This document shows positions 1-64,000 of a stretch of 64,000 bases of DNA, piece by piece. Under the pieces are notes generated by a model that saw only the letters and a program-made list of their open reading frames with translations, searched no databases and was not told the DNA's origin. Every line of letters begins with the position of its first letter. Position 1 is the stretch's first letter. The stretch lies in contig NZ_CP009516.1 in NCBI RefSeq assembly GCF_000970285.1, positions 62,001 to 126,000 on the forward strand, written 5' to 3'. This DNA is from Methanosarcina horonobensis HB-1 = JCM 15518. GTDB taxonomy: Archaea > Halobacteriota > Methanosarcinia > Methanosarcinales > Methanosarcinaceae. A program made the translations under genes and the position numbers.

Positions 1-1010
1 CCCATTTTCCCAAGTATAAGAGCTGAATTACTCCTTACCGAGGCCTTCGTATCTCTCAGTCTCTCAATAAGATAGGGTACGGCTTCTTCTGCTCCCATCT
101 TCCCAAGTGCAACTGCAGTGCTGCTCCTGATGTAATCTTTCTCGTTATTTTTCAGTTCTGTCATCAGGGTATCCACAGCTCTTTCATCTCCGAGTTCTCC
201 AAGCGCCATAGCTGCACTGTGTCCCGCCAGAGGGTAATCCTGAGTAAGCATCTTCAGTAAGGGATCTGTTGCGGCTTTTTCCTTTTTTTGTCCAAGAGCC
301 ATTGCAGCTGCAACTCTTACATATCCTTTCTGGCTTTTAAGAGCTTCAAGGAGTTTCTCAGTTTCGTTTCCCGACTCTTCAGATTCTTCCCCAGATTCGA
401 ATTTTGAAAGTGCGAATGAAGTATAGAGAGTAGAATTCTGTTCTTCAGCCTTGAGAGCCTCTTCAAGAAGGTCTGTATCGTTTCCGTACTCAACGTTTAA
501 GGACTTTGCAAGGCTCTCTCGCATGGCTTTATCTTTAGCTTCTATAGCCTGCATGATATCTTCCGGGACCTCTCCCTGGCTCTGTTTTCCGACTGCGCCT
601 TCGGTTGCGGTCACGTTTGAGGCTTCTTTTTCGCCAAGGTTTTCCGAAAGACTGTTTTCCGCTCTTTCATCTCCGGTTTCAAGAAGTGCCAGAAGCATAT
701 AACTTCTTATTTCTCCTCCAGAGCTTGAATTTTCGGTTTCAATCTTTTCAATAAGAGCGCTGGCAGCTGGCTTTCCAAGTCTACCAAGTTCGGTTGCGGC
801 ATTTAACTTTGTTTCACTGTCATTGCCAGTTTCCAGCCTGTTTATGAGACTTATTATCTGATTTTCTCCGGAAACTCCGGCTACTGTTGTGGTATTCGCT
901 GCATTTCCACTATTTTCAACAAACTTATCCCCATTCAATAGAAGTGAGAAAAATATAGAAAGAGTGATAAGTGCAAATAAAAGAGAGATTTTCCATTTAA
1001 CCTGGGACAT
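1..1010 (-). CDS. HEAT-repeat (PBS-lyase-like) exported or membrane-anchored protein, 3' end outside window
   Basis: Reading the minus strand from an ATG at 1010 gives an open frame that runs off the window at base 1. The N-terminus has a Lys and then a hydrophobic stretch (KISLLFALITLSIFFSLLL), which is a signal peptide or membrane anchor. A Ser/Thr/Asn/Glu-rich linker follows. After that come helical repeats of about 31 residues with the recurring HEAT/PBS-lyase signature (VRVAAAMALGQ, AGHSAAMALGELGD, IRSSTAVALGKMG, VRSNSALILGKMG). Such repeats make protein-protein contacts and show no catalytic residues here, so the partner cannot be named. It follows tyrA after about 70 bp on the same strand and may be the last gene of the aromatic operon, although its function is probably unrelated. 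Confidence 0.85.
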   Translation of the reverse strand, partial: MSQVKWKISLLFALITLSIFFSLLLNGDKFVENSGNAANTTTVAGVSGENQIISLINRLETGNDSETKLNAATELGRLGKPAASALIEKIETENSSSGGEIRSYMLLALLETGDERAENSLSENLGEKEASNVTATEGAVGKQSQGEVPEDIMQAIEAKDKAMRESLAKSLNVEYGNDTDLLEEALKAEEQNSTLYTSFALSKFESGEESEESGNETEKLLEALKSQKGYVRVAAAMALGQKKEKAATDPLLKMLTQDYPLAGHSAAMALGELGDERAVDTLMTELKNNEKDYIRSSTAVALGKMGAEEAVPYLIERLRDTKASVRSNSALILGKM

Positions 1011-1081
1011 TATGATTTCTATCAAGTTATTGTTTATATGCGTTTCTCTACTTATCAAGCCCGACAAAGGGAAAGGCCCTT

Positions 1082-2599
1082 TCATTCCCTGTACTTCAGG
1101 TTTTTCTCCCTTATCCGGCACCCTAGCCCGCAAAGAAGGGTTGTCACTTCACTTTCTATAGAATCTGCATTACAATCTCCAAAGATAGTTATCCTGTAAG
1201 TAACTCCCAGTTTTCCTGTTTCACATATTAACTTTTCAGGTTCTGTTCTGTTAAACTCATCGTAGATGTCGCTGATTTGGCAGTCTGCAAGTTGCTCGTT
1301 TGTACTCACTGCTCCGAGGACTATTTCAGGATCGGCGCCTTCCGGGATCAGGACTGAGATATCCCTTATCGAATGCTTCAGTTTTTCTTTTCTCCATTCC
1401 CTCAATTCGGATTCTGAAAGGAGGCGAAGGTTTTCAAGCTTAAGTTTTATGAACTTATTCTTGATATGAGGAGCAGTCCCTTTTGAGACAAGTTTTGTAA
1501 GGACTATCTCGTTAGGTCCCACCTTCTCCAGTCTGCCCACATGGATATTTCCTGAATAAATGTGAGAAAAGCCACAGACTTTCCCTATGGAGTTCAGGAT
1601 GGTTTCATATTCGGTTATCCTGGAATTAATCAGTTTGTCCGACCTGCGCAGGGCATGAGCCGTATCATCATATTTCCGGGCAGCTGCTTTCATCTTTCTT
1701 ACAAAGCCTTCTTCATCGTGCGCCCTCACAAGGCCGGCAAGTTCCTCACATTCCTTTATAAATGCTTCATGAACCTCAGGAACACCAGGGTTTTCCATCT
1801 GAATCAGGGCATAAAGGTAGGGGTTCTGGCCCAGAATCCTGCCCACAAAGTCAAGCATTATGCTGTAAACCGGACTTACGAATTTCCTGGACTTTTTGAT
1901 ATCAAAATCAAGCCTGTCAATGGTTGTCCCTATAGTGATATAAGCAAAATGAGTAAGCCCCTGTACTACTGAGACCAGCCTGTCATGTTCGGCTGCGGTT
2001 GTGATCTCAACGTGTGCGCCGTTTTCTTCAAAAAGCTGCCTGATTACGGGAAACCATTTTTCCGAGCGCCCTTCTACAGGGACGAGAATTACGGTTTGCC
2101 CCCTTATTGTCGGAATTGTCGGCCCGAACATAGGGTGAGTTCCAAGGATCTCAACATCACCAGGTGCAAATCTCCGCATAGCTTCAACAGGTCTTACCTT
2201 GGTTGAGGTAAAATCCATAAGAAGACTGCCCGCTTTCATCTTTGGGGCGACTTCTGCAATAGTTTCCTCCGTTGCATTAATTGGAACGGATACTATCACT
2301 ATGTCGCTCTCAGGGATAACTGCCTCAAGGTCAGAAGCAAAAGGTACATCCAGTTTTCTCGCGATCTCAACTTTTCCGCCTTTTCCCCAGACAGTAACCT
2401 CATAGCCTCTTTCTTTAAAAAAACGGGTGAACCACTGCCCCATCTCTCCGGTTCCGCCAAGGATAAGAACCTTCGTTTTTTCGGAGTTCTTTTTTTCAGG
2501 ATCGGGAATTCTCCGGATTTCAGGATGGCTCCGGGTTGAGTATGTGGGATGGTAATGATCTTCTGCTTTTATCTGTTCGGTTTCATAATTCATATTCAA
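1082..2599 (-). CDS. tyrA: Prephenate dehydrogenase (TyrA), long archaeal form
   Basis: Catalyses NAD(P)-dependent oxidative decarboxylation of prephenate to 4-hydroxyphenylpyruvate in tyrosine synthesis. A Rossmann glycine motif lies at about residues 48-54 (GGTGEMG), and the family motif GTHPMFGPT at about 153-161 carries the catalytic His. An all-helical dimerisation region follows. The last 150 or so residues extend beyond a minimal TyrA, and the final 40 (TYRITIFGDCNAD onwards) resemble an ACT-type regulatory fold; that part is inference. The start is TTG at 2599, overlapping the aroE stop as TTGA with a GGAGG about 9 nt upstream. An ATG two codons in (2593) is the alternative, but its spacing is worse. 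It is translationally coupled to aroE. Confidence 0.9.
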   Translation of the reverse strand: MNMNYETEQIKAEDHYHPTYSTRSHPEIRRIPDPEKKNSEKTKVLILGGTGEMGQWFTRFFKERGYEVTVWGKGGKVEIARKLDVPFASDLEAVIPESDIVIVSVPINATEETIAEVAPKMKAGSLLMDFTSTKVRPVEAMRRFAPGDVEILGTHPMFGPTIPTIRGQTVILVPVEGRSEKWFPVIRQLFEENGAHVEITTAAEHDRLVSVVQGLTHFAYITIGTTIDRLDFDIKKSRKFVSPVYSIMLDFVGRILGQNPYLYALIQMENPGVPEVHEAFIKECEELAGLVRAHDEEGFVRKMKAAARKYDDTAHALRRSDKLINSRITEYETILNSIGKVCGFSHIYSGNIHVGRLEKVGPNEIVLTKLVSKGTAPHIKNKFIKLKLENLRLLSESELREWRKEKLKHSIRDISVLIPEGADPEIVLGAVSTNEQLADCQISDIYDEFNRTEPEKLICETGKLGVTYRITIFGDCNADSIESEVTTLLCGLGCRIREKNLKYRE

Positions 2600-3435
2600 G
2601 CCTGCAGAGCCTCCAGTACTGTTTTTTTCATAAGCTCTACCGGAGGTTCAACTCCTGTCCAGAGTCTGAAAGCTTCTGCTCCCTGATAGACGAGCATTAA
2701 AACTCCGCTTATTGTTTTTGCTCCTGCAGCCTTTGCTTCTTTTAAAAGCCTTGTCTCAAGTGGGTTATAAACTATATCAAAAACAGTAAGGTCGCTGTAA
2801 AGTTCTTCTGCTGTTGCAATAGTAGTATCTGTGTTCGGGTGCATTCCGAGAGTTGTGGTATTTATCAGGACATCTGCATCCCGCAACAGTTCTTTTAACC
2901 CTGAAAGCCCGGTACCGCTTACTTTTCCCGGAAGGGCTGCAGCCGAGATCTCTTTTGCAAGTTCGATTGCCCTTTCTTCAGTCCTGTTTATTACTGTTAT
3001 ATCGGCTCCATCAGCTGCGAGCTGGAAAGTAACTGCCCTTGCTGCCCCTCCTGCCCCTGCAACCACAATTCTGGACCCCCCAATTTCCACTGCACTATCC
3101 AGAAGCGCCTGCCTTGCTCCCAGTCCGTCAGTGTTATACCCCTGGATTCCTGATTTTTCGAAGACCACAGTATTTATTGCTCCGATTCTCTTTGCAAGGG
3201 GATCAGGCTTGATGAAGTCCAGTTTCAGAGCTTCCTCTTTTAAGGGCACTGTCAGGTTAAGCCCTCCAAATCCCATAGCTTCGGCTCCGAGAATCGCTTT
3301 TCCCAGTTTTTCCGGTCTGACCCTGAAAGCGTGATAGATGCAGTCCATACTAAGGGCTGAAAAAGCTGCACTATGCATGGCAGGGGAAAGGGAATGACCT
3401 ACAGGGTCTCCAAATACACCAAAAACTTGCTTCAT
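2596..3435 (-). CDS. aroE: Shikimate dehydrogenase
   Basis: Reduces 3-dehydroshikimate to shikimate with NADPH. The 279 residues carry the substrate-binding motif SLSPAMH near the N-terminus, NLTVPLKE with the catalytic Lys, NTDGLGA, and the nucleotide-binding GAGGAARAV. The C-terminal GVLMLVYQGAEAF is also family-typical. Length is normal. It overlaps aroD upstream and tyrA downstream by 4 bp each, so the three are translated as one coupled unit. Confidence 0.96.
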   Translation of the reverse strand: MKQVFGVFGDPVGHSLSPAMHSAAFSALSMDCIYHAFRVRPEKLGKAILGAEAMGFGGLNLTVPLKEEALKLDFIKPDPLAKRIGAINTVVFEKSGIQGYNTDGLGARQALLDSAVEIGGSRIVVAGAGGAARAVTFQLAADGADITVINRTEERAIELAKEISAAALPGKVSGTGLSGLKELLRDADVLINTTTLGMHPNTDTTIATAEELYSDLTVFDIVYNPLETRLLKEAKAAGAKTISGVLMLVYQGAEAFRLWTGVEPPVELMKKTVLEALQA

Positions 3436-4160
3436 TTTAGCATTTCCATTATTTTCTTAATTTCGTCTACCGGAAGCTGACCTGGAGCCGCAGTTGCATC
3501 ACTTTCTATCGAACCATATGTCAGGACTGAACCATAGAGAGGGGCAACCACTCTTGTATGCTTTCCTTGCCTGCCCATTGCAATGGTACATACCGGTTTT
3601 CCTGCATTCTTAAAGTCCAGAGCAACTCTCAGCAGGTTAAGGGTGTCTTCCATTGATTGGGGCATGACTGCAAGTTTGGCAATATCTGCCCCTGTAAGAA
3701 ACATTTCCTCAAGAGTTGTCCTCATATCCTGAAGAGAAGGAGTTTTTAAAAAGTCGTGGGAAGAGACGATTACGGTTTTTCCTTGGTCTTTAGCCGCTTT
3801 TATAACTTTATCTCTTTCTTTCCTGCCGGCAGAGAGCTCGATGTCAATAGCATCCGGACCATCTTTAAAAGAAAGGAGGCCTGTAAGAAGTCCTGTTCTA
3901 TCTTCTTCTTTTCCTTCCCACTTTCCTCCTTCTGCCACGGAACGGTTAGTAACGAGTACAGGAAGCCCGGTTTCGGATTTTATTTTACTTATTGTTTCTG
4001 CAGCTTTTTCCAGGTCCCTTATTCCCAGTAAATCCAGCCGGATTTCGAGAATATCAGCTCCTTTTTCGGCTGCCTTTTTTGAAGCTTCAAGAGGTTTTTC
4101 AAGAATTACTGCAACAACTGCAGCCTTTCTTTCAAGGTCAAATGAGCCTATTTGAGTCAT
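3432..4160 (-). CDS. aroD: 3-dehydroquinate dehydratase, type I
   Basis: Dehydrates 3-dehydroquinate to 3-dehydroshikimate through a Schiff base. The TIM-barrel sequence of 242 residues shows the conserved EIRLD strand near residue 39, catalytic His135 in VSSHDF, and the Schiff-base Lys162 in AKLAVMPQ. The 3' end overlaps the aroE start by 4 bp. Upstream, an 11-bp tandem repeat fills most of the 99-bp gap to the archaeal DHQ synthase gene. Confidence 0.95.
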   Translation of the reverse strand: MTQIGSFDLERKAAVVAVILEKPLEASKKAAEKGADILEIRLDLLGIRDLEKAAETISKIKSETGLPVLVTNRSVAEGGKWEGKEEDRTGLLTGLLSFKDGPDAIDIELSAGRKERDKVIKAAKDQGKTVIVSSHDFLKTPSLQDMRTTLEEMFLTGADIAKLAVMPQSMEDTLNLLRVALDFKNAGKPVCTIAMGRQGKHTRVVAPLYGSVLTYGSIESDATAAPGQLPVDEIKKIMEMLK

Positions 4161-4211
4161 GCTTTTTCCGAGCCTGGCAGTTAATGAATCTAGTTGTCAC
4201 TCAGCTTTTCC

Positions 4212-4266
4212 TGGTTTATTTCTGGTTTGTTTCTGGTTTACTTCTGGTTTACTTCTGGTTTATTTC
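4212..4266 (-). repeat. 11-bp tandem repeat, five copies, overlapping the 3' end of the DHQ synthase gene
   Basis: Five head-to-tail 11-mers: TGGTTTATTTC, TGGTTTGTTTC, TGGTTTACTTC, TGGTTTACTTC, TGGTTTATTTC, read on the plus strand. The last plus-strand copy covers the final codon and TAA stop (4260-4262) of the minus-strand DHQ synthase gene. The other four fill the spacer before aroD. The copies differ at only one or two positions, so this looks like recent slippage expansion that started at the end of the gene. Confidence 0.9.
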
Positions 4267-5402
4267 TCTATGATTGTCTCTTCGATTTTTTTGCCGAAAT
4301 GCCTGGCTCCTTCTTCGAGACGTACCAGAACCTCATCTCCCTTCTTTAGTTTTGCAACCGAGATGGGGTTTCCATCCTTTCCTACGAGCTTGATGGTCTC
4401 GGCGTTTTGCAGGATTGCAGTTAAAGTCCTGTCTCTGGCTTTTGCTTCAATTAACATGAGTGGGCGGCTTTCGATCTTGACCCTGCCGACTATACCTTCC
4501 CGCTGTTTTCCTTTTGAATCCACGATAGTTACGGCATCTCCTGTTTGGAGTTCTGAGAGATAGCGGGTTTTATCTCCAATTTTGATGTAAGAATGAACCG
4601 CACCTGCATTTACCCTGAACGGGCGAGCTGCCACGTAAGGGCTGTCATCTGATTCGGAATTTACCAGGAACATTCCGCTTGCCTGCGAACCTATGAGCAT
4701 GCCTTCTCCGCGCTGCATGAGGTTGCACGTATCGACACAGACCCGGTCTCCCATTCCAAGGGGCTCTACTCTGGTCACAACTGCAGACTCGAGTTCGGCA
4801 CTTTCGCTTTCAAGTTCTCTTGCAGCTTTTATCGTGTCTTTTATTTCCTGGGGGTTTCCGCTGTCAAGAAGGACCCCGTCAGCCCCTGTTTCAAGGGTCT
4901 GGAATGCAAGTCTTGCTTCCTCAGCACTTTTTACTCCAAAGATGATCTTTACTTTCTCACGCTGGAGGTCAGCTATCAGGTTTTCGAGAGGGATAACTTT
5001 CCAATCCGTGCCGGTAACGAGCAGATAATCGCAGATTTTTCCCATTTCGGCTGCGAAGCGTTCATAATGTTTATCCTTTATGACCACATATCCGCCTACG
5101 GTTACGCCTTTGTCGGTTAACAGGGTTGCCGCATTTACGTCAAAAGAACCCGGAATCTCCTTTGGCAGGGGTTTTGTCCCGTCACCTTCTCCTCTTTTCC
5201 CTACGACCACGATGTCAGCTCCGGACTTGTTATCGCGGGCAAAGGCTGCAACTGTGATGTTTCCGAGTTCCCTGACTTTCTGTACGTCTCCTGGGTTTAC
5301 AAGTACACAGTCGGCTCCGGACTCCAGGCCTGTCGTGATCCTTTCTTTCTGTTCTTCCCATCCGCCTTCATCGGCTTTTATCCAGACGCTTTTCTTTTTC
5401 AA
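4260..5402 (-). CDS. aroB': 3-dehydroquinate synthase, archaeal type (DHQS II, MJ1249 family)
   Basis: In archaea that lack classical AroB, this enzyme deaminates and cyclises 2-amino-3,7-dideoxy-D-threo-hept-6-ulosonate (ADH) to 3-dehydroquinate using NAD. The 380-residue sequence has the family architecture: an N-terminal alpha/beta half with VWIKADEGGWEEQKER at the start, and a C-terminal beta-rich half with NAGAVHSYI and GREGIVGRVKIE-like strands. The ADTH synthase that makes its substrate is the next gene upstream, which confirms the assignment. The short gap to aroD contains the tandem repeat. Confidence 0.93.
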   Translation of the reverse strand: MKKKSVWIKADEGGWEEQKERITTGLESGADCVLVNPGDVQKVRELGNITVAAFARDNKSGADIVVVGKRGEGDGTKPLPKEIPGSFDVNAATLLTDKGVTVGGYVVIKDKHYERFAAEMGKICDYLLVTGTDWKVIPLENLIADLQREKVKIIFGVKSAEEARLAFQTLETGADGVLLDSGNPQEIKDTIKAARELESESAELESAVVTRVEPLGMGDRVCVDTCNLMQRGEGMLIGSQASGMFLVNSESDDSPYVAARPFRVNAGAVHSYIKIGDKTRYLSELQTGDAVTIVDSKGKQREGIVGRVKIESRPLMLIEAKARDRTLTAILQNAETIKLVGKDGNPISVAKLKKGDEVLVRLEEGARHFGKKIEETIIEK

Positions 5403-5547
5403 AGGCTTTCAACCCCGTTCATAATTCTGTTTTTTTACTCCGGCTTTATTCGGTATGTTATCCCCGGCAATTTCCGGTATCCTTCGTTTTGTGATTTTGT
5501 TCGTTTCGGGCTTGATTTTTACTTCTTAATCTTTTCTCAAGATTCTT

Positions 5548-6345
5548 TTACTTTAGCTGTTCCAGAGCTTCTTCTACCGGTCTTCTGTGATGCACGATTT
5601 CGCAGATAGCCCTGGTCAACCTCACAGGGTCCCTGTGCTGGAAGACATTTCTTCCTATTGCAGCTCCTCTTGCTCCTGCTTCCATTGCCCCGTCAATCAT
5701 TTCAAGAAGGTCCCTGTCAGTTGAGGTTTTTGGTCCGCCTGCAATTACTACAGGTACAGGGCAGCCCCTCACAACATCTCTGAAACTGTCAGGGTCTCCT
5801 GTGTATACCGTTTTTACAACGTCAGCCCCGAGTTCGGCTCCAATCCTTGCTGCATGTGCCACATTTACAGGATCGTGGGGATTTGTGATCTTTTTGCCTC
5901 TCGGGTACATCATAGCAAGAAGAGGCATGCCCCATTCCGTACAGTCCCTTGAAATTGTTCCGAGCATTTCGAGCTGGTCAGCTTCTGTATTGGACCCCAC
6001 GTTGATGTGCATGGAAACTGCATCAGCTCCCATCTTTATTACTTCTTCAACAGTGCAGACCTGCACTTTGGCATTGGGATCGGGACTCAGAACAGAAGAG
6101 GCACTGATATGCACAACAAGCCCGATATCGTGGCCGTAGCCTCTATGCCCGTACCTGACCATACCTTTTTGCATGAGAACTGCATTTGCTCCTCCTTCGG
6201 CAACCCTATTAACTGTGTCGGTAATATTAATAAGCCCTTCAATAGGTCCGTCAGAGATTCCGTGGTCCATCGGAATAATGACCATGTTTCTGCTCTCCCG
6301 ATTCATCAGCCTTTCTATGCGAATTTTTTTGCCGATTTCTGACAT
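5548..6345 (-). CDS. aroA': 2-amino-3,7-dideoxy-D-threo-hept-6-ulosonate synthase (ADTH synthase, MJ0400 family)
   Basis: First step of the archaeal aromatic pathway: a class I aldolase of the DeoC/FbaB type that condenses L-aspartate semialdehyde with a 6-deoxy-ketohexose phosphate. The 265 residues show [12 protein letters not shown] near the start, the TIM-barrel signature [12 protein letters not shown] with the Schiff-base Lys, and the phosphate-binding ends [10 protein letters not shown] and [13 protein letters not shown]. It is the first gene of the operon with aroB', aroD, aroE and tyrA. The 470-bp upstream region carries a TATA box and a palindrome. Confidence 0.94.
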
Positions 6346-6420
6346 TGTGATTCCCCTAAGTTTTGAATTAATCTACTTTATTTGTAAATTTTGTTAGTTT
6401 TATCGGTTAACTCTTTCTGG

Positions 6421-6462
6421 CGTGCTAGTGTGTGACATACTAACACGTATCTCCTATTTAAA
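6421..6462 (-). promoter_or_regulatory. Promoter of the aromatic operon with a 12-bp imperfect palindrome at the predicted start of transcription
   Basis: Read on the minus strand, TTTAAATA (6462-6455) is a good archaeal TATA box. About 25 bases downstream lies an inverted repeat with arms CGTGCTAGTGTG (6421-6432) and CATACTAACACG (6436-6447), 10 of 12 positions pairing around a TGA spacer. An operator covering the initiation site fits repression by a dimeric regulator. A hairpin at the very 5' end of the mRNA is the alternative. Confidence 0.5.
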
Positions 6463-6813
6463 CTTATTCAAACCCCGATTTTTATTCAGTTTTTTAGCTG
6501 TTCTGGCACTGAACGAGCCATTGATCTAATTTGTACATCTATGTACTACTATGTTCAGTTCTTAAAGCTTTCTCTTCTTTTTTCTCTCCTTATAGCTTAC
6601 TATGGTCGGTGATTGTTCTATCTCAGCTTCTGCAATAGGTGCCATGAGCTTTTTTGAGTAGCTCTATTATCTGGAAGTGACGAACTTAAAAAGTAAGAAA
6701 GCGCTGAAGCAAAGTCCGGAAGATACAAGAATTAAAATAGGATAAGATGGGCTAATAGAATAAGCTCAGAGCATGAGAACATTTTATATTTGTAAACAGG
6801 AACGGAAGAAATT
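6463..6813. other. Intergenic region between the divergent aromatic operon and guaAA
   Basis: AT-rich, with stop codons in all frames over any meaningful length. The plus-strand promoter of guaAA is probably the TTTATAT at about 6782-6788, which would give a very short leader. I see no RNA gene or repeat here. Confidence 0.5.
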
Positions 6814-7383
6814 ATGAGAGAATTAAAAATCCTTGTTGTAAATAACTACGGACAATTTTGTCACCTTATTCACAGGGCTGTCCGGGATCTTGACATGGAT
6901 ACAAAAATTATTCCCAATATAACCCCTATAGAAGATATTCTGGCAGAAGAGCCTGACGGGTTGATCCTGAGCGGAGGGCCGGAAATGGAAAGAGCAGGCC
7001 TTTGTTTTGACTATGTGCGGGAAATCGATATCCCTATCCTTGGAATCTGCCTCGGGCACCAGGCAATTGCCCTGGCTTACGGGGGCCATGTCCATGCAGG
7101 GAAAAAAGGCGGCTATGCCGAGGTTGAAATTGAAGTCATAGAAGAAGACGATATACTCAGAGGGCTCGGCCCAAAAACAACGGTCTGGGCTTCCCATGCT
7201 GATGAGGTCGCTATTCTCCCTGAAGGGTTCATCCATCTTGCCCGCTCGGATATTTGTGAAATTGAAGCCATGCGCCACCCCACAAAACCGATTTATGGTG
7301 TCCAATGGCATCCTGAGGTTTCCCACACTGAGCAGGGAGAAGAGTTACTGATGAATTTCTTTGAAGTCTGTGATCGGTACTGA
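6814..7383 (+). CDS. guaAA: GMP synthase, glutamine amidotransferase subunit (archaeal split GuaA)
   Basis: Supplies ammonia from glutamine to the separate ATP-pyrophosphatase subunit that aminates XMP to GMP. The 189-residue class I amidotransferase has LSGGPEME, the nucleophile elbow GICLGHQ with Cys79, and the catalytic pair in [11 protein letters not shown] near the C-terminus. The short stand-alone form is usual for archaea; the synthetase subunit is not in this window. The start ATG is preceded by a purine-rich GGAACGGAAG sequence. Confidence 0.96.
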
Positions 7384-7466
7384 TTCTTCAAGAAGTACTG
7401 ACCCTTCAAATGTAAGCTATTAACAAAATTAAAAAGTTACAAAACTAAAAGAGAAGTCGGGGACTA

Positions 7467-8798
7467 TTACATCCCCATTTTCTTTTTCATCATTTTCTGA
7501 ATATTGAATTTTCCGCCTCTAAAGCCTTTCAGAGCTGTCTGCATGGTTTTATGGTACTTCAGAAGCTCCCTGACCTCTTCGGGACTGCAGCCAGAGCCTC
7601 TTGAGATCCTTTTGATGCGTGAGCCGCCTATGAGCCTTGGGTCTGTCATTTCCTCTTCTGTCATTGAGTCCATGATGACCTTGTAGTTTTTCATTTTGTC
7701 ACTTGTGGCCTGGAACATCTCATCTGAAAACTTCATGCCTCCCATTCCGCCCATGCCCATAGGGAGCATTGACATGATCTGCTTGAGGGGACCCATTTTA
7801 TTCATCGCTTCAAGCTGCTTGTACATATCTTTCAGGGTGAAACGTCCCTGCATAAGGGCTTCGACATTGACGTCTTCTTCGCTCAGGCTCTCCTCTGCCT
7901 TTTCCATCAGGCTTTTGAGGTCTCCCATTCCGAGCAGTCTTGAAATGAACCTGTCAGCTTCGAACTTTTCAAAGTCCTCCGGGGTTTCCCCTACTCCGAT
8001 AAAAGCAATCGGAGCCTTTGTTTCGGAAACGGCTGAAAGTGCTCCACCACCTTTTGCTGTTCCGTCCAGTTTTGTAATAATAACACCAGTAATCCCTACG
8101 GAATCGTTGAAAGCGTGAGCCTGCTGGCTTGCCTGCTGCCCTATACCTGCGTCCAGAACCATGAACTTGTGGTCAGGCTTTGCAACAGCATGGATCCTCT
8201 CCATTTCGTCTATAAGGTCGGCTTCAAGGGCGTGCCTGCCTGCAGTGTCCACTATTTTTATATCGTATTTATCAAGCGCTTTAAGCCCGTGTCTGGTAAT
8301 CTCGACGGCATCGGGATTTCCTTCTTCTCCATAAAATCCTACATTGAGCTTTTCAGAGAGAGTCTTGAGCTGGTGGTAAGCCCCCGGCCTGAAGGTATCT
8401 GCGGCAACAACACCTGCTTTGAGCCCTTTTCTCTGGAAATAGCGGGCAAGTTTTGCAGCACTTGTGGTTTTTCCGCTTCCCTGCAGCCCAACCATCATGA
8501 TTGTCTGGGGCTTGAGCTGGATCTCGGCTCCTTTCCCGATGATGTCCATTAATTCCTGATATACAATGCGGATTACATGCTCCCTCGGATTCATGCCCGC
8601 AGGAGGATCTTCTTTCAGAGCACGCTCTTTGATTCTCTGCGACATCCCCATTACAAGTTTTACGTTAACGTCAGCCTGGAGCAGAGCGCGCTGAATATCC
8701 TTTACTACTTCATTGACCGTGCGCTCATCAATTCTCCCTGCGCCGATCAGCTTCTTGAGTGCTCCCTGTAAGGAGTCTCCCAGTTTTTCCATTACCAT
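7467..8798 (-). CDS. srp54: Signal recognition particle GTPase SRP54
   Basis: Binds signal sequences of nascent secretory proteins and, with 7S RNA and SRP19, delivers ribosomes to the membrane receptor. In 443 residues it shows the N-domain, the G-domain with GLQGSGKTT (Walker A), DTAGR, and [10 protein letters not shown], and a methionine-rich M-domain ([12 protein letters not shown], then KMMKKKMGM at the C-terminus). Length is typical. At the 3' end, complementary GGGGA and TCCCC segments surround the stop codon and are followed by a pyrimidine-rich run, a possible terminator. Met3 (ATG at 8792) is an alternative start. Confidence 0.97.
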
Positions 8799-9148
8799 AT
8801 GAGAATCGTCCTGCTTAATTTTGAGGATGGATAAAAAGATAGTTTGAATTTAGTTTGTTTAAACTTAATCTAGTTTACTTGAGTTTAATTTAATAGTCTG
8901 TATACGAAGTTGTTTTTGTTACTATTTTTTGCTGCTACTATTTCTTTCCTTTATAAGAAAGTGATTTTTTGGAATTTATCTTAGCCCTGTATAAGAAGTA
9001 ATCTTTATTTAATAAGCCTTTTAGTTTCAGATTTTTGAAAAAGGTATGATAGAATGTATAAAAAAATCGAAATATGGTGCAAAGACCGGTTATTTAAAGT
9101 CCTGAATATAAAAACGGAAAAAAAATAATTCCTGAATATTGTTTTTAA
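8799..9148. other. Intergenic region between the SRP54 gene and the initiator tRNAs
   Basis: Very AT-rich, with repeated TAGTTT/GAGTTTAATT-like words at 8850-8895 that have no clear unit. It should hold the minus-strand promoter of srp54 and the 3' end of the tRNA transcript. No coding signal is visible. Confidence 0.4.
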
Positions 9149-9223
9149 TAGCGGGGGATGGATTCGAACCATCGGTCTACGGGTTATGAGCCCGTCGGGA
9201 TCTCCTGGCTACCCCACCCCGCT
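9149..9223 (-). tRNA. Initiator tRNA-Met (CAT), copy 2 in the transcript
   Basis: A 75-nt cloverleaf on the minus strand without encoded CCA. The acceptor begins with AGCGGGG and pairs with CCCCGCT, followed by an A discriminator. The anticodon loop is CTCATAA on a stem ending in three G-C pairs (ACGGG with CCCGT), a hallmark of initiator tRNA. GGTTCGAATCC forms the T arm. It is identical over its full length to the copy at 9293-9367, 69 bp away, and is probably co-transcribed with it. Confidence 0.95.
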
Positions 9224-9292
9224 ACAGGGCTTGCTGATTATTTTGACTAAAAGAATAATCATCAGGAAAAGAGTTATCTGAAGTTTCTCTGA

Positions 9293-9367
9293 TAGCGGGG
9301 GATGGATTCGAACCATCGGTCTACGGGTTATGAGCCCGTCGGGATCTCCTGGCTACCCCACCCCGCT
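9293..9367 (-). tRNA. Initiator tRNA-Met (CAT), promoter-proximal copy
   Basis: The same 75 nt as the 9149-9223 copy, with anticodon CAT and the three-G-C-pair anticodon stem of initiators. A strong TATA element lies about 60 bp upstream. Tandem identical initiator genes imply a gene-dosage need or a recent duplication kept identical by gene conversion. Confidence 0.95.
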
Positions 9368-9382
9368 ACAGGGTTTTACACA

Positions 9383-9437
9383 TCAGGCACTTTGCCTGAG
9401 ACAGCTATCAGAACATACTAACGATTACTTATATACT
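9383..9437 (-). promoter_or_regulatory. tRNA promoter and leader hairpin
   Basis: On the minus strand, GTATATAAG (9436-9428), preceded by A-rich BRE-like sequence, is a near-ideal archaeal TATA box and places initiation near 9405. Just downstream a perfect 7-bp inverted repeat TCAGGCA/TGCCTGA (9383-9399, 3-nt loop) lies in the leader ahead of the first tRNA. It may serve in 5' processing or as a regulator site. Confidence 0.6.
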
Positions 9438-9629
9438 TTTCGCTTGGCCCCTCAATCTTTCCGTAAATTTTGGAGAACTTGTGGGGCTGATCTATGTAGC
9501 TATTCAGGAACTTTGCAGTTTCAACCTGACTTTACCAGATTAAATTTCTATCGATTTCTTATTTCTTTCTACCGGCTCTTCAGAATTTTTCGGGAAAAAT
9601 ATTTGAAAGCCGGAACCCCACATTATACT

Positions 9630-9821
9630 ATGACCAGATGTTTGTTTTGCGGGGCCTATTGCGAAGTAAAATGCGGAGTCTACTGTGAAACCTATCCCGG
9701 AAGCCCGGAAGAAAAAGAACACAGGGAAGATGCAAATATACTCGGGTGTACCCGGATAGGCACGTCGTATATCTGCGACAGCTGTCTCAAAGATTTAAAA
9801 GAAGCTCTTGGACTCCTGTGA
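9630..9821 (+). CDS. Cysteine-rich small protein, putative zinc-binding, 63 aa
   Basis: I do not recognise a family. The ATG at 9630 opens a 63-residue protein with eight cysteines: MTRCLFCGAYC, then two more Cys at four-residue spacing (VKC, VYC), one in LGC, and a CDSC pair near the end, followed by a Leu/Lys-rich helix. The CxxC pairs at both ends suggest one or two zinc sites. The frame is open further upstream but without a convincing start. The ribosome binding site is weak. The evidence is the Cys pattern and compact charged composition; a chance frame is possible. Confidence 0.55.
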   Translation: MTRCLFCGAYCEVKCGVYCETYPGSPEEKEHREDANILGCTRIGTSYICDSCLKDLKEALGLL

Positions 9822-9930
9822 AAGCTCCGGAGGACAAGATTGTGACCTGCATGAAATACGTTTTCATCCTCACTTTCATTTTTGAGAGAAAATAAAAAGG
9901 AAGTAGGGGTCTGAAAAACGAATCTGCAGC

Positions 9931-10782
9931 TCAGACCACTTCAACATTAAGTGTAAATCTATCTTCCGTACCGGTTTCATTTTCCCAGGATCTTCTATAT
10001 ACTGCTGTTACCTGCTGAGTGCCTTCAGCCATGGCTTTAATTTCCCATAAGTGAACTCCTCCTGCACCAACAAGAGGCTGTTCACCTTCTTTAGATTCAG
10101 GAGGATAATATGTTCCTGAGACATTATCGAGTCCCTGGCTCAGGTTGAGCTCCCAGGAATAGCCTGTAGTCGGGTTTTCCTCAAGTCTCAGGTAAAAGGT
10201 CTCTCCTTTTTCGAGAGTTATATTTGTTCCATTCGCAGCTTCGGTTATTACCTGCTCTGTAGGCATAGAGTTCGGCGTTTCCTCTAAGGTGTTATCAACA
10301 GCAAGCTCAAAAGATCCGTTTACTCCGTTTACATTTACAGTATAGTTTCCGGCACTGAGACCCTGCACTTCAAGAGGAATCGTTTCTCTAAAATTCTCTA
10401 TAGCCTGAGTGCATATCGCATCTTTTGGGCGCTTTGTCGTGATATTGATATTGAACTGATTTCCTTCTCTTTCAGTCTTTATTTCGTTAATCTCGGTACA
10501 TCCGTCAGGCAGGTAACCTTCTGCTATCACGTATATCTGCACAGGAAAAGACTCAAGAATCAGAACATCGATACTTTCCACGTTTGCCATACCATATATG
10601 TACTCCTGTCCGCTGGTGTTCTGACTGCCTGGACCTTCGGTTTCGTTATCCGTATTGTTTTGCCCGTTGTCAACGCAGCCGGAAAGAGCAATTGTGAAGA
10701 TTAAGAACAGGACTGCCATTAATTTCACAGTTTTTGCAGATCTGATATTTATTACATGATTTTCATTTATTTTTCCTTTCAT
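9931..10782 (-). CDS. Lipoprotein with chagasin-type (I42) cysteine-protease-inhibitor domain
   Basis: The start is ATG at 10782, 3-4 nt after GGGAG. A longer frame exists upstream but lacks a ribosome site. Residues 18-36 form a signal peptide ending in a lipobox (IALSGC, Cys36), followed by an Asn/Thr/Gly-rich tether. The C-terminal 110 residues carry all three chagasin loops in order: NPTTGYSW, GAGGVHLW and RRSW. This fold blocks papain-like cysteine proteases. The middle region (about 60-160) is beta-rich and not recognised. It probably acts on the cell surface to guard against exogenous or self proteases. The gene is monocistronic. Confidence 0.85.
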   Translation of the reverse strand: MKGKINENHVINIRSAKTVKLMAVLFLIFTIALSGCVDNGQNNTDNETEGPGSQNTSGQEYIYGMANVESIDVLILESFPVQIYVIAEGYLPDGCTEINEIKTEREGNQFNINITTKRPKDAICTQAIENFRETIPLEVQGLSAGNYTVNVNGVNGSFELAVDNTLEETPNSMPTEQVITEAANGTNITLEKGETFYLRLEENPTTGYSWELNLSQGLDNVSGTYYPPESKEGEQPLVGAGGVHLWEIKAMAEGTQQVTAVYRRSWENETGTEDRFTLNVEVV

Positions 10783-11157
10783 TGTCTCCCTCTTATTCCT
10801 CTTTACAGAGGAAAAAATAATCCTGTTTGAATTTATTCTTTGCTTAAGCTTCGGTTCTGTTCGCAGCTTTAATTCTAAAATTGAAGTAAATTGCGGGTTG
10901 AAAGATAAGTAGAAAAGAACAGCTTTTACAGGCTGCGACAAGGTAGAGAACAACTTGCAATAATGAAATTTGCCGACAGAAAAAACAGCCTTTACAGGCT
11001 GGGATTCAGCATCAGTACTCTATCCACAAAAATACAGTACTTCAGGAAATAAGCCCGGTAGTCCTTATAAATAGAAATCAGGGTATTTTTTCACCTGTAG
11101 AAATTAGAAAAATATATTTTGAGATCAAATTTCTTTCGACAAGTTTTTTGTCAGAAT

Positions 11158-11961
11158 TTATTCTTTTATCTCCTGAGCCTGGCCTTTGTAATGGAGAATA
11201 AGCTCTTCAGCCCATTTCAAAGAAGCGGGTTCAGAAGCTATAATACTCTCCTGGTCGTAGGTTCCTTTCCATGTAAGGAAATCAGCCATCATGAAACATT
11301 CAGTTTTTGTCAGCATAGCTATTTTCATTTCTTCGGCATAAACAAAAAGTTGTCTGTTTTTTCTGGTTAGATAAAGTTTCAGTTCTTCCTCAAAATCGTT
11401 TTCTAACCTTTTGTAAATTCTCTTTGTCACTATAAGGGTAATTCCAACATTATCATCTTCAATTCTTAGAAAATATTCCGGGAATGCCGGATGGAATATT
11501 GAAGATAGAGATAATATGTTTTTTGATTTCTCTATGTTTTTTAGGAATATGGCAGAAGTCTCGAAAATTTTATCGGGATCGGGTTTTACAAGAGAATATG
11601 GTTTTAGTTCGTTAAGTCTCCTGAGGAAGGCTGGAGACAAATCACTCAGATCGCGTTCCTGCCAGAAGTTTTTATGTCCTTCAATGACCTCAAGAGTGTC
11701 AAGCAGAGGTTGCATTTTTTCGACCAGGATTTCTGCCAGAGGGGTAAGACTGTACTCTTTGTCATCCTGATGAACCAGAAATTCCTCCTTTAATTTTTTA
11801 ATCTGTGGAAGCATTCCTGTCGGGGTGACATTAAGAAGGTTTACGATTTCTTCCATTGTCCTTCCTCCGTCTTTGAGAAGGAGCAAAAGATCCCTTCTTT
11901 TCTGGGACATAAAGAGCAGGTCTATCAACATTCTATTCATTGTTTTCACTTTCTTTTTCAT
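11158..11961 (-). CDS. HTH transcriptional regulator, methanogen FilR1/Msr-like (ArsR fold plus DUF1724)
   Basis: The N-terminus is a winged helix (residues ~10-80: KRRDLLLLLKDGG, then TMEEIVNLLNVTPTGMLPQI as the recognition region). The following ~170 residues match the sensor region found in a methanogen-specific family that includes FilR1 and the Msr methyltransferase regulators of Methanosarcina; this is from memory of the family. A longer upstream frame is rejected because the TATA box at 12048-12055 would start the mRNA near 12020, inside it. ATG 11961 (267 aa) or ATG 11940 are the plausible starts. The target genes are unknown. Confidence 0.78.
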   Translation of the reverse strand: MKKKVKTMNRMLIDLLFMSQKRRDLLLLLKDGGRTMEEIVNLLNVTPTGMLPQIKKLKEEFLVHQDDKEYSLTPLAEILVEKMQPLLDTLEVIEGHKNFWQERDLSDLSPAFLRRLNELKPYSLVKPDPDKIFETSAIFLKNIEKSKNILSLSSIFHPAFPEYFLRIEDDNVGITLIVTKRIYKRLENDFEEELKLYLTRKNRQLFVYAEEMKIAMLTKTECFMMADFLTWKGTYDQESIIASEPASLKWAEELILHYKGQAQEIKE

Positions 11962-12047
11962 TTTCCAGACTCGCGCCTTTGCGGGGATGCTATTTTTACT
12001 CTTCTTTTTTCTGGAAACTCCCTTGAGCCTATTGTTTATGGAGACAG

Positions 12048-12056
12048 TATATAAAT
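12048..12056 (-). promoter_or_regulatory. TATA box of the FilR1-like regulator gene
   Basis: TTTATATA on the minus strand, preceded by A/T-rich sequence with a second TTTAAAT word. It predicts transcription from about 12020-12025 and so decides the start codon of the regulator gene. Confidence 0.55.
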
Positions 12057-12320
12057 ATCTTTGATTTAAATATTTTTTGAAATAATGTTTTAACCGCACC
12101 AGATATACCAGTAAGTTTTTAATTTGCTTTAAAGTGTTTCTTTTTTACCTTTTTTCTGAACTATTTTTTTAACAAGATAAGAAAACTTAAAGTCTATGGG
12201 TTGAATTATATAATCTCGAAGGTGGAGTTAGGACATAAGTGCTCCTGAAACAGTATAATTTCCTGACCAACACACCGGGTTTCGGATCCGGGAGGGTTTT
12301 ACATAGAATCGTTTAGATGT

Positions 12321-12995
12321 GTGCTTACGAACTGGGATTATATTTATAACCTGTGCAGAAATATTTCAAAAGAAGTCAAAAGCTCCGGGTATGAGCCTGA
12401 CGTTATTATCGCCCTTGCCAGAGGAGGCTGGTTTGCAGGACGTGTGCTGTGCGATTTCCTCGGTCTTGATGATCTTTCCAGCCTTAAAATCGAGCATTAC
12501 ATAGGGGCTGCAGCTATCGACACCGGTGAACCCTATATACGATATCCTCTCTCAGACAGTGTAATTAAAGGGAAAAAAGTGCTGATTGTGGACGACATAG
12601 TGGATACAGGAGAAAGCATGATCAGTGCTAAGGATTACATTGAAAGCCGGAACCCCAGAGAGGTTCGAACCGCTTCTTTACAATACCTGGGGAGCTCGAA
12701 GATCGATCCTGATTATGTGGGAGAGAAGCTTGAAGATTGGGCATGGATTGTCTATCCATGGAACTTTATGGAAGATATGATAAGTATTCTAACAAAAGGT
12801 ATGAGAAAAGACCCTGAAAAACTCTGGAGTCTTGAAGATCTTAAACATAGCCTTTACACAAACCATGCTCTTGATCCGGTAGTTTTTGAAATTACCCAAC
12901 CTGGCAGGCTTCCGGAAGTTCTGGAAGAAATGGATAGAATCCATAGAACTGCTTCTGATATTATTGATGGGAATAAGTACTGGAAACTTTTATAA
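12321..12995 (+). CDS. Phosphoribosyltransferase family protein (purine-type PRTase)
   Basis: Residues ~28-36 give PDVIIALARGGWFAGR, the ARGG pyrophosphate loop, and ~85-100 the PRPP-binding signature VLIVDDIVDTGES. The DWAWIVYPW stretch and an extended C-terminal helical region are typical of archaeal Gpt-like xanthine/hypoxanthine PRTases, so purine salvage is likely, but the base specificity cannot be read. The only in-frame start after the upstream stop is GTG at 12321. It lacks a well-spaced ribosome site; the nearest GGAGGG is about 24 nt upstream. TATA-like ATTATATAAT at ~12203 suggests a leader of about 85 nt. Confidence 0.85.
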   Translation: MLTNWDYIYNLCRNISKEVKSSGYEPDVIIALARGGWFAGRVLCDFLGLDDLSSLKIEHYIGAAAIDTGEPYIRYPLSDSVIKGKKVLIVDDIVDTGESMISAKDYIESRNPREVRTASLQYLGSSKIDPDYVGEKLEDWAWIVYPWNFMEDMISILTKGMRKDPEKLWSLEDLKHSLYTNHALDPVVFEITQPGRLPEVLEEMDRIHRTASDIIDGNKYWKLL

Positions 12996-13348
12996 AAAAG
13001 TTGTATTATCTGTGTGTCTATCGATAACTATTCTATATCGAACGAGGAAGTTTGTAGTCGGTAAGGGCAAAAAGCCCTCCGGTGAAAGGAAGTATTTCGT
13101 TAAAATTACTAAATAAAAAAACTGTAAATACAAATATACATATTTATTAAAGGTATTTATTTAAGATATTGTTTAAGGTATACTGATAATAGGTATCCAT
13201 TACACATAAGAATCAATTCCATACTCAATTCAGGTACCCGTTAAGTTCTCAGTTTAACAATCAACCAATGTATGTATCCAGTTAAGATACAGATAGACGG
13301 GTATAAACTGCATCAATTATGTTCATATTATTGATTACCGGTGAACTC
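12996..13348. other. Intergenic region upstream of the Zn-ribbon gene
   Basis: AT-rich. The words GGTATCCATTACACATAAG, GGTACCCGTTAAG and ATGTATCCAGTTAAG recur loosely at 13180-13290, suggesting degraded direct repeats of about 40 bp. No coding potential is seen. Confidence 0.35.
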
Positions 13349-13807
13349 ATGCCCCATAGATGTACCAGATGCGGAACAATTTTTGAAGACGGGGATTCTG
13401 TAATTCTCAGCGGCTGCCCGAGCTGCGGCTGGAATAAGTTCCTCTATGTGAAAAAAGAGCCAGAAGGTTTGGAGAATCAGGGAAGAGTCGCTCTGGAAGA
13501 ACAAAAGCTGGACCTTGAAGCTTCTCTGGATGAGGTTGTTAGGAATATTGACGAAGCCCTTGCATCCGGAGAAAAAGACAGGGAGCAGCAGTCAGAAAAC
13601 GAAAATAAAACTGACGAGGAAAGGGTGGAATCTGTAAGGATTCTTGGTCCCGGTTCTTATGAACTTAATCTGGATTCTCTTTTGGAGCGAAAAGAACTTG
13701 TTATGGCAATCAGGGAGGAAGGTTCATATGCTCTCCATTTGCCCTCTGTCTTTAACCAGCAGAAGGAAAAACAAAAAGATAAATCAAGAGCAAAGAAGCA
13801 AAGATAA
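13349..13807 (+). CDS. Archaeal Zn-ribbon-containing protein (COG3364-like)
   Basis: Start ATG at 13349, five nt after GGTGA. An upstream in-frame start exists but has no ribosome site. The N-terminus HRCTRCGTIFEDG followed by SGCPSCGWNKF is a classic four-Cys zinc ribbon. The centre (about residues 50-100) is a highly charged, low-complexity acidic segment. A C-terminal conserved-looking domain begins SVRILGPGSYELNLDSLL and includes IREEGSYALHLPS, and the tail is basic (KEKQKDKSRAKKQR). Similar proteins are widespread in euryarchaea; the function is unknown to me. Confidence 0.82.
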   Translation: MPHRCTRCGTIFEDGDSVILSGCPSCGWNKFLYVKKEPEGLENQGRVALEEQKLDLEASLDEVVRNIDEALASGEKDREQQSENENKTDEERVESVRILGPGSYELNLDSLLERKELVMAIREEGSYALHLPSVFNQQKEKQKDKSRAKKQR

Positions 13808-14069
13808 TCTCTAATTTTTTATTTTTTGTCGGCTTTCCCATTTTATATCTATTTTTTGATTTTTTAAGCTTTTCTTCACCATATACTTTTTTAGCTTTAC
13901 TTATTATAACTATTTATATTTTCATGTAGTTCTCTTATTTTTTTTATTGACTTAATAGTTTTGACATATTAAGACATGAAATAAAAGAACAAAGTTCTTC
14001 TAGGATAAGTGCAGATTAATTCTTAGTTTGGGAGGTTGTCACTTATTCTCTCGACGTTGAGGAATTTGA

Positions 14070-14777
14070 ATGAAAATAGATAGTACCATGAAACTATTTG
14101 CCCTCTTCCTGGGTCTGGCTACTCTTTCAGGATTTATGGTTTTAACCGATGGTAGTAATAAAGTTAAAACTTCTGAAGATACTGGAAGGCGATTTGATAA
14201 TATTACTTCCGATGAAAAGTTGCTCAAGAAACTTCCAGAAACTTCGGGAAAAGATATTGTTAAGAAAGTCGAGATTCAGGGTGCTTCATTTAAGCCTCAG
14301 AAACACTGGGAAGGATTCGAAACAGTCACAATAAATATTGAAGAATTTGAGAATACTGCTGTAAACGGAAACGTAAGTCTCAGGCTATTAGAGAGAGATT
14401 TTGAAGTACAAATCAAGGAAATTTCCAGACTTAGCGGAGGGAAATCATATTGCTACTCAGGGTATGTTAAAGGAGATCCTCAAAGTAAGGCAACCTTCTA
14501 TGTTTGTGGTGAATTATTTAGTGGTTCTATAGAGCTAGAAGATCTGATGTACAATATTGCAGTCACTTCTGAAGTAAACGATGGAAAAACTGTTCATATC
14601 GTGTTTATAATGGACTGGAAAAAAGACAGAGAGAGACTGAAACACTTGATGAATCCTCTGACATATCTTACCTTCGGGAAGGAAAAAAAGGATGATATGT
14701 TATTGATCCTGGCTCCTCTGAGATGCTGTACACCGATCTATAATCCGTCCGGAATGTCCTATATCAGTCTAGATTGA
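14070..14777 (+). CDS. Secreted protein resembling a metalloprotease propeptide, no catalytic domain
   Basis: The ATG lies 8 nt after GAGGAA. An N-terminal signal segment (MKLFALFLGLATLSGFMVL) is followed by about 160 residues whose core, SYCYSGYVKGDPQS with TFYVCGELFSGSIEL, matches the YxGxVxGxPxS...C..L.G.I pattern of reprolysin (M12B)-type propeptides. The chain ends at residue 235 with no HExxH motif, and its last 40 residues look unrelated. In Methanosarcina such propeptides normally precede a zinc protease, so this is probably a truncated remnant or a free inhibitor-like propeptide. Family assignment is inference. Confidence 0.6.
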   Translation: MKIDSTMKLFALFLGLATLSGFMVLTDGSNKVKTSEDTGRRFDNITSDEKLLKKLPETSGKDIVKKVEIQGASFKPQKHWEGFETVTINIEEFENTAVNGNVSLRLLERDFEVQIKEISRLSGGKSYCYSGYVKGDPQSKATFYVCGELFSGSIELEDLMYNIAVTSEVNDGKTVHIVFIMDWKKDRERLKHLMNPLTYLTFGKEKKDDMLLILAPLRCCTPIYNPSGMSYISLD

Positions 14778-14797
14778 ATCTGTTGGGGGGTTAGGAT

Positions 14798-15451
14798 ACG
14801 CAGAAAAAAGTAAAAAGTTTAAGTGCAGTCATCATTGGCATAGCAGTATTATTCTATATTCTTCCTCTATTCTATGAGACTTTTAACTATTATCCTCCAG
14901 TGGTAGAGGATATGCCTCACAGAAGGACTGTTCAGATTTGGAATACTTTTACAAATCAAAGGGTAACTCTTGATGCTGAGATCCCTTCAATACCTGTAAA
15001 TCAATTGCCGGTGTATCAGGGGAAATCTCCCTCAAGCACCCTTAATGTCAGTTTTACTGATTCCAATGAGTCTCATAACAGCAACTATACAGGGGAAATC
15101 TGTTTTCTTGTCGTGAACAACAAGATTGCAGAAAGCAAGTTTAATTTAGCTGATAATGCTACAGAACTGAAACCTATGGAAATGGCAAGTTTCCAAACAA
15201 CGGGTCTTAACGACTCAGGAAAATACATAATCCAGCAAATAAGAATTCGAAATTTCGTCACTCAGAAAGGTAATATACCTATGTTTTCACTGGGAAGGAT
15301 CAGAATTACTGAGGTCGAGTTTGTTTATTTCAATAGTTTTGACACTTATTCCTATAGATATAAAGGTCAAACCACATATTATCCTGCATGGAAAATTACG
15401 GCTGAAACCTCAAATTACGGAAACGAAGTTTTGATGGTTAAAGCGGTTTAA
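14798..15451 (+). CDS. Membrane-anchored protein of unknown function, apparent ACG start codon (possible start-loss pseudogene)
   Basis: The frame is open from 14795. From ACG at 14798 it reads Gln-Lys-Lys-Val-Lys and then a clear transmembrane segment (LSAVIIGIAVLFYILPLF), followed by about 185 extracellular-looking residues rich in Asn/Thr/Ser. There is no ATG, GTG or TTG before 14900, yet a strong G-rich ribosome site (GGGGGG, 14785-14790) sits 7 nt before the ACG. A GTG at 14900 would remove the membrane anchor and has no such site. Either ACG is used weakly, or a T-to-C change killed a former ATG. It lies 20 bp after the propeptide-like gene, probably in one operon. Confidence 0.55.
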   Translation, partial: TQKKVKSLSAVIIGIAVLFYILPLFYETFNYYPPVVEDMPHRRTVQIWNTFTNQRVTLDAEIPSIPVNQLPVYQGKSPSSTLNVSFTDSNESHNSNYTGEICFLVVNNKIAESKFNLADNATELKPMEMASFQTTGLNDSGKYIIQQIRIRNFVTQKGNIPMFSLGRIRITEVEFVYFNSFDTYSYRYKGQTTYYPAWKITAETSNYGNEVLMVKAV

Positions 15452-15460
15452 CTCTAAGGC

Positions 15461-15510
15461 GAGAAGTCCCCTTCCTCGCTTTCATCAGAAAGCAGGGAGG
15501 GGTGATTCAC
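15461..15510. repeat. Orphan hairpin, possible remnant of an IS200/IS605-type right end
   Basis: Arms CCCCTTCCTCGCTTTC (15468-15483) and GAAAGCAGGGAGGGG (15488-15502) pair around ATCA with one bulge, flanked by GAGAAGT and TGATTCAC. This arrangement resembles the structured 3' ends of archaeal TnpB elements as I remember them, but no transposase gene is nearby. It could equally end the transcript of the preceding gene. Confidence 0.4.
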
Positions 15511-15662
15511 TAAATGCTTTTTCTCTTACCCGGACTCGGTGATATTGATTCTGTATAATGAAAGATCTTTCATTTCTGGATAACTTCAGCCAAATCTCCA
15601 GGTAATCTGAACACGGATCATCTTATGGAAAAACTTATATATTATTATTGATAACTATTGGT

Positions 15663-15694
15663 TACTAACTATTGCTCACACACCATAGTTAGTA
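15663..15694. promoter_or_regulatory. Perfect 10-bp inverted repeat upstream of the heat-shock operon, candidate HSR1 operator
   Basis: TACTAACTAT (15663-15672), a 12-nt spacer, then ATAGTTAGTA (15685-15694). The CTAAC/GTTAG half-sites are those I recall for HSR1 of Archaeoglobus fulgidus, though the spacing is wider here. A third half-site TTACTAAC lies at 15881-15888, beside the predicted transcription start, 25-30 bases after the AAATATATAA element at 15851-15860. Autoregulation by the gene product at 15926 is a natural reading. Confidence 0.55.
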
Positions 15695-15925
15695 TTCTGG
15701 CCGGGAATATTCTATAAATCCTGTCATACAGATTCGTAAATTTTCTTTACGTAGATCTGAGCAGTAACAAGATGACAATTCAAGTGATCTGCAGGAAAGA
15801 TCAGAACTTTAAAACCATGCAAGGCATATAATACATAATAATTATCATAAAAATATATAAAAAACAAAATTCTAAATTTATTACTAACATATTATAACAT
15901 TTCAAAACCATCACAGGGAAAAAAC

Positions 15926-16618
15926 ATGGACCCAGCAAAACTACTTGACATCCTGGGGAATGAAAACCGCAGGAAGATAATTCAACTTCTTGCAAACCGC
16001 CCCTGCTATGTCAGTGAAATCTCGGGCAGGCTGGGAGTAGGACCTAAGGCGATTATCAGTCATCTGAGCCTGCTAGAACAGGCAGGGCTGATTGAATGCA
16101 GTGTGGATGAGCAAAGGCGCAAATACTTCAATATTGCAAATAATATGAGGCTTGAGGTATCCGTATCACCGTATGCGTATACGATGGCTCTTCAGGACAT
16201 TGGTTTTGACAGGGAGAAAAAAGGGGAAAGTCCTGTTGCCGAGAAGGATGAACCTGCTGCCAGAGATGAATCTTCCTGCTTCTTCCTGAAATTAAGCGAC
16301 AGGCTCAAAGAACTTAAAGAAAGGCAGGAAGAACTTGCGCAAATGCAGAAGCAGTTACAGGTCGAATATATGGAACTGATGGACAGATGCCTGGACTCCA
16401 TTGAAGAGATTGCCAGAAATCCCGTAGAATGCGAGCTCCTGTTCGAGCTTTTGAAAAACGAAGCTACAGCAGCTGTCCTCTGTTATAATCTGCATTTGCA
16501 TCCGAGCATTATCATGTCTAACCTTACGGACCTTGCAGAAAGAGGTTTTGTTGAATACACGATTAAAAATAACCAGCAATACTGGAGAATATGTGAGACC
16601 GGAGTTGAGAATAAATGA
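15926..16618 (+). CDS. ArsR-type winged-helix regulator, HSR1-like heat-shock regulator
   Basis: The 230-residue protein has an N-terminal winged helix ([37 protein letters not shown]) and a coiled-coil-forming middle (residues ~120-155, [19 protein letters not shown]). The C-terminal third looks like a second, degenerate winged helix ([13 protein letters not shown] to [14 protein letters not shown]). It overlaps the Cdc48 gene by 4 bp, and Hsp20 genes follow. The same order, regulator-cdc48-hsp20, is known for HSR1 of A. fulgidus, which represses heat-shock genes. The assignment rests on that context plus the fold. Confidence 0.82.
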
Positions 16619-18879
16619 CTGAAGAAATGAGTCTGAGAGTAGCTGAGGCTTATCATAAGGATGTGGGAAGGGGAATTGCAAGGATCGATACTCGTTTGAT
16701 GCAGCAGATGGAGCTTGTAAGTGGAGATATAATTGAGATTTCGGGTAGATCCAAAACTTATGCAATCGTCTGGCCTAACGTTGAGCGCGGGCAGGAAAAC
16801 AGGATCAGAATAGACGGAAACCTGCGCAGCAATGCAAAAGTTGGAATTGACGACAGGGTTACGATCCAGAAAGTCCAGGCAAAACACGCTCAGAGAGTCA
16901 CACTTGCTCCGTCCCAGCCTGTCAGGCTTGTAGGCGGCGCTCATTATATACTGAGAATAATTGAAGGCAGACCCCTTAACAAAGGTCAGCAGATAAGGGT
17001 TGAAACAGTAAACAATCCTCTGACTTTTGTTGTGGCATCTACAAGACCCGCAGGTCCGGTTGTAGTTACCAAAGATACTGAAATTGTCATTAAAGAAAAA
17101 TCAATTGAGGAGATCAAGGCTCCAGAGGGTATCTCATACGAAGATATCGGAGGACTCAGGCGGGAAATCCAGCTTGTCAGGGAAATGATCGAGCTGCCAA
17201 TGAGGCACCCTGAACTCTTCCAGAAGCTGGGAATCGAGCCTCCCAAAGGGGTCCTGCTTCACGGACCTCCCGGAACGGGCAAGACCATGATTGCAAAGGC
17301 AGTCGCAAGTGAAACAGATGCAAATTTTATCACTATCAGTGGGCCTGAAATCGTTTCAAAATACTACGGAGAAAGTGAACAGAAGCTCAGGGAGATCTTT
17401 GAAGAGGCTGAGAAGGATGCGCCTTCAATTATCTTCATAGACGAAATCGATTCAATCGCTCCCAAACGTAGCGAAGTCACAGGGGAAATGGAAAGAAGGG
17501 TAGTTGCGCAGCTGCTTTCCCTGATGGACGGGCTCAAATCCAGGGGTGAAGTGGTGGTAATCGCTGCTACAAACCGTCCCAACTCCATTGACGAGGCTCT
17601 CCGCCGCGGTGGAAGATTTGATCGAGAAATTGAGATCGGAATACCTGACAGGAACGGCAGGAAACAGATCCTCTTGATCCACACCAGGGGCATGCCACTT
17701 GAAGATGAAGTGAGTCTTGGCGAGATCGCAGATGTGACCCACGGTTTTGTGGGAGCTGACCTGTCCTCTCTCTGTAAGGAAGCTGCGATGCACGCCCTCA
17801 GAAGGATCACCCCTGAGATCGATATCGAAGAGGAGATCCCGCAAGAAATCATTGACAACTTGGTGGTCACCAAGGAAGACTTCAGAGAAGCCCTGAAGAA
17901 TATTGAGCCTTCGGCCATGAGGGAGGTCTACGTTGAAGTCCCGCACGTGGGCTGGGATGATATAGGCGGACTTGAGAAAGCAAAACAGGAACTTATCGAG
18001 TCTGTGGAATGGCCTCTCAAATATCCCGAAATGTTCAAGGTTGTCAGCATAAAGCCACCTAGAGGTGTGCTGCTCTTCGGACCTCCGGGTACTGGAAAGA
18101 CTCTGCTCGCAAAAGCAGTCGCAAGCGAGAGTGAAGCCAACTTCATTAGCATTAAGGGTCCGGAACTGCTCAGCAAGTATGTGGGTGAGTCCGAGCGTGC
18201 AATCAGAGAAACATTCAGGAAAGCAAAGCAAGCTGCTCCGACTGTAATCTTCTTTGATGAGATCGACTCTATTGCGCCTGAAAGAAGCTCTGTTTCCGAT
18301 ACCCATGTCTCCGAAAGAGTGGTCAGCCAGATCCTGACAGAACTTGATGGGATAGAGGAACTCAAAGATGTGATCATAGTCGCTGCTACAAACAGGCCGG
18401 ATATGGTAGATCCTGCCCTACTCAGACCTGGCCGTTTTGACAGGCTCATTTACATCAAGCCTCCAGGAAAAGAAGGCAGGGAGAAGATCTTTGAGATTCA
18501 CACAAAAGAAAAACCCCTTGCAGAGGATGTAAGCCTCTCTGAGCTTGCTGAAATGACCGAAGGGTACGTGGGTGCAGACATCGAAGGCATCTGCAGGGAA
18601 GCTGCAATGCTTGCCCTGAGGGAAATAGTTACTCCGGGTACTGACCGAAAGAGTATCCAGGAGAAGGCAGGAGATATTCGCCTCTCAAAAAGTCACTTTG
18701 AAAAAGCAATCCGCCGTGTGAAACCCACTACGTCAAGAGAAACTCTGAGAGCCTATGAAAAGAGTGCCGAACTTTTTGCCAGGTATGCAACCGAGTTTGA
18801 GGAAGAATCTTCCGAAGCAAAAGAACAGGAAGCGAAGAGTGAGGAGAGAGAAATCCCAAGTTTCCTGCAGGCCGAATGA
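16615..18879 (+). CDS. cdc48: Cdc48/VCP-type AAA+ ATPase (two ATPase domains)
   Basis: A hexameric unfoldase that feeds proteins to degradation. The 754 residues contain a double-psi barrel N-domain (1-190), D1 with GPPGTGKT at 217-224 and [12 protein letters not shown] as Walker B, and D2 with a second GPPGTGKT at about 490 and [14 protein letters not shown]. Both sensor and arginine-finger regions (AATNRP, GRFDR) are present. The C-terminus is acidic ([16 protein letters not shown]). No intein is present. It is coupled by ATGA overlap to the regulator gene and followed by a GC hairpin and T-run. Confidence 0.98.
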
Positions 18880-18893
18880 GGTTTGCCTAACAC

Positions 18894-18914
18894 GCCGGTA
18901 ATCCCGGCTTTTTT
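18894..18914 (+). terminator. Intrinsic-type terminator after cdc48
   Basis: Five-base-pair GC stem GCCGG/CCGGC around TAATC, followed directly by six T and further T-rich sequence. It separates cdc48 from the Hsp20 genes, which therefore probably have their own promoter near 18970-19005. Confidence 0.75.
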
Positions 18915-19019
18915 ATTTTTGTGAAAAAAAATAATCACTTCAATTAACAGCTTTAATGATTTGTGAATAGCACTCATTTAAGAAACTCAAGACGCATAAA
19001 TTAATAACGATGTGATGAG

Positions 19020-19544
19020 ATGGACAAAGACAGGAGAAAAAGAAGTTTTTTCGATGAAATATTTGGAATTGATCCCCTGCAGGATATGGAAGAAATGTTC
19101 GAGCGCCTTAGCAGTGCTATGGGCATGAGCATGGATAACTTCGGGCAACACCCATTTGTTTATGGTTTTTCCGTGACCCAGCGTCCAGGGGAAGAGCCTG
19201 AAATCCGGGAATTCGGGAATATCCCGATGTTTGAGCAGACAGAGACCGGAGAAAAGCGTTACCTTGACATAAGAAAACCTCTTATTGATGTACTGGAAAG
19301 TGAGGAAGCAGTCCATGTGATTGCCGAGATGCCGGGCATAGAGAAAGAAAATATCCAACTGAACGCAACTGATTTAATACTTGACATCGAAACATTAGAT
19401 GGGAATCCAAAATATTCCGAACGTGTTGAACTGCCAGTAAAGGTAGATCCTCAGAGTGCAAAAGCTACATATAAAAATGGTATTCTGGAAGTTACCTTTA
19501 AGAGACTGGAGTCCAGTTCTCGAACCTCAATCGATATCGAGTGA
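19020..19544 (+). CDS. hsp20: Small heat-shock protein, Hsp20 family (divergent)
   Basis: A 174-residue holdase-type chaperone. The alpha-crystallin core runs from about residue 85: a strand VHVIAEMPGIEKENIQL, the ELPVKVDPQSAKATYKNGIL block and the EVTF ending typical of the fold. The N-terminal arm contains FVYGFSVTQRPGEEPEIREFGN, shared almost word for word with the next gene, so the two are paralogues of a euryarchaeal subfamily. No IxI C-terminal motif is seen, so oligomer assembly may differ from canonical Hsp20. Confidence 0.9.
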   Translation: MDKDRRKRSFFDEIFGIDPLQDMEEMFERLSSAMGMSMDNFGQHPFVYGFSVTQRPGEEPEIREFGNIPMFEQTETGEKRYLDIRKPLIDVLESEEAVHVIAEMPGIEKENIQLNATDLILDIETLDGNPKYSERVELPVKVDPQSAKATYKNGILEVTFKRLESSSRTSIDIE

Positions 19545-19576
19545 TTTTCGGGAGCGTGAGGAAAACCGAGGTAATA

Positions 19577-20074
19577 ATGGTGGGCATAAGAAAAAGAAAG
19601 GATTTCTTTGAAGATTTTGGGTCTGAACTTTTTGACAACCTGGAAGAGATTATTGAAGCCCTCCTGGAAGAAATGGGAGAGTCCGTTCCCTTTGTTTACG
19701 GATTTTCTATCATTCATCGCCCGGGGGAAGATCCAGAACTCCGGGAATTCGGAAACATTCCGGAATACTCCCAAAAGGAAGAGAATTTCTTTCCCTCAGA
19801 AACAAAAGAACCTTTAATTGATATATTCGAAAACGAGGATATAGTGCATGTACTTGCAGAATTCCCGGAGATTGAAAAGGAAGATCTCCTTCTGCATGCT
19901 ACCGCTCAGCACCTTGAAATTAAAGTCCTCGGGCTTTCTGGATACTCGGAAAACGTGGAACTCCCAGTTCTCGTGGATCCGAAGAGTGCAAAAGCAAGTT
20001 ACAAAAACGGCGTGCTTGAGGTCACCTTCAGGCGTTGCTCTGAAGAAAGCCCTGTACCAATAGAGATCAACTAA
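19577..20074 (+). CDS. hsp20: Small heat-shock protein, Hsp20 family, second paralogue
   Basis: Starts at ATG 19577, four nt after GAGGT. A GTG at 19541 overlapping the previous stop is possible but lacks a ribosome site. The 165 residues mirror the upstream gene: an FVYGFSIIHRPGEDPELREF arm, a VHVLAEFPEIEKEDL strand, and ELPVLVDPKSAKASYKNGVL followed by EVTF. The tandem pair probably arose by duplication and is co-transcribed, giving two subunits that may co-assemble. Confidence 0.9.
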   Translation: MVGIRKRKDFFEDFGSELFDNLEEIIEALLEEMGESVPFVYGFSIIHRPGEDPELREFGNIPEYSQKEENFFPSETKEPLIDIFENEDIVHVLAEFPEIEKEDLLLHATAQHLEIKVLGLSGYSENVELPVLVDPKSAKASYKNGVLEVTFRRCSEESPVPIEIN

Positions 20075-21189
20075 TTAGAACAGATAGAAAACCATTTTCA
20101 GGGTAAGGGCAAGAAACAAAAGCCTGAACCCTGACAAATATACTAAGTTTTGGATACCGGACAAGCAATACAGAAAAATTATCTTTTTTTATTCTCTACT
20201 ATAGAAGAGAAAATAATTCTGAACCCTTTTGCCAGCAGGCTTGTGTCTACTGGCATTTATTGACCTTTCGAAGACCATGTTAGATATACTCTTTTCCTTT
20301 TAGTGAACTTTTTTTGTCCGCAGTTTCTTTTTTTTGACAAAAAACTTTTTTTTGAGTTTCCTTCTATTTTGATTTTTTTTACTTTCAATGTGCAGATTTC
20401 CCTTTTTTATCTATTTGATTCATTTTACATCCAGGTTTCAATTTTTCGATATGCAATTACATATATTTTAAAACAGAATTAATTCAAATGAACTCATTAA
20501 TGAATCATTCTCTGTTGCTTTCTCAAATTAAATTTCCTCATCCACAATTTTAATGATTCAAATTAATTGTACTGATCGGGGGGATAACTTATTAATTAAT
20601 TTGATCAACTTTTTCGATTAAATTGCTACTCATTAGGGTAAAAAACTTTTTTCTGACCTTTATTTTCATATTTTTTTTCTCGAAATTGCTATTTTTCTTG
20701 ATAGTGTTTTTTGGAAATCTTCAAATATTTGGGAATCTACATGGAATTAGTAGACCTGATGCTATCGGTTTTTGATCTTTGAGGTTATTTAGCTGTGATT
20801 TAGAGTACTGACATACATTCCATTAAACCCTATATGATTAAATCGGTAGCGTTAAGAACGGAGAAAAGCTAAAATTCCAATGAGAAAGGTGGGATGTGAT
20901 TTAAATTAAGTGAAAATCTGCAGTTTTGAAAGGGAGGTATTTACTGTAATCAGGGAATAATTTGGGAAGATTTCTCATGCAATTTTAGACGCAAAAGGTT
21001 TGCTTGATACTGAAGATGCGTCCAGTAAAAACCGAAACATTTTTACTATATGACAAAAGAGTATACGCGAGGAAAATATAAGATTACATTATATCTTTAT
21101 TTCCCATGTGGATTGAATTCTGGATTGAAACTTTTGAACCTGACTAGTATTCACTATTAATAACCAAAAAGAGGTTGGGTTGATGATTC
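20075..21189. other. 1.1-kb gene-free, very AT-rich region before mrpA
   Basis: No coding frame is convincing on either strand. Visible structure: complementary TCAGGGT and ACCCTGA words at ~20098-20136; a hairpin TGCCAGCAG/CTACTGGCA at 20230-20255 with one mismatch; several TTCAAATTAATT-type words between 20470 and 20610; and an AAAATATAAG element near 21075 that could be the mrp promoter, giving a leader of about 80 nt. A non-coding RNA or a long regulatory region is possible. Confidence 0.4.
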
Positions 21190-23610
21190 ATGGATCCATT
21201 TAATGCAATAGTAATAGCTGTCTTTTTACCATTTATACTCGCATGGACATTACCTGTATTATATAGTGTATTCAAACAGAGGATTGGCTGGATTTCGGCA
21301 CTCATTGCATTTACGTGTTTTGTGTTGAATGCTCAGGTAATCCCGTACACTATGGCAGGCACTCCTGTAAAGGGTTCGTTTAACTGGTTGCCGGCAGCTG
21401 GTCTATCCTTAGACTTTTACGGAGATGGCATGGCCGTTCTCCTGGCATTAATCGTTTCAGGCGTTGGTGTTATCATCATGTCCTATTCAAACGGTTATAT
21501 GTCCACAAAGGAAGACCTGCCAAGGTATTACCAGTGGCTTTTACTCTTTATGGGTGCAATGCTGGGCATTGCCTATACAGATAATACTATCCAGATGTTT
21601 ATTTTCTGGGAACTGACCAGTATAACATCTTTTATGCTTATCGGATACTGGAGAGAAAGACCGGAATCCGTATACGGTGCAACCAAGGCTTTTCTAATAA
21701 CTGCCGGTGGCGGACTTCTAATGTTCGCAGGCTTCCTGATGCTCAGGGTTGTTACAGGCACCTATGGGATCTCTGAAGTCGCTCAGAGCTCCGAACTCCT
21801 TTCAACACTACACGGAAGTCCTTTGTATGTTGCAGTCCTGGTCCTGATCTTCCTTGGAGCCGCTTCCAAATCTGCTCAGGGACCGTTCTATATATGGCTG
21901 CCCAACGCAATGGAAGCTCCGACTCCTGTCAGTGCTTTCCTGCACTCGGCTACAATGGTCAAGGCTGGTGTCTACCTGGTTGCAAGGATGCACCCCATCC
22001 TTTCGGGTACTCCTGAATGGTTGATTTTTGTTTCAGGAACAGGTATGATCACCATGGTGATGGCAGGTTTCATGGCTTTCAGGCAGACCGACATCAAAGC
22101 TATCCTGGCTTACTCGACAATCAGCCAGCTGGCTTATCTGATGACCATGTACGGGTACAGTACTGCAGAACATCCTGGGCTTGGCTTTGCTGCAGCAACC
22201 TTCCACCTGCTAAACCACTCAACCTTCAAAGCTACCCTCTTCCTTGTGGCAGGTATTGTGGCTCATGAAGCGACTACTCGAGACATAAGAAAACTGGGTG
22301 GTTTGCGTAAGGAAATGCCTAAAACGTTCATAGTTGCAGTAATTGCAGCAGCTTCGATGGCAGGTGTTCCTCCACTCAATGGTTTCCTCAGCAAGGAAAT
22401 GTTCTACGAGACCTCTCTTGAAATCGGAGAACTGGTGTCAGAAACTTACGGAGGTCCGTGGGCCTTTGTCTTCCCCGCTGTTGCAGTGGCTGGCGGTGTG
22501 TTCACCCTTATGTACTCCATTAAGCTGGTAGACGGGATCTTCCTTGGGCACAGAACCCATGATCACGACGTCCCTCACCATGTCCATGATGCTCCCTGGG
22601 TTATGCTCGCTCCGGCAGTCTTCCTTGTGGGTCTGATCATCTTCTTCGGGCTCTACCCAAAGTTCCCGATAGAGGTTCTGATCTGGCCTGCCTACAGCGG
22701 TCTTGTCCCGGATGCGGAACACTTACATGTAGCGCTCTGGCACGGAGTTACCACACCGCTGTTGATGACAATTGCAACCTTTGCCATTGGTATTGTGCTT
22801 TACAAGTTCTATGACTCAATAGCTGCCTGGCAGAATAGCTTCAATGCAAAACTTCCCTGGATCAGTGTGAACTACTGGTACGATGCAATTGTAAACAATG
22901 CAAAACCAATAGCTCACAAGTTCGCAGCTATAACCCAGCCAGGACCCATTGGAGTGTATGTCAAGATGACACTACTCTTCATGATTTTCCTGATATTCTG
23001 GCCGGTGTATAAGTTTAGCATAGGCCTGGGTATAGGTGTTGGCGACCTCCTACCTGCAGGAATAAACTACAATGCTCAGCCTTATGAAATCGTACTTTAC
23101 TCCCTGATGATCCTGGCAGCGCTTGGTGCTGCGCTTCTCCCGAGATATCTGCCCGCGGTAATATCCCTCTCCGAGCTTGGCTTCCTGGTCTCCCTGCTTT
23201 ACATATACCTTAAAGCTCCTGACCTTGCAATGACCCAGGTTTGTGTAGAAACACTGTCAACCATTATCTTCATCCTGGTACTCATGAAGATTCCCCAGAA
23301 GTTCAAGGAGCCTATGCCTGCAGGTAAGGTTATGGTGAACCTGCTAATCTCAGGCGTTGTCTCATTTGGGGTTCTTGCCGTAATGTTAAATGCAAATATG
23401 GGAGTACTGGCCCCGTTCGAGACCTTCAATTACTACTTCATGGAGAAGGCTCTGGCAATGACTGGCGGACTTAACGTAGTTAACGTGATAGTCGTGGACT
23501 TCAGAGGGTATGATACCATCGGAGAAATTTCAGTCCTTTCCCTGGCGGCCCTTGGGGTGTACAGCCTTATCCTGAGCAGAGCAAAAAAGGTGAAGGGAGG
23601 TAAGGAATAA
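21190..23610 (+). CDS. mrpA: Mrp Na+/H+ antiporter subunit A
   Basis: The 806-residue polytopic protein is homologous to NuoL. It contains the antiporter-family core (ITSFMLIGYWRE, KSAQGPFYIWLPNAMEAPTP, FLHSATMVKAGVYLVAR), with the glutamate and lysines used in proton translocation by this superfamily, and HLLNHSTFKATLFLVAG further on. The C-terminal quarter carries the MrpB-like DUF4040 domain (LSELGFLVSLLYIYLKAPDLAMTQ). It heads a seven-gene operon with TAATG or ATGA junctions. In M. acetivorans this complex is known to support growth on acetate by sodium/proton exchange. Confidence 0.97.
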   Translation: MDPFNAIVIAVFLPFILAWTLPVLYSVFKQRIGWISALIAFTCFVLNAQVIPYTMAGTPVKGSFNWLPAAGLSLDFYGDGMAVLLALIVSGVGVIIMSYSNGYMSTKEDLPRYYQWLLLFMGAMLGIAYTDNTIQMFIFWELTSITSFMLIGYWRERPESVYGATKAFLITAGGGLLMFAGFLMLRVVTGTYGISEVAQSSELLSTLHGSPLYVAVLVLIFLGAASKSAQGPFYIWLPNAMEAPTPVSAFLHSATMVKAGVYLVARMHPILSGTPEWLIFVSGTGMITMVMAGFMAFRQTDIKAILAYSTISQLAYLMTMYGYSTAEHPGLGFAAATFHLLNHSTFKATLFLVAGIVAHEATTRDIRKLGGLRKEMPKTFIVAVIAAASMAGVPPLNGFLSKEMFYETSLEIGELVSETYGGPWAFVFPAVAVAGGVFTLMYSIKLVDGIFLGHRTHDHDVPHHVHDAPWVMLAPAVFLVGLIIFFGLYPKFPIEVLIWPAYSGLVPDAEHLHVALWHGVTTPLLMTIATFAIGIVLYKFYDSIAAWQNSFNAKLPWISVNYWYDAIVNNAKPIAHKFAAITQPGPIGVYVKMTLLFMIFLIFWPVYKFSIGLGIGVGDLLPAGINYNAQPYEIVLYSLMILAALGAALLPRYLPAVISLSELGFLVSLLYIYLKAPDLAMTQVCVETLSTIIFILVLMKIPQKFKEPMPAGKVMVNLLISGVVSFGVLAVMLNANMGVLAPFETFNYYFMEKALAMTGGLNVVNVIVVDFRGYDTIGEISVLSLAALGVYSLILSRAKKVKGGKE

Positions 23611-24065
23611 TGGCCTCAACCACTGTAATTACTCAAACAATCGCAAAGATCTGTTTGATGATTGATATGCTGTATTCGATAGATCTGTTGCTTATAGGAG
23701 GTAACAGGCCAGGTGGAGGTTTCATTGGCGGTGTACTGTGTGCGGCTGGAATCGGACTTATCTATGTCGCATACGGGCTTGATGATATCAAGAAGATCTG
23801 GAACCCGGACTGGCATATGTGGTTTGGATATGGGCTCCTGTTTGCAAGCATAACTGCCTGGTCTCCATTATCTGCAGGTCACAAATACTTCAGAAGCGCT
23901 TTTGATTTCATTCCCGTAGAAATAGGAGGTATGCACCTGTTTGAGCTTGAACTGGTCTCATCGATGTTCTTTGACCTCGGTGTGTACTTCGTAGTGGTTG
24001 GGGGTTTGCTGTTTATTGCAACTAAATTAGGAACTGACAAAGGCCCGGAGGGAGAACATGAATAA
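23610..24065 (+). CDS. mrpB: Mrp antiporter subunit B
   Basis: A 151-residue membrane subunit with the MrpB signature GGNRPGGGFIGGVLCAAGIGL and three to four transmembrane helices. Its ATG overlaps the mrpA stop (TAATG), and its 3' end overlaps mrpC by 8 bp. Confidence 0.95.
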   Translation: MASTTVITQTIAKICLMIDMLYSIDLLLIGGNRPGGGFIGGVLCAAGIGLIYVAYGLDDIKKIWNPDWHMWFGYGLLFASITAWSPLSAGHKYFRSAFDFIPVEIGGMHLFELELVSSMFFDLGVYFVVVGGLLFIATKLGTDKGPEGEHE

Positions 24066-24483
24066 TTTTTTCCTTGAGCTTACAATCGCTCTGCTCTTCG
24101 GGATCGGAACTTTCCTGGTTCTCCGCAGGGACATGATGAAAGTTATCATCGGTTTCGGTATAATTTCCCATGCCATTAACCTGTATATCGTCGGAGGCGG
24201 AGTTTTCAGTGAAGGTACCCTTGTACCGATTCTGGAGCACGAGCAGGCTTTAGAAGGTCTTAACCAGGGTCTTATCTATAACGATAACCTGACAGCTGGA
24301 ATTCTCGGACCGATAACAACCAATCCATATACAGAATTCGTGGACCCTCTTGTGCAGGCTCTTGTGCTCACGGCAATTGTGATCGGGCTTGCAACCACAG
24401 CATTTGTATTGACTCTTTGCTACCGCGTCAATGAGGAATATGGTACTATTGATGTCCAGGAACTCAGGAGGCTTCGAGAATGA
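24058..24483 (+). CDS. mrpC: Mrp antiporter subunit C
   Basis: A 141-residue NuoK-like subunit with three helices. Typical features are FGIGTFLVLRRDMMKVIIGF, the SHAINLYIV segment, and DPLVQALVLTAIVIGLATTA, the conserved C-terminal motif of MrpC. It is translated by overlap with both neighbours. Confidence 0.95.
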   Translation: MNNFFLELTIALLFGIGTFLVLRRDMMKVIIGFGIISHAINLYIVGGGVFSEGTLVPILEHEQALEGLNQGLIYNDNLTAGILGPITTNPYTEFVDPLVQALVLTAIVIGLATTAFVLTLCYRVNEEYGTIDVQELRRLRE

Positions 24484-26048
24484 GCTTTTTAATGGATAAT
24501 CTGCCAATGTTCCTGATTGCTATCCCTCTGTTAATGGCTCCGGTCACAATCTTGACCAAAGGCAGTCCAGGGCTGCAAAAGGCAATCGATATTGTAGTTG
24601 GCTTTGGTTTATTATGCTTAAGCGTACTCCTGATCATAACCGTCTGGAACAATGGGATTATTGCATATGATGTAGGAGAATTCGGAAAATACGGAATAGT
24701 AATTGTAGCCGATCTGCTGAGTGCCGGGATGGTTGTCCTGAACTGCTTAATTGGCTTTTTAGGCTTAATTTATTCCTATGATTACATAGAAGACAGATCC
24801 CTGAACCAGACCTACCACTCTCTTTACAACCTGATGCTTGCAGGCATCAACGGGATATTCCTGACTGGGGATATCTTCAACATGTTCGTCTTCTTCGAAA
24901 TAATGCTGCTTTCTTCGGCAGCTCTGATAGTTGCAAACGAAACCTCAAAGGTTACGAAGATTTCGGACAAGATGGAAGCTACAATGAAGTACCTCGTCCT
25001 GAACATTCTCGGTGGTAATGTGATGCTGATTGCAGTCACGTCACTATACGCATCCATCGGCTCTCTGAACATGGCAGACATTACCCTTAAGATCAGGATT
25101 CTTGCTGAGGCAGGGACTGTTCCGTGGCACCTGTATGCAGTGGGCCTGCTCTTTATTATCGTATTTGGTGGTAAGGCAGCAATGTTCCCTCTTCACTACT
25201 GGCTTCCGGATGTGCACCCCACAGCTCCGTCCCCGATCAGTGCAATGCTCAGTGGTGTGATCATAAAGATCGGAGCATACGGTATACTCAGAGTTCTCTT
25301 TATGATATTTGCTCCTTTCCAGGCAGTGTACGGGCCAATTATTCTCTTCATGGCTCTGGTCACCCTAGCTCTTGGAGCAACCTCGGCAGTAGGTCAGTCG
25401 GATGTAAAGCGCATGCTGGCTTATTCAAGTGTATCCCAGATAGGATACGTCTTCCTGGGCTTTGGGATGGCAGCAATGGCAAACGTAGCCGGTGAGACTG
25501 AGGGTGCAACTATAATCCTTGCTGCGTCCGTAATCTACCTGATAAACCATGCACTTGCCAAGAGCATGTTATTCCTTACCTCGGGTGGAATCATCCACAC
25601 TGCCGATACAAGGGATATGCGCCAGATGGGAGGCATGATCAACAAAGCTCCTTTGATGGGTGCTGCTTTCCTGGTAGGAGCAATGTCCATTGGCGGAGTG
25701 CCCCCGATGGGAGGATTCATCTCCAAGTTTATGCTCTTTGATGCAGGTCTTAGAGAACAGTTCTACTTACCCATAGGAATAGCCCTGATCTTTGCAGTCT
25801 TTACCCTATTTTACATGTTCAGAGGCTGGATGCTTATATTCTGGGGAGAAAGAGACGCTCAGTACGGAGAATATTCTCACCACAAACTGTCTCCCCTGAT
25901 TGTAGCTCCAATCCTGTTCCTGGCAGCGATTGTACTGATTGTCGGGCTATATCCCGAGCCTGTCGTACAGTTCTCACAGACCATTGCAAGCCAGATTGTT
26001 GATCCGCAGCCTTATATTGATGCAGTAATGGTGAGGATGATCAGATGA
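24480..26048 (+). CDS. mrpD: Mrp antiporter subunit D
   Basis: The 522-residue NuoN/NuoM-like antiporter subunit. The signatures DIFNMFVFFEIMLLSSAALI, GGKAAMFPLHYWLPDVHPTA, ISAMLSGVIIKIGAYGILR and INHALAKSMLFLTSGGI contain the Glu and Lys residues of the proton channel. About 14 transmembrane helices are expected. ATGA overlaps with mrpC and mrpE keep the stoichiometry coupled. Confidence 0.97.
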   Translation: MSFLMDNLPMFLIAIPLLMAPVTILTKGSPGLQKAIDIVVGFGLLCLSVLLIITVWNNGIIAYDVGEFGKYGIVIVADLLSAGMVVLNCLIGFLGLIYSYDYIEDRSLNQTYHSLYNLMLAGINGIFLTGDIFNMFVFFEIMLLSSAALIVANETSKVTKISDKMEATMKYLVLNILGGNVMLIAVTSLYASIGSLNMADITLKIRILAEAGTVPWHLYAVGLLFIIVFGGKAAMFPLHYWLPDVHPTAPSPISAMLSGVIIKIGAYGILRVLFMIFAPFQAVYGPIILFMALVTLALGATSAVGQSDVKRMLAYSSVSQIGYVFLGFGMAAMANVAGETEGATIILAASVIYLINHALAKSMLFLTSGGIIHTADTRDMRQMGGMINKAPLMGAAFLVGAMSIGGVPPMGGFISKFMLFDAGLREQFYLPIGIALIFAVFTLFYMFRGWMLIFWGERDAQYGEYSHHKLSPLIVAPILFLAAIVLIVGLYPEPVVQFSQTIASQIVDPQPYIDAVMVRMIR

Positions 26049-26542
26049 AGCGTCGTACACTTACCTATATGGCACTTCCAGTTGTTTGGTGCCTCGTCAG
26101 CGGACAAATAACTCTTGGCAGTATACTTCTTGGTCTTATCTTTGGAGTTGTGGTTGTAGCACCCTTCGGCCAGCTGTACAGGCTTGATGAAGTAGTACAC
26201 CCTACAGGAGACTGGATTTCAAAGATTCCCAAGAAGCTCAAGTATGTTTATGTTCTTATTAAAGAGATCATAAAAGCTAACATAGTAGTTGCAAAAATCG
26301 TCATCAAACCCACGATAGATATTAAACCCGGAATTATTGCGGTTCCAATCCGGACAAAAACCAATATCGGAATTACGGGTATTGCCAACACCATTACACT
26401 TACCCCCGGAACCCTGACAGTAGACATTTCGGACGACAAGTCGATCCTGTATGTGCATTCTATCGATGCAACCAATCCACAAGGCGTTCGTGACTCCATA
26501 AGAGACGACCTTGAACACTATGTACTGGAGGCATTCGAATGA
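26045..26542 (+). CDS. mrpE: Mrp antiporter subunit E
   Basis: 165 residues: two N-terminal helices (MALPVVWCLVSGQI, SILLGLIFGVVVVAPFG) and a cytoplasmic domain with the family motif ITLTPGTLTVDISDD and a LYVHSID strand. MrpE is needed for assembly of the complex. Overlaps both neighbours by ATGA. Confidence 0.95.
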   Translation: MKRRTLTYMALPVVWCLVSGQITLGSILLGLIFGVVVVAPFGQLYRLDEVVHPTGDWISKIPKKLKYVYVLIKEIIKANIVVAKIVIKPTIDIKPGIIAVPIRTKTNIGITGIANTITLTPGTLTVDISDDKSILYVHSIDATNPQGVRDSIRDDLEHYVLEAFE

Positions 26543-26814
26543 TAATCACACTGGAACAGGCAAATTTCCTGGCACTGGTTGTTATGGTAGTAGCTCTGGT
26601 CCCGAGCACGTACAGAGTTCTATACGGCCCGACCCTTCCTGACAGGATTGCAGCATCAGATGCCGTGGGTAATGTTCTTGCGATGATATTTGCACTCTAC
26701 GCTTTCCAGGGGAATTCGATCTTCCTTATGGATGTGGCTATGCTGCTTTCAATCATCTCCTTTGTGGGAACTGTAATAGTAGCAAAATATCTTGATACAG
26801 GAGAGGTGCTGTAA
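26539..26814 (+). CDS. mrpF: Mrp antiporter subunit F
   Basis: A 91-residue protein with three helices. The conserved loop YRVLYGPTLPDRIAASDAVG carries the Asp implicated in cation transfer. ATGA start overlap; its stop overlaps the mrpG start as TAATG. Confidence 0.95.
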   Translation: MIITLEQANFLALVVMVVALVPSTYRVLYGPTLPDRIAASDAVGNVLAMIFALYAFQGNSIFLMDVAMLLSIISFVGTVIVAKYLDTGEVL

Positions 26815-27185
26815 TGGCTATAATCGGGACTATACTGGATATAATCAGTATCTTTTTCCTTGTGGTAGGGCTAATATTCCTCTGTCTTGGAATGATCGGT
26901 CTGCTGCGTTTGCCTGATGTATACAACAGGCTGCACGCAACAACCAAAGTTGCAACCCTTGGTGCTCTGGGAGTTCTGCTGAGCATCATCATTCAGGCGG
27001 GGTATACCCCCATGGGAGTAAAGGCGTTTACTGTAGCGGTCTTTATCCTGCTTACAGCTCCCATATCAGGTCACATGATAGGCAAGGCAGCTTACCGCTC
27101 TGGAGTAAAACCCTGTGAAGTTACCTGCCTTGACGAGTACGGCCCAACACTCGGACCACAAAGTGTACCAAAGAAAAAGAAATAA
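26814..27185 (+). CDS. mrpG: Mrp antiporter subunit G
   Basis: The 123-residue last subunit of the operon. Three helices with the family block GMIGLLRLPDVYNRLHATTK and TAPISGHMIGKAAYRSG. It ends in a Lys-rich tail. AT-rich DNA follows. Confidence 0.95.
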   Translation: MAIIGTILDIISIFFLVVGLIFLCLGMIGLLRLPDVYNRLHATTKVATLGALGVLLSIIIQAGYTPMGVKAFTVAVFILLTAPISGHMIGKAAYRSGVKPCEVTCLDEYGPTLGPQSVPKKKK

Positions 27186-27558
27186 AGATAAAGAACCAAA
27201 GATAAAAGGAATGTGTTTTTCAAATACATTCACTTTATTACTTTTTATTTTATTTTCAGTTTTTTAATTTCAGGTTTTAATTCTGATTTTTCCGGATTTC
27301 TGGCTTATGCTTTAGTTTTTTTGTTTTTTCCTTGCTTCAGGCTGCCTTCAGATTCTTTTCTTATTCAATTTTTTTTTATTTAGCTCTCCAAGTTAGATTT
27401 CCAGGTTTAACCTGACCCTATTATAGATCCGATCTGGGTATGTACTAACTATAGATTATTTGTTTTTTTATTTATTTATTTTCTAATATGTAGACTAAAT
27501 CGAATAACTATATATTACGCTCCGCGAATTCTTACTCTGAAAAGTCAGAAACGCAAAT
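27186..27558. other. Intergenic region after the mrp operon
   Basis: T-rich with several runs of seven or more T (27300-27380), which can end archaeal transcripts without a hairpin. No RNA gene or coding frame is evident. Confidence 0.45.
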
Positions 27559-28326
27559 ATGCAGGACAAAGAGGTAATAGACATTATAAAAATAGTACAT
27601 CTTTCAGACATTCATTTCTCAGAGGCATACTATATCCCGGAGATTGCAGGCGCAATGCTTGAAAAAATAAATCAGGATAACCCGGATATTGTTGTAATTA
27701 CAGGTGATCTTACAGAAGACGGGCTCGCAGCCGAGTATAATGGGGCAAAAGACTTCATTGACAGGATCAAATGCAAAAACAAGGTAATAGTTCCAGGGAA
27801 CCATGACTCCAGAAATGCAGGTTACCTTTTCTTTGAGGACATTTTCAAGGCAAGGTCTTCTTCCGGATGCTTTGGAGAAGTTACAGTTGTAGGACTTGAT
27901 TCCTCTCAGCCGGAACTTGAAGAAGGGCATATAGGAAGGGAAAACTATGGTTGGATTGAGAAAGCTTTCTCAACAGGCGGTTTTAAGGTTTTCGTCCTTC
28001 ATCACCATTTGATTCCAATTCCAAGGACGGGCAGGGGAAATAATGTGCTTGTGGACGCAGGGGATGTTCTTGAGCTTCTGGACCGTTCAGGTGTCAACCT
28101 TGTGCTCTGTGGGCACTGGCATATTCCCTGGGTCTGGAGATTAAACGACATGCTTGTTGTCAGTGCAGGAACGGTCTGCTCGTCCAAGGTCCGGGGAAAA
28201 GCCTCACAGTGCTATAATTACATTGAACTCGAAGCTCCTGAACCCGAATGTACACGCTGGCGTCTTCATGTTTGCAGAGTTTTCTCCTCAGGAGAAAAAG
28301 AGCGAGTTGTGGACAGTATAATATAA
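27559..28326 (+). CDS. Calcineurin-like metallophosphoesterase
   Basis: The 255 residues contain the full two-metal motif set in order: LSDIHF, ITGDLTEDG, VPGNHDSR, VLHHHL and CGHWHIPW. This supports a soluble phosphodiesterase or phosphatase similar to the Icc/CpdA group, with an unknown substrate. No signal peptide is present, so it should act in the cytoplasm. It stands alone between AT-rich spacers; the frame could start a few residues later, but ATG 27559 precedes the first motif by a normal distance. Confidence 0.9.
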   Translation: MQDKEVIDIIKIVHLSDIHFSEAYYIPEIAGAMLEKINQDNPDIVVITGDLTEDGLAAEYNGAKDFIDRIKCKNKVIVPGNHDSRNAGYLFFEDIFKARSSSGCFGEVTVVGLDSSQPELEEGHIGRENYGWIEKAFSTGGFKVFVLHHHLIPIPRTGRGNNVLVDAGDVLELLDRSGVNLVLCGHWHIPWVWRLNDMLVVSAGTVCSSKVRGKASQCYNYIELEAPEPECTRWRLHVCRVFSSGEKERVVDSII

Positions 28327-28616
28327 TTAGAGGCATAGCATGATTAGAGTTATGATAGTGAATATAAGATGAATAAAGGTAAGGTTAAGATGGAGGGTCC
28401 TGAGAATTCCAGGTTTCTTTCATCCGTCTCCTCTATACCGTTCATCCTCTTTTTTTACTGTTCTTTTCTTTGTTGTCTGCACCTATTCTTTTCTTTTAAT
28501 ATTTCGCCACTTCTATTATTTCATCCCCTTCAATATTTCATTCCCTATCAGAACCTTATACTCCTGTAAAATCCTGGTCGGCTATGTTATATTTTTTTGA
28601 AAATAAACTATAAACT

Positions 28617-30575
28617 ATGAGACTCGGTTTAGGAATCGATACTGGTGGAACGTACACGGATGCCGTCTTAATGGATCTTTCAGAAGGCAGGATTCTTGAT
28701 TTTAATAAAGCACTAACAACGCATTCCAATCTGGTTGAAGGGATAGAAAATGTGGTTGCGGGCTTAAAGCAGGAGTATTTGAAGGATATAAAACTGGTCT
28801 CAGTTTCCACGACTCTTTCTACAAACTCCACACTGGAAGGCAAAGGTCATCCAGCAGGTTTGATCCTTGCAGGCTATGCCGTTAAAGGGGATATCCCGAC
28901 ACGTGAAATGATTTCAATAGATGGCGGCCATGATTCGAAAGGTAATGAGGTTAGCTGCCTTGACCTTAAATCTGTAGAACAGTTCGTTAACAGTACCGGA
29001 GGCAGGCTCTTTTCATATGCCGTATCTTCTTACTTTTCCGCACGGAATCCTGAACACGAGCTCTCAGTGAAAAAAACGATAGAACAGCTGACCGATAAAC
29101 CCGTGGTCTGCGGGCACGAACTTTCCCTAAGCCTGGGAGCTTACGAAAGGGCTGTAACTGCAGTTCTGAACGCTCGCCTGATCCCGATAACTTCTCAGTT
29201 TATTCGGGCCGTTCTATCGGTAATGGAAGTAAGAAATATCAAAGCTCCCATGATGGTAATGAAATGTGACGGCTCCCTTACACGCATAGAAGAAGCTCTT
29301 GAAAAGCCTGTGGAGTCAATTTTTTCAGGCCCTGCCGCAAGCCTTGTAGGGGCAGCCCATATAAGTGGCTTGAAAACTTGCGTAGCTGTGGATGTGGGAG
29401 GGACAAGCACCGATATTGCTCTGATAGAAGACGGAGTTCCAGAGATCAGTGAAAACGGAGCTGTAGTGGGAAACTGGAAAACTATGGTCAGGGCAGTAAA
29501 AATAAGAACTTCGGCTATGGGAGGAGACAGTCACGTCTGGGTACAGAGAAAACTCTACATCGGTCCGAACAGGGTTATTCCCCTGTGCCTTGCAGCTTCA
29601 GAATATCCTTCTCTTGAAGACAGGTTGAGGAAAGCCGAGAAAGTTTCGGACAGGATAATGGATGATATCTTTCAGCCAGTGAGTTTCTTTGTCAGGAGCG
29701 GAAATCCTGAGTCGGATGATGATATTCATGCCCTTAATTACTCTATCGAGTTTGAACTGGAAAATAATGAACGCCAGGTCCTGGATACTATAGGATACGA
29801 ACCTATGTCAGTATCCGAGATTGCAAAAGCAGTTGAAAAACATCCCCTGCAGTTTGTAAAGGCTCTTCGCTCCCTGGTCCAGAAGCGCTGTATCTATCAC
29901 ATAGGTTTTACACCTACGGATGCCCTGCATGTGCTCGGAGAATACGAGATGTGGAACAGCAGTGCTTCACTGCTTGGAGCAGAGCTTCTTGGCAGCTATC
30001 TTGGGCTGGACCCTGAAAGCTTTTCAAGGGAAATAAAAAGGACTTTCGGAAGGAATATCGCTCTTGACCTGCTGGCATTTTTTACAAAAGATTTCAAGCG
30101 TGAAGACCTCGAGAAACTTCTGTCAGCCTCCAGCTTCACAAAATTCAAAATCAATATTCCGGTAGTAATGATAGGGGCTCCTGTAAAAGCATACGTGCCC
30201 GAGCTCAGAGAATTTATTGATGCGGATATCCGTGTTCCGGAGTTCCATGAAGTAGGTAATGCCGCAGGAGCTCTGGCTGGCAACATTATCAAGAGAAGTG
30301 AAATTTTGATCAGGCCGGTGGGTTCCGGAACCGAGCAATACCACGTGTTCTCTGAACTGGAACGGAAAGTTGCGGATAATTATCATGAGGCTGTGGACTA
30401 CGGAATGGGACTTATGGAAAAATTGATTTTCGATCATATGAGCGAGTATGGGCTTCAAAAAGAGCAGATCCGTCTGGATCTTGAAAGAAAGGACCTTGAT
30501 CCGGGTTTCGGTGCTCAGAAAGAGACCCGCCTCATAGGTCTTGGGATAGGAAATCTTTTGAGGCTGGAGCAGTAA
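28617..30575 (+). CDS. Hydantoinase/oxoprolinase family protein (HyuA-like)
   Basis: The 652-residue sequence opens with the ASKHA-type phosphate-1 motif GLGIDTGGTYTDAV and has STTLSTNSTLEGKG, the metal-site segment TAVLNARLIP, and the second nucleotide motif VAVDVGGTSTDIALIEDG. Family members hydrolyse hydantoins, 5-oxoproline or acetone-type substrates with ATP, usually with a HyuB partner, which is absent here. The C-terminal third (after ~380) looks like a helix-turn-helix-containing extension (EPMSVSEIAKAVEKHPLQFV) and then a mixed domain, an archaeal form. The actual substrate is unknown. Confidence 0.85.
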   Translation: MRLGLGIDTGGTYTDAVLMDLSEGRILDFNKALTTHSNLVEGIENVVAGLKQEYLKDIKLVSVSTTLSTNSTLEGKGHPAGLILAGYAVKGDIPTREMISIDGGHDSKGNEVSCLDLKSVEQFVNSTGGRLFSYAVSSYFSARNPEHELSVKKTIEQLTDKPVVCGHELSLSLGAYERAVTAVLNARLIPITSQFIRAVLSVMEVRNIKAPMMVMKCDGSLTRIEEALEKPVESIFSGPAASLVGAAHISGLKTCVAVDVGGTSTDIALIEDGVPEISENGAVVGNWKTMVRAVKIRTSAMGGDSHVWVQRKLYIGPNRVIPLCLAASEYPSLEDRLRKAEKVSDRIMDDIFQPVSFFVRSGNPESDDDIHALNYSIEFELENNERQVLDTIGYEPMSVSEIAKAVEKHPLQFVKALRSLVQKRCIYHIGFTPTDALHVLGEYEMWNSSASLLGAELLGSYLGLDPESFSREIKRTFGRNIALDLLAFFTKDFKREDLEKLLSASSFTKFKINIPVVMIGAPVKAYVPELREFIDADIRVPEFHEVGNAAGALAGNIIKRSEILIRPVGSGTEQYHVFSELERKVADNYHEAVDYGMGLMEKLIFDHMSEYGLQKEQIRLDLERKDLDPGFGAQKETRLIGLGIGNLLRLEQ

Positions 30576-30753
30576 AGAAGGTTAAAGGAAGGTTATAGGA
30601 AAAATTTTAATTTCCAGAAGTTCCTTTCATCTCTTTATCTCTTTTTCTTCTTTTTCCACATAAAATAGCCAAATTTCGTTTTTTGTTTTATTTTTATTTT
30701 CGATTAAATATCTTATTGTATGAGTAAATAAATTTTATCAATCTTCAGTTACT

Positions 30754-32005
30754 TCCTTCAAGGCAGTGTACCGAAAGTTCTGTAAAATATGATTGACTCT
30801 ATATCCTTTTCCTTTCACCACAAAAAAACAGGATGCAGAGTCAATGGTTAATGTCGTCTCATTTATAAAAGATTATCTTTTCGATCAGGAAGATGGAATT
30901 CGCCAGTTAATTACCTGGTTTTTAAACCTTGTAATGGAGGAGGAAGCCCTCCTCCAATCTGGTGCAAAACGTTATGAGAGGACTGATTCTCGCAAAGCTA
31001 GTAGAAACGGTTACAAACCCCGTACTCTCCTGACCAAGTATGGAGAACTTGAATTATTAAAACCTCAGTTCCGTGAGTTTCCCTTTGAAACAGAGGTTTT
31101 TGAGAAGTATTCAAGAGTTGAAAAGGCCATTTTAGCTGCCGTGAGTGGATCTTATCTCCAAGGTGTTTCCACCCGAAGGGTGGATAAGATCATGACTGCT
31201 TTAGGAGTAGAGGGAATCTCAGCCTCTTCTGTTTCCAGGATTACTAAAGAACTTGATCAAAAGGTTGAAGAGTTCTTATCAAAGCCAATAGAACACGAAA
31301 TTCCTTATCTGTTTATCGATGCGACTTATCTCAAAGTGAGAGATGGACTTCACTATGAAAATAAAGCTCTTTTCATAGTTGCCGGAGTCAGGGACGACGG
31401 TTATCGTGAGATTCTTGGAGCAAGATTAGCAGACAGTGAAGACTCTCTATTCTGGCAAGATCTATTCGAAGACCTTAAAGTAAGAGGGTTAAGAGGTGTC
31501 AAGTTAATTGTTTCTGATGGTCATAAAGGAATACAAAAAGCAGTTAGAGAGTCCTTTGTTGGATCAAGTTGGCAAATGTGTCATGTCCATCTGATAAGAC
31601 AAGCCCTAAAAAAGGTTCCAAAAAAGAAGCATTGGTAGACCGTCAGAAGTTAAAGGAATTGATTAGAGAACTGGATAAAATGGGATATAAAAGCGCAGCT
31701 GATACACTTGAAAGTTTCCAGTATGATGTAATGAATTATATGCAGTTCCCGGAAAATCATTGGAGAAGAATAAGGACAACAAATATCATGGAGAGAACTA
31801 ACAAGGAGATAAAAAGAAGAACTAAGGTAGTAGGGGCATTCCCGAGTCAGGAATCAGTATTGAGACTACAAGTCTCAATACTGATTGATATTAATGAAGA
31901 GTGGATTACAGGAAATAAGTATTTAATAATGGAACAGTAATCAAAAAAGAAGAGGAAAAAGGTATAGAGAATTTTACAGAAATTCAGGCACACTGCCTCC
32001 TTCAA
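30754..32005 (+). mobile_element. IS256-family insertion sequence with intact ends and 8-bp target duplication
   Basis: The element proper is 30762-31997 (1236 bp). The left inverted repeat (30762-30788, starting GGCAGTGTACC) and the right one (31971-31997; reverse complement starting GGCAGTGTGCC) match at 23 of 27 positions, both ending TTCTGTAAAAT. TCCTTCAA occurs immediately outside both ends (30754-30761 and 31998-32005), an exact 8-bp target duplication as expected for IS256. The inserted transposase gene is broken. The insertion lies 75 bp upstream of the RuBisCO start, leaving only a short promoter region. Confidence 0.93.
30844..31940 (+). pseudogene. IS256-family transposase, broken by internal deletion and frameshift
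   Basis: From ATG 30844, about 264 codons run to a TAG at 31636-31638; the chain continues in another frame from about 31629 to 31940. Together they give roughly 367 residues, versus about 400 for the family. First Asp of the DDE triad is in LFIDATYLKVRD, second in LIVSDGHKG, and the Glu in TTNIMERTNKEIKRR on the far side of the break. The missing part lies between VPKKKHW and KLKELIRELD. The residual sequence is well preserved, so the lesion is recent. It could still be moved in trans, since the ends are intact. Confidence 0.9.
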
Positions 32006-32079
32006 CGAAGAAGATTATTGTATTTACTGGGTTTTACTTAATTTTATTATAAATTGATTTATATTATGGAGAAAACAAC

Positions 32080-33366
32080 ATGCTTAGGGACTACATAGAC
32101 ATAGGCTACAGCCCCAAGGGCACAGATCTGATCTGTGAATTTCACATAGAACCGTCAGCAGGCGTGAATTTTGAGGAAGCTGCCACTCATATGGCAGGGG
32201 AAAGTTCCATAGACTCCTGGACTGAGATTGCTACACTGAGTCCCGAACTTGCAGAGAAACTGAAGCCCCATGTTTTTTTTGCGGATGAGAAAGCTCAGAC
32301 TGTAAGGGTGGCTTATTCGGAAGACCTCTTTGAACTGGGTTCTGTCCCACAGGTTCTCAGTGCTGTTGCAGGAAATATCCTGAGCATGAAAATCGTTGAC
32401 AATCTCAGGCTGCAGGACATCACCTTCCCGAAGTCGATGCTCAGTTCGTTTAAAGGCCCGAACTTCGGGCTGCCCGGGATCAGGAAACTTGTGGAGGTGC
32501 AGGACAGGCCTCTTATAGGGACTATTGTCAAACCGAAAGTCGGTCTGAACTCAGAAAAGCATGCTGAGGTTGCTTACAACTCCTTTGCCGGGGGCTGCGA
32601 CCTTGTTAAGGATGATGAAAATCTGACTGACCAGAAATTTAATGGTTTTGAAAAGAGAGCCGAACTTACTCTGAAGCTCGCAGAAAAGGCAGAGTCCGAA
32701 ACAGGGGAAAAGAAGATGTACCTCTGCAATGTCACTGCCCCGACCTGTAAGGAAATGATCCGCCGCATGAATGTCCTTAAAGACCTTGGTGCCAGTTACG
32801 CAATGATCGACATCGTGCCTGTGGGCTGGACTGCAATTCAGACCCTGCGCGAAGAAGCTGAAGATGCCGGGCTCGCTCTTCATGCCCATCGCTGCATGCA
32901 TTCAGCCTACACCCGGAACCCGCGCCATGGGATAAGTATGCTTGTTGTTGCCAAGCTCTGCAGGCTGGTAGGGCTTGACCAGCTTCACATAGGCACTGTT
33001 GTCGGAAAGATGCATGGAGAAAAACATGAAGTCCTGAATCTCAGAGATCAGTGCGTGCTCAACAAAGTGCCCGCGGATGAAAGCCAGCATGTCCTTGCCC
33101 AGGACTGGGGAGGACTGAAACCGATGTTTCCGGTAGCATCCGGAGGACTTGCCCCCACAATGATCCCTGACCTTTACTCTATCTTCGGAAAAGATGTTAT
33201 TATGCAGTTCGGCGGCGGAATTCATGCACATCCGATGGGCACGGCAGCCGGAGCCACTGCCTGCAGGCAGGCCCTCGAGGCAAGCCTTGAAGGAATCAGC
33301 CTGCAGAATTATGCGAAGGACCACAAAGAACTTGAAGTCGCTCTCGGAAAATGGCTGAAAAAGTAA
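32080..33366 (+). CDS. rbcL: Ribulose-1,5-bisphosphate carboxylase/oxygenase, form III (archaeal)
   Basis: Catalyses CO2 fixation on RuBP, in archaea as part of the AMP/nucleoside salvage route rather than a Calvin cycle. The active-site lysine to be carbamylated and its metal ligands lie at K177-D178-D179-E180 (LVKDDENL). Loop 6 is GTVVGKMHGE with Lys310, preceded by the phosphate and substrate residues in the LHAHRCMHSAYTR region. GGGIHAHPMGTAAGA is near the C-terminus. At 428 residues it is of normal form III length. GGAG lies 8 nt before the ATG. The IS256 element ends 82 bp upstream. Confidence 0.97.
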   Translation: MLRDYIDIGYSPKGTDLICEFHIEPSAGVNFEEAATHMAGESSIDSWTEIATLSPELAEKLKPHVFFADEKAQTVRVAYSEDLFELGSVPQVLSAVAGNILSMKIVDNLRLQDITFPKSMLSSFKGPNFGLPGIRKLVEVQDRPLIGTIVKPKVGLNSEKHAEVAYNSFAGGCDLVKDDENLTDQKFNGFEKRAELTLKLAEKAESETGEKKMYLCNVTAPTCKEMIRRMNVLKDLGASYAMIDIVPVGWTAIQTLREEAEDAGLALHAHRCMHSAYTRNPRHGISMLVVAKLCRLVGLDQLHIGTVVGKMHGEKHEVLNLRDQCVLNKVPADESQHVLAQDWGGLKPMFPVASGGLAPTMIPDLYSIFGKDVIMQFGGGIHAHPMGTAAGATACRQALEASLEGISLQNYAKDHKELEVALGKWLKK

Positions 33367-33477
33367 TCAGCTGCGTCAAACCAGATCGCACAACTATCAG
33401 TAAAAGTGGAGCCGTTTACAGGCTGTGAATTGTAGAAAAAATAGCAGGATAATAATGAAATAAGGAGTTCACCTTCG

Positions 33478-34569
33478 GTGCAGACAGAAAACGGAAAAAA
33501 AAGAGAGACCCGATTTTTCCGGGTCTCCGAAGAGAATTTTGATGCCATTCTTGATGAGGCTGCGATGATTATTCGAAGGGGCGGAACAGTTGCCTTCCCC
33601 ACGGAGACCGTTTACGGACTTGGGGCAGACGGGCTGAATCCCGATGCCGTCCTGAAAATCTTTGAGGCAAAGGAACGCCCGCCAGGGAATCCTCTTAGCC
33701 TCCTTATCTATTCTAGAGAGAATCTTGGAAAAATCGCAAAAAACATTCCTGAAAAAGCTATCAGGCTTATGGACGCTTTCTGGCCCGGTCCCCTTACGAT
33801 CGTGCTTGAGAAAAACGATATTGTTCCGGAAATCACTTCGGGAAACCTGTCTTCAATAGGTCTCCGTATGCCTGATCATAGAATTCCTCTGGAACTTGTA
33901 AAAAGGTCAGGCACTCCACTGGCTGCTCCGAGTGCGAACCTTTCTGGAAAACCAAGCCCCAGTCTGGCAATCCATGTGCTGGCTGACCTTACCGGCAGGA
34001 TTGATGCGGTTATTGATGGCGGGGGAACAGCCATAGGGCTTGATTCAACCGTGATTGATATGACAGTAGAACCGCCTGCTGTGCTCAGGCTCGGAGCTGT
34101 GGGAATTGACGAGCTTGAAAAGGTTATAGGTAAAGTCAGGCCCATGTACTCGGGAGCTGAAACCGGGGCCGGAGAGTCTATACCTGAAAAACGGGCAGGC
34201 CAGAAGTACGGTCACTATACTCCTGATACGAAAGTTGTGCTTGTGGAAGGGGAAAGAGACAGGGTTTCTGAAAAGATTGGTATTCTGCTCAAAGATTGCC
34301 TGAGCAAAGGACAGAAAGTCGGACTTTTCCTCAGTAATGAGACCGCAGGTTTTTTTACTGCTGAAGGATTGAGTGCCCACGAATGCTTTTTACTGGGGTC
34401 TCGCAAAGAGCCGGAAGAAGCTGCAAAGAGATTGTTTGAAGGGCTCAGGGCCCTGGACGCAAAAGGGCTTGATGTAATCTTGGCTGACGGTTCCTTTTCC
34501 CTTTCAGGCCTTGGAGCTGCTCTCCTTAGCCGGTTAAGAGAAACTGCCTCAGTAAGGTACGTTGTTTAA
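33478..34569 (+). CDS. sua5: L-threonylcarbamoyladenylate synthase (Sua5 type)
   Basis: Makes threonylcarbamoyl-AMP from Thr, bicarbonate and ATP for the t6A modification of ANN-decoding tRNAs. The N-terminal YrdC domain (about residues 20-215) shows GGTVAFPTETVYGLGADG, EAKERPPGNPLSLLI and APSANLSGKPSPS. A linker with KYGHYTPDT is the typical Sua5 latch, and the C-terminal Sua5 domain follows, for a total of 363 residues. Start is GTG at 33478, 11 nt after GGAG. The gene lies after rbcL but is probably separately transcribed. Confidence 0.93.
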   Translation: MQTENGKKRETRFFRVSEENFDAILDEAAMIIRRGGTVAFPTETVYGLGADGLNPDAVLKIFEAKERPPGNPLSLLIYSRENLGKIAKNIPEKAIRLMDAFWPGPLTIVLEKNDIVPEITSGNLSSIGLRMPDHRIPLELVKRSGTPLAAPSANLSGKPSPSLAIHVLADLTGRIDAVIDGGGTAIGLDSTVIDMTVEPPAVLRLGAVGIDELEKVIGKVRPMYSGAETGAGESIPEKRAGQKYGHYTPDTKVVLVEGERDRVSEKIGILLKDCLSKGQKVGLFLSNETAGFFTAEGLSAHECFLLGSRKEPEEAAKRLFEGLRALDAKGLDVILADGSFSLSGLGAALLSRLRETASVRYVV

Positions 34570-34703
34570 ATCTGAAATGCCGGTTAAATTGCAAGACTAT
34601 AAGTGAGAGTTTGACACTCATATTTGACGTTTAAATTTTGATAGTTATTTTATTTGTTCAGGTATCTGGAGAGATCTTCTTGAAGGCGGAAAAAAGAGAA
34701 AGG

Positions 34704-34925
34704 ATGGAAAAAATGCGTGCTTACAAAAAAGTCCGGCAGCAGAACAAAAAAACGACAGGTGTTAGCCTTGCAATCCTGGCTGCAGGTCTGCTTTTGACAA
34801 CTTTTAATATAAATATTCTTGATATTGATATCGGGTATTATCTCCTCTGGGCAGGGGTTTTTGTTTTCTTTGTGACTTCAATGCAGGGACTCTTCGCTGC
34901 CGGATCCCTGCGCAAGCAGAGATAA
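34704..34925 (+). CDS. Small membrane protein, two transmembrane helices, unknown function
   Basis: 73 residues: a basic N-terminus (MEKMRAYKKVRQQNKKTTG), helix one VSLAILAAGLLLTTF, a short loop NINILDIDIG, helix two YYLLWAGVFVFFVTSMQGLF, and a basic tail. The charge distribution suits a two-span hairpin with both ends inside. ATG 34713 (better spaced after AGGA) is an alternative start. It ends 36 bp before the PolD gene and may be co-transcribed with it. Confidence 0.65.
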   Translation: MEKMRAYKKVRQQNKKTTGVSLAILAAGLLLTTFNINILDIDIGYYLLWAGVFVFFVTSMQGLFAAGSLRKQR

Positions 34926-34961
34926 GTTTTTTCTTTCTTTTGTTAAAAGGGGCTTTTCAAG

Positions 34962-37900
34962 ATGGGCGAGACTATTGCAAGTGAAGAAATGCATGAATAC
35001 TTCGACAGGCTTGAGGCAAGGTTAAAAGAGGCAATTGAGATTGCAAACAGAGCACGAGCCCGGGGTGGAGATCCAAAGCCCGTTGTGGAAATTCCTCTTG
35101 CTAAAGACCTTGCAGATAGGGTCGAGAACCTTATCGGGGTCCAGGGAGTTGCTGCAAAGATCCGGGAACTTGAGACAAAGATGTCCAGGGAAGAGGCTGC
35201 TCTCGAAATCGGGCGACAGGTCGCCGAAGGGATGGTAGGAAGCTTTCCTACAAAGAAAGATGCAGTGGAAGCCGCTATCCGTGTTTCCATGGCAACCCTG
35301 ACCGAAGGGGTGGTTGCAGCTCCTATTGAAGGGATTGACAAAGTAGACCTCGGGAAAAATGATGACGGTTCTCAATATATCAGGATCTTTTATTCCGGAC
35401 CTATCCGGAGTGCGGGAGGGACTGCACAGGCACTTTCTGTCCTGGTCGGCGATTATGTGAGGCGTGGGATAGGGATTGACCGCTATAAGCCAAGAGAAGA
35501 GGAAGTGGAGCGGTATGTGGAAGAAATCCTGCTTTACAAAAGGGTTGCAAGCCTGCAGTATACGCCTTCCGAAGACGAAATCCGTTTGATAGTCCGGAAC
35601 TGCCCTGTCTGCATTGACGGGGACCCAACTGAAGAAGCCGAAGTCGAAGGGCACAGGGATCTCGAAAGGATAGGAACAAACCGCGTCCGAGGAGGGATGT
35701 GCCTTGTGCTTGCCGAAGGGCTTGCCCTCAAGGCTCCGAAGGTCAAAAAGCATGTGAATAAATTGAAAATGGACGGATGGGACTGGCTCGAGACGCTTAT
35801 CGGAGGAGCTAAAAGCGGAGGGAGCGCTGAAGATGAGCAGAAAAACAAGATCAAGCCAAAGGATAAGTATATCCGCGACCTGATTGCCGGAAGACCTGTA
35901 TTCTCTCACCCCTCAAGGCCAGGAGGTTTCAGGCTGCGGTACGGGAGGTCAAGAAACACTTCTTTTGCTTCGGCAGGGATCAGTCCTGCGAGTATGGTTC
36001 TGCTTGATGATTTTATTACTAACGGGACGCAGCTTAAGGTTGAAAGGCCCGGAAAAGCTGCGGCAATGTCTGCTGTGGATTCAATAGAGGGGCCGACTGT
36101 AAGACTTTTTTCGGGAGATCTTATCCGTATAGATAATATAAAGGAAGCATATGAACTCCGCCCGCAGGTTGAAGTAATTGTCGATATAGGAGAAATTCTT
36201 ATCAACTACGGGGACTTCCTGGAAAATAACCATCCTCTCATGCCTTCTCCTTATGTTTTTGAATGGTGGCGTTACGATTACGAAGCAGCCTGTCCTGAAA
36301 TGATTCCTGAGGAAGAGCTGAAAAACCCGTCTGTTACTCTTGCCCTCAGGCTTGCAGGGGAATATAATGTGCCATTGCATCCGAAATTCACCTACCTCTG
36401 GCATGACATAAACCGAAATGAGTTTGAGGCTCTCAGAAGGTTTGTGGTTGAAAAAGGGATCTTTCTGAAGGGTGAGCTGGATGGGGAAGGAATCCTCAAA
36501 CTGCCCCTGGAAGTTTCCGTTGAAGAGAACATAAAACCGGTGCTTGAAAAGCTTCTTGTACTGCACAGGGTAAAAGAAGGTGAGATCCTTATCGAAGAGG
36601 CTCTTCCTTTTATTTTATGCCTAGGGCTTGATAATTCCCTGAGAGAAAAAGCCAGCATGCCGGATACCGATAATATGGTAGAAGCTGCAGGTGTTTTGAG
36701 CAGGTTTAAGGTTTACCCCAGAGCTCCTTCAAGGATAGGGGCAAGAATGGGAAGGCCGGAAAAATCCGACCTGCGCAAGATGTCTCCTGCGGCTCAGGTT
36801 CTTTTTCCTATAAACAATGCAGGAGGAATGACGCGCAACCTTGTCTCTGCATCAGATTATACTTCTTGCATGAATGCGAAGATCGGAGAAATTGAAGTGG
36901 AGCTGGGGCTGAGGGAATGCCCTGCATGCGGGAAAGAGACTTACTTCTGGCGCTGCGAATGCGGAGAATTTACGAATCCCAAACTTTCCTGTCCCCGCTG
37001 CAAGATAGATGTGAGGGGTGCCGAGACCTGCCCCAAGTGCGGGAGAAAACCGACTTCCGTTGCAAACGTAAAACTGGACTTCCGTTCCATTTACAAGCAG
37101 GCTTTTGAGAACATTGGCGAAAGGGAAAAAATGGATTTAATCAAGGGAGTAAAACGGCTCATGAACGGGCAGATGACTCCAGAACCTTTCGAAAAAGGAA
37201 TCCTGCGCGCAAAACACGATGTCTACATTTTTAAGGACGGGACTGTACGCTACGACATGTCCGATATTCCCCTTACTCATATCCGGGCTGATGAACTCGG
37301 AATTACGGCAGCCAAACTCCGGGAACTCGGTTACATAGAGGATATTTATGGAAAATCCCTTGAGAGGGATGATCAGGTTGTCTGCTTGAAGGTGCAGGAT
37401 CTTGTCATCTCTTATGACGGGGGCGAGTACATGCTGCGCACGGCAAAATACGTGGACGACCTTCTTGTGAAGTATTACAAGGTAGAGCCATATTACAATG
37501 CTGAAACTATCCAGGATCTCGTGGGGGCACTGCTCATAGGACTTGCTCCTCATACTTCCGCAGGAGTACTCGGACGCCTTATAGGATTTACGAAAGCTTC
37601 CGTAGGTTATGCTCATCCTTTTTTCCATGCTTCAAAACGCAGAAATTGTGACGGGGACGAAGACTGCATAATGCTCCTTATGGATGGAATTCTTAATTTT
37701 TCAAGGTCGTATCTGCCAGACAAAAGGGGAGGAAAGATGGATGCTCCTCTGGTGCTGACTACCCGGATCGACCCCAAGGAAGTGGATAAGGAAGCCCATA
37801 ATATCGATGTTCCTGCGCGTTATCCTCTTGAGTTTTACAGGGCTACGGAGGAGATTAAAAACCCGACTGAAATTGAAAGCATTATGGACCTTATCAGCAG

Positions 37901-38414
37901 CCGGCTCGGGACACCTGAGCAGTACGAGCATTTCATGTTTACGCATGATACTTCAGATATTGCCGCGGGTCCTCTTAACTCTTCATATAAGACCTTGGGA
38001 AGTATGATTGAAAAAATGGAGGCTCAACTCTCTCTGGCCAGCAGAATAAGGGCTGTAGACGCGCCTGACGTAGCCGAAAGGGTTTTAAAATCTCATTTCC
38101 TTCCGGATTTGATCGGAAATCTTCGTTCTTTTTCCAGACAGCGGATGCGCTGCATCAAGTGTGGAGAGAAGTTCAGGCGTCCGCCGCTTACCGGAGCCTG
38201 CCCCAAGTGCGGAGGCAATGTGGTATTGACTGTACATGAGGGCGCTGTCCGCAAATATCTTGAAATCTCAAAAGAGATAGGAGAAAGGTATGGAGTTTCC
38301 AGCTATACCAGACAGAGGATCGAGCTTCTTGATTATGACATCTGCTCTTTGTTTGAAAACCATAAGGTTAAGCAGCTGGGACTTTCAGATTTTATGTCCG
38401 GATCTGCGCGCTAA
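34962..38414 (+). CDS. polC: DNA polymerase D large subunit (DP2)
   Basis: The catalytic subunit of the euryarchaeal replicative polymerase, which works with the DP1 exonuclease subunit. The 1150 residues include the N-terminal [19 protein letters not shown] region, the active-site NNAGGMTRN, and the aspartate cluster [14 protein letters not shown] at about 897-910. There are zinc-binding clusters at about 650-700 (CPACGK, CECG, CPRCK, CPKCGRK) and 1063-1085 ([14 protein letters not shown]). No intein interrupts it, unlike in some other euryarchaea. GGGG precedes the ATG. Confidence 0.97.
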
Positions 38415-38776
38415 GGTGAAGAACAAAGAGCGTTAAAAATCTGAAAAAATTTCTTACTACCTTCTGGAAGGAGATAGGGCAGTCTAAAAACCGAAAGAAA
38501 TAGAAATGTTTATTAATAATGCCTCCAAACTTCCCTGCAGGATTTTTTTTCTTCCGGAAAAGAGGTCTTTTCATTCTCTGGCTTTTTTTTACTGACCAAA
38601 CCTCTACTATTTAACTGGATAATTTTCTATTGATTTTTTTCAGAATTATATAATTTACTATAGATTTATATAGTATCTGTTTCAATATCTATACTTCAAT
38701 CGGTATCTTTTTTTTGTTAATGTTTGGCTCTCTCTGGAGTTCGACTTTAATGTATTCTTCATGGTAGATTCAGGCT
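38415..38776. other. Intergenic region between convergent polC and mmp10
   Basis: T-rich on both strands with several T runs (38540-38600, 38630-38640, 38708-38715) suitable for terminating both converging transcripts. No gene is seen. Confidence 0.4.
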
Positions 38777-40012
38777 TCATTTTACAGGCAATCCCAGAGA
38801 GTTAATCTGGTTAATGAGCTCCGTGAAGTTCTCTATTTCCAGTTCCAGAACCTCTTCTCTGGTCATGCCTATGGACATTTCCCCATCCACGGAAAGGCTC
38901 TCTGGACCTCTGCGCACAATTCTGTCCACCCCATCTCTTTTTAGAGCTTCTTTAACTTCCATGTCATGGGCAAAAGCTCTTCCCGGAATAAAGACAGTTT
39001 CAGTCACCGCAGAGAGGTCAAGGCTTTTGAAATCGTCAATAGTAGCCAGACAACCTATATCTTTTTTCAACGGAACTATGTTTACGGTCCCTCCAAGAGC
39101 TTCAAATATTTCGGTAAGCCTGGGGGCTGCTACCTGTCCGGTAATAACAGTAGCTTTTTTGGTAACTCTGGGAAGTTTTGAAAGGGCTTCGGGAACGTTG
39201 CGGATTGCAAAAGGTGAACCAATCAGGGGGTCCTCCAGTGGTGTTCCTGTAATTCTCATGGAAGGATATTTTGCTGCGGAACAGCGCACAATCTCAGTAA
39301 ATTCAGATACCGTATGCGGGATTATTCCTGGAATAATAGGGGAATTCTCGAGAATCAAACCGTTTTCCTGGAAGTTTGCAAATCTCATAAGAATAGCTCC
39401 CTTTGCACCCATGGCTTCCAGGTCACTGAGGGTCTTTTCAAGAACCTCTCCATCGTTTACTCCCGGAAGGAGGACTATTGCCCCATAGACTTCACAGTGA
39501 GCACAGAAATCCCGAAGAACCTGAATCGAAGCTTCGGGTTCAGGATCTTTCATGTATTCGGCTCTTAAAGCCGGGTCTGTTGCAAAGACTGTGAAACTAA
39601 CTTCTGTAACTCCATGATCTATGTAAAATCGAGCGTCATCAGGTTTACTGAAACCTTTTCCGCTGGTGTATCCCAGATGTATGGGGGTGCCGAACTGAGA
39701 TAGAAAAATAATGAGATTCTTCAGTTCGGGATAGCAGCTTAAATCTCCTCCTCCACTGACCGTAAATTTTTTTACTTCTCCTGTTGTGAAATAGAGTTTG
39801 TTTGCAGTTTCTTCGAGTACCATCTGGAGTGACTTGAAGCCTGAATACGATTCTTTTACGCTGCGAGTACAGTAATCACACCCTTTTTTAAAAGGGAGGC
39901 AATACTTGCAGCCTAGGGGCTGAACTTCTTTGACTTTCTTAAAATAACAGTATTTGCAGAAGCCTCTGCAGTCTACCCCGGGATTTCCGCCTACGTCGAC
40001 AACTACTTCCAT
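38777..40012 (-). CDS. mmp10: Methanogenesis marker protein 10, radical-SAM McrA arginine methyltransferase
   Basis: A B12-dependent radical-SAM enzyme that installs 5-C-methylarginine in McrA. The cluster motif is CRGFCKYC (Cys15, Cys19, Cys22, a CX3CX2C arrangement), followed by a second Cys group (GCKYC, GCDYC) typical of Mmp10. [10 protein letters not shown] matches the GGE-type SAM contact. The 411-residue length is typical. It is transcribed divergently from mcrBDCGA across a 420-bp shared region, and its target, Arg285 (CGT at 44512-44514), is encoded in mcrA in this window. Family role is established; identity here rests on motif and position. Confidence 0.92.
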
Positions 40013-40120
40013 ATCAAACTTTCGTATTATGAGGATATTACTAAATCTTTTTGGTATGATTCTGCTGGTTGAACTCTAACATTTTGAAAAAAATTTCTTA
40101 ATATTGGGCATTTCTCAGAA

Positions 40121-40432
40121 AAATATATAAATAAGTCATTTGGCAAAAATCCGATAATTTTAAGCAACGTTAAAAAATCATTTTCCTATTGATGCTGTTT
40201 TTTAATATAATTCTAGAAAAATACATTTCGTCTTAATAAAATGAATTTTAAAAAAATACATGAATTCATCTAGCGGAGAACACAAAAGATTTAAGTACCT
40301 TCTAAACGAATGAGATTTCATTGGGAAAGTGGACACTTAAAAACGACGCGGTACTTGATTTATTGAGTGCGAAAGCACTTGAGTAGGTGACCAGTCCCAA
40401 AATGATTTTAATAAATTAAGGAGGAAATTAAA
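40121..40432 (+). promoter_or_regulatory. mcr operon promoter region and structured leader
   Basis: AAATATATAA (40121-40130) is a strong TATA box and would give a 280-nt leader; TTTAAGTA (40290-40297) is a second candidate giving about 110 nt. The leader contains AGTGC-GAAA-GCACT (40366-40379), a GNRA-capped stem extendable to 8 pairs. It also has TTGGGA (40321-40326) complementary to TCCCAA (40395-40400), and AAGTACC (40293-40299) complementary to GGTACTT (40350-40356). The last two pairings cross, so they are a pseudoknot or alternatives. AGGAGG lies 8 nt before the mcrB GTG. Confidence 0.5.
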
Positions 40433-41737
40433 GTGTCTGACACAGTAGACATCTACGACGACAGAGGAAAACTGCTCGAGAGCAATGTCGACATAATGAG
40501 CCTTGCTCCAACAAGAAACGCAGCAATTAAAAAGATTATCATGGACACCAAGAGGTCCGTTGCAGTCAACCTCGCAGGTATTCAGGGCGCACTTGCCAGC
40601 GGCAAGATGGGCGGAAAGGGCCGTCAGATCCTGGGCCGCGGGCTCAACTACGATGTTGTAGGCAACGCTGAAGCTATTGCAGAAAGTGTTAAGAACTATG
40701 TTCAGGTCGATGAAGGCGACGACACAAACGTTAAAGTCCTGAAAGGCGGAAAGAGCCTGCTCATTCAGGCCCCAGCATCCAGAATGATCGCTGGTGCTGA
40801 CTATATGGCCTCCACCACAGTCGGTGCAGCAGCAGTTACCCAGACTCTTATTGACATGTTCGGAACCGACATGTACGATGCACCCATCGTAAAGGCTGCT
40901 GTCTGGGGAAGCTACCCGCAGACAATGGACCTTATGGGCGGACAGGTTCAGAGCATTCTCAGCATCCCCCAGAACAACGAAGGTCTTGGCTTCTCTCTCA
41001 GGAACATCATGGCAAACCACGTTGCAGCAATTGCTAACAGGAATGCAATGAATGCATCAGCTCTCTCTTCTATCTATGAGCAGGCTGGTATCTTCGAGAT
41101 GGGTGGCGCAGTCGGTATGTTTGAGAGGCATCAGCTCCTCGGTCTCGCATGCCAGGGTCTCAACGCCAACAATGTGCTGTACGATGTTGTAAAGGAAAAC
41201 GGCAAGAACGGTACCATTGGAACTGTTATCGAATCAATCGTTGGCAGGGCAATTGAAGCCGGTGTTATTTCCGTTGACAAGACCGCACCCTCTGGATACA
41301 AATTCTACAAGGCAAACGACGTCCCAATGTGGAACGCCTTTGCAGCAGTTGGTACCCTTGCAGCCACTCTCGTAAACTGTGGTGCAGGACGTGCAGCTCA
41401 GAACGTTTCCTCAACACTTCTCTACTTCAACGACATCCTTGAGAAGGAAACCGGTCTCCCAGGATGCGACTACGGTAAAGCACAGGGTGTCGCAGTAGGG
41501 TTCTCATTCTTCAGCCACTCCATTTATGGTGGCGGTGGACCTGGTGTCTTCAACGGTAACCACGTCGTTACCAGGCACTCAAGAGGCTTCGCAATTCCCT
41601 GCGTATGCGCAGCAGTAGCCCTTGATGCAGGTACCCAGATGTTCACAATCGAATCGACATCCGGCCTCATTGGTGATGTGTTTGGTGGAATTCCTGAATT
41701 CCGCGAGCCAATTAAGGCAGTTGCAGGAGTGCTCTAA
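40433..41737 (+). CDS. mcrB: Methyl-coenzyme M reductase beta subunit
   Basis: Part of the (alpha-beta-gamma)2 enzyme that releases methane from methyl-CoM and CoB. 434 residues, GTG start, AGGAGG ribosome site. Recognisable blocks are [48 protein letters not shown], and [20 protein letters not shown], the CoB/F430-proximal glycine loop. Codon usage is strongly biased to C-ending codons, unlike neighbours, as expected for one of the most highly expressed operons in a methanogen. Confidence 0.98.
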
Positions 41738-41761
41738 ACAAATTAGTTAAAAGGTCTAAAG

Positions 41762-42274
41762 ATGTCAGACTCTGCTTCAAACACAGAAAATTCCATTCAA
41801 ATCGAAATCTTTCCCATTAGAATCCTGTCCCCTGATACTGCTCAGAAACTCCTAGTCGAGCTCTCTCAGATTGACGGGATACTCCGTGTTATGATCCAGG
41901 GCCCGAGACTTCCCGAAAAGGTGTCTTATGGCCCCGGTACCGGGGAAAAGGTGGAACATCCTTTAAGAAAGCCTATTCGGATCGGAGATCAGGTTATTGA
42001 ACTCAAGATCAGTGTGGGCAGGATAAGGCTTGAAGTCGCAAACGCCGAAGTTAAAGAAAAAGTCAGGTCAACTTGTGAAAAAGTGCTCCCGTTCTCTTTT
42101 GAATTCAGGGAAGGACATTTCCTCAGGAAAAAGCCTACAGTGACTGACTATGCTAAACTTGGTCCTAAAGCTGACCCTCGCTTGCTTGGTATGGTAGACC
42201 CCAAAGCCAAGATAAACCAGCTTGTCTTCATTGAGAAGCAAGAGAAAGAAGAAGATGAAGACAAAGATGAGTGA
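41762..42274 (+). CDS. mcrD: McrD, MCR operon accessory protein
   Basis: 170 residues, with the family core IEIFPIRILSPDTAQKLL, GILRVMIQGPRLP and IRIGDQVIELKISVGRI, and an acidic/Lys-rich tail. McrD binds MCR and is thought to help assembly or delivery of F430; it is not a subunit of the active enzyme. Codon bias is much weaker than in mcrB, G and A, so it is made at a lower level despite being in the same operon. Confidence 0.96.
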   Translation: MSDSASNTENSIQIEIFPIRILSPDTAQKLLVELSQIDGILRVMIQGPRLPEKVSYGPGTGEKVEHPLRKPIRIGDQVIELKISVGRIRLEVANAEVKEKVRSTCEKVLPFSFEFREGHFLRKKPTVTDYAKLGPKADPRLLGMVDPKAKINQLVFIEKQEKEEDEDKDE

Positions 42275-42280
42275 AAAGAT

Positions 42281-42901
42281 ATGATGATCGATCGGGAAAC
42301 ACAGGTAGTTGACTGCCGATGCGGCGGAGGACTGGGCAGAGGAGGAGGGCTTGCTCAAAGAGGCACTCTTTCGGAGGCCGGCCGTGCCGACGTGGTAGCC
42401 ATTGCTATGAGTCCCGGACAGAGGCATATCACAAAACCGGTGTGCGAGATAACATACGGCATGAGGAGAGAAAACATTCAGGTGAGCGTACTTGTACTCT
42501 ATTCAGGCTCAGGGATCCCGGAATCAGGTATGAGGACAGGATCATTTGTATTGAGTCCGGTAGAAGTCGCACAGATTGAAATGCATAAGCTGGCTGTTAT
42601 TCACCTCGGAAATATCAAGGATCATGTAATCAGAAAAACCAGGGAAATCCTGAGTCAGGCAAATATTCCGGCAATTGTTGTCAGCCAGATTCCAGTGGAT
42701 TTTGAAGATTTTGCAGAAGCAGGGATAAAGACGAGATTAGTGATGCCAAGGGATGAAAACACTCGTACCAAAGGAATTGTAATGGATATGGTAAGCGGAG
42801 TTACACGCGGTGACTTCTGTCCCAGGGATAAACTAAATTTAATCGTGAAATACGTCAAGACGACATTAGACCAATTAGAAGATCATAAAGGAGTTGCATG
42901 A
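42281..42901 (+). CDS. mcrC: McrC, MCR activation-complex component
   Basis: 206 residues. The N-terminus has VVDCRCGGGLGRGGGLAQRG, a glycine-rich region, and the rest carries GQRHITKPVCEITYG, SVLVLYSGSGIPESG and the conserved tail GDFCPRDKLNLIVKYVKTTLDQLE. McrC belongs to the ATP-dependent component A3a that reduces Ni(II) F430 to Ni(I). Its stop is 1 bp before the mcrG ATG. Confidence 0.96.
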   Translation: MMIDRETQVVDCRCGGGLGRGGGLAQRGTLSEAGRADVVAIAMSPGQRHITKPVCEITYGMRRENIQVSVLVLYSGSGIPESGMRTGSFVLSPVEVAQIEMHKLAVIHLGNIKDHVIRKTREILSQANIPAIVVSQIPVDFEDFAEAGIKTRLVMPRDENTRTKGIVMDMVSGVTRGDFCPRDKLNLIVKYVKTTLDQLEDHKGVA

Positions 42902-42902
42902 G

Positions 42903-43649
42903 ATGGCATACGAAGCACAGTATTATCCAGGCGCTACATCAGTCGGCGCTAACAGAAGAAAGCACATGTCCGGAAAACTTGAGAAACTCAGGGAAATTTC
43001 CGACGAAGACTTAACTGCAGTCCTCGGACACCGTGCCCCAGGGAGCGACTACCCGAGCACCCACCCACCACTCGCAGAGATGGGAGAACCCGCATGCTCA
43101 ACACGTGAAAATGTTGCTCCAACACCCGGTGCAGCAGCAGGTGACAGGGTCAGGTACGTCCAATTCGCTGACTCAATGTACAACGCTCCGGCTACCCCGT
43201 ACTTCAGATCATACTTCGCAGCAATCAATTTCAGAGGTGTAGACCCAGGTACCCTTTCCGGTCGTCAGATTGTCGAAGCCCGTGAAAGAGACATGGAACA
43301 GTGCGCAAAGGTTCAGATGGAAACCGAAATGACTGACCACGCACTCGCAGGTATGCGTGGTGCAACTGTGCACGGTCACTCTGTCCGTCTCCAGGAAGAC
43401 GGTGTAATGTTCGACATGCTCGACAGAAGAAGACTCGAAGGCGGCGTCATCATTATGGATAAGGACCAGGTTGCAATTCCACTCGACAGGAAAGTGAACC
43501 TCGGCAAGCCAATGTCCAGTGAAGAAGCTGCAAAGAGGACCACCATTTACCGTGTGGACAATGTAGCCTTCAGAGACGATGCAGAAGTCGTTGAATGGGT
43601 ACAGAGAATCTTCGACGAGAGAACAATTTACGGATTCCAGCCGAAATGA
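42903..43649 (+). CDS. mcrG: Methyl-coenzyme M reductase gamma subunit
   Basis: 248 residues from ATG 42903, with GGAG 9 nt upstream; a frame extension three codons upstream lacks support. Starts [20 protein letters not shown] and includes [37 protein letters not shown] and the [18 protein letters not shown] block near the active site. Strong high-expression codon bias. Confidence 0.98.
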
Positions 43650-43659
43650 GGTGTTCATA

Positions 43660-45372
43660 ATGGCAGCAGACATTTTCTCTAAATTCAAGAAATCAATGGA
43701 AGTCAAGTTCACACAGGAATATGGTTCAAACCAGCAGAGTGGTGGAGACATCACAGGCAAGACCGAAAAATTCCTGAGACTCGGCCCTGAGCAGGACGCA
43801 AGAAAAGTTGAAATGATTAAGGCCGGGAAAGAAATCGCAGAGAAGAGAGGTATTGCATTCTACAACCCAATGATGCACATGGGTGCCCCTCTCGGTCAGC
43901 GTGCAATCACTCCATACACCATTTCCGGAACTGACATTGTTGCAGAACCAGATGACCTGCACTACGTTAACAACGCTGCAATGCAGCAGATGTGGGACGA
44001 CATCAGGAGAACCTGTATTGTCGGTCTTGACATGGCTCACGAGACTCTCGAGAAGAGGCTGGGTAAGGAAGTTACTCCTGAAACCATCAACCACTATCTT
44101 GAAGTCCTTAACCACGCCATGCCCGGTGCAGCAGTGGTTCAGGAAATGATGGTCGAGACACACCCTGCCCTTGTTGACGACTGTTATGTAAAGATCTTCA
44201 CAGGTGACGACGAGCTTGCAGACGAAGTCGACAAGCAGTTTGTCATCAACATCAACAAGATGTTCAATGAAGAACAGGCAGCCCAGATTAAGGCCTCTAT
44301 CGGCAAGACAACCTGGCAGGCAATCCACATCCCAACAATTGTCTCCAGAACAACTGACGGTGCTCAGACCTCCAGGTGGGCAGCCATGCAGATCGGTATG
44401 TCCTTCATCTCCGCATACGCAATGTGCGCCGGTGAAGCAGCAGTCGCTGACCTGTCCTTCGCTGCAAAGCACGCAGCCCTTGTCTCAATGGGTGAAATGC
44501 TTCCAGCAAGGCGTGCACGTGGACCAAACGAGCCCGGTGGACTTTCCTTCGGTCACCTCTCAGACATCATCCAGACAAGCCGCACATCCGAAGACCCGGC
44601 AAAGATTGCTCTTGAAGTCGTCGGTGCAGGCTGCATGCTCTACGACCAGATCTGGCTCGGATCCTACATGTCCGGTGGTGTCGGGTTCACACAGTATGCA
44701 ACAGCTGCATACACTGATGACATCCTCGACAACAACGTGTACTACGACGTTGACTACATCAACGACAAGTACAACGGTGCTGCAAACGTAGGCAAGGACA
44801 ACAAGATAAAGGCAACCCTCGAAGTCGTAAAGGACATCGCAACCGAATCCACACTCTACGGTATCGAGACCTACGAGAAATTCCCGACTGCCCTTGAAGA
44901 CCACTTCGGTGGATCCCAGAGAGCAACCGTGCTCGCAGCTGCAGCCGGTGTCGCATGTGCACTCGGAACTGCAAACGCAAATGCCGGTCTCTCAGGCTGG
45001 TACCTCTCCATGTACCTGCACAAGGAAGCATGGGGCAGACTCGGATTCTTCGGATACGACCTCCAGGACCAGTGCGGTGCTACAAACGTTCTGTCCTACC
45101 AGGGCGACGAAGGTCTCCCAGACGAACTCCGTGGTCCAAACTACCCCAACTACGCAATGAACGTCGGTCACCAGGGTGGATACGCAGGTATCGCTCAGGC
45201 AGCCCACTCCGGACGTGGAGACGCATTCACCGTCAACCCACTCATCAAGGTGTGCTTCGCTGACGATCTGATGCCCTTCAACTTCGCTGAACCCAGGAGA
45301 GAGTTCGGCCGCGGTGCAATCAGAGAGTTCGTGCCTGCTGGTGAGAGATCCCTCGTCATCCCGGCAAAATAA
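43660..45372 (+). CDS. mcrA: Methyl-coenzyme M reductase alpha subunit
   Basis: 570 residues, start ATG 43660 six nt after GAGGTG. Ni ligand Gln161 is at CAG 44140. Modification sites read directly: His271 (CAC 44470, N-methylHis), Arg285 (CGT 44512, methylArg by Mmp10), Gly465 (GGA 45052, thioglycine in [10 protein letters not shown]), Asp470, and Cys472 (S-methylCys). Residue numbers equal those I remember for M. acetivorans. The enzymes for two of these marks flank the operon; the thioglycine genes (ycaO-tfuA) are not in the window. The operon ends with a UUCG-capped terminator. Confidence 0.99.
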
Positions 45373-45401
45373 ACTCAATAAATTAAACACTTTAAAACAG
45401 A

Positions 45402-45424
45402 GTAGGCCTTCGGGCCTGCTTTTT
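45402..45424 (+). terminator. UUCG-tetraloop terminator of the mcr operon
   Basis: Stem GTAGGCC/GGCCTGC (7 pairs, one T-G wobble) closed by TTCG, then five T and pyrimidine-rich DNA. It begins 30 bp after the mcrA stop. A very stable cap that may also protect the abundant mcr mRNA from 3' decay. Confidence 0.88.
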
Positions 45425-45444
45425 CTCTCTTTTTCCCACCCGAA

Positions 45445-45564
45445 TTGCGTTTCTGGAGCCCGCTGTCCTACCAGAGTTGCGTTTCTGGAGCCCGCTGTCC
45501 TACCAGAGTTGCGTTTCTGGAGCCCGCTGTCCTACCAGAGTTGCGTTTCTGGAGCCCGCTGTCC
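45445..45564. repeat. 32-bp perfect tandem repeat, 3.75 copies
   Basis: Units begin at 45445, 45477, 45509 and 45541, each starting TTGCGTTTCTGGAGCCCGCT and continuing GTCCTACCAGAG. The first three are identical over 32 bp and the fourth is cut at 24 bp, where CTTTTCGCTTCGCTCAAGAG follows. There are no spacers, so this is not CRISPR. The unit is GC-rich in an AT-rich spacer and not a multiple of three, so it does not encode a repeat protein. Confidence 0.95.
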
Positions 45565-45741
45565 TTTTCGCTTCGCTCAAGAGGACTAATTTACAGAATT
45601 ATATATGAGAGCTAGTAAGTATTGAGAACTGAGCTCAAGATGACTAATTTTACGGGAAGTTGCTTCTTTTCGCTTATTCAAAAGACGTAGATAGGTTCTA
45701 TTCTCTTTTATATTTGATATCGTGAGACACGAAATTTTCTT
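45565..45741. other. Spacer between the 32-bp repeat and mcmA
   Basis: Holds an imperfect direct duplication: CTCAAGAGGACTAATTTAC (from ~45577) and CTCAAGATGACTAATTTTAC (from ~45633). A CTTTTCGCTT word also occurs twice. No gene. Confidence 0.5.
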
Positions 45742-46722
45742 TCAAATCACAACAACTTTTTCGCCTAATTTGCCTGCGGCTTCAATAAATTCTGTCGTAT
45801 CCACACCGGGAAATGCATCTACGATACAAATATCGAATTTTTCATCCAAACAATTCGCCAATTCTCTTATATCCATGCTGTAAACTTCAAATTTGTTTCC
45901 GGATGCTATTAATTCTTCTTCGCTGCCTGAGAGTTTGACCGGAAATCCATTGGCTTCCAAATTAATCAAAGTAGTCTCTATTGCGGGATTCCATATATCA
46001 TTAAAAACAACTTTTCGCGCGCCGGCTTTAAGGCATGCGATTCCTAAAGTCCCGGGGCCACATGTACAGTCAAGAACAGAAGGCTTGTCGTAATCTTTCA
46101 GAACCTTTTTAAGTGTCTCTATTTTAAATGATTTTACCTCTGGAAACTCTATATGAATTTCGTGCTGATACTTGTATATCCCTAAAGCACCGTAAGAAGT
46201 CTGTACAATATCGCATCTCAAATCGCATCCGGCAAGGAGTTCATATACATGAGGACTGGAATCGGAATCTTTTATACCCACAGTTTTTCTTGAATCTCCC
46301 TTTAAAACCCCTTTAACTTCAGGGACTTCCTTTACAATCGTTTCAGCACATCTTTTATCCACCTTGTCAGATAATATTACTAAAGAATCTTCAGGCAAAT
46401 AGGGGAGAGAATCAGTTAGATAGCCAGGAGTCACCAGCGGAACACATGCATTCCTTAAATTAGCTTTTTTATCTTTTATCCCTTCATCTATCATTACTTT
46501 TAGCACATGAGCCATTACAACGTCGAGCTGCCTCTTACCACATTTACAATTTCTAAAATGATTATCCATTTCATCTAAGTTAATCTGTTCTGCCAGAGGA
46601 GAGAATTTCCTTATTTTTTCTGTTTTACAATCGTTGCATGGTTTGTAGAATAACTCAATGTCTTCTAATACTTCCGAAACAGGCCTTATGCACGTATCTC
46701 CACACCTACACCTTACTTCCAT
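45742..46722 (-). CDS. mcmA: SAM-dependent methyltransferase, probable McrA cysteine methyltransferase McmA
   Basis: 326 residues. The N-terminus has cysteines at 5, 7, 11, 29, 32, 59 and 61 (RCRCGDTC, CNDC, CKCG), which suggests a zinc site. The C-terminal half is a class I Rossmann methyltransferase with SVLDCTCGPGTLGIAC at about 215-230, VFNDIWNP as the ribose-binding acid, and CIVDAFPG. The position directly after mcrA, convergent, matches the gene I remember as mcmA in M. acetivorans, which makes S-methylcysteine at Cys472. The family and position are firm; the exact substrate is from memory. Confidence 0.78.
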   Translation of the reverse strand: MEVRCRCGDTCIRPVSEVLEDIELFYKPCNDCKTEKIRKFSPLAEQINLDEMDNHFRNCKCGKRQLDVVMAHVLKVMIDEGIKDKKANLRNACVPLVTPGYLTDSLPYLPEDSLVILSDKVDKRCAETIVKEVPEVKGVLKGDSRKTVGIKDSDSSPHVYELLAGCDLRCDIVQTSYGALGIYKYQHEIHIEFPEVKSFKIETLKKVLKDYDKPSVLDCTCGPGTLGIACLKAGARKVVFNDIWNPAIETTLINLEANGFPVKLSGSEEELIASGNKFEVYSMDIRELANCLDEKFDICIVDAFPGVDTTEFIEAAGKLGEKVVVI

Positions 46723-46966
46723 ATATTTAAATATGGATATTTCATGTAAAAGTACTATTCCATTTTTTTGTTATTCCAGGAGTTTGGTTCAGATTTATTT
46801 AGAAGGTAAGTGATTTTTTTGACCAGCTGAAAGTTAATTAAAAAAGAAAAATACTGAAAGTCTGATAATTCCTTTCATGATCAATTATTAAAAGGGACTA
46901 CCACTCAGTTAATCTGCATCTAATTTACATCTTATCTGCACTTGGAAATTCAAATGTATTTTCAAC

Positions 46967-48259
46967 TTATTCTTCTGAGATTTCTCCAATTTTTGCTCCA
47001 AGGTTGCGCATATCTTTGAAAAAATCAGGATAGGATATCGATACAGATTCAGTGGTGTCAATTGTCGTATTTCCTGCTACCATCCCTGCCAGTGAAAGGG
47101 CCATAACAATCCTATGGTCATCCCAGCCGTGAACTGCTGCTCCTTTCAGTTGCCCTCCTGTGATGGTCAGGCTGTCCTTTTCTTCTTTAAGTTTGACTCC
47201 CATCTTAGGAAGTTCGATTGCAAGGGCACGCAGGCGGTCAGTTTCTTTATATCGGACATGCTCAGCATTTTCTATCCTGCTGGTACCTTCGGCAACAGCT
47301 GCGAGGACGGTAATTGTCGGGACGAGATCAGGAGTAGCTCCGGCATCAAAGGTAATGGCTTTTAATTTTCTTCCCCCTCTTACGGTCACGATGCCGGCTT
47401 CTCTGTCCCATGTGATGTCTGCTCCCATCTGTTTCAGGGTTTCAATAATTAGTTTGTCTCCCTGTTTTGAGGGGAAGAGGTTTTTAACAGTAACTTCGGA
47501 ACCCTCTGTCATAGCTGCAGCTGCAAGCAGGTAAGATGCCGAGGAAAAGTCGCCTGGAATAGTATATTCTTTGAGGTTGTATTTCTGCTTTCCAGGGATG
47601 ATAAACTTCATGCCTTTATTCTCATCGGTGTGGATTTTTACTCCTGCCAGTTCAAGCATCTCAATGGTTACGTCCACGTAGGGTCTTGATTTCAGTTTTC
47701 CTATGATAGAAACCGTGGTATTGTTTTCTGCAAGGGGACAGGCAATAAGGAGAGCAGAGATAAACTGCGAACTTATAGAACCGTCAATACTCACTTCTTT
47801 TCCTTCAAGCCCCCCTTTGACAACAATAGGAGCTCTTTCGTTCCCTCGTGTAGAGCAGGCTTTTGCCCCCAGCCTATTGAGGACTTCTAGAAGGGGTCCG
47901 TTTGGTCGCGTGCGAAGGGAAGAATCCCCGGTAAGTACTGTAATTCCATCCGTGAGACCTGCTATTGCAGTCATGAGGCGGAGGGTTGTCCCTGAGTTTG
48001 CGGCATCAATTACATTATCAGGAACAGTGGGCTTACCGTTAAATCCGCGAATGATGAGATTTTCTTCCTCTTGTTTAACCGAGGCTCCAAACATCTCAGA
48101 AGCTCTGATTGTGGCAAGGGTATCGGCAGATAGCAGAGGACGGTGGATGACTGCTTCTTCAGATAGGGCTGCCAGGGTTATGGCTCTGTGAGTGTAACTT
48201 TTTGAGGGCGGGGCAAAGACTTCTCCTTTTACCGATGATTTATTGATCGAAACACGCAT
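46967..48259 (-). CDS. aroA: 3-phosphoshikimate 1-carboxyvinyltransferase (EPSP synthase)
   Basis: Adds enolpyruvyl from PEP to shikimate 3-phosphate. 430 residues with PPSKSYTHRAITLAAL at the N-terminus, NSGTTLRLMTAIAGL, SLRTRPNGPL (the PEP-binding RxRP segment), SSQFISALLIACPL, DFSSASYLLAAAAM, and the C-terminal RYKETDRLRALAIEL plus DDHRIVMALSLAG. It belongs to the same pathway as the 2596-6345 genes but is about 40 kb away. AT-rich spacers on both sides suggest it is transcribed alone. Confidence 0.97.
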   Translation of the reverse strand: MRVSINKSSVKGEVFAPPSKSYTHRAITLAALSEEAVIHRPLLSADTLATIRASEMFGASVKQEEENLIIRGFNGKPTVPDNVIDAANSGTTLRLMTAIAGLTDGITVLTGDSSLRTRPNGPLLEVLNRLGAKACSTRGNERAPIVVKGGLEGKEVSIDGSISSQFISALLIACPLAENNTTVSIIGKLKSRPYVDVTIEMLELAGVKIHTDENKGMKFIIPGKQKYNLKEYTIPGDFSSASYLLAAAAMTEGSEVTVKNLFPSKQGDKLIIETLKQMGADITWDREAGIVTVRGGRKLKAITFDAGATPDLVPTITVLAAVAEGTSRIENAEHVRYKETDRLRALAIELPKMGVKLKEEKDSLTITGGQLKGAAVHGWDDHRIVMALSLAGMVAGNTTIDTTESVSISYPDFFKDMRNLGAKIGEISEE

Positions 48260-48375
48260 TTATAACAGGACTCCGGTTCTTTCTACTATTTATTCTAACT
48301 GATCTCTAGTTATATTGAATACTTTCTCTGATTTTACTTTGATCAGACTTTTCTCTTCGATTCAATAATCCGGAT

Positions 48376-49029
48376 TTAGCGCACGCCTTTCACGATATTT
48401 TCTACCATGTCCCAGTCGTGGTCGTAAACATGGGCTGAAATGCTGACTGTGGTGATTACTCCGGGTTTCGCACCTACCCTTTCGGCAACGTATTCAAGGA
48501 GTCTGGAGAGCCCGTAAAGGTTTGCAGGGTAAGCTCCTCCAAAATCGTGGCTTCTGAAAAGGGTTGTAAGATGGACTTTTCCATCCCGGATCTTGAAGTC
48601 ATCGAGTATCATGCAGGGAACTTCATTGACTTTTGTGTCCACAGGTGGGATCCAGGTGACAGCTGTAGCCCTTCTTGAAGTTGGACTCTCCTTCAGTTTT
48701 TCGATTACATATTCGATCTGGTCCACTTCCCCATTCCAGTTCCTGAGCCGTTGTCCATACGTATACTCAAAGTCCTGCACATTTTCGCCCGAGATTAACT
48801 GTTTTGCATATTCTTCAAGCCTTTCTTCATTCCAGGCGGTATCTTCGGGAATCCTGTCCGTATAGGGATCTTCGATTACCACCATCAAGTCCATAAATTC
48901 CTTTATCTGGCTCCCCCTCTCATCGGTAATTACCTGTCCGTGGTTCCAGATTATGTTAAGTCCGCGGTACCATGCATCAGAGATGTTCTTTGCTCTGATG
49001 ATCCTGCCAATCTCAAACTTGTCTTCCAT
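48376..49029 (-). CDS. thyA: Thymidylate synthase, archaeal ThyA type
   Basis: 217 residues. The nucleophile is Cys139 in NEVPCMILDD, the nucleotide-binding block is FRSHDFGGAYPANLYGL, and TSRRATAVTW contains the phosphate-binding arginines. It is shorter than bacterial ThyA (~264) and lacks its N-terminal insert, as in the methanogen MJ0511 group, which use a methanopterin cofactor rather than folate (family knowledge). The 117-bp spacer after it leads to aroA on the same strand. Confidence 0.9.
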   Translation of the reverse strand: MEDKFEIGRIIRAKNISDAWYRGLNIIWNHGQVITDERGSQIKEFMDLMVVIEDPYTDRIPEDTAWNEERLEEYAKQLISGENVQDFEYTYGQRLRNWNGEVDQIEYVIEKLKESPTSRRATAVTWIPPVDTKVNEVPCMILDDFKIRDGKVHLTTLFRSHDFGGAYPANLYGLSRLLEYVAERVGAKPGVITTVSISAHVYDHDWDMVENIVKGVR

Positions 49030-49531
49030 AAAAGTTCCCCCATTCGATAAGATAGGGTGTGGATAGTCAGTAAAATAACTTATTATTCCAAAAAATTTTT
49101 CAGCCTGATTTACCAGTCTTCTCTTTAGAGAATTTTTACAACATTAGATACGGACTGAGAAGTTTTGTTTACAGGACCTGGATTTTTTATCTTTCTGTTA
49201 ATAAGCTCACTGTAAACAGATATTTTTACCGGTTCTCTTATTGACTGTCAGTCCTTTTCGTTTTATCTGTCATTTTCTTTTATAAGTGTTTTTTCTCTAT
49301 GATATCTAGTAACATCTGTGCAACTTGATAGCATATAGCACGCCAAATTTAAAAAAATAACGGATAAGCTTTCAAAGAGAAAACGAGACAGGAAAATCAA
49401 ATTTAAAATCTACGGAAACAAAAAACAAAAATGAAAAATAAAAAAGTGGAAAGAAAATAGAATAATCAAAAATCAAAGGAAAAATTAAAAGATAAAAAGG
49501 AAAAAAGAAAGTAAAAAAGGTTTTGAGAGCC
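49030..49531. other. Intergenic region between thyA and htpX
   Basis: The first half is T-rich and includes likely thyA promoter DNA. From 49340 to 49530 the plus strand is strikingly A-rich (about 60% A, long AAA runs), i.e. a long T-rich tract downstream of htpX on its coding strand, suitable for termination. No gene. Confidence 0.45.
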
Positions 49532-50392
49532 TTAGAACCTCATTGTCCTCAGGCGTTTTACTCTCTCATCGGTTACCGGGTGAGTCCTGAAAAGAGACTG
49601 GATCGCTCCGCCCTTTAGAGGGTTGACGATAAACATGTGGGCACTGCTTTCCTTTGCCTGCACGTCTGAAACTCTTGGCCTGTAGTGGGAGTTTCCGTAT
49701 TCGAGCTTTTCAAGAGCATCGGCAAGAGCCCAGGGTTTTCTGGAAATTTTGGCTCCTTCAGCATCTGCTGCAAATTCTCTCGACCTTGAAATTGCAAGCT
49801 GGATCAGAGTTGCAGCAATCGGTGCCAGAATGGCCATTGCGATAAGGCCTATGATTCCACCGTTATCGTCATCCCTGCCTCCGAAGCCGCCGAATATCGC
49901 AGCCCATTGTGCCCAGTGGGCAAGCATTGTGACAACACCTGCAAGGGTTGCAGCAATGGCACTTATCAGGGTATCCCTGTTTTTCACGTGTGCCAGCTCG
50001 TGTGCCAGTACACCTTCCATTTCTTCATAAGAGAGTAACTCAAGAATTCCGGTTGTAGCAGCCACAGCCGCATGCTTCGGATCTCTGCCTGTTGCAAAGG
50101 CATTTGGCATTCCGGATTCTACAATATACACTTTAGGTTTTGGTATTCCTGCCTTCATTACGAGCCCATCGACGATCCTGTGCAGGTTAGGGGCTTCCGC
50201 AGGGGAAACTTCTTTTGCCCTGTACATTTTTAGGACTATCTTGTCACTGTACCAGTAACTCCCAAAGTTGAGAATTACTGCAAACAGGAATGCGATGATC
50301 ATTCCGCCTGTACCGCCAAAGTAGTCACCTATGATAACCAGGAGACCTGTAAGGGCGGCAAGCAGAACTGTAGTCTTAAGCATGTTCTTCAT
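49532..50392 (-). CDS. htpX: HtpX-family membrane zinc metalloprotease
   Basis: 286 residues. Two N-terminal helices ([30 protein letters not shown]), the zinc motif HELAH at 131-135 with NRD after it, two further hydrophobic segments ([30 protein letters not shown]), and [11 protein letters not shown] with the third zinc ligand Glu. It degrades damaged membrane proteins from the cytoplasmic face. Length is typical. Leader DNA contains a GC hairpin at 50413-50430. Confidence 0.96.
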
Positions 50393-50928
50393 GACTTCTC
50401 ACACGACGTCCTCCCGGGCTAACGTCCGGGTTTTCAGTCTTTGATTCATATATTCTGGACTTATTTTAGTAAGTTCGATCAAATAGAATCAACAATTAGT
50501 ATTCTGTTTACAGATATATATTTTTTATCTCTTAAAAGAGAAATTTGCCTTTTTGTACTATTTTCGTTTCCTCTATCATCCAGATAATACTCCAAATTTT
50601 CATAAAATGGAAAGTTTATTCTCCATACGGGAAGTTTCATATTTGCACAAAAAGTTTCTTTATATCCTCTGTTGCAATCCCCAAATCTTAAACTTGCAAC
50701 AAGTATTAAAATATCGGTTTAGATATATTTATATTTAATCCATTTTTGATGCCTATATTAGTTTGATTTCAAACTACTATATTGGGACTTCATGTATATA
50801 TTTTTTATTGAAAGAGATTTTTTAGATTGCTCCATCTTCAAAATAATCTGTATTCATCTTCTTAACTTCGTATAATTTTATTTTTGAAACCTCCACATTA
50901 TATTCGACCATCAGTCCTGCAAGTATTG
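50393..50928. other. Intergenic region with a GC-rich hairpin, upstream of htpX
   Basis: CCCGGGC-TAAC-GTCCGGG (50413-50430, 7 pairs) followed on the plus strand by TTTT stands out from otherwise AT-rich DNA, and the flanking CGACGTCCT and TTTTCAGTC recall right ends of IS200/IS605 elements. The rest (50450-50928) has no credible gene; T-rich DNA at 50700-50900 may end the DHFR-like transcript. Confidence 0.4.
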
Positions 50929-51474
50929 TCACCCTTCAATTTCATACTTCAACTTTACCAGCCCACTTTCATACCTCTCCGTATCAACTATCTTGAGCCT
51001 GAACTCTTTTCCAATCCGATCAAATAGCGAAATCCCACTCCCAAGAATAATGGGAACAACAAAGACAATCATATCATCCACTAGGTCTTCTTCGAGAAAC
51101 ACCTTAATAAGCTGCGACCCACCCACAAGCCAGATGTCTTCATCAGTATTTTCCTTCAGCCGGCGCACAAATTCCCCGACATCCTCGGAAACAAATTCCA
51201 CATTTTTTTCTCGGTGCAGGGGCTCTTTTTGTCTTGTAAAAACATACGTTTTCTTCTCCCCGTAAGGCCAGTCTCCAAAACCCAGAACCTGTTCATATGT
51301 TTTTCTGCCCATAAGGACTGTACCGATTGATGCGTAAAACTCGGAGTAGCCGTAGTCGGTTTCTGAGTTGTTTTCGTATTCGATTAACCAGTCTATGCTT
51401 CCGTCTTTTCGGGCTATGTAGCCGTCGAGGCTGCAGGCGATGTAAAGTTTAATTCTGGGATTATTTTCTTTCAC
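50929..51474 (-). CDS. Dihydrofolate reductase-like protein (RibD C-terminal family)
   Basis: 181 residues with the fold's hallmarks: IKLYIACSLDGYIARKDGS at the N-terminus, GTVLMGRKTYEQVLGFG, IWLVGGSQLIKVFLEEDL and VPIILGSGISLF. Family members reduce pterins or the riboflavin precursor with NADPH. The stand-alone form is common in many prokaryotes with an uncertain substrate. Not part of a visible operon. Confidence 0.88.
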   Translation of the reverse strand: MKENNPRIKLYIACSLDGYIARKDGSIDWLIEYENNSETDYGYSEFYASIGTVLMGRKTYEQVLGFGDWPYGEKKTYVFTRQKEPLHREKNVEFVSEDVGEFVRRLKENTDEDIWLVGGSQLIKVFLEEDLVDDMIVFVVPIILGSGISLFDRIGKEFRLKIVDTERYESGLVKLKYEIEG

Positions 51475-51797
51475 TGCCTCTTCCCCTTTTAGTGATTATT
51501 TGATTTTATGTGATTTTGCTTCTTATTTATTGTTTCATTTCAGTTGTTTTATTCAGGCCGTTCGCAAGCGAACGGGACAGGACAGACGGGGATAAGCTAT
51601 TCATGCAGCTCGGGTGAAGTTTTTGCTTTGTTTTTCTTCTGTCTTTGCCGGATTTATCTGGAAATGTAGTATCTCTCACATAGTGGTTTCCTATAATACC
51701 AAATATCCATAAAATTGGTCTCCTATACAAGACCGCTTTTCAGCAAAACTCTAAGAAATCCAAACCTTTATACCTCTTCCTTTCCCAAAAACTCCTC
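51475..51797. other. Intergenic region between divergent genes at 51474 and 51798
   Basis: A GC-rich patch at 51560-51625 includes GTTCGCAAGCGAAC (51559-51572), a near-perfect self-complementary hairpin with a CAAG-type loop. It is followed by AT-rich promoter DNA. No gene. Confidence 0.4.
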
Positions 51798-52877
51798 ATG
51801 TCCTTCCCAGGCATCCCGCTTCCCCTAAAAACAGAACATTCTGCCAGAGACCGCCTCTACTGGAACTTCTTCAATATGATTCCCTTCCTGATCGGTTCAA
51901 TTGCAATTGCCAGGGACTCGATCAAATGGGTAGCAGTTTACATAGGAATAGCTCTCTTTTTCTTTCTGGTAATCGAATTTCGCTTTGCCTGCACCCACTG
52001 CCTTTATTACATCAGGAGCAAGGGCTGCGTAAAGTGCATGATGCTTTCTGGAGTGCCAAAGATTTTCAAAGCCCGTCCCGGACCTCACAGCCCTTTTGAA
52101 AAAGCAATGACTGTGCTTGGGGCTCTGCCTATGTTTTTCTTTCCGGTTTACTGGCTGGTCAGGGACCCTATGCTACTGGGGGCCTATATTGTAGCCTGGG
52201 CACTCTTCTTTCTGACCGCCCGCCGGTACGAGTGCGTAAGGTGCCTTAACTTTGAGTGCCCTATGAACCGGGTGCCTGCAGACATGAAGAAAGAATTTGA
52301 GAAAAGGGATGACCGTTCAGAGAAGATTGAACTTTCAGGAAGGGGCTTTCTGGTGACAGGTTCAGGCAGATGTGCCTCCCTTAAAATGGAGCACGAATTT
52401 AAGGATTTTCTCTACTGGAACTTTGTAACTCTAACTATTTTATTTTCAGCGGGGCTTGCGATAGGCATCAGTTCAACCGGCTGGCTGCTTGCCTATATTT
52501 TCACAGTCTTTTTTCATTTCAATATTCTGGAGCAGCGTTTTTTCTGCACTCACTGCCCTTATTATCCTGCGGAAGGAAAAAAATTGAGGTGCATGATGAA
52601 CTGGGGTTGGCCCAAACACTTCAAGTCAAGTCCGTATCCTCCGGGTAAATTCGATCTTGCTATTACATCTCTTGGATTCATAATCGTAATTCTCTTTCCA
52701 CTTCCCTGGCTATTGAAAGTACCATTCTTGCTGGGAACTTATCTGGTTTCCATATTGATTTTCTTACTGACAATATGGCGGTATGAGTGTCCACACTGTA
52801 TCTATTTTGGGTGCCCTTTTAACAGAGTATCGGCTGAAGTGAGGAAAGAGTTTGAGAAGGAAAAAGTGAGTAAATGA
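51798..52877 (+). CDS. Internally duplicated, cysteine-rich membrane protein of unknown function
   Basis: 359 residues made of two homologous halves (about 15-175 and 198-355). Each half has two membrane hairpins around a CTHC motif (65-68; 250-253), a CMM motif, and a closing RYEC-xxC-xxxxC-P-x-NRV block (Cys146/149/154; Cys331/334/339). The cysteines are positioned like ligands for Fe-S clusters or metals next to the membrane, hinting at electron transfer or metal sensing. I do not recognise a characterised family. It starts at ATG 51798 and stands alone. Confidence 0.85.
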   Translation: MSFPGIPLPLKTEHSARDRLYWNFFNMIPFLIGSIAIARDSIKWVAVYIGIALFFFLVIEFRFACTHCLYYIRSKGCVKCMMLSGVPKIFKARPGPHSPFEKAMTVLGALPMFFFPVYWLVRDPMLLGAYIVAWALFFLTARRYECVRCLNFECPMNRVPADMKKEFEKRDDRSEKIELSGRGFLVTGSGRCASLKMEHEFKDFLYWNFVTLTILFSAGLAIGISSTGWLLAYIFTVFFHFNILEQRFFCTHCPYYPAEGKKLRCMMNWGWPKHFKSSPYPPGKFDLAITSLGFIIVILFPLPWLLKVPFLLGTYLVSILIFLLTIWRYECPHCIYFGCPFNRVSAEVRKEFEKEKVSK

Positions 52878-53383
52878 GACAAGGAGGGGTTTAAAGGATT
52901 AGGAGAAATTTAAGGGATTATTACTGTGTTATACTCTGTACCACTGTACCACACCGTGTTTCTCTTATTCATTTCCTTTTTTTCGCATTGAGCCAATTTT
53001 TCCTGTCACTCATATTAAAAAATTAGAGGATTTAGAACTTCGATAGCATGCAGTGTATAATGTAGATGATTTTTCCTTTTTTCTATATGTTTTGATAGAA
53101 ATTCTAATTGTCTTCAAAACAAAAACTATTTATTATATTACTAGGAAATAGGTTACCGTCTTCCTATCCCCTGTGCTGGGAATACTCCGGAAAATCGATA
53201 ATGCAGAAATTTTCTGAAAACCATCAGTCTACCGTAAAAACGCAAAAATTCTCTAGAAAACAGCTTCATTACCGTTTTCCAATTTCAGTAACTGTATATC
53301 TATTTAATAACTGAATATTCTTTTATATCATTATGTTTATCCGAACATAATGATTAAACTGTAAAAAGTCTGTAGGGATTTCT
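52878..53383 (+). promoter_or_regulatory. Upstream region of the transporter operon, with TATA box and perfect inverted repeat
   Basis: TTTTATAT (53321-53328) is the likely TATA box. It abuts a perfect 10-bp inverted repeat, TCATTATGTT (53328-53337) and AACATAATGA (53344-53353), around TATCCG. The repeat would cover the transcription start, so a repressor bound there would block the operon. AGGGA (53374-53378) is the ribosome site of the first gene. The rest of this 500-bp stretch has no convincing gene; an open frame at 53108-53314 lacks a ribosome site and recognisable features. Confidence 0.6.
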
Positions 53384-54496
53384 ATGCGTGGAAAAATAAG
53401 TACAATATTGATACTCTCTCTGCTGGTTCTGGCTGTTGCTTCCTGTGGGTGTGCAGAAAGTACGGGCCAGCAGGCTGTTCCGAACTCAAGCTCCGTGCTT
53501 CAGAGTTCAGATACCGTGCAGATTACCGACATGCTGGGAAGGCAGTTAACTGTTCCAGAATATATTTCCTCTGTCGTAGCCACTTCTCCTCCATCTACTA
53601 TTCTTGTTTATATGCTCGCGCCGGATAAACTTGCAGGCTGGAATTTTAAAAATAATTTTACCCAACCTTTTATGGATGAAAATTACACAAGTCTGCCCGT
53701 AATAGGGGGCTGGTTCGGGACCCAGACAGGGAACTATGAAACCATAATCAACATGGATCCTGACATTGTAATTGAAGGGTACACCACTGACGGACAAATC
53801 GATGAAGCCATAGAACGCAGGCAGGAAAGTTTTGGCAGCATTCCGGTGGTTGCCATTGATGATTCTATTATCTTCGTGACAAAATCCGATCCTACTATCG
53901 AATACGCAGGTAAGCTGCTTGACTGTGAAGCTCAGGCGGAAAAACTGATCGAGTTTCGCAGTTCAATCCTCAATGAGATCAACAGCACTGTAAAAGATAT
54001 TCCCGAAGATGAAAAAGTACGGGTTTACTATGCCGAAGGCCCAAAAGGCCTGATGACCGACCCATCAGGTTCTCAGCACTCCCAGGTCATTGATATTTGC
54101 GGGGGCATCAATGTTGCCGACTGTCCTCTTACTCCGGGGAACGGCATGACCCAGGTTTCAATAGAGCAGGTAATAGAATGGAACCCTGAGGTAATCATCA
54201 CTTCCAATCCGCAGTTCTATTCAACGGTGTACTCTGACTCTCTCTGGGTAAGTGTGGATGCTGTTAAAAACAAACGGGTGTACCTTGCTCCTCAGAATCC
54301 TTTCTGCTGGATTGACAGGCCCCAGGGTCCTCATCTCATTATCGGAACTGCCTGGACTGCAAAAATGCTGTATCCGGACCTTTTCACAGATATGGATCTC
54401 TCCGAGCTGACCCGCGAGTTCTACTCGGAATTCTTCCACTACGATCTCACGGATGAAGAACTGAACACGCTCCTTAACCCTGCAGCAGAGGCCTGA
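53384..54496 (+). CDS. ABC transporter substrate-binding lipoprotein (FecB/BtuF-type helical-backbone)
   Basis: 370 residues. Signal peptide and lipobox (LAVASC, Cys21), then a Ser-rich linker. The type III binding fold starts at QITDMLGRQLTVPE and VVATSPPSTILVYML, continues with MDPDIVIEGY, has a long central helix (residues ~175-200) and ends with VSIEQVIEWNPEVIITS, RVYLAPQNPF and IGTAWTAKMLYPDLF. Such proteins bind iron chelates, heme, cobamides or similar compounds outside the membrane. The C-terminal FYSEFFHYDLT ending is shared with the fused domain of the radical-SAM protein two genes later. Confidence 0.92.
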   Translation: MRGKISTILILSLLVLAVASCGCAESTGQQAVPNSSSVLQSSDTVQITDMLGRQLTVPEYISSVVATSPPSTILVYMLAPDKLAGWNFKNNFTQPFMDENYTSLPVIGGWFGTQTGNYETIINMDPDIVIEGYTTDGQIDEAIERRQESFGSIPVVAIDDSIIFVTKSDPTIEYAGKLLDCEAQAEKLIEFRSSILNEINSTVKDIPEDEKVRVYYAEGPKGLMTDPSGSQHSQVIDICGGINVADCPLTPGNGMTQVSIEQVIEWNPEVIITSNPQFYSTVYSDSLWVSVDAVKNKRVYLAPQNPFCWIDRPQGPHLIIGTAWTAKMLYPDLFTDMDLSELTREFYSEFFHYDLTDEELNTLLNPAAEA

Positions 54497-54498
54497 AC

Positions 54499-55122
54499 AT
54501 GGACGAAAAGGGCAAATCTCCGGGTTTTCCTTATATTGCGGAGCATATTTTCGCTCCCATTTACCCCGTAATAGCAGCTCATATCGTCAAAGAAAGCGGG
54601 ATAAAACGGGGCATTTGCCTGGACCTGGGATGCGGTATCGCATCCCTGGGGATCGCTGTTGCGGAACTCACGGATATGCAGGTTTATGGGGTTGATTTCT
54701 CAACGGAGATGTGCAGGCTTTCTAAGGACAAAGCTCACCGCTACTGCCTTTCAGGTAAAGTTATTCCTTTACAGGCTGATGTCCACCTGCTCCCCTTCAG
54801 GGAAAACTGTGCAGACCTGATAGTAAGCCGCGGCTCTGTATTTTTCTGGAAAGATCTGCCTGTGGCTTTCAGGGAAATTTCCCGTATCCTTGCTCCGGGG
54901 GGGCAGGCCTGGATAGGGGGCGGTTTCGGCACAAAAGAATTGAAGGCCATGATTTCTGAAAAAATGGTCGAAATCGACCCGGACTGGCATACCGCTTCAA
55001 AAAAGCGCCTCAGCTCGGAAAATCTTCGGGCTATGCAGGAAGCCGGGAGGCAGACTGAAATTCCCTATCGTGTAGTCCAGGACGATTCGGGCTTCTGGGT
55101 GATCCTGAGCAAGGATGAGTAA
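54499..55122 (+). CDS. Class I SAM-dependent methyltransferase (transporter operon)
   Basis: 207 residues. Motif I ICLDLGCGIASLGIAV at 39-54, YGVDFSTEMCRLSKDK as motif II, PLQADVHLLPF and VSRGSVFFWKDLP in the substrate region. It begins 2 bp after the substrate-binding-protein stop, so the two are tightly linked. No membrane segment. It resembles small-molecule methyltransferases of the UbiE/COG2226 type; the substrate is unknown but by context is probably the imported compound or something derived from it. Confidence 0.9.
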   Translation: MDEKGKSPGFPYIAEHIFAPIYPVIAAHIVKESGIKRGICLDLGCGIASLGIAVAELTDMQVYGVDFSTEMCRLSKDKAHRYCLSGKVIPLQADVHLLPFRENCADLIVSRGSVFFWKDLPVAFREISRILAPGGQAWIGGGFGTKELKAMISEKMVEIDPDWHTASKKRLSSENLRAMQEAGRQTEIPYRVVQDDSGFWVILSKDE

Positions 55123-55136
55123 GGGAGGTTAAAAAA

Positions 55137-56909
55137 ATGCAATGTAATGTGTGTGAGTTCGGGTGCGAAATCAATGAATACAGCAGGGGCAGGTGCGGGA
55201 CTTATGTCTATACCGGCGATACCATAGTCCAGGACCCTGGCATGGGATATCTTGGAGCATATCCTGTTTCCATAGAAACTATTCCTTTGCTTCATTATTA
55301 TTCCTCAGGTAAGTTCCTCCAGGTCTTCAGTACTGGCTGCAATTTCCAGTGTTCCGGGTGTGTGGCTCGCTTGCTGGCCTCAGGCAAACCTCTCTCCCAT
55401 TCCACCTTAACTCCTTCCCAGGTCGTGGAAAGAGCCCTGCAGCAGGAGTGCCTGGGCGTGGTTTCTACACTTAATGAACCTGCTGCAAATTATTACCTCT
55501 TCAGGGATCTTGCAGTGCAGGCAAAAGAACAGGGTTTGCTCGCAGGCTGTTCCACAAACTGCTATTTCACAGATGAGACTTTGAACAAGCTTGGGCAGAT
55601 TGTGGATTTCATGAATGTCGGAATCAAAGGTTATTCTGACAGGAGTTACAGAAGCTGCGGAGTCCCTTCATCAGCTCCTGTTTTCCGCAACATTTCCCGG
55701 CTTTTTGACATGGGAGTGCATGTTGAAATCTCAGTTGTTTATTCCAGAGGAAATGAGGAAGATGTGATAAAGGTTGCAGAAGCAGTATCAGATATCTCCC
55801 CTACCATTCCGGTTCAGGTCATGAGGTTCATTCCCTTCGGGGACGCTCCTATTGAGCTTGAACCTTCCATCGGAGAGGCGGAGAGCCTGTGCACCTCTCT
55901 GCGTAAACACATAGATCATGTCTACCTCTTCAATTCTCCTGGTACGGAACTATTGAACACATACTGTCCTGAATGCGGAAGCCTCCTGGCAGAGCGGGAA
56001 TTCTACGGGCCCATGGGTTCAAGGCCTGTAAAACCCTGGGTAACTTACACATGTGATTGCGGGAAGACTGTGCCGGTTAAAGGGATAACTGCAACCGAAT
56101 GCTTCAATGAGGAAGGTTTCATGGGCGGGTACAGGATAAGCCGGGCTTTCGGAATGGTCCATGGAGTGCTCACATGTCTGGAAGTATTGGACGATTCCAG
56201 GTTAATAGACACATGGGAGAAAATCTCCGATTCCGGAACCCTTATGCAGGTTCACCATATGATCCAGCAGCCATACGCTTATCTTGAGTTTGTCAGGCTT
56301 ATCGCTGAAAAGGCAGGCGAGCCGGAAAAAGGAGAAGAACTTATTTCTTTTATCCGTACGCGTCTGGAGCTTGTCCATGCCCTTGCAGCAAAAAACAGTG
56401 GTCATAAGGTGTATTATTGTATGGGCTCTCCTCTCTTTGCCCTGAACGCTGGAAGAATGGAAAACAACCTTGTGACATTCTCAGGGAGCATGAGCATCAA
56501 TAAGCAGCTTCAAAAGGAAGGAAAGCCGGGTGTAAATGTTTCTCCTTCTTTTATCAATGAAAATAACCCGGAAACCATTTTCATCTCCGGCTTCCTTTCC
56601 CGACCCCTTGACGAGTTCTATGCCCTGTGCAGGCAATACGGCATAGAGGCGGATGCTGTAAAACAGAAGCGAATTTATGCAGTCCCGCCCTCCTGGGATT
56701 TCGGAAATCCTCGCTGGATACTGGGGCTCATGTACATAGCAGATAAACTATATCCCGGAGATTCAGGAATCGACCTTAAAAGGGAAGCAGATGAATTCTA
56801 CCTGCAGTTCTACAGGATGCCGTTTGGGGAATCCAAATCTAACAGGTCTTTTCACAGGCCAACTTCCGGGATCTGGCCCCTACATGTGACGAGGTGCACT
56901 CATGCCTGA
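55137..56909 (+). CDS. Radical-SAM protein fused to a substrate-binding-protein-like C-terminal domain
   Basis: 590 residues, no signal peptide. N-terminal Cys motif CNVCEFGC with RGRCG resembles the activating-enzyme class COG1180. The SAM cluster is CNFQCSGC (Cys68, 72, 75). The TIM-barrel core continues to about 260 (VVSTLNEPAANYY, FMNVGIKGYSDRSY). Two zinc-ribbon-like Cys pairs follow (CPECGS, CDCG, ~280-312). Residues ~330-575 resemble the binding-protein fold (a long helix around EELISFIRTRLELVHAL, NNPETIFISGFLS, KRIYAVPPSWDFG, ILGLMYIADKLYPG), parallel to the lipoprotein two genes upstream. It overlaps the permease gene by 8 bp. Function unknown. Confidence 0.85.
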   Translation: MQCNVCEFGCEINEYSRGRCGTYVYTGDTIVQDPGMGYLGAYPVSIETIPLLHYYSSGKFLQVFSTGCNFQCSGCVARLLASGKPLSHSTLTPSQVVERALQQECLGVVSTLNEPAANYYLFRDLAVQAKEQGLLAGCSTNCYFTDETLNKLGQIVDFMNVGIKGYSDRSYRSCGVPSSAPVFRNISRLFDMGVHVEISVVYSRGNEEDVIKVAEAVSDISPTIPVQVMRFIPFGDAPIELEPSIGEAESLCTSLRKHIDHVYLFNSPGTELLNTYCPECGSLLAEREFYGPMGSRPVKPWVTYTCDCGKTVPVKGITATECFNEEGFMGGYRISRAFGMVHGVLTCLEVLDDSRLIDTWEKISDSGTLMQVHHMIQQPYAYLEFVRLIAEKAGEPEKGEELISFIRTRLELVHALAAKNSGHKVYYCMGSPLFALNAGRMENNLVTFSGSMSINKQLQKEGKPGVNVSPSFINENNPETIFISGFLSRPLDEFYALCRQYGIEADAVKQKRIYAVPPSWDFGNPRWILGLMYIADKLYPGDSGIDLKREADEFYLQFYRMPFGESKSNRSFHRPTSGIWPLHVTRCTHA

Positions 56910-57921
56910 ATGCAGGTATCCCCGCATTGCTCTTGTGTATATGCTGCCAGTAGCCTTACTCATAGGCTCCCTTTTTGTAGGGAGATATCAGACTCCTGTC
57001 TCGGCGGTTGTGGATGAGAGTATGAAAGCTTTTTCATCTCTCTTTTTTGGCACTCCTGCTTCGGTTTCCACTCAACATACCGTACTGTTCAATGTAAGGC
57101 TGCCCAGGATACTTGCGGCTTTGCTTGTAGGAGCTGCACTTTCTACAGCAGGGGCATCTTTTCAGGGGATTTTTCGCAATCCTCTTGTCTCTCCCTATAT
57201 CCTTGGAGTGGGCGCAGGTGCGGGTTTCGGAGCCTGCCTGGCAATACTGCTCTGGAACAATTATCTGCTTATACAGCTGATGGCTTTTGCTTTCGGACTG
57301 CTGGCAATGTTTCTTGCCATAAGTATGGGTAAAGCCAGTAAAGGTACGGGAACTCTGGTCTTCGTACTTTCAGGAGTAATCGTGAACTCTATTTTCACGG
57401 CGCTTACTTCACTGGTAAAATATGTGGCAGACCCTTATGATGAACTTCCCGCAATAGTATTCTGGCTCATGGGAAGCCTTGCTGCTGTCAGGTACGGAGA
57501 TCTGCTCTACATACTGCTACCCATGTTTGTTGGGGCTCTGGTGTTGTTTCTTCTCAGGTGGCGTCTCAATATCCTGTCCCTGGGAGATGAGGAAGCTAAA
57601 GCCCTCGGGATGAACGTGGAAAAAATGCGCCTGATCGTCATTGTTTGTGCAACCCTTTTGACTTCAGCGGCGGTCAGCATCAGCGGTGTGATTGGCTGGG
57701 TAGGGCTGGTCGTACCTCATATCTCAAGGATGATAGTTGGTCCGAATTACAGCCGCCTGCTGCCAATGAGCATGGTTATCGGGGCCTCATTTATGCTGCT
57801 TGTGGATGATCTCTCAAGGACGATTGTTGCTACGGAGATTCCCCTTGGGATTCTCACTTCCCTTGTAGGTGCTCCTTTGTTTGCATATCTAATTCGAAGG
57901 GGGCGCATGGGATGGAACTGA
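56902..57921 (+). CDS. ABC transporter permease, FecCD/BtuC family
   Basis: 339 residues with nine to ten transmembrane helices. Family signatures are VRLPRILAALLVGAALSTAG, QGIFRNPLVSPYILGVGAGAG, ALGMNVEKMR (coupling helix) and GVIGWVGLVVPHISRMIVG, with ATEIPLGILTSLVGAPLFAYL at the end. Moves metal-siderophore, cobamide or heme-like cargo handed over by the lipoprotein. Overlaps the radical-SAM gene upstream and the ATPase gene downstream. Confidence 0.95.
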   Translation: MPECRYPRIALVYMLPVALLIGSLFVGRYQTPVSAVVDESMKAFSSLFFGTPASVSTQHTVLFNVRLPRILAALLVGAALSTAGASFQGIFRNPLVSPYILGVGAGAGFGACLAILLWNNYLLIQLMAFAFGLLAMFLAISMGKASKGTGTLVFVLSGVIVNSIFTALTSLVKYVADPYDELPAIVFWLMGSLAAVRYGDLLYILLPMFVGALVLFLLRWRLNILSLGDEEAKALGMNVEKMRLIVIVCATLLTSAAVSISGVIGWVGLVVPHISRMIVGPNYSRLLPMSMVIGASFMLLVDDLSRTIVATEIPLGILTSLVGAPLFAYLIRRGRMGWN

Positions 57922-58721
57922 TGCTGGAAGTGAATTCACTTGCCTTCTCCTATGGAAACGGCCCGGTGTTTGAGAATGTATCTTTCTCGCTAAAAAAAGG
58001 CGAGGTTATGTGCATCCTGGGCCCGAACGGGGCGGGCAAATCTACACTGATCAAGTGCATTGCGGGAATTTTCAAACCTGCTGCAGGTTCTATCCGAATT
58101 CTGGGAGAGGATACGGCTTCTCTCGGAGAAAAGGGAATTGCCCGGCATATTGGCTATGTGCCGCAGCAGAATGAGGTGGTTTTTCCTTTTACTGTGCTGG
58201 ATTTTGTGGTAATGGGCCGGGCTCCTCACCTCTCCATGTTTTCATCCCCCAGCGCAGAGGATATGGAGATTGCAAGGGAATCGCTTGAGGTGATTGGACT
58301 TTCTGACCTTGCGGAAAGGCCGGTCTCCAGTCTCAGCGGCGGGCAGAGCCAGATGGTACTGATCGCCCGGGCTCTTGTCCAGAAACCTTCTCTGCTTTTG
58401 CTGGATGAGCCTACTTCCCACCTTGATTTTGGCAACCAGGTCCTTGTACTGGAGGCCGTTCAGAGACTTGCTTCCCTGGGGATGTCGATTGTGATGAACA
58501 CTCATATGCCGGACCACGCTTTCCTGGTAGGCAGCAGAGCTGCAGCCCTGACAGGGGGCAAGCTGGTTGCGCTGGGAGAAGTTGAAACGGTTGTAACCGG
58601 CAAGATAATGTCTTCGGTTTACAGGGTAAAGGTAGCTGTCCGGGAAATCGAAGATATGAAAAGGAAAGTGTGTCTGCCCTTACGGGGGAATCAGTATATT
58701 GAAACTGAATTAATACATTGA
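57912..58721 (+). CDS. ABC transporter ATPase, FepC/BtuD family
   Basis: 269 residues. Walker A GPNGAGKST (37-45), Q-loop YVPQQNEV, signature LSGGQ (141-145), Walker B LLLLDEP (161-167) and switch His in NTHMPDHAF. It energises the FecCD-type permease encoded just upstream (10-bp overlap). Last gene of the operon. Confidence 0.96.
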   Translation: MELMLEVNSLAFSYGNGPVFENVSFSLKKGEVMCILGPNGAGKSTLIKCIAGIFKPAAGSIRILGEDTASLGEKGIARHIGYVPQQNEVVFPFTVLDFVVMGRAPHLSMFSSPSAEDMEIARESLEVIGLSDLAERPVSSLSGGQSQMVLIARALVQKPSLLLLDEPTSHLDFGNQVLVLEAVQRLASLGMSIVMNTHMPDHAFLVGSRAAALTGGKLVALGEVETVVTGKIMSSVYRVKVAVREIEDMKRKVCLPLRGNQYIETELIH

Positions 58722-58847
58722 GAATAAATCAATAAACTTAGCAAGTCTTGTGTAACAGAAAAAAGGTGTGCAATCGCCTGAATTTTACTTTCACGATAAA
58801 AGTCCGAACATAGAAAAACAAAAATTAAAAGTTAGTGGAGAATTTTT

Positions 58848-60134
58848 ATGACCTTAAAAAGATTTAACGCTGTAGCTCTGGCTATCTTTGTGCTAACGCT
58901 TATTCTGGCGCTGGCAGGAACGTGTACGGCTGCGTCGGTTGAGATAAGAGGCAATCCCTTTGATACCGGAAGTACGGATGCGCAGAATATTTCCTGGGAT
59001 TTCAGAAGCTTCGGAGCTTTTTTCTTCAGTGCAAATAAGTACAGTAATTTCCTGAACGGGTCAGGAGAGCATCTTTATTTTGAGGATAGCGGGAACAGTC
59101 CTTCCATCGGGAAAGATAATCCTTCAGCCAGTACAATCGATGAAGGTGAATTGATTTACACTACCAGACAGCTCCCTTCGAAGTATAAGGTATTCTCTGA
59201 AGAAGAAAACGTTACAAAGGTATCTTTCTTTTATACGCTGCCACTGTTTGGTAAGTCGTACTGTGCTATTGACAATGATGCAACAAATCTCGCCAGGATA
59301 CTGTACCAGCAGGATGAGAGTGAAAAGAAAACACTCAGGGCAGGAGAGACCTGGGATATTGCCGGAGGGTACAGCCTTACTCTGAACGGGATTGATATTG
59401 AAGGCGATAAATGCTATTTTTCGCTTTACAGGAACAGTACGGAGCTGGAAACTGCGGTAATCTCCACTGATGGCACTATAGATGACAGGATATTTACTGC
59501 AGAAGATGAATTCGGGGACAATGCTTCACATATTTATTTTTTGACCCTTGTAGATTCCGTTTTTGCAAGTGCTGATGCCGATTTTGCAGTGTTCAAATAC
59601 ACCTGGCTGATAGATAAGGACAAGCCTCTTTCCATCGACTCCGGGGATGAATTTGGCAGTTTTGAAGTAGACCAGGCTCTTGAAAACCTGATAGTAATGT
59701 CAAACGCCGACATAATAACAATCAATGTCGATGCTGATAGGAAGACCAACATAACAGACGAGTGGTATTTCAAGACCTCTGATGCGGGAAAAGGAAGCAA
59801 TGGAGGATACGTAATCTACCCCGCAAAAACAATTATTGTCGAAGAACAAAAGCCCGGAAGTTCAGGAACCGGAGCTGCAGGAACTAATACTTCAGCCAGC
59901 ACATCAGACGGCGTTCAAATGCAGGAGGGAAATAGCACTCAGACAAAAGCAATAACCGAAAACACCAGTGAGAAAAGCGAAGAGGTTTACAGCACTTCGT
60001 CTGAAGTCCAGAATGAAGCAGAAATGCCTGTAGCAGCCAGCAGTGAAGCTGCAGCAAGCTCTGGTTTCGGAGGATTTCTGGCTGTCTTCTCTCTGGGAAG
60101 TATAGCTTATTGTTTCAAAAGGAGTCGGATTTAA
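58848..60134 (+). CDS. S-layer-type duplication-domain protein (DUF1608, single copy) with C-terminal membrane anchor
   Basis: 428 residues. A signal peptide (1-29, cleavage near TCTAAS) is followed by one DUF1608-like domain (about 30-315) with VEIRGNPFDTGS, SFGAFFFSANKYSNFL, DEGELIYTTRQLP, LRAGETWDIAGGYSLTL and WLIDKDKPLSIDSGDEFGSFEV, as in Methanosarcina S-layer proteins. Then comes a Ser/Thr/Glu-rich stalk and a terminal helix (FGGFLAVFSLGSIAYCF) with a basic end. The major S-layer protein has two such domains; this has one, so it is probably a minor envelope component. It lies 126 bp after the transporter operon, whose upstream motif GAACATA recurs at 58806. Confidence 0.88.
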   Translation: MTLKRFNAVALAIFVLTLILALAGTCTAASVEIRGNPFDTGSTDAQNISWDFRSFGAFFFSANKYSNFLNGSGEHLYFEDSGNSPSIGKDNPSASTIDEGELIYTTRQLPSKYKVFSEEENVTKVSFFYTLPLFGKSYCAIDNDATNLARILYQQDESEKKTLRAGETWDIAGGYSLTLNGIDIEGDKCYFSLYRNSTELETAVISTDGTIDDRIFTAEDEFGDNASHIYFLTLVDSVFASADADFAVFKYTWLIDKDKPLSIDSGDEFGSFEVDQALENLIVMSNADIITINVDADRKTNITDEWYFKTSDAGKGSNGGYVIYPAKTIIVEEQKPGSSGTGAAGTNTSASTSDGVQMQEGNSTQTKAITENTSEKSEEVYSTSSEVQNEAEMPVAASSEAAASSGFGGFLAVFSLGSIAYCFKRSRI

Positions 60135-60388
60135 AAGAGAGCAGTAAGTTTCAAAGTCCTCTAACCTCTTCCTTTTTATTTTTTGATAGATACTTTATAG
60201 GTTTTTGATAGTGCTTTGATAGCGCTTTAAGTTAGTTTTTTTCAGGTCAATCCCCTATCGTGAAGTGAAACCTTTTTACCTGTATTTGTAGTCGGAACTT
60301 TATGTTCGTCTTTCTTAATCCGGACAGTTTCGGTCTATTTTTCCGGTAGTTTTGTCATATTTGAATACTCACCTCTTGTATGAGAAAA
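60135..60388. other. Intergenic region between the S-layer gene and the small protein gene
   Basis: Contains two near copies of TTTTTGATAG/TGCTTTGATAG (60183-60225) and TTTATGTTCG (60300-60309), the reverse of the CGAACATA word found in the operon operator. No gene is seen. Confidence 0.35.
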
Positions 60389-60390
60389 CT

Positions 60391-60445
60391 ATTTATACTT
60401 AAATACGGTAATAGGATTCCGTGTTCCTATAAGAACATAAGGAAT
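60391..60445 (+). promoter_or_regulatory. Promoter and leader hairpin of the 44-aa protein gene
   Basis: ATTTATACTTAAATA (60391-60405) is a TATA element predicting initiation near 60420. The adjacent inverted repeat is nested: ATTCC (60416-60420) with GGAAT (60441-60445), and GTTC (60423-60426) with GAAC (60433-60436). It may be an operator; GAACATAA inside it recalls the transporter operon palindrome. Confidence 0.45.
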
Positions 60446-60473
60446 TGCAAAACCAGAAAAGGAGATTCGGAAT

Positions 60474-60608
60474 ATGAAAGAAAAAAGACAGAGAAAGACT
60501 CCGGAACCCGTTTTGCATGGGTTTTTGTTTGGCAACGGAACTTTTATCACTCCCGCGGAAATGAGAATCATGCAAAGTCTCGGGGTTATTCCGGCAACAA
60601 AAGCATAA
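60474..60608 (+). CDS. Small protein, 44 aa, unknown function
   Basis: ATG 60474, 10 nt after GGAG (AAAGGAG at 60457-60463). The sequence begins with a basic stretch (MKEKRQRKTPEP) and continues LHGFLFGNGTFITPAEMRIM, ending QSLGVIPATKA. A leader of about 50 nt with TATA and hairpin precedes it. A longer frame starting at 60380 is out of phase, begins upstream of the predicted start of transcription and lacks the ribosome site, so this short frame is preferred. No known family comes to mind. Confidence 0.6.
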   Translation: MKEKRQRKTPEPVLHGFLFGNGTFITPAEMRIMQSLGVIPATKA

Positions 60609-61035
60609 ACTCAAAAATTGAACTGGGAAAGAACACATTTAACAGGGTCAGATAACTTATCCGTAAAAGCCAATCAACCTTCAGAATATCCAGCTGCCTA
60701 TTAATTAACCTCCAGTATATTCAAATCCAATAAAACAACCTCCTAAAAGTTAAACCGATCTTCCAATAACCATTGATTTGCTCCAGACCTGACTTAAGCT
60801 CAAAAGAAAGAGATGGAAGCAAATCAATAAAGAAAGAACAGATTTAAAAACAGATTTAAAAACAGATAAAAAAACAGATGAAAATTTATCGATGGTTACT
60901 CTATTGACCTGTTAAACTTTGTGTTTCTTCTGAGTTCAAGTTCCTTTATTTTATATTTTTACTTTTCATTTTCTGTTTTTAGCATGTCTTTTAGCAGAAT
61001 AGATATGTATACTTGCATAAATTGGCATCTGCTTA
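60609..61035. other. Intergenic region with a 12-bp tandem repeat
   Basis: Four copies of a 12-bp unit (ACAGATTTAAAA and variants) start at 60838, 60850, 60862 and 60874. Otherwise AT-rich; no gene is seen. Confidence 0.6.
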
Positions 61036-61569
61036 TCAAGCCTCATCCTTCTTAAAGGAGTAAGTACTTTTACCTTTCCTTTTCAGCTTGAATAACCTTT
61101 TCCGGGTAGCTCCTTCCATTATTTCTTCTTCTCTCATGTAATGGTCTCTAAAAGAAAGAGTGCCTTCCGGTTTCAGGATCCTGTGCAGTTCTTTCATAAC
61201 AAGTTCCGGTTTATTCAGGGCATGATAGGTGTCATAGAATAGAACTACATCCACGCTCGCTGCGGGCAGGCCCGTATCGTAGTCAGTAAGGATAGTCTCT
61301 ACATTTTTAAGGCTCCTTAAAGCAGCCAGGTGCCGGACCATTTCAATAGCAATGGGATTGATATCCAGAGCATAGATTTTTCCTGAAGGACCTACCATTT
61401 CGGAAGCATCACGGATATAAGAGCCAGACCCGCAGCCGTAATCCAGAACTTTAAAACCAGGTTTTATCCCTACTTCTTCAAGGATTTTTCTGCGGGGAAA
61501 GAAGAAGTCCCGGAACTTGAAAATGAGGGCATTTGCGTGGAATCTAAAATCAGAATCTGGTTCTTCCAT
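61036..61569 (-). CDS. Class I SAM-dependent methyltransferase
   Basis: 177 residues. Motif I FKVLDYGCGSGSYIRDAS (39-56), IYALDINPIAIEMV as motif II, LTDYDTGLPAASVDVVLFYD and LKPEGTLSFRDHYM. The UbiE-like type acts on small molecules. It is shorter than UbiE proper (~230). A TATA-like element (TATATAT at ~61724-61730, minus strand TATA) precedes it. Substrate unknown; not clearly part of the transporter operon since it runs on the opposite strand. Confidence 0.85.
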   Translation of the reverse strand: MEEPDSDFRFHANALIFKFRDFFFPRRKILEEVGIKPGFKVLDYGCGSGSYIRDASEMVGPSGKIYALDINPIAIEMVRHLAALRSLKNVETILTDYDTGLPAASVDVVLFYDTYHALNKPELVMKELHRILKPEGTLSFRDHYMREEEIMEGATRKRLFKLKRKGKSTYSFKKDEA

Positions 61570-61913
61570 GATATTTTCCTCTTTATGGTCAGTTTTCTCG
61601 TCAGTAAGAATTCAGGTTTTTCTCTTAGTCAGCTTCTTCCTTCAAGCTACTTTAAAATTCACATGCTTTATATTTTTGCCTACGGGTTTTCACGATTTTC
61701 ACTGTTCTATACAAATATTCTGATACATATATAATCAGATTATTGTCTGCAATAGCTATCAGACTTTCTATGGACTTTAATCACAGGTGTTCTGTTCCAC
61801 CGTAACACAAAACTTTAATCCGGAATCAGAAAGTAGAATACTTACAAAGTATCATAAGTAAGGTAATGAAGTATCTAAATAAGATCTGTATTCTATGAAC
61901 GGAAGGAATAAAA
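61570..61913. other. Divergent promoter region for the methyltransferase and nitrilase genes
   Basis: AT-rich. TATATAT near 61724-61730 can serve the minus-strand methyltransferase; AAGTATCTAAATAAG at 61867-61881 can serve the plus-strand hydrolase. No gene. Confidence 0.4.
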
Positions 61914-62732
61914 GTGACAAGCATTAAAGCCGCCTGTATCCAGATGAATATTTCACTTTGTTTGAAACATGAAAACCTTGAGCGTGCCCTTTCCCTGGCA
62001 GAAGAAGCGGTTTCAAAAGAAGCCGAGCTGCTTGTCTTTCCGGAGGTTTTCTCAACCGGCTTTTGTTATGACCTCATTGAAGAAGTTGCTGAAACTGCCT
62101 CTGGTCCCACACTCGAAGCTCTCGGCGACTTTTCCAGAGAACATGGCTGCATTCTTGCAGGCTCAATGATAGAAAGAAGAGAAATAAAAGATAGGGACAC
62201 AGCTAATTTAGAAAAGAATGCTCCTTCCCAGTACAACCTCGGCTTCTGCATCGATTCCGGAAAGCTGGCCGGTATCCGCCGAAAAGTACAGCTTTACGGT
62301 CCCGAAAAAAAATATTTCGCATCCGGAAACAGCATAGCTCCTATCAGGCTGGAAAAACATGGGCTCTCCCTGGGACTTATAGTGTGCAATGAACTCAGGT
62401 ATCCGGAAGTTGCCCGAAAACTGGCCCTTGAAGGAGCAGACTTTCTGGTCTCAGCTGCCGATATCCCGGATTTTTATATGTATCCCTGGCGTATTATGTC
62501 CATTTCCCGGGCGATTGAAAATCAGCTGCCGCATATAGCCTGCAATAGAGTAGGGAGAGACAGGTATTCGACTTATCCGGGCGGCTCTTTTATCGCTGAC
62601 GGATGGGGCCGGGTTCTCGCAGAAGCCGGAAAAGAGGAATGTGTCCTCATCGGGGAAATTGATATTGAAGAGGCAAAGGAAATCAGGCAAACCGGCTCTA
62701 TTCTCGAAGATCGCAGACCTGATCTGTATTAA
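61914..62732 (+). CDS. Carbon-nitrogen hydrolase (nitrilase superfamily)
   Basis: 272 residues. Catalytic triad Glu44 (LLVFPEVF), Lys124 (IRRKVQLYG) and Cys158 (GLIVCNELRYPE) all present. The alpha-beta-beta-alpha fold hydrolyses amides or nitriles; similar proteins include omega-amidase and agmatine-related enzymes, and CNELRYPE is near the CYDLRFPE of Nit2-like members. Substrate not assigned. Start is GTG 61914 after GGAAGGAAT. Confidence 0.9.
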   Translation: MTSIKAACIQMNISLCLKHENLERALSLAEEAVSKEAELLVFPEVFSTGFCYDLIEEVAETASGPTLEALGDFSREHGCILAGSMIERREIKDRDTANLEKNAPSQYNLGFCIDSGKLAGIRRKVQLYGPEKKYFASGNSIAPIRLEKHGLSLGLIVCNELRYPEVARKLALEGADFLVSAADIPDFYMYPWRIMSISRAIENQLPHIACNRVGRDRYSTYPGGSFIADGWGRVLAEAGKEECVLIGEIDIEEAKEIRQTGSILEDRRPDLY

Positions 62733-63024
62733 GTGAAGATTGGAGCTGAGTGAAATCTAGATGTAAACTACTTCATGTCTGAAGGTTCAACAATTCACAC
62801 AGGGATGTGTTTTCTGTTCTCTAATCATAGCTTCTTTATATGGCGGCAGTCAAGATCGCGCTGAGGTGCTGGATAGAAAAACTACAATTCTCTGTTCCGC
62901 AATTCCTGTAAGACTCTACCTGAATAAAGCTCTGGCTCCTGTAAAGGTCAAAAAAGACTTCTCTACCTTCCAAATAAAAAAGAAAAAATCCAAAAATTCA
63001 GAAATTCGAAAAACAAAAGATAAT
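62733..63024. other. Intergenic region between the hydrolase and gatB
   Basis: Convergent gene ends. A-rich tail at 62970-63030 corresponds to T runs on the minus strand beyond the gatB terminator. No gene. Confidence 0.4.
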
Positions 63025-63051
63025 TAAAAAAGGTAGCCCTGCCGGGTTACC
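63025..63051 (-). terminator. Terminator overlapping the gatB stop codon
   Basis: On the minus strand GGTAACCC (63051-63044) pairs with GGGCTACC (63039-63032) around GGCA, 8 pairs with one G-T, followed by six T. The stop codon TAA (63049-63047) lies inside the 5' arm, so a terminating ribosome and the hairpin compete. Confidence 0.8.
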
Positions 63052-64000
63052 CTTTAAGTTCCTTTACAATCAGTTCACGTGCTGTTTTTGCATCTGCCGT
63101 GCCTTTTGTCTTTTTCATGACCTGTCCTACAAGGAAGTTCAGGGATTTTTCCGTTCCTCCGAGATAGTCCTGTACTGCGGCTTCGTTTTCGGCAATTGTT
63201 TCGGTAACAGCCCTGGTGACAAGGTCATCTTCGGCTTTAAAGAGGCCCTTTTCTTCTATGATCTGAGAAGGAGTCTTTTCCTCAGTTCCGTCCAGAATTG
63301 TACGGATAACTTCAACTGCAGCCCTGTCACTGATTTTACCTTCAGCAAAAAGGTTGACCAGCTCTACCATATCCGAGACCTTGAAAGAGTTCTCCACCTC
63401 AGGGTCTTTTGCATGGATGAAGCCGATTGTCCTGCCGTCATAAGAAGAAATTGCAAGGTCCCTATAGTTCAGCTCCCCGAGGAAGACATCAGCCGTCCAT
63501 GTGGCTGCGATCTTCGGATCAACTCCTTTTGCACAGACTCCTTCGTAGAAGTCAGCGAGCATGATCTTTGAGGTAAGAGCTCTTGCATGCATATCTGTGA
63601 TGCCGTACTGCTCCATAAAGCGCGCACGTTTGGCATCAGGAAGTTCGGGCAGGGTTTCTTTAATTGCAGGAATCCAGCCAGTAACGCGCATTGGCATAAG
63701 GTCAGGCTCACGGAAGTAGCGATAGTCTTCTGCCTCCTCTTTTGTCCTCATGGAAATAGTTACACCCCGTCCTTCATCGAAGTGGCGAGTTTCCTGCGTA
63801 ATTTTTCCTCCGCGGCGGATCACATTCTTCTGGCGCATTATCTCGTAGAGGAGAGCCCTTTCCACTCCTTTGTGGGAGGAGATGTTTTTGACCTCAACAC
63901 GCGTTCCCCAGTGGACCGAGACATTTGCATCGACACGCATGGCTCCTTCAAGGTTTCCGTCAAAGACATCCAGATATTCGAGGATATTCCTGAACTTGTC
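63047..64000 (-). CDS. gatB: Aspartyl/glutamyl-tRNA amidotransferase subunit B, C-terminal part (5' end outside window)
   Basis: The frame is open to the window edge at 64000, where DKFRNILEYLDVFDGNLEGA precedes MRVDANVSV. The conserved RVDANVS, EVKNISSHKGVERAL and RHFDEGRGVTISMRTKEEAEDYRYF motifs belong to the catalytic cradle. The C-terminal YqeY-like tail domain (GQVMKKTKGTADAKTARELIVKEL) binds tRNA. With GatA and GatC it amidates misacylated Asp-tRNA(Asn) or Glu-tRNA(Gln). It ends with a terminator hairpin. Confidence 0.97.
   Translation of the reverse strand, partial: DKFRNILEYLDVFDGNLEGAMRVDANVSVHWGTRVEVKNISSHKGVERALLYEIMRQKNVIRRGGKITQETRHFDEGRGVTISMRTKEEAEDYRYFREPDLMPMRVTGWIPAIKETLPELPDAKRARFMEQYGITDMHARALTSKIMLADFYEGVCAKGVDPKIAATWTADVFLGELNYRDLAISSYDGRTIGFIHAKDPEVENSFKVSDMVELVNLFAEGKISDRAAVEVIRTILDGTEEKTPSQIIEEKGLFKAEDDLVTRAVTETIAENEAAVQDYLGGTEKSLNFLVGQVMKKTKGTADAKTARELIVKELKG

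Follow-up and report, generated by a model that had tools for sequence, protein, structure and literature searches.

A molybdenum/tungsten-linked archaeal operon with a radical SAM-binding protein fusion: putative import and processing of a metal chelate

A five-gene operon of Methanosarcina horonobensis HB-1 combines a putative type II ABC importer with a SAM-dependent methyltransferase and a radical SAM enzyme to which one half of a substrate-binding protein is joined. The link of this operon to molybdenum and tungsten (Mo/W) is strong and is held here with high confidence. Three largely independent lines of evidence agree on it: a shared palindrome, Moco riboswitches and Mo genes in the neighborhood. 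The proposal as a whole, namely metal-controlled Mo/W acquisition by chelate import and enzymatic release of the metal, is put forward with modest confidence, just on the favorable side of even.

Organization and conservation of the operon

Within the window (the whole 64-kb stretch of DNA that was analyzed), the operon comprises the genes for a substrate-binding lipoprotein (53384..54496; Peripla_BP_2, PF01497, 1e-20), a class I SAM-dependent methyltransferase (54499..55122; PF08241, 1e-19), a radical SAM fusion (55137..56909; PF04055, 4e-11), a FecCD-family permease (56902..57921; PF01032, 1e-90) and a type II ABC ATPase, FepC/BtuD/MolC class (57912..58721; PF00005, 5e-36), all on the plus strand. 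The first-pass annotation had described the same five ORFs over the same interval, and its domain identities were reproduced by profile matches. The recomputed spacings of +2, +14, -8 and -10 bp are identical to its gaps of 2 and 14 bp and overlaps of 8 and 10 bp.

The operon is syntenic in those examined genera of the Methanosarcinaceae that possess it, down to 46-50% identity, and the five-gene arrangement is not due to chance. The core gene set is also found in Methanomicrobiales, Desulfobacterota and Clostridia. All four partners lie at most 7 genes from the radical SAM gene in 31 of the 52 homologous loci with enough flanking sequence, and the methyltransferase gene is its direct neighbor in 54 of 78 loci. 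Conserved co-occurrence across genomes, on which the first-pass annotation had staked its reading, was thus borne out.

Probable regulation by molybdenum and tungsten

The palindrome CATTATGTTTATCCGAACATAATG, of the ModE operator type, is located 55 bp upstream of the first gene (53329..53352, no strand assigned). It perfectly matches the family consensus CRTTATGTTYNNNNRAACATAAYG, while shuffling gives an expectation of 0.01 for the window, and it recurs at about -55 to -69 in homologous operons. When up to one mismatch is allowed, the 5.0-Mb genome of the organism contains only four sites (three perfect, one with a single mismatch). Of the remaining three, one is found at modABC and another at the formylmethanofuran dehydrogenase (fmd) operon. 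In relatives, the palindrome is also found at mod/wtp, modD, fmd and V-nitrogenase genes; a paralogous fusion gene is divergent to V-nitrogenase genes, with operators in between. Altogether, 69 of the 112 Methanosarcinaceae genomes searched contain 1-7 sites each, and the reversed control pattern had no match among the genomes listed from this search. From 20 sampled sites outside the operon, 13 are at mod/wtp, modD or fmd, and 3 at other FecBCD-type transporters. At the loci outside the Methanosarcinaceae, a search for ModE-like palindromes returned only one site near a radical SAM gene, in locus L123. The operators of the Methanomicrobiales may differ from the palindrome.

One ModE protein match is encoded in the genome, consisting of a LysR-type HTH and a TOBE/Mop part; Mop scores above its own cut-off and ModE_repress below its own. 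Its gene adjoins a wtp-like transporter. Judged from these sequence features, the palindrome would be a ModE operator, and the operon would be induced at low Mo/W. ModE control of modABC and of the nitrogenase types has been reported in Methanosarcinales (PMC9765008). The palindrome described here likewise marks modABC, fmd and V-nitrogenase; however, the present operon is not named as a regulon member in the literature found.

In the bacterial homologues, Moco riboswitches were detected at 7 of 30 loci. The 8 sites in 535 kb compare with 0.78 expected (P about 2e-6), and they are mostly positioned directly upstream of genes for the substrate-binding protein, FecCD permease, TonB receptor or radical SAM protein. 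Cobalamin riboswitches were absent across the same 30 loci. An Rfam scan of the window yielded two tRNAs only, and in the operon studied here a protein operator seems to replace the bacterial riboswitch. Both operator and riboswitch track Mo/W status, and such a response is no proof of Mo/W being the imported cargo.

Gene neighborhood of the homologous loci

Recurrent neighbors of the homologous loci are modAB, moeA, xdhC and DUF364. In seven loci modA or modB is close by, and in 16 DUF364 is a neighbor. TonB receptors are present in diderms, and together with the DUF364 neighbors they fit a chelate as cargo. Several loci contain extra methyltransferases, HmdB-like radical SAM genes and DUF364; the Methanosarcina operon has neither DUF364 nor the HmdB-like genes.

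In two loci of the Methanomicrobiales, the radical SAM gene is divergent to a modA/wtpC-type transporter. In L115 and L125, the fusion adjoins a canonical Mo/W oxyanion transporter, a setting that does not require a transporter-specific chelate. L088, L097 and L101 have no transporter neighbor, and these were counted against the import-and-processing proposal. A connection to nitrogenase-like reductases was considered and dismissed as a general theme: L117 is the sole homologous locus in which the fusion is accompanied by a NifDKH-like trio, and the isethionate reductase NflBHDK locus has another radical SAM gene and relies on an SsuABC transporter (PMC11423573).

The transport proteins

The lipoprotein carries a signal peptide with the lipobox ASCG. 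Its best solved relatives are 4pag (8e-57), 4ovk and MolA (3psa, 2e-26), and it is nearer to the first two than to MolA. We know of no ligand for 4pag, the nearest of these structures. The conserved YYAEG...TDPxGSxH...WFDRPP pattern does not simply match an oxyanion site. Both points were weighed against the import-and-processing proposal. The occurrence of MolA among the nearest solved binding proteins was also counted toward Mo/W. The permease scores highest with the NCBIfam models for BtuC and F420-0, far below cut-off, and the ATPase with those for F420-0, corrinoid and heme ABC ATPases, all below cut-off. Across the NCBIfam profiles, none of the operon proteins reaches a BtuF, BtuC, BtuD or heme family cut-off.

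The methyltransferase and the radical SAM fusion

The methyltransferase displays a conserved N-terminal FAPIYPVIA motif that is also found in its orthologues. No NCBIfam cut-off is reached and the best curated names score far below theirs; assignment to the DVU_1556 family was rejected (39.9 bits vs a cut-off of 155).

The "radical-SAM fusion" of the first-pass annotation could be specified further. Residues ~1-330 form the radical SAM part. Homology to FecB/MolA-type binding proteins covers residues ~380-563 and is confined to the second half of those proteins, as in the alignments with MolA and 4hn9. The radical SAM cluster motif is C68-x3-C72-x2-C75, and further conserved cysteines are C3/C6/C10/C20 and C277/C280/C306/C308. 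Since a signal peptide is lacking, the protein is predicted to be cytosolic. The protein combines a radical SAM barrel with a binding protein's helical backbone and C-lobe. It was modeled with AF2 (pLDDT 88.7, pTM 0.89), and Foldseek relates one part to PFL-AE/NifB/MoaA and the other to 4hn9/4ovk/4pag/MolA. Because only the backbone and the C-lobe of the binding protein are retained, the barrel would occupy the place of the absent N-lobe. The fusion is structurally instructive in this respect, as the replacement of one lobe by a barrel suggests a route from a recognition module to an enzyme lid.

Among curated models, AmmeMemoRadiSam (TIGR04337) comes nearest to the N-terminal part, its N-terminal cysteines included. 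However, the fusion scores 80 bits over residues 1-290, far below the cut-off of 220, and bears a binding-protein lobe in addition, and membership of this family was rejected. In an unsystematic look at the homologous loci examined, AMMECR1/Memo partners were not noticed. Neither the NCBIfam profiles nor Foldseek returned a HemN/HutW-type model among the matches of the fusion, the fold being PFL-AE/NifB/MoaA-like.

Proposed function and alternatives

In the proposed mechanism, the lipoprotein, permease and ATPase would act as type II importer of a compound containing Mo/W. This compound would more likely be a chelate than a bare oxyanion, because modABC and a wtp-like system are already encoded in the genome. 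Once in the cytosol, it would be gripped by the radical SAM barrel on one side and on the other by the fused lobe, which corresponds to the half that normally closes over the ligand, the barrel replacing the other half. The 5'-deoxyadenosyl radical and the neighboring methyltransferase would then alter the organic ligand, setting the metal free for use by molybdopterin enzymes, formylmethanofuran dehydrogenase among them. That the ligand is a chelate is putative, as is the release chemistry, and import followed by processing of a Mo/W compound is, taken by itself, judged to be evenly poised. The evidence agrees with the earlier suggestion that a metal compound is changed on entry, and the fused lobe adds to its weight. 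A more tentative generalization, which falls somewhat short of even, is a widespread anaerobic pathway in which organically bound Mo/W is imported and freed by a radical SAM enzyme lidded with half a binding protein, with the methyltransferase aiding. The organic ligand of such a pathway might be a metallophore or a scavenged pyranopterin cofactor, and the methyltransferase may cap donor atoms of the ligand.

The evidence for Mo/W regulation would equally apply if the radical SAM enzyme and the methyltransferase made a secreted chelator (molybdophore or tungstophore), with the transporter retrieving its loaded form. The extra methyltransferases, HmdB-like radical SAM genes and DUF364 of several loci resemble a small-molecule pathway, and the TonB receptors of diderms also speak for it. 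However, the archaeal operon contains no exporter, ligase, NRPS or precursor gene, its Methanosarcina version lacks the DUF364 and HmdB-like genes, and the fused lobe suggests action on an imported ligand instead of a precursor; chelator synthesis is considered unlikely. Rated slightly lower is a plain MolABC-like importer of molybdate or tungstate, where the enzymes later make or remodel a cofactor with Mo/W or another metal. The lipoprotein is related to MolA, which binds both oxyanions (PMC4031551), the fusion is also found beside modA/wtpC-type transporters, and L117 contains NifDKH-like genes. Yet an oxyanion importer is less needed next to modABC (of the same regulon) and the wtp-like system, free oxyanions do not require TonB receptors, and the homologous lobe links the enzyme to the ligand of the transporter.

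The first-pass annotation had named a metallophore, a tetrapyrrole or a corrinoid as possible ligand. While the metallophore is still a candidate, the other two are disfavored because none of the 30 bacterial loci has a cobalamin riboswitch and no BtuF/BtuC or heme cut-off is reached. Uptake of heme, cobamide or F430 with anaerobic tetrapyrrole breakdown or remodeling, as in HutW/ChuW, is very improbable. It would agree with the FecBCD-type transporter and the BtuC and F420-0 models as top scores of the permease, and a radical SAM enzyme accompanying heme uptake has a precedent (PMC10035031). These NCBIfam matches are, however, far below cut-off, the radical SAM domain is PFL-AE/AmmeMemo-like without a HemN/HutW-type model, and the regulation is shared with Mo/W genes. 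The ligand is probably a Mo/W species and not heme or a cobamide.

Comparison with known systems

Methanogens, acetogens, sulfate reducers and syntrophs all require Mo and W, yet both are scarce and bound in sulfidic or anoxic settings. The literature searched holds no description of a dedicated uptake of chelated Mo/W by anaerobes with an enzyme that opens the complex. Nor did it yield a published system of this composition, in keeping with the first-pass annotation. For an unassigned operon of many anaerobes, the regulatory evidence provides a hypothesis that can be tested in a methanogen amenable to genetics.

The anaerobic heme systems HutW/ChuW combine import of a metal chelate by a FecBCD-type transporter with a cytosolic radical SAM enzyme that acts on the cargo. 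The present operon may follow the same outline, by analogy only; it differs in its type of radical SAM enzyme, which has a binding-protein lobe and no HemN-like domain, in the connection of this enzyme to Mo/W regulation, and in the lack of a heme context.

In the type II importer MolBC-A from Haemophilus influenzae (HI1470-1472), MolA is the component that binds molybdate and tungstate (PMC4031551). This importer shares the FecCD-type permease, the type II ATPase, the Mo/W regulatory context and a related binding protein. In contrast, the part of the source available describes no methyltransferase or radical SAM gene with MolBC-A, the lipoprotein is closer to 4pag, and transport of molybdate or tungstate by the present system is putative. 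DUF364 (PF04016, "putative heavy-metal chelation") was placed in 2010 in the context of tungstate, molybdate and vanadium transport and ABC transporters (PMC2954201, as far as available). It neighbors homologues of the present system; however, the archaeal operon itself lacks it, and the radical SAM fusion is not described in that part of the source.

The downstream S-layer gene

An S-layer domain protein is encoded 126 bp downstream of the five genes on the same strand (58848..60134, plus strand; PF07752, 1e-48; TIGR01567, 1.5e-66). Its gene also adjoins the operon in L035, L036, L037, L044, L053, L058, L065 and L066. It is probably a sixth operon member, and we infer a functional link to the system. 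In Methanolobus, the S-layer genes have their own copy of the operator (L195, L201).

Layout of the operon and of the fusion protein

The five genes announced in the first-pass annotation (window 53384-58721) were recovered exactly, both in position and in spacing (+2, +14, -8 and -10 bp). Their products are a Peripla_BP_2-family lipoprotein (the binding protein, SBP), a class I methyltransferase, a radical SAM fusion protein of 590 residues, a FecCD permease and an ABC ATPase. Upstream, at window 51798-52877, lies the gene for a 359-residue membrane-like protein that is internally duplicated, contains cysteines and gave no match in Pfam; it is kept beside the operon in several Methanosarcina. 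An S-layer gene (window 58848-60134) comes after the operon.

The N-terminal ~330 residues of the fusion (window 55137-56909) form a radical SAM domain. Its nearest model, the AmmeMemoRadiSam enzymes, was rejected as an identity, the score being far under the cut-off. Residues 385-563 align with residues 143-323 of MolA, the binding protein of MolBC-A, and with residues 154-330 of the solved structure 4hn9, in both cases the latter half of the binding protein. Aligned to the operon's own lipoproteins, the fusion keeps the helical backbone and C-lobe and lacks the N-lobe. In the AF2 model, which is confident (pLDDT 88.7, pTM 0.89), two parts gave separate Foldseek matches: PFL-activating enzyme, NifB and MoaA for one, 4hn9, 4ovk, 4pag and MolA, over about half their length, for the other. 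The SAM barrel would probably occupy the place of the N-lobe, with the C-lobe shutting over the radical SAM active site. No signal peptide was found in the fusion, which is therefore cytosolic.

Conservation and gene neighborhood

The gene set is syntenic in every Methanosarcinaceae genus examined that has it, and the fusion occurs in 17 of 31 Methanosarcina genomes (34 of 112 in the family). Full-length fusions, mostly of 41-48% identity, are also present in Methanomicrobiales, Methanolliviera, Desulfobacterota, Clostridia, Sporomusa, Deferribacteres and Geobacter. Neighbors were counted with a simple ORF caller in the best 80 loci of one genome scan. Within seven genes of the fusion, the 52 loci with enough flank contain an SBP (38), methyltransferase (41), permease (40) or ATPase (43), and all four in 31; the methyltransferase gene immediately adjoins the fusion gene in 54 of 78 loci.

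Genes for modA or modB are present in seven loci. Two loci from Methanomicrobiales have the fusion gene without FecBCD partners, divergent to a modA/wtpC-type transporter. Counted by similarity clusters with checked representatives, MoeA was found in 3 loci, TonB receptors in 6, HmdB-like radical SAM genes in 5 and DUF364 in 16. In a 2010 study, DUF364 was tied to tungstate, molybdate and vanadium transport, and a pterin- or siderophore-like product was suggested for it (PMC2954201).

Regulation in archaea and bacteria

The palindrome CATTATGTTTATCCGAACATAATG is located at window 53329-53352, and most of the family's homologous operons have it at about -55 to -69 relative to the SBP gene. Its consensus, CRTTATGTTYNNNNRAACATAAYG, has four sites with 0-1 mismatch in the 5.0-Mb genome, the operon's own included. 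Of the others, one precedes a formylmethanofuran dehydrogenase operon, one separates modABC from an fmdB-like fragment, and one stands before a Sta1-like regulator and a ribonucleotide reductase (L149:6956-6979, position 2244955 of this genome). Twenty sites outside the operon were sampled: 13 accompany mod/wtp, modD or fmd genes, three belong to further FecBCD-type transporters (an HmdB-like radical SAM gene is present at one of them), two are at S-layer genes and two are unexplained. The reversed control pattern had no match among the family genomes listed. ModE is reported to govern modABC and nitrogenases in Methanosarcinales (PMC9765008), and the genome encodes a single ModE-like protein, adjoining a wtp-like transporter; the palindrome is probably a ModE box.

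Several sites have further neighbors. Just past modC in this same genome is a piece of the operon's lipoprotein gene (L151:3640-4104), and lipoprotein gene copies with operators adjoin the fmd operon in two relatives (L187:4007-5113, L188:3380-4486). The placement before a Sta1-like regulator gene and ribonucleotide reductase recurs in a relative (L194:3999). The S-layer domain genes, which have the operator upstream of them, belong to Methanolobus-like genomes (L195 and L201, around 4030).

Moco riboswitches (RF01055) occur in 7 of 30 bacterial loci, with eight sites against 0.78 expected by chance (P about 2e-6, taking loci as independent); the expectation derives from the 148 sites that these genomes contain in 114.6 Mb. 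Removing one near-duplicate locus gives P about 2e-5. The riboswitches are positioned upstream of SBP, FecCD, TonB-receptor or HmdB-like genes, except directly behind the fusion gene in L128 and, for a second site, behind the operon in L119. No cobalamin riboswitch was found in these 30 loci.

Proposed cargo

A link to Mo/W is indicated by the gene neighborhood and by two regulatory systems unrelated to each other. The best explanation is a putative chelated Mo/W compound that would be taken up by the transporter and then processed in the cytosol. A plain oxyanion importer, whose enzymes act later on the cofactor, and a metallophore made by the cell itself are the rivals. Chelated cargo with cytosolic processing is favored because modABC and wtp-like systems already exist, diderms have TonB receptors and the binding lobe is fused to an enzyme. 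For the methyltransferase, human TPMT, which methylates in molybdopterin breakdown to urothione (PMC11514484), offers a precedent by analogy only.

Related gene arrays

A second fusion gene in several Methanosarcina is transcribed away from an alternative nitrogenase operon, and the region between the two contains operators. In L039, L040, L049, L052 and L062 this copy is about 70-77% identical and faces nifH-nifI-nifD-G-K type operons across operator-like palindromes; in L040, VnfD and VnfK score above cut-off, which assigns a V-nitrogenase by model. In L117, from Desulfosporosinus fructosivorans, the array begins with xdhC, preceded by an additional Moco riboswitch just beyond the locus edge, and continues SBP-FecCD-ATPase-methyltransferase-NifDKH-like-fusion. 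Its NifD-, NifK- and NifH-like genes (6193-9902) sit between methyltransferase and fusion, and the NifD- and NifK-like genes score under nitrogenase cut-offs.

FecBCD-type transporters come with HmdB/BioB-like radical SAM genes near Moco riboswitches in L106, L112, L119, L128 and L132, and under the archaeal operator in L196:4234-7906. This combination is possibly a second kind of such system.
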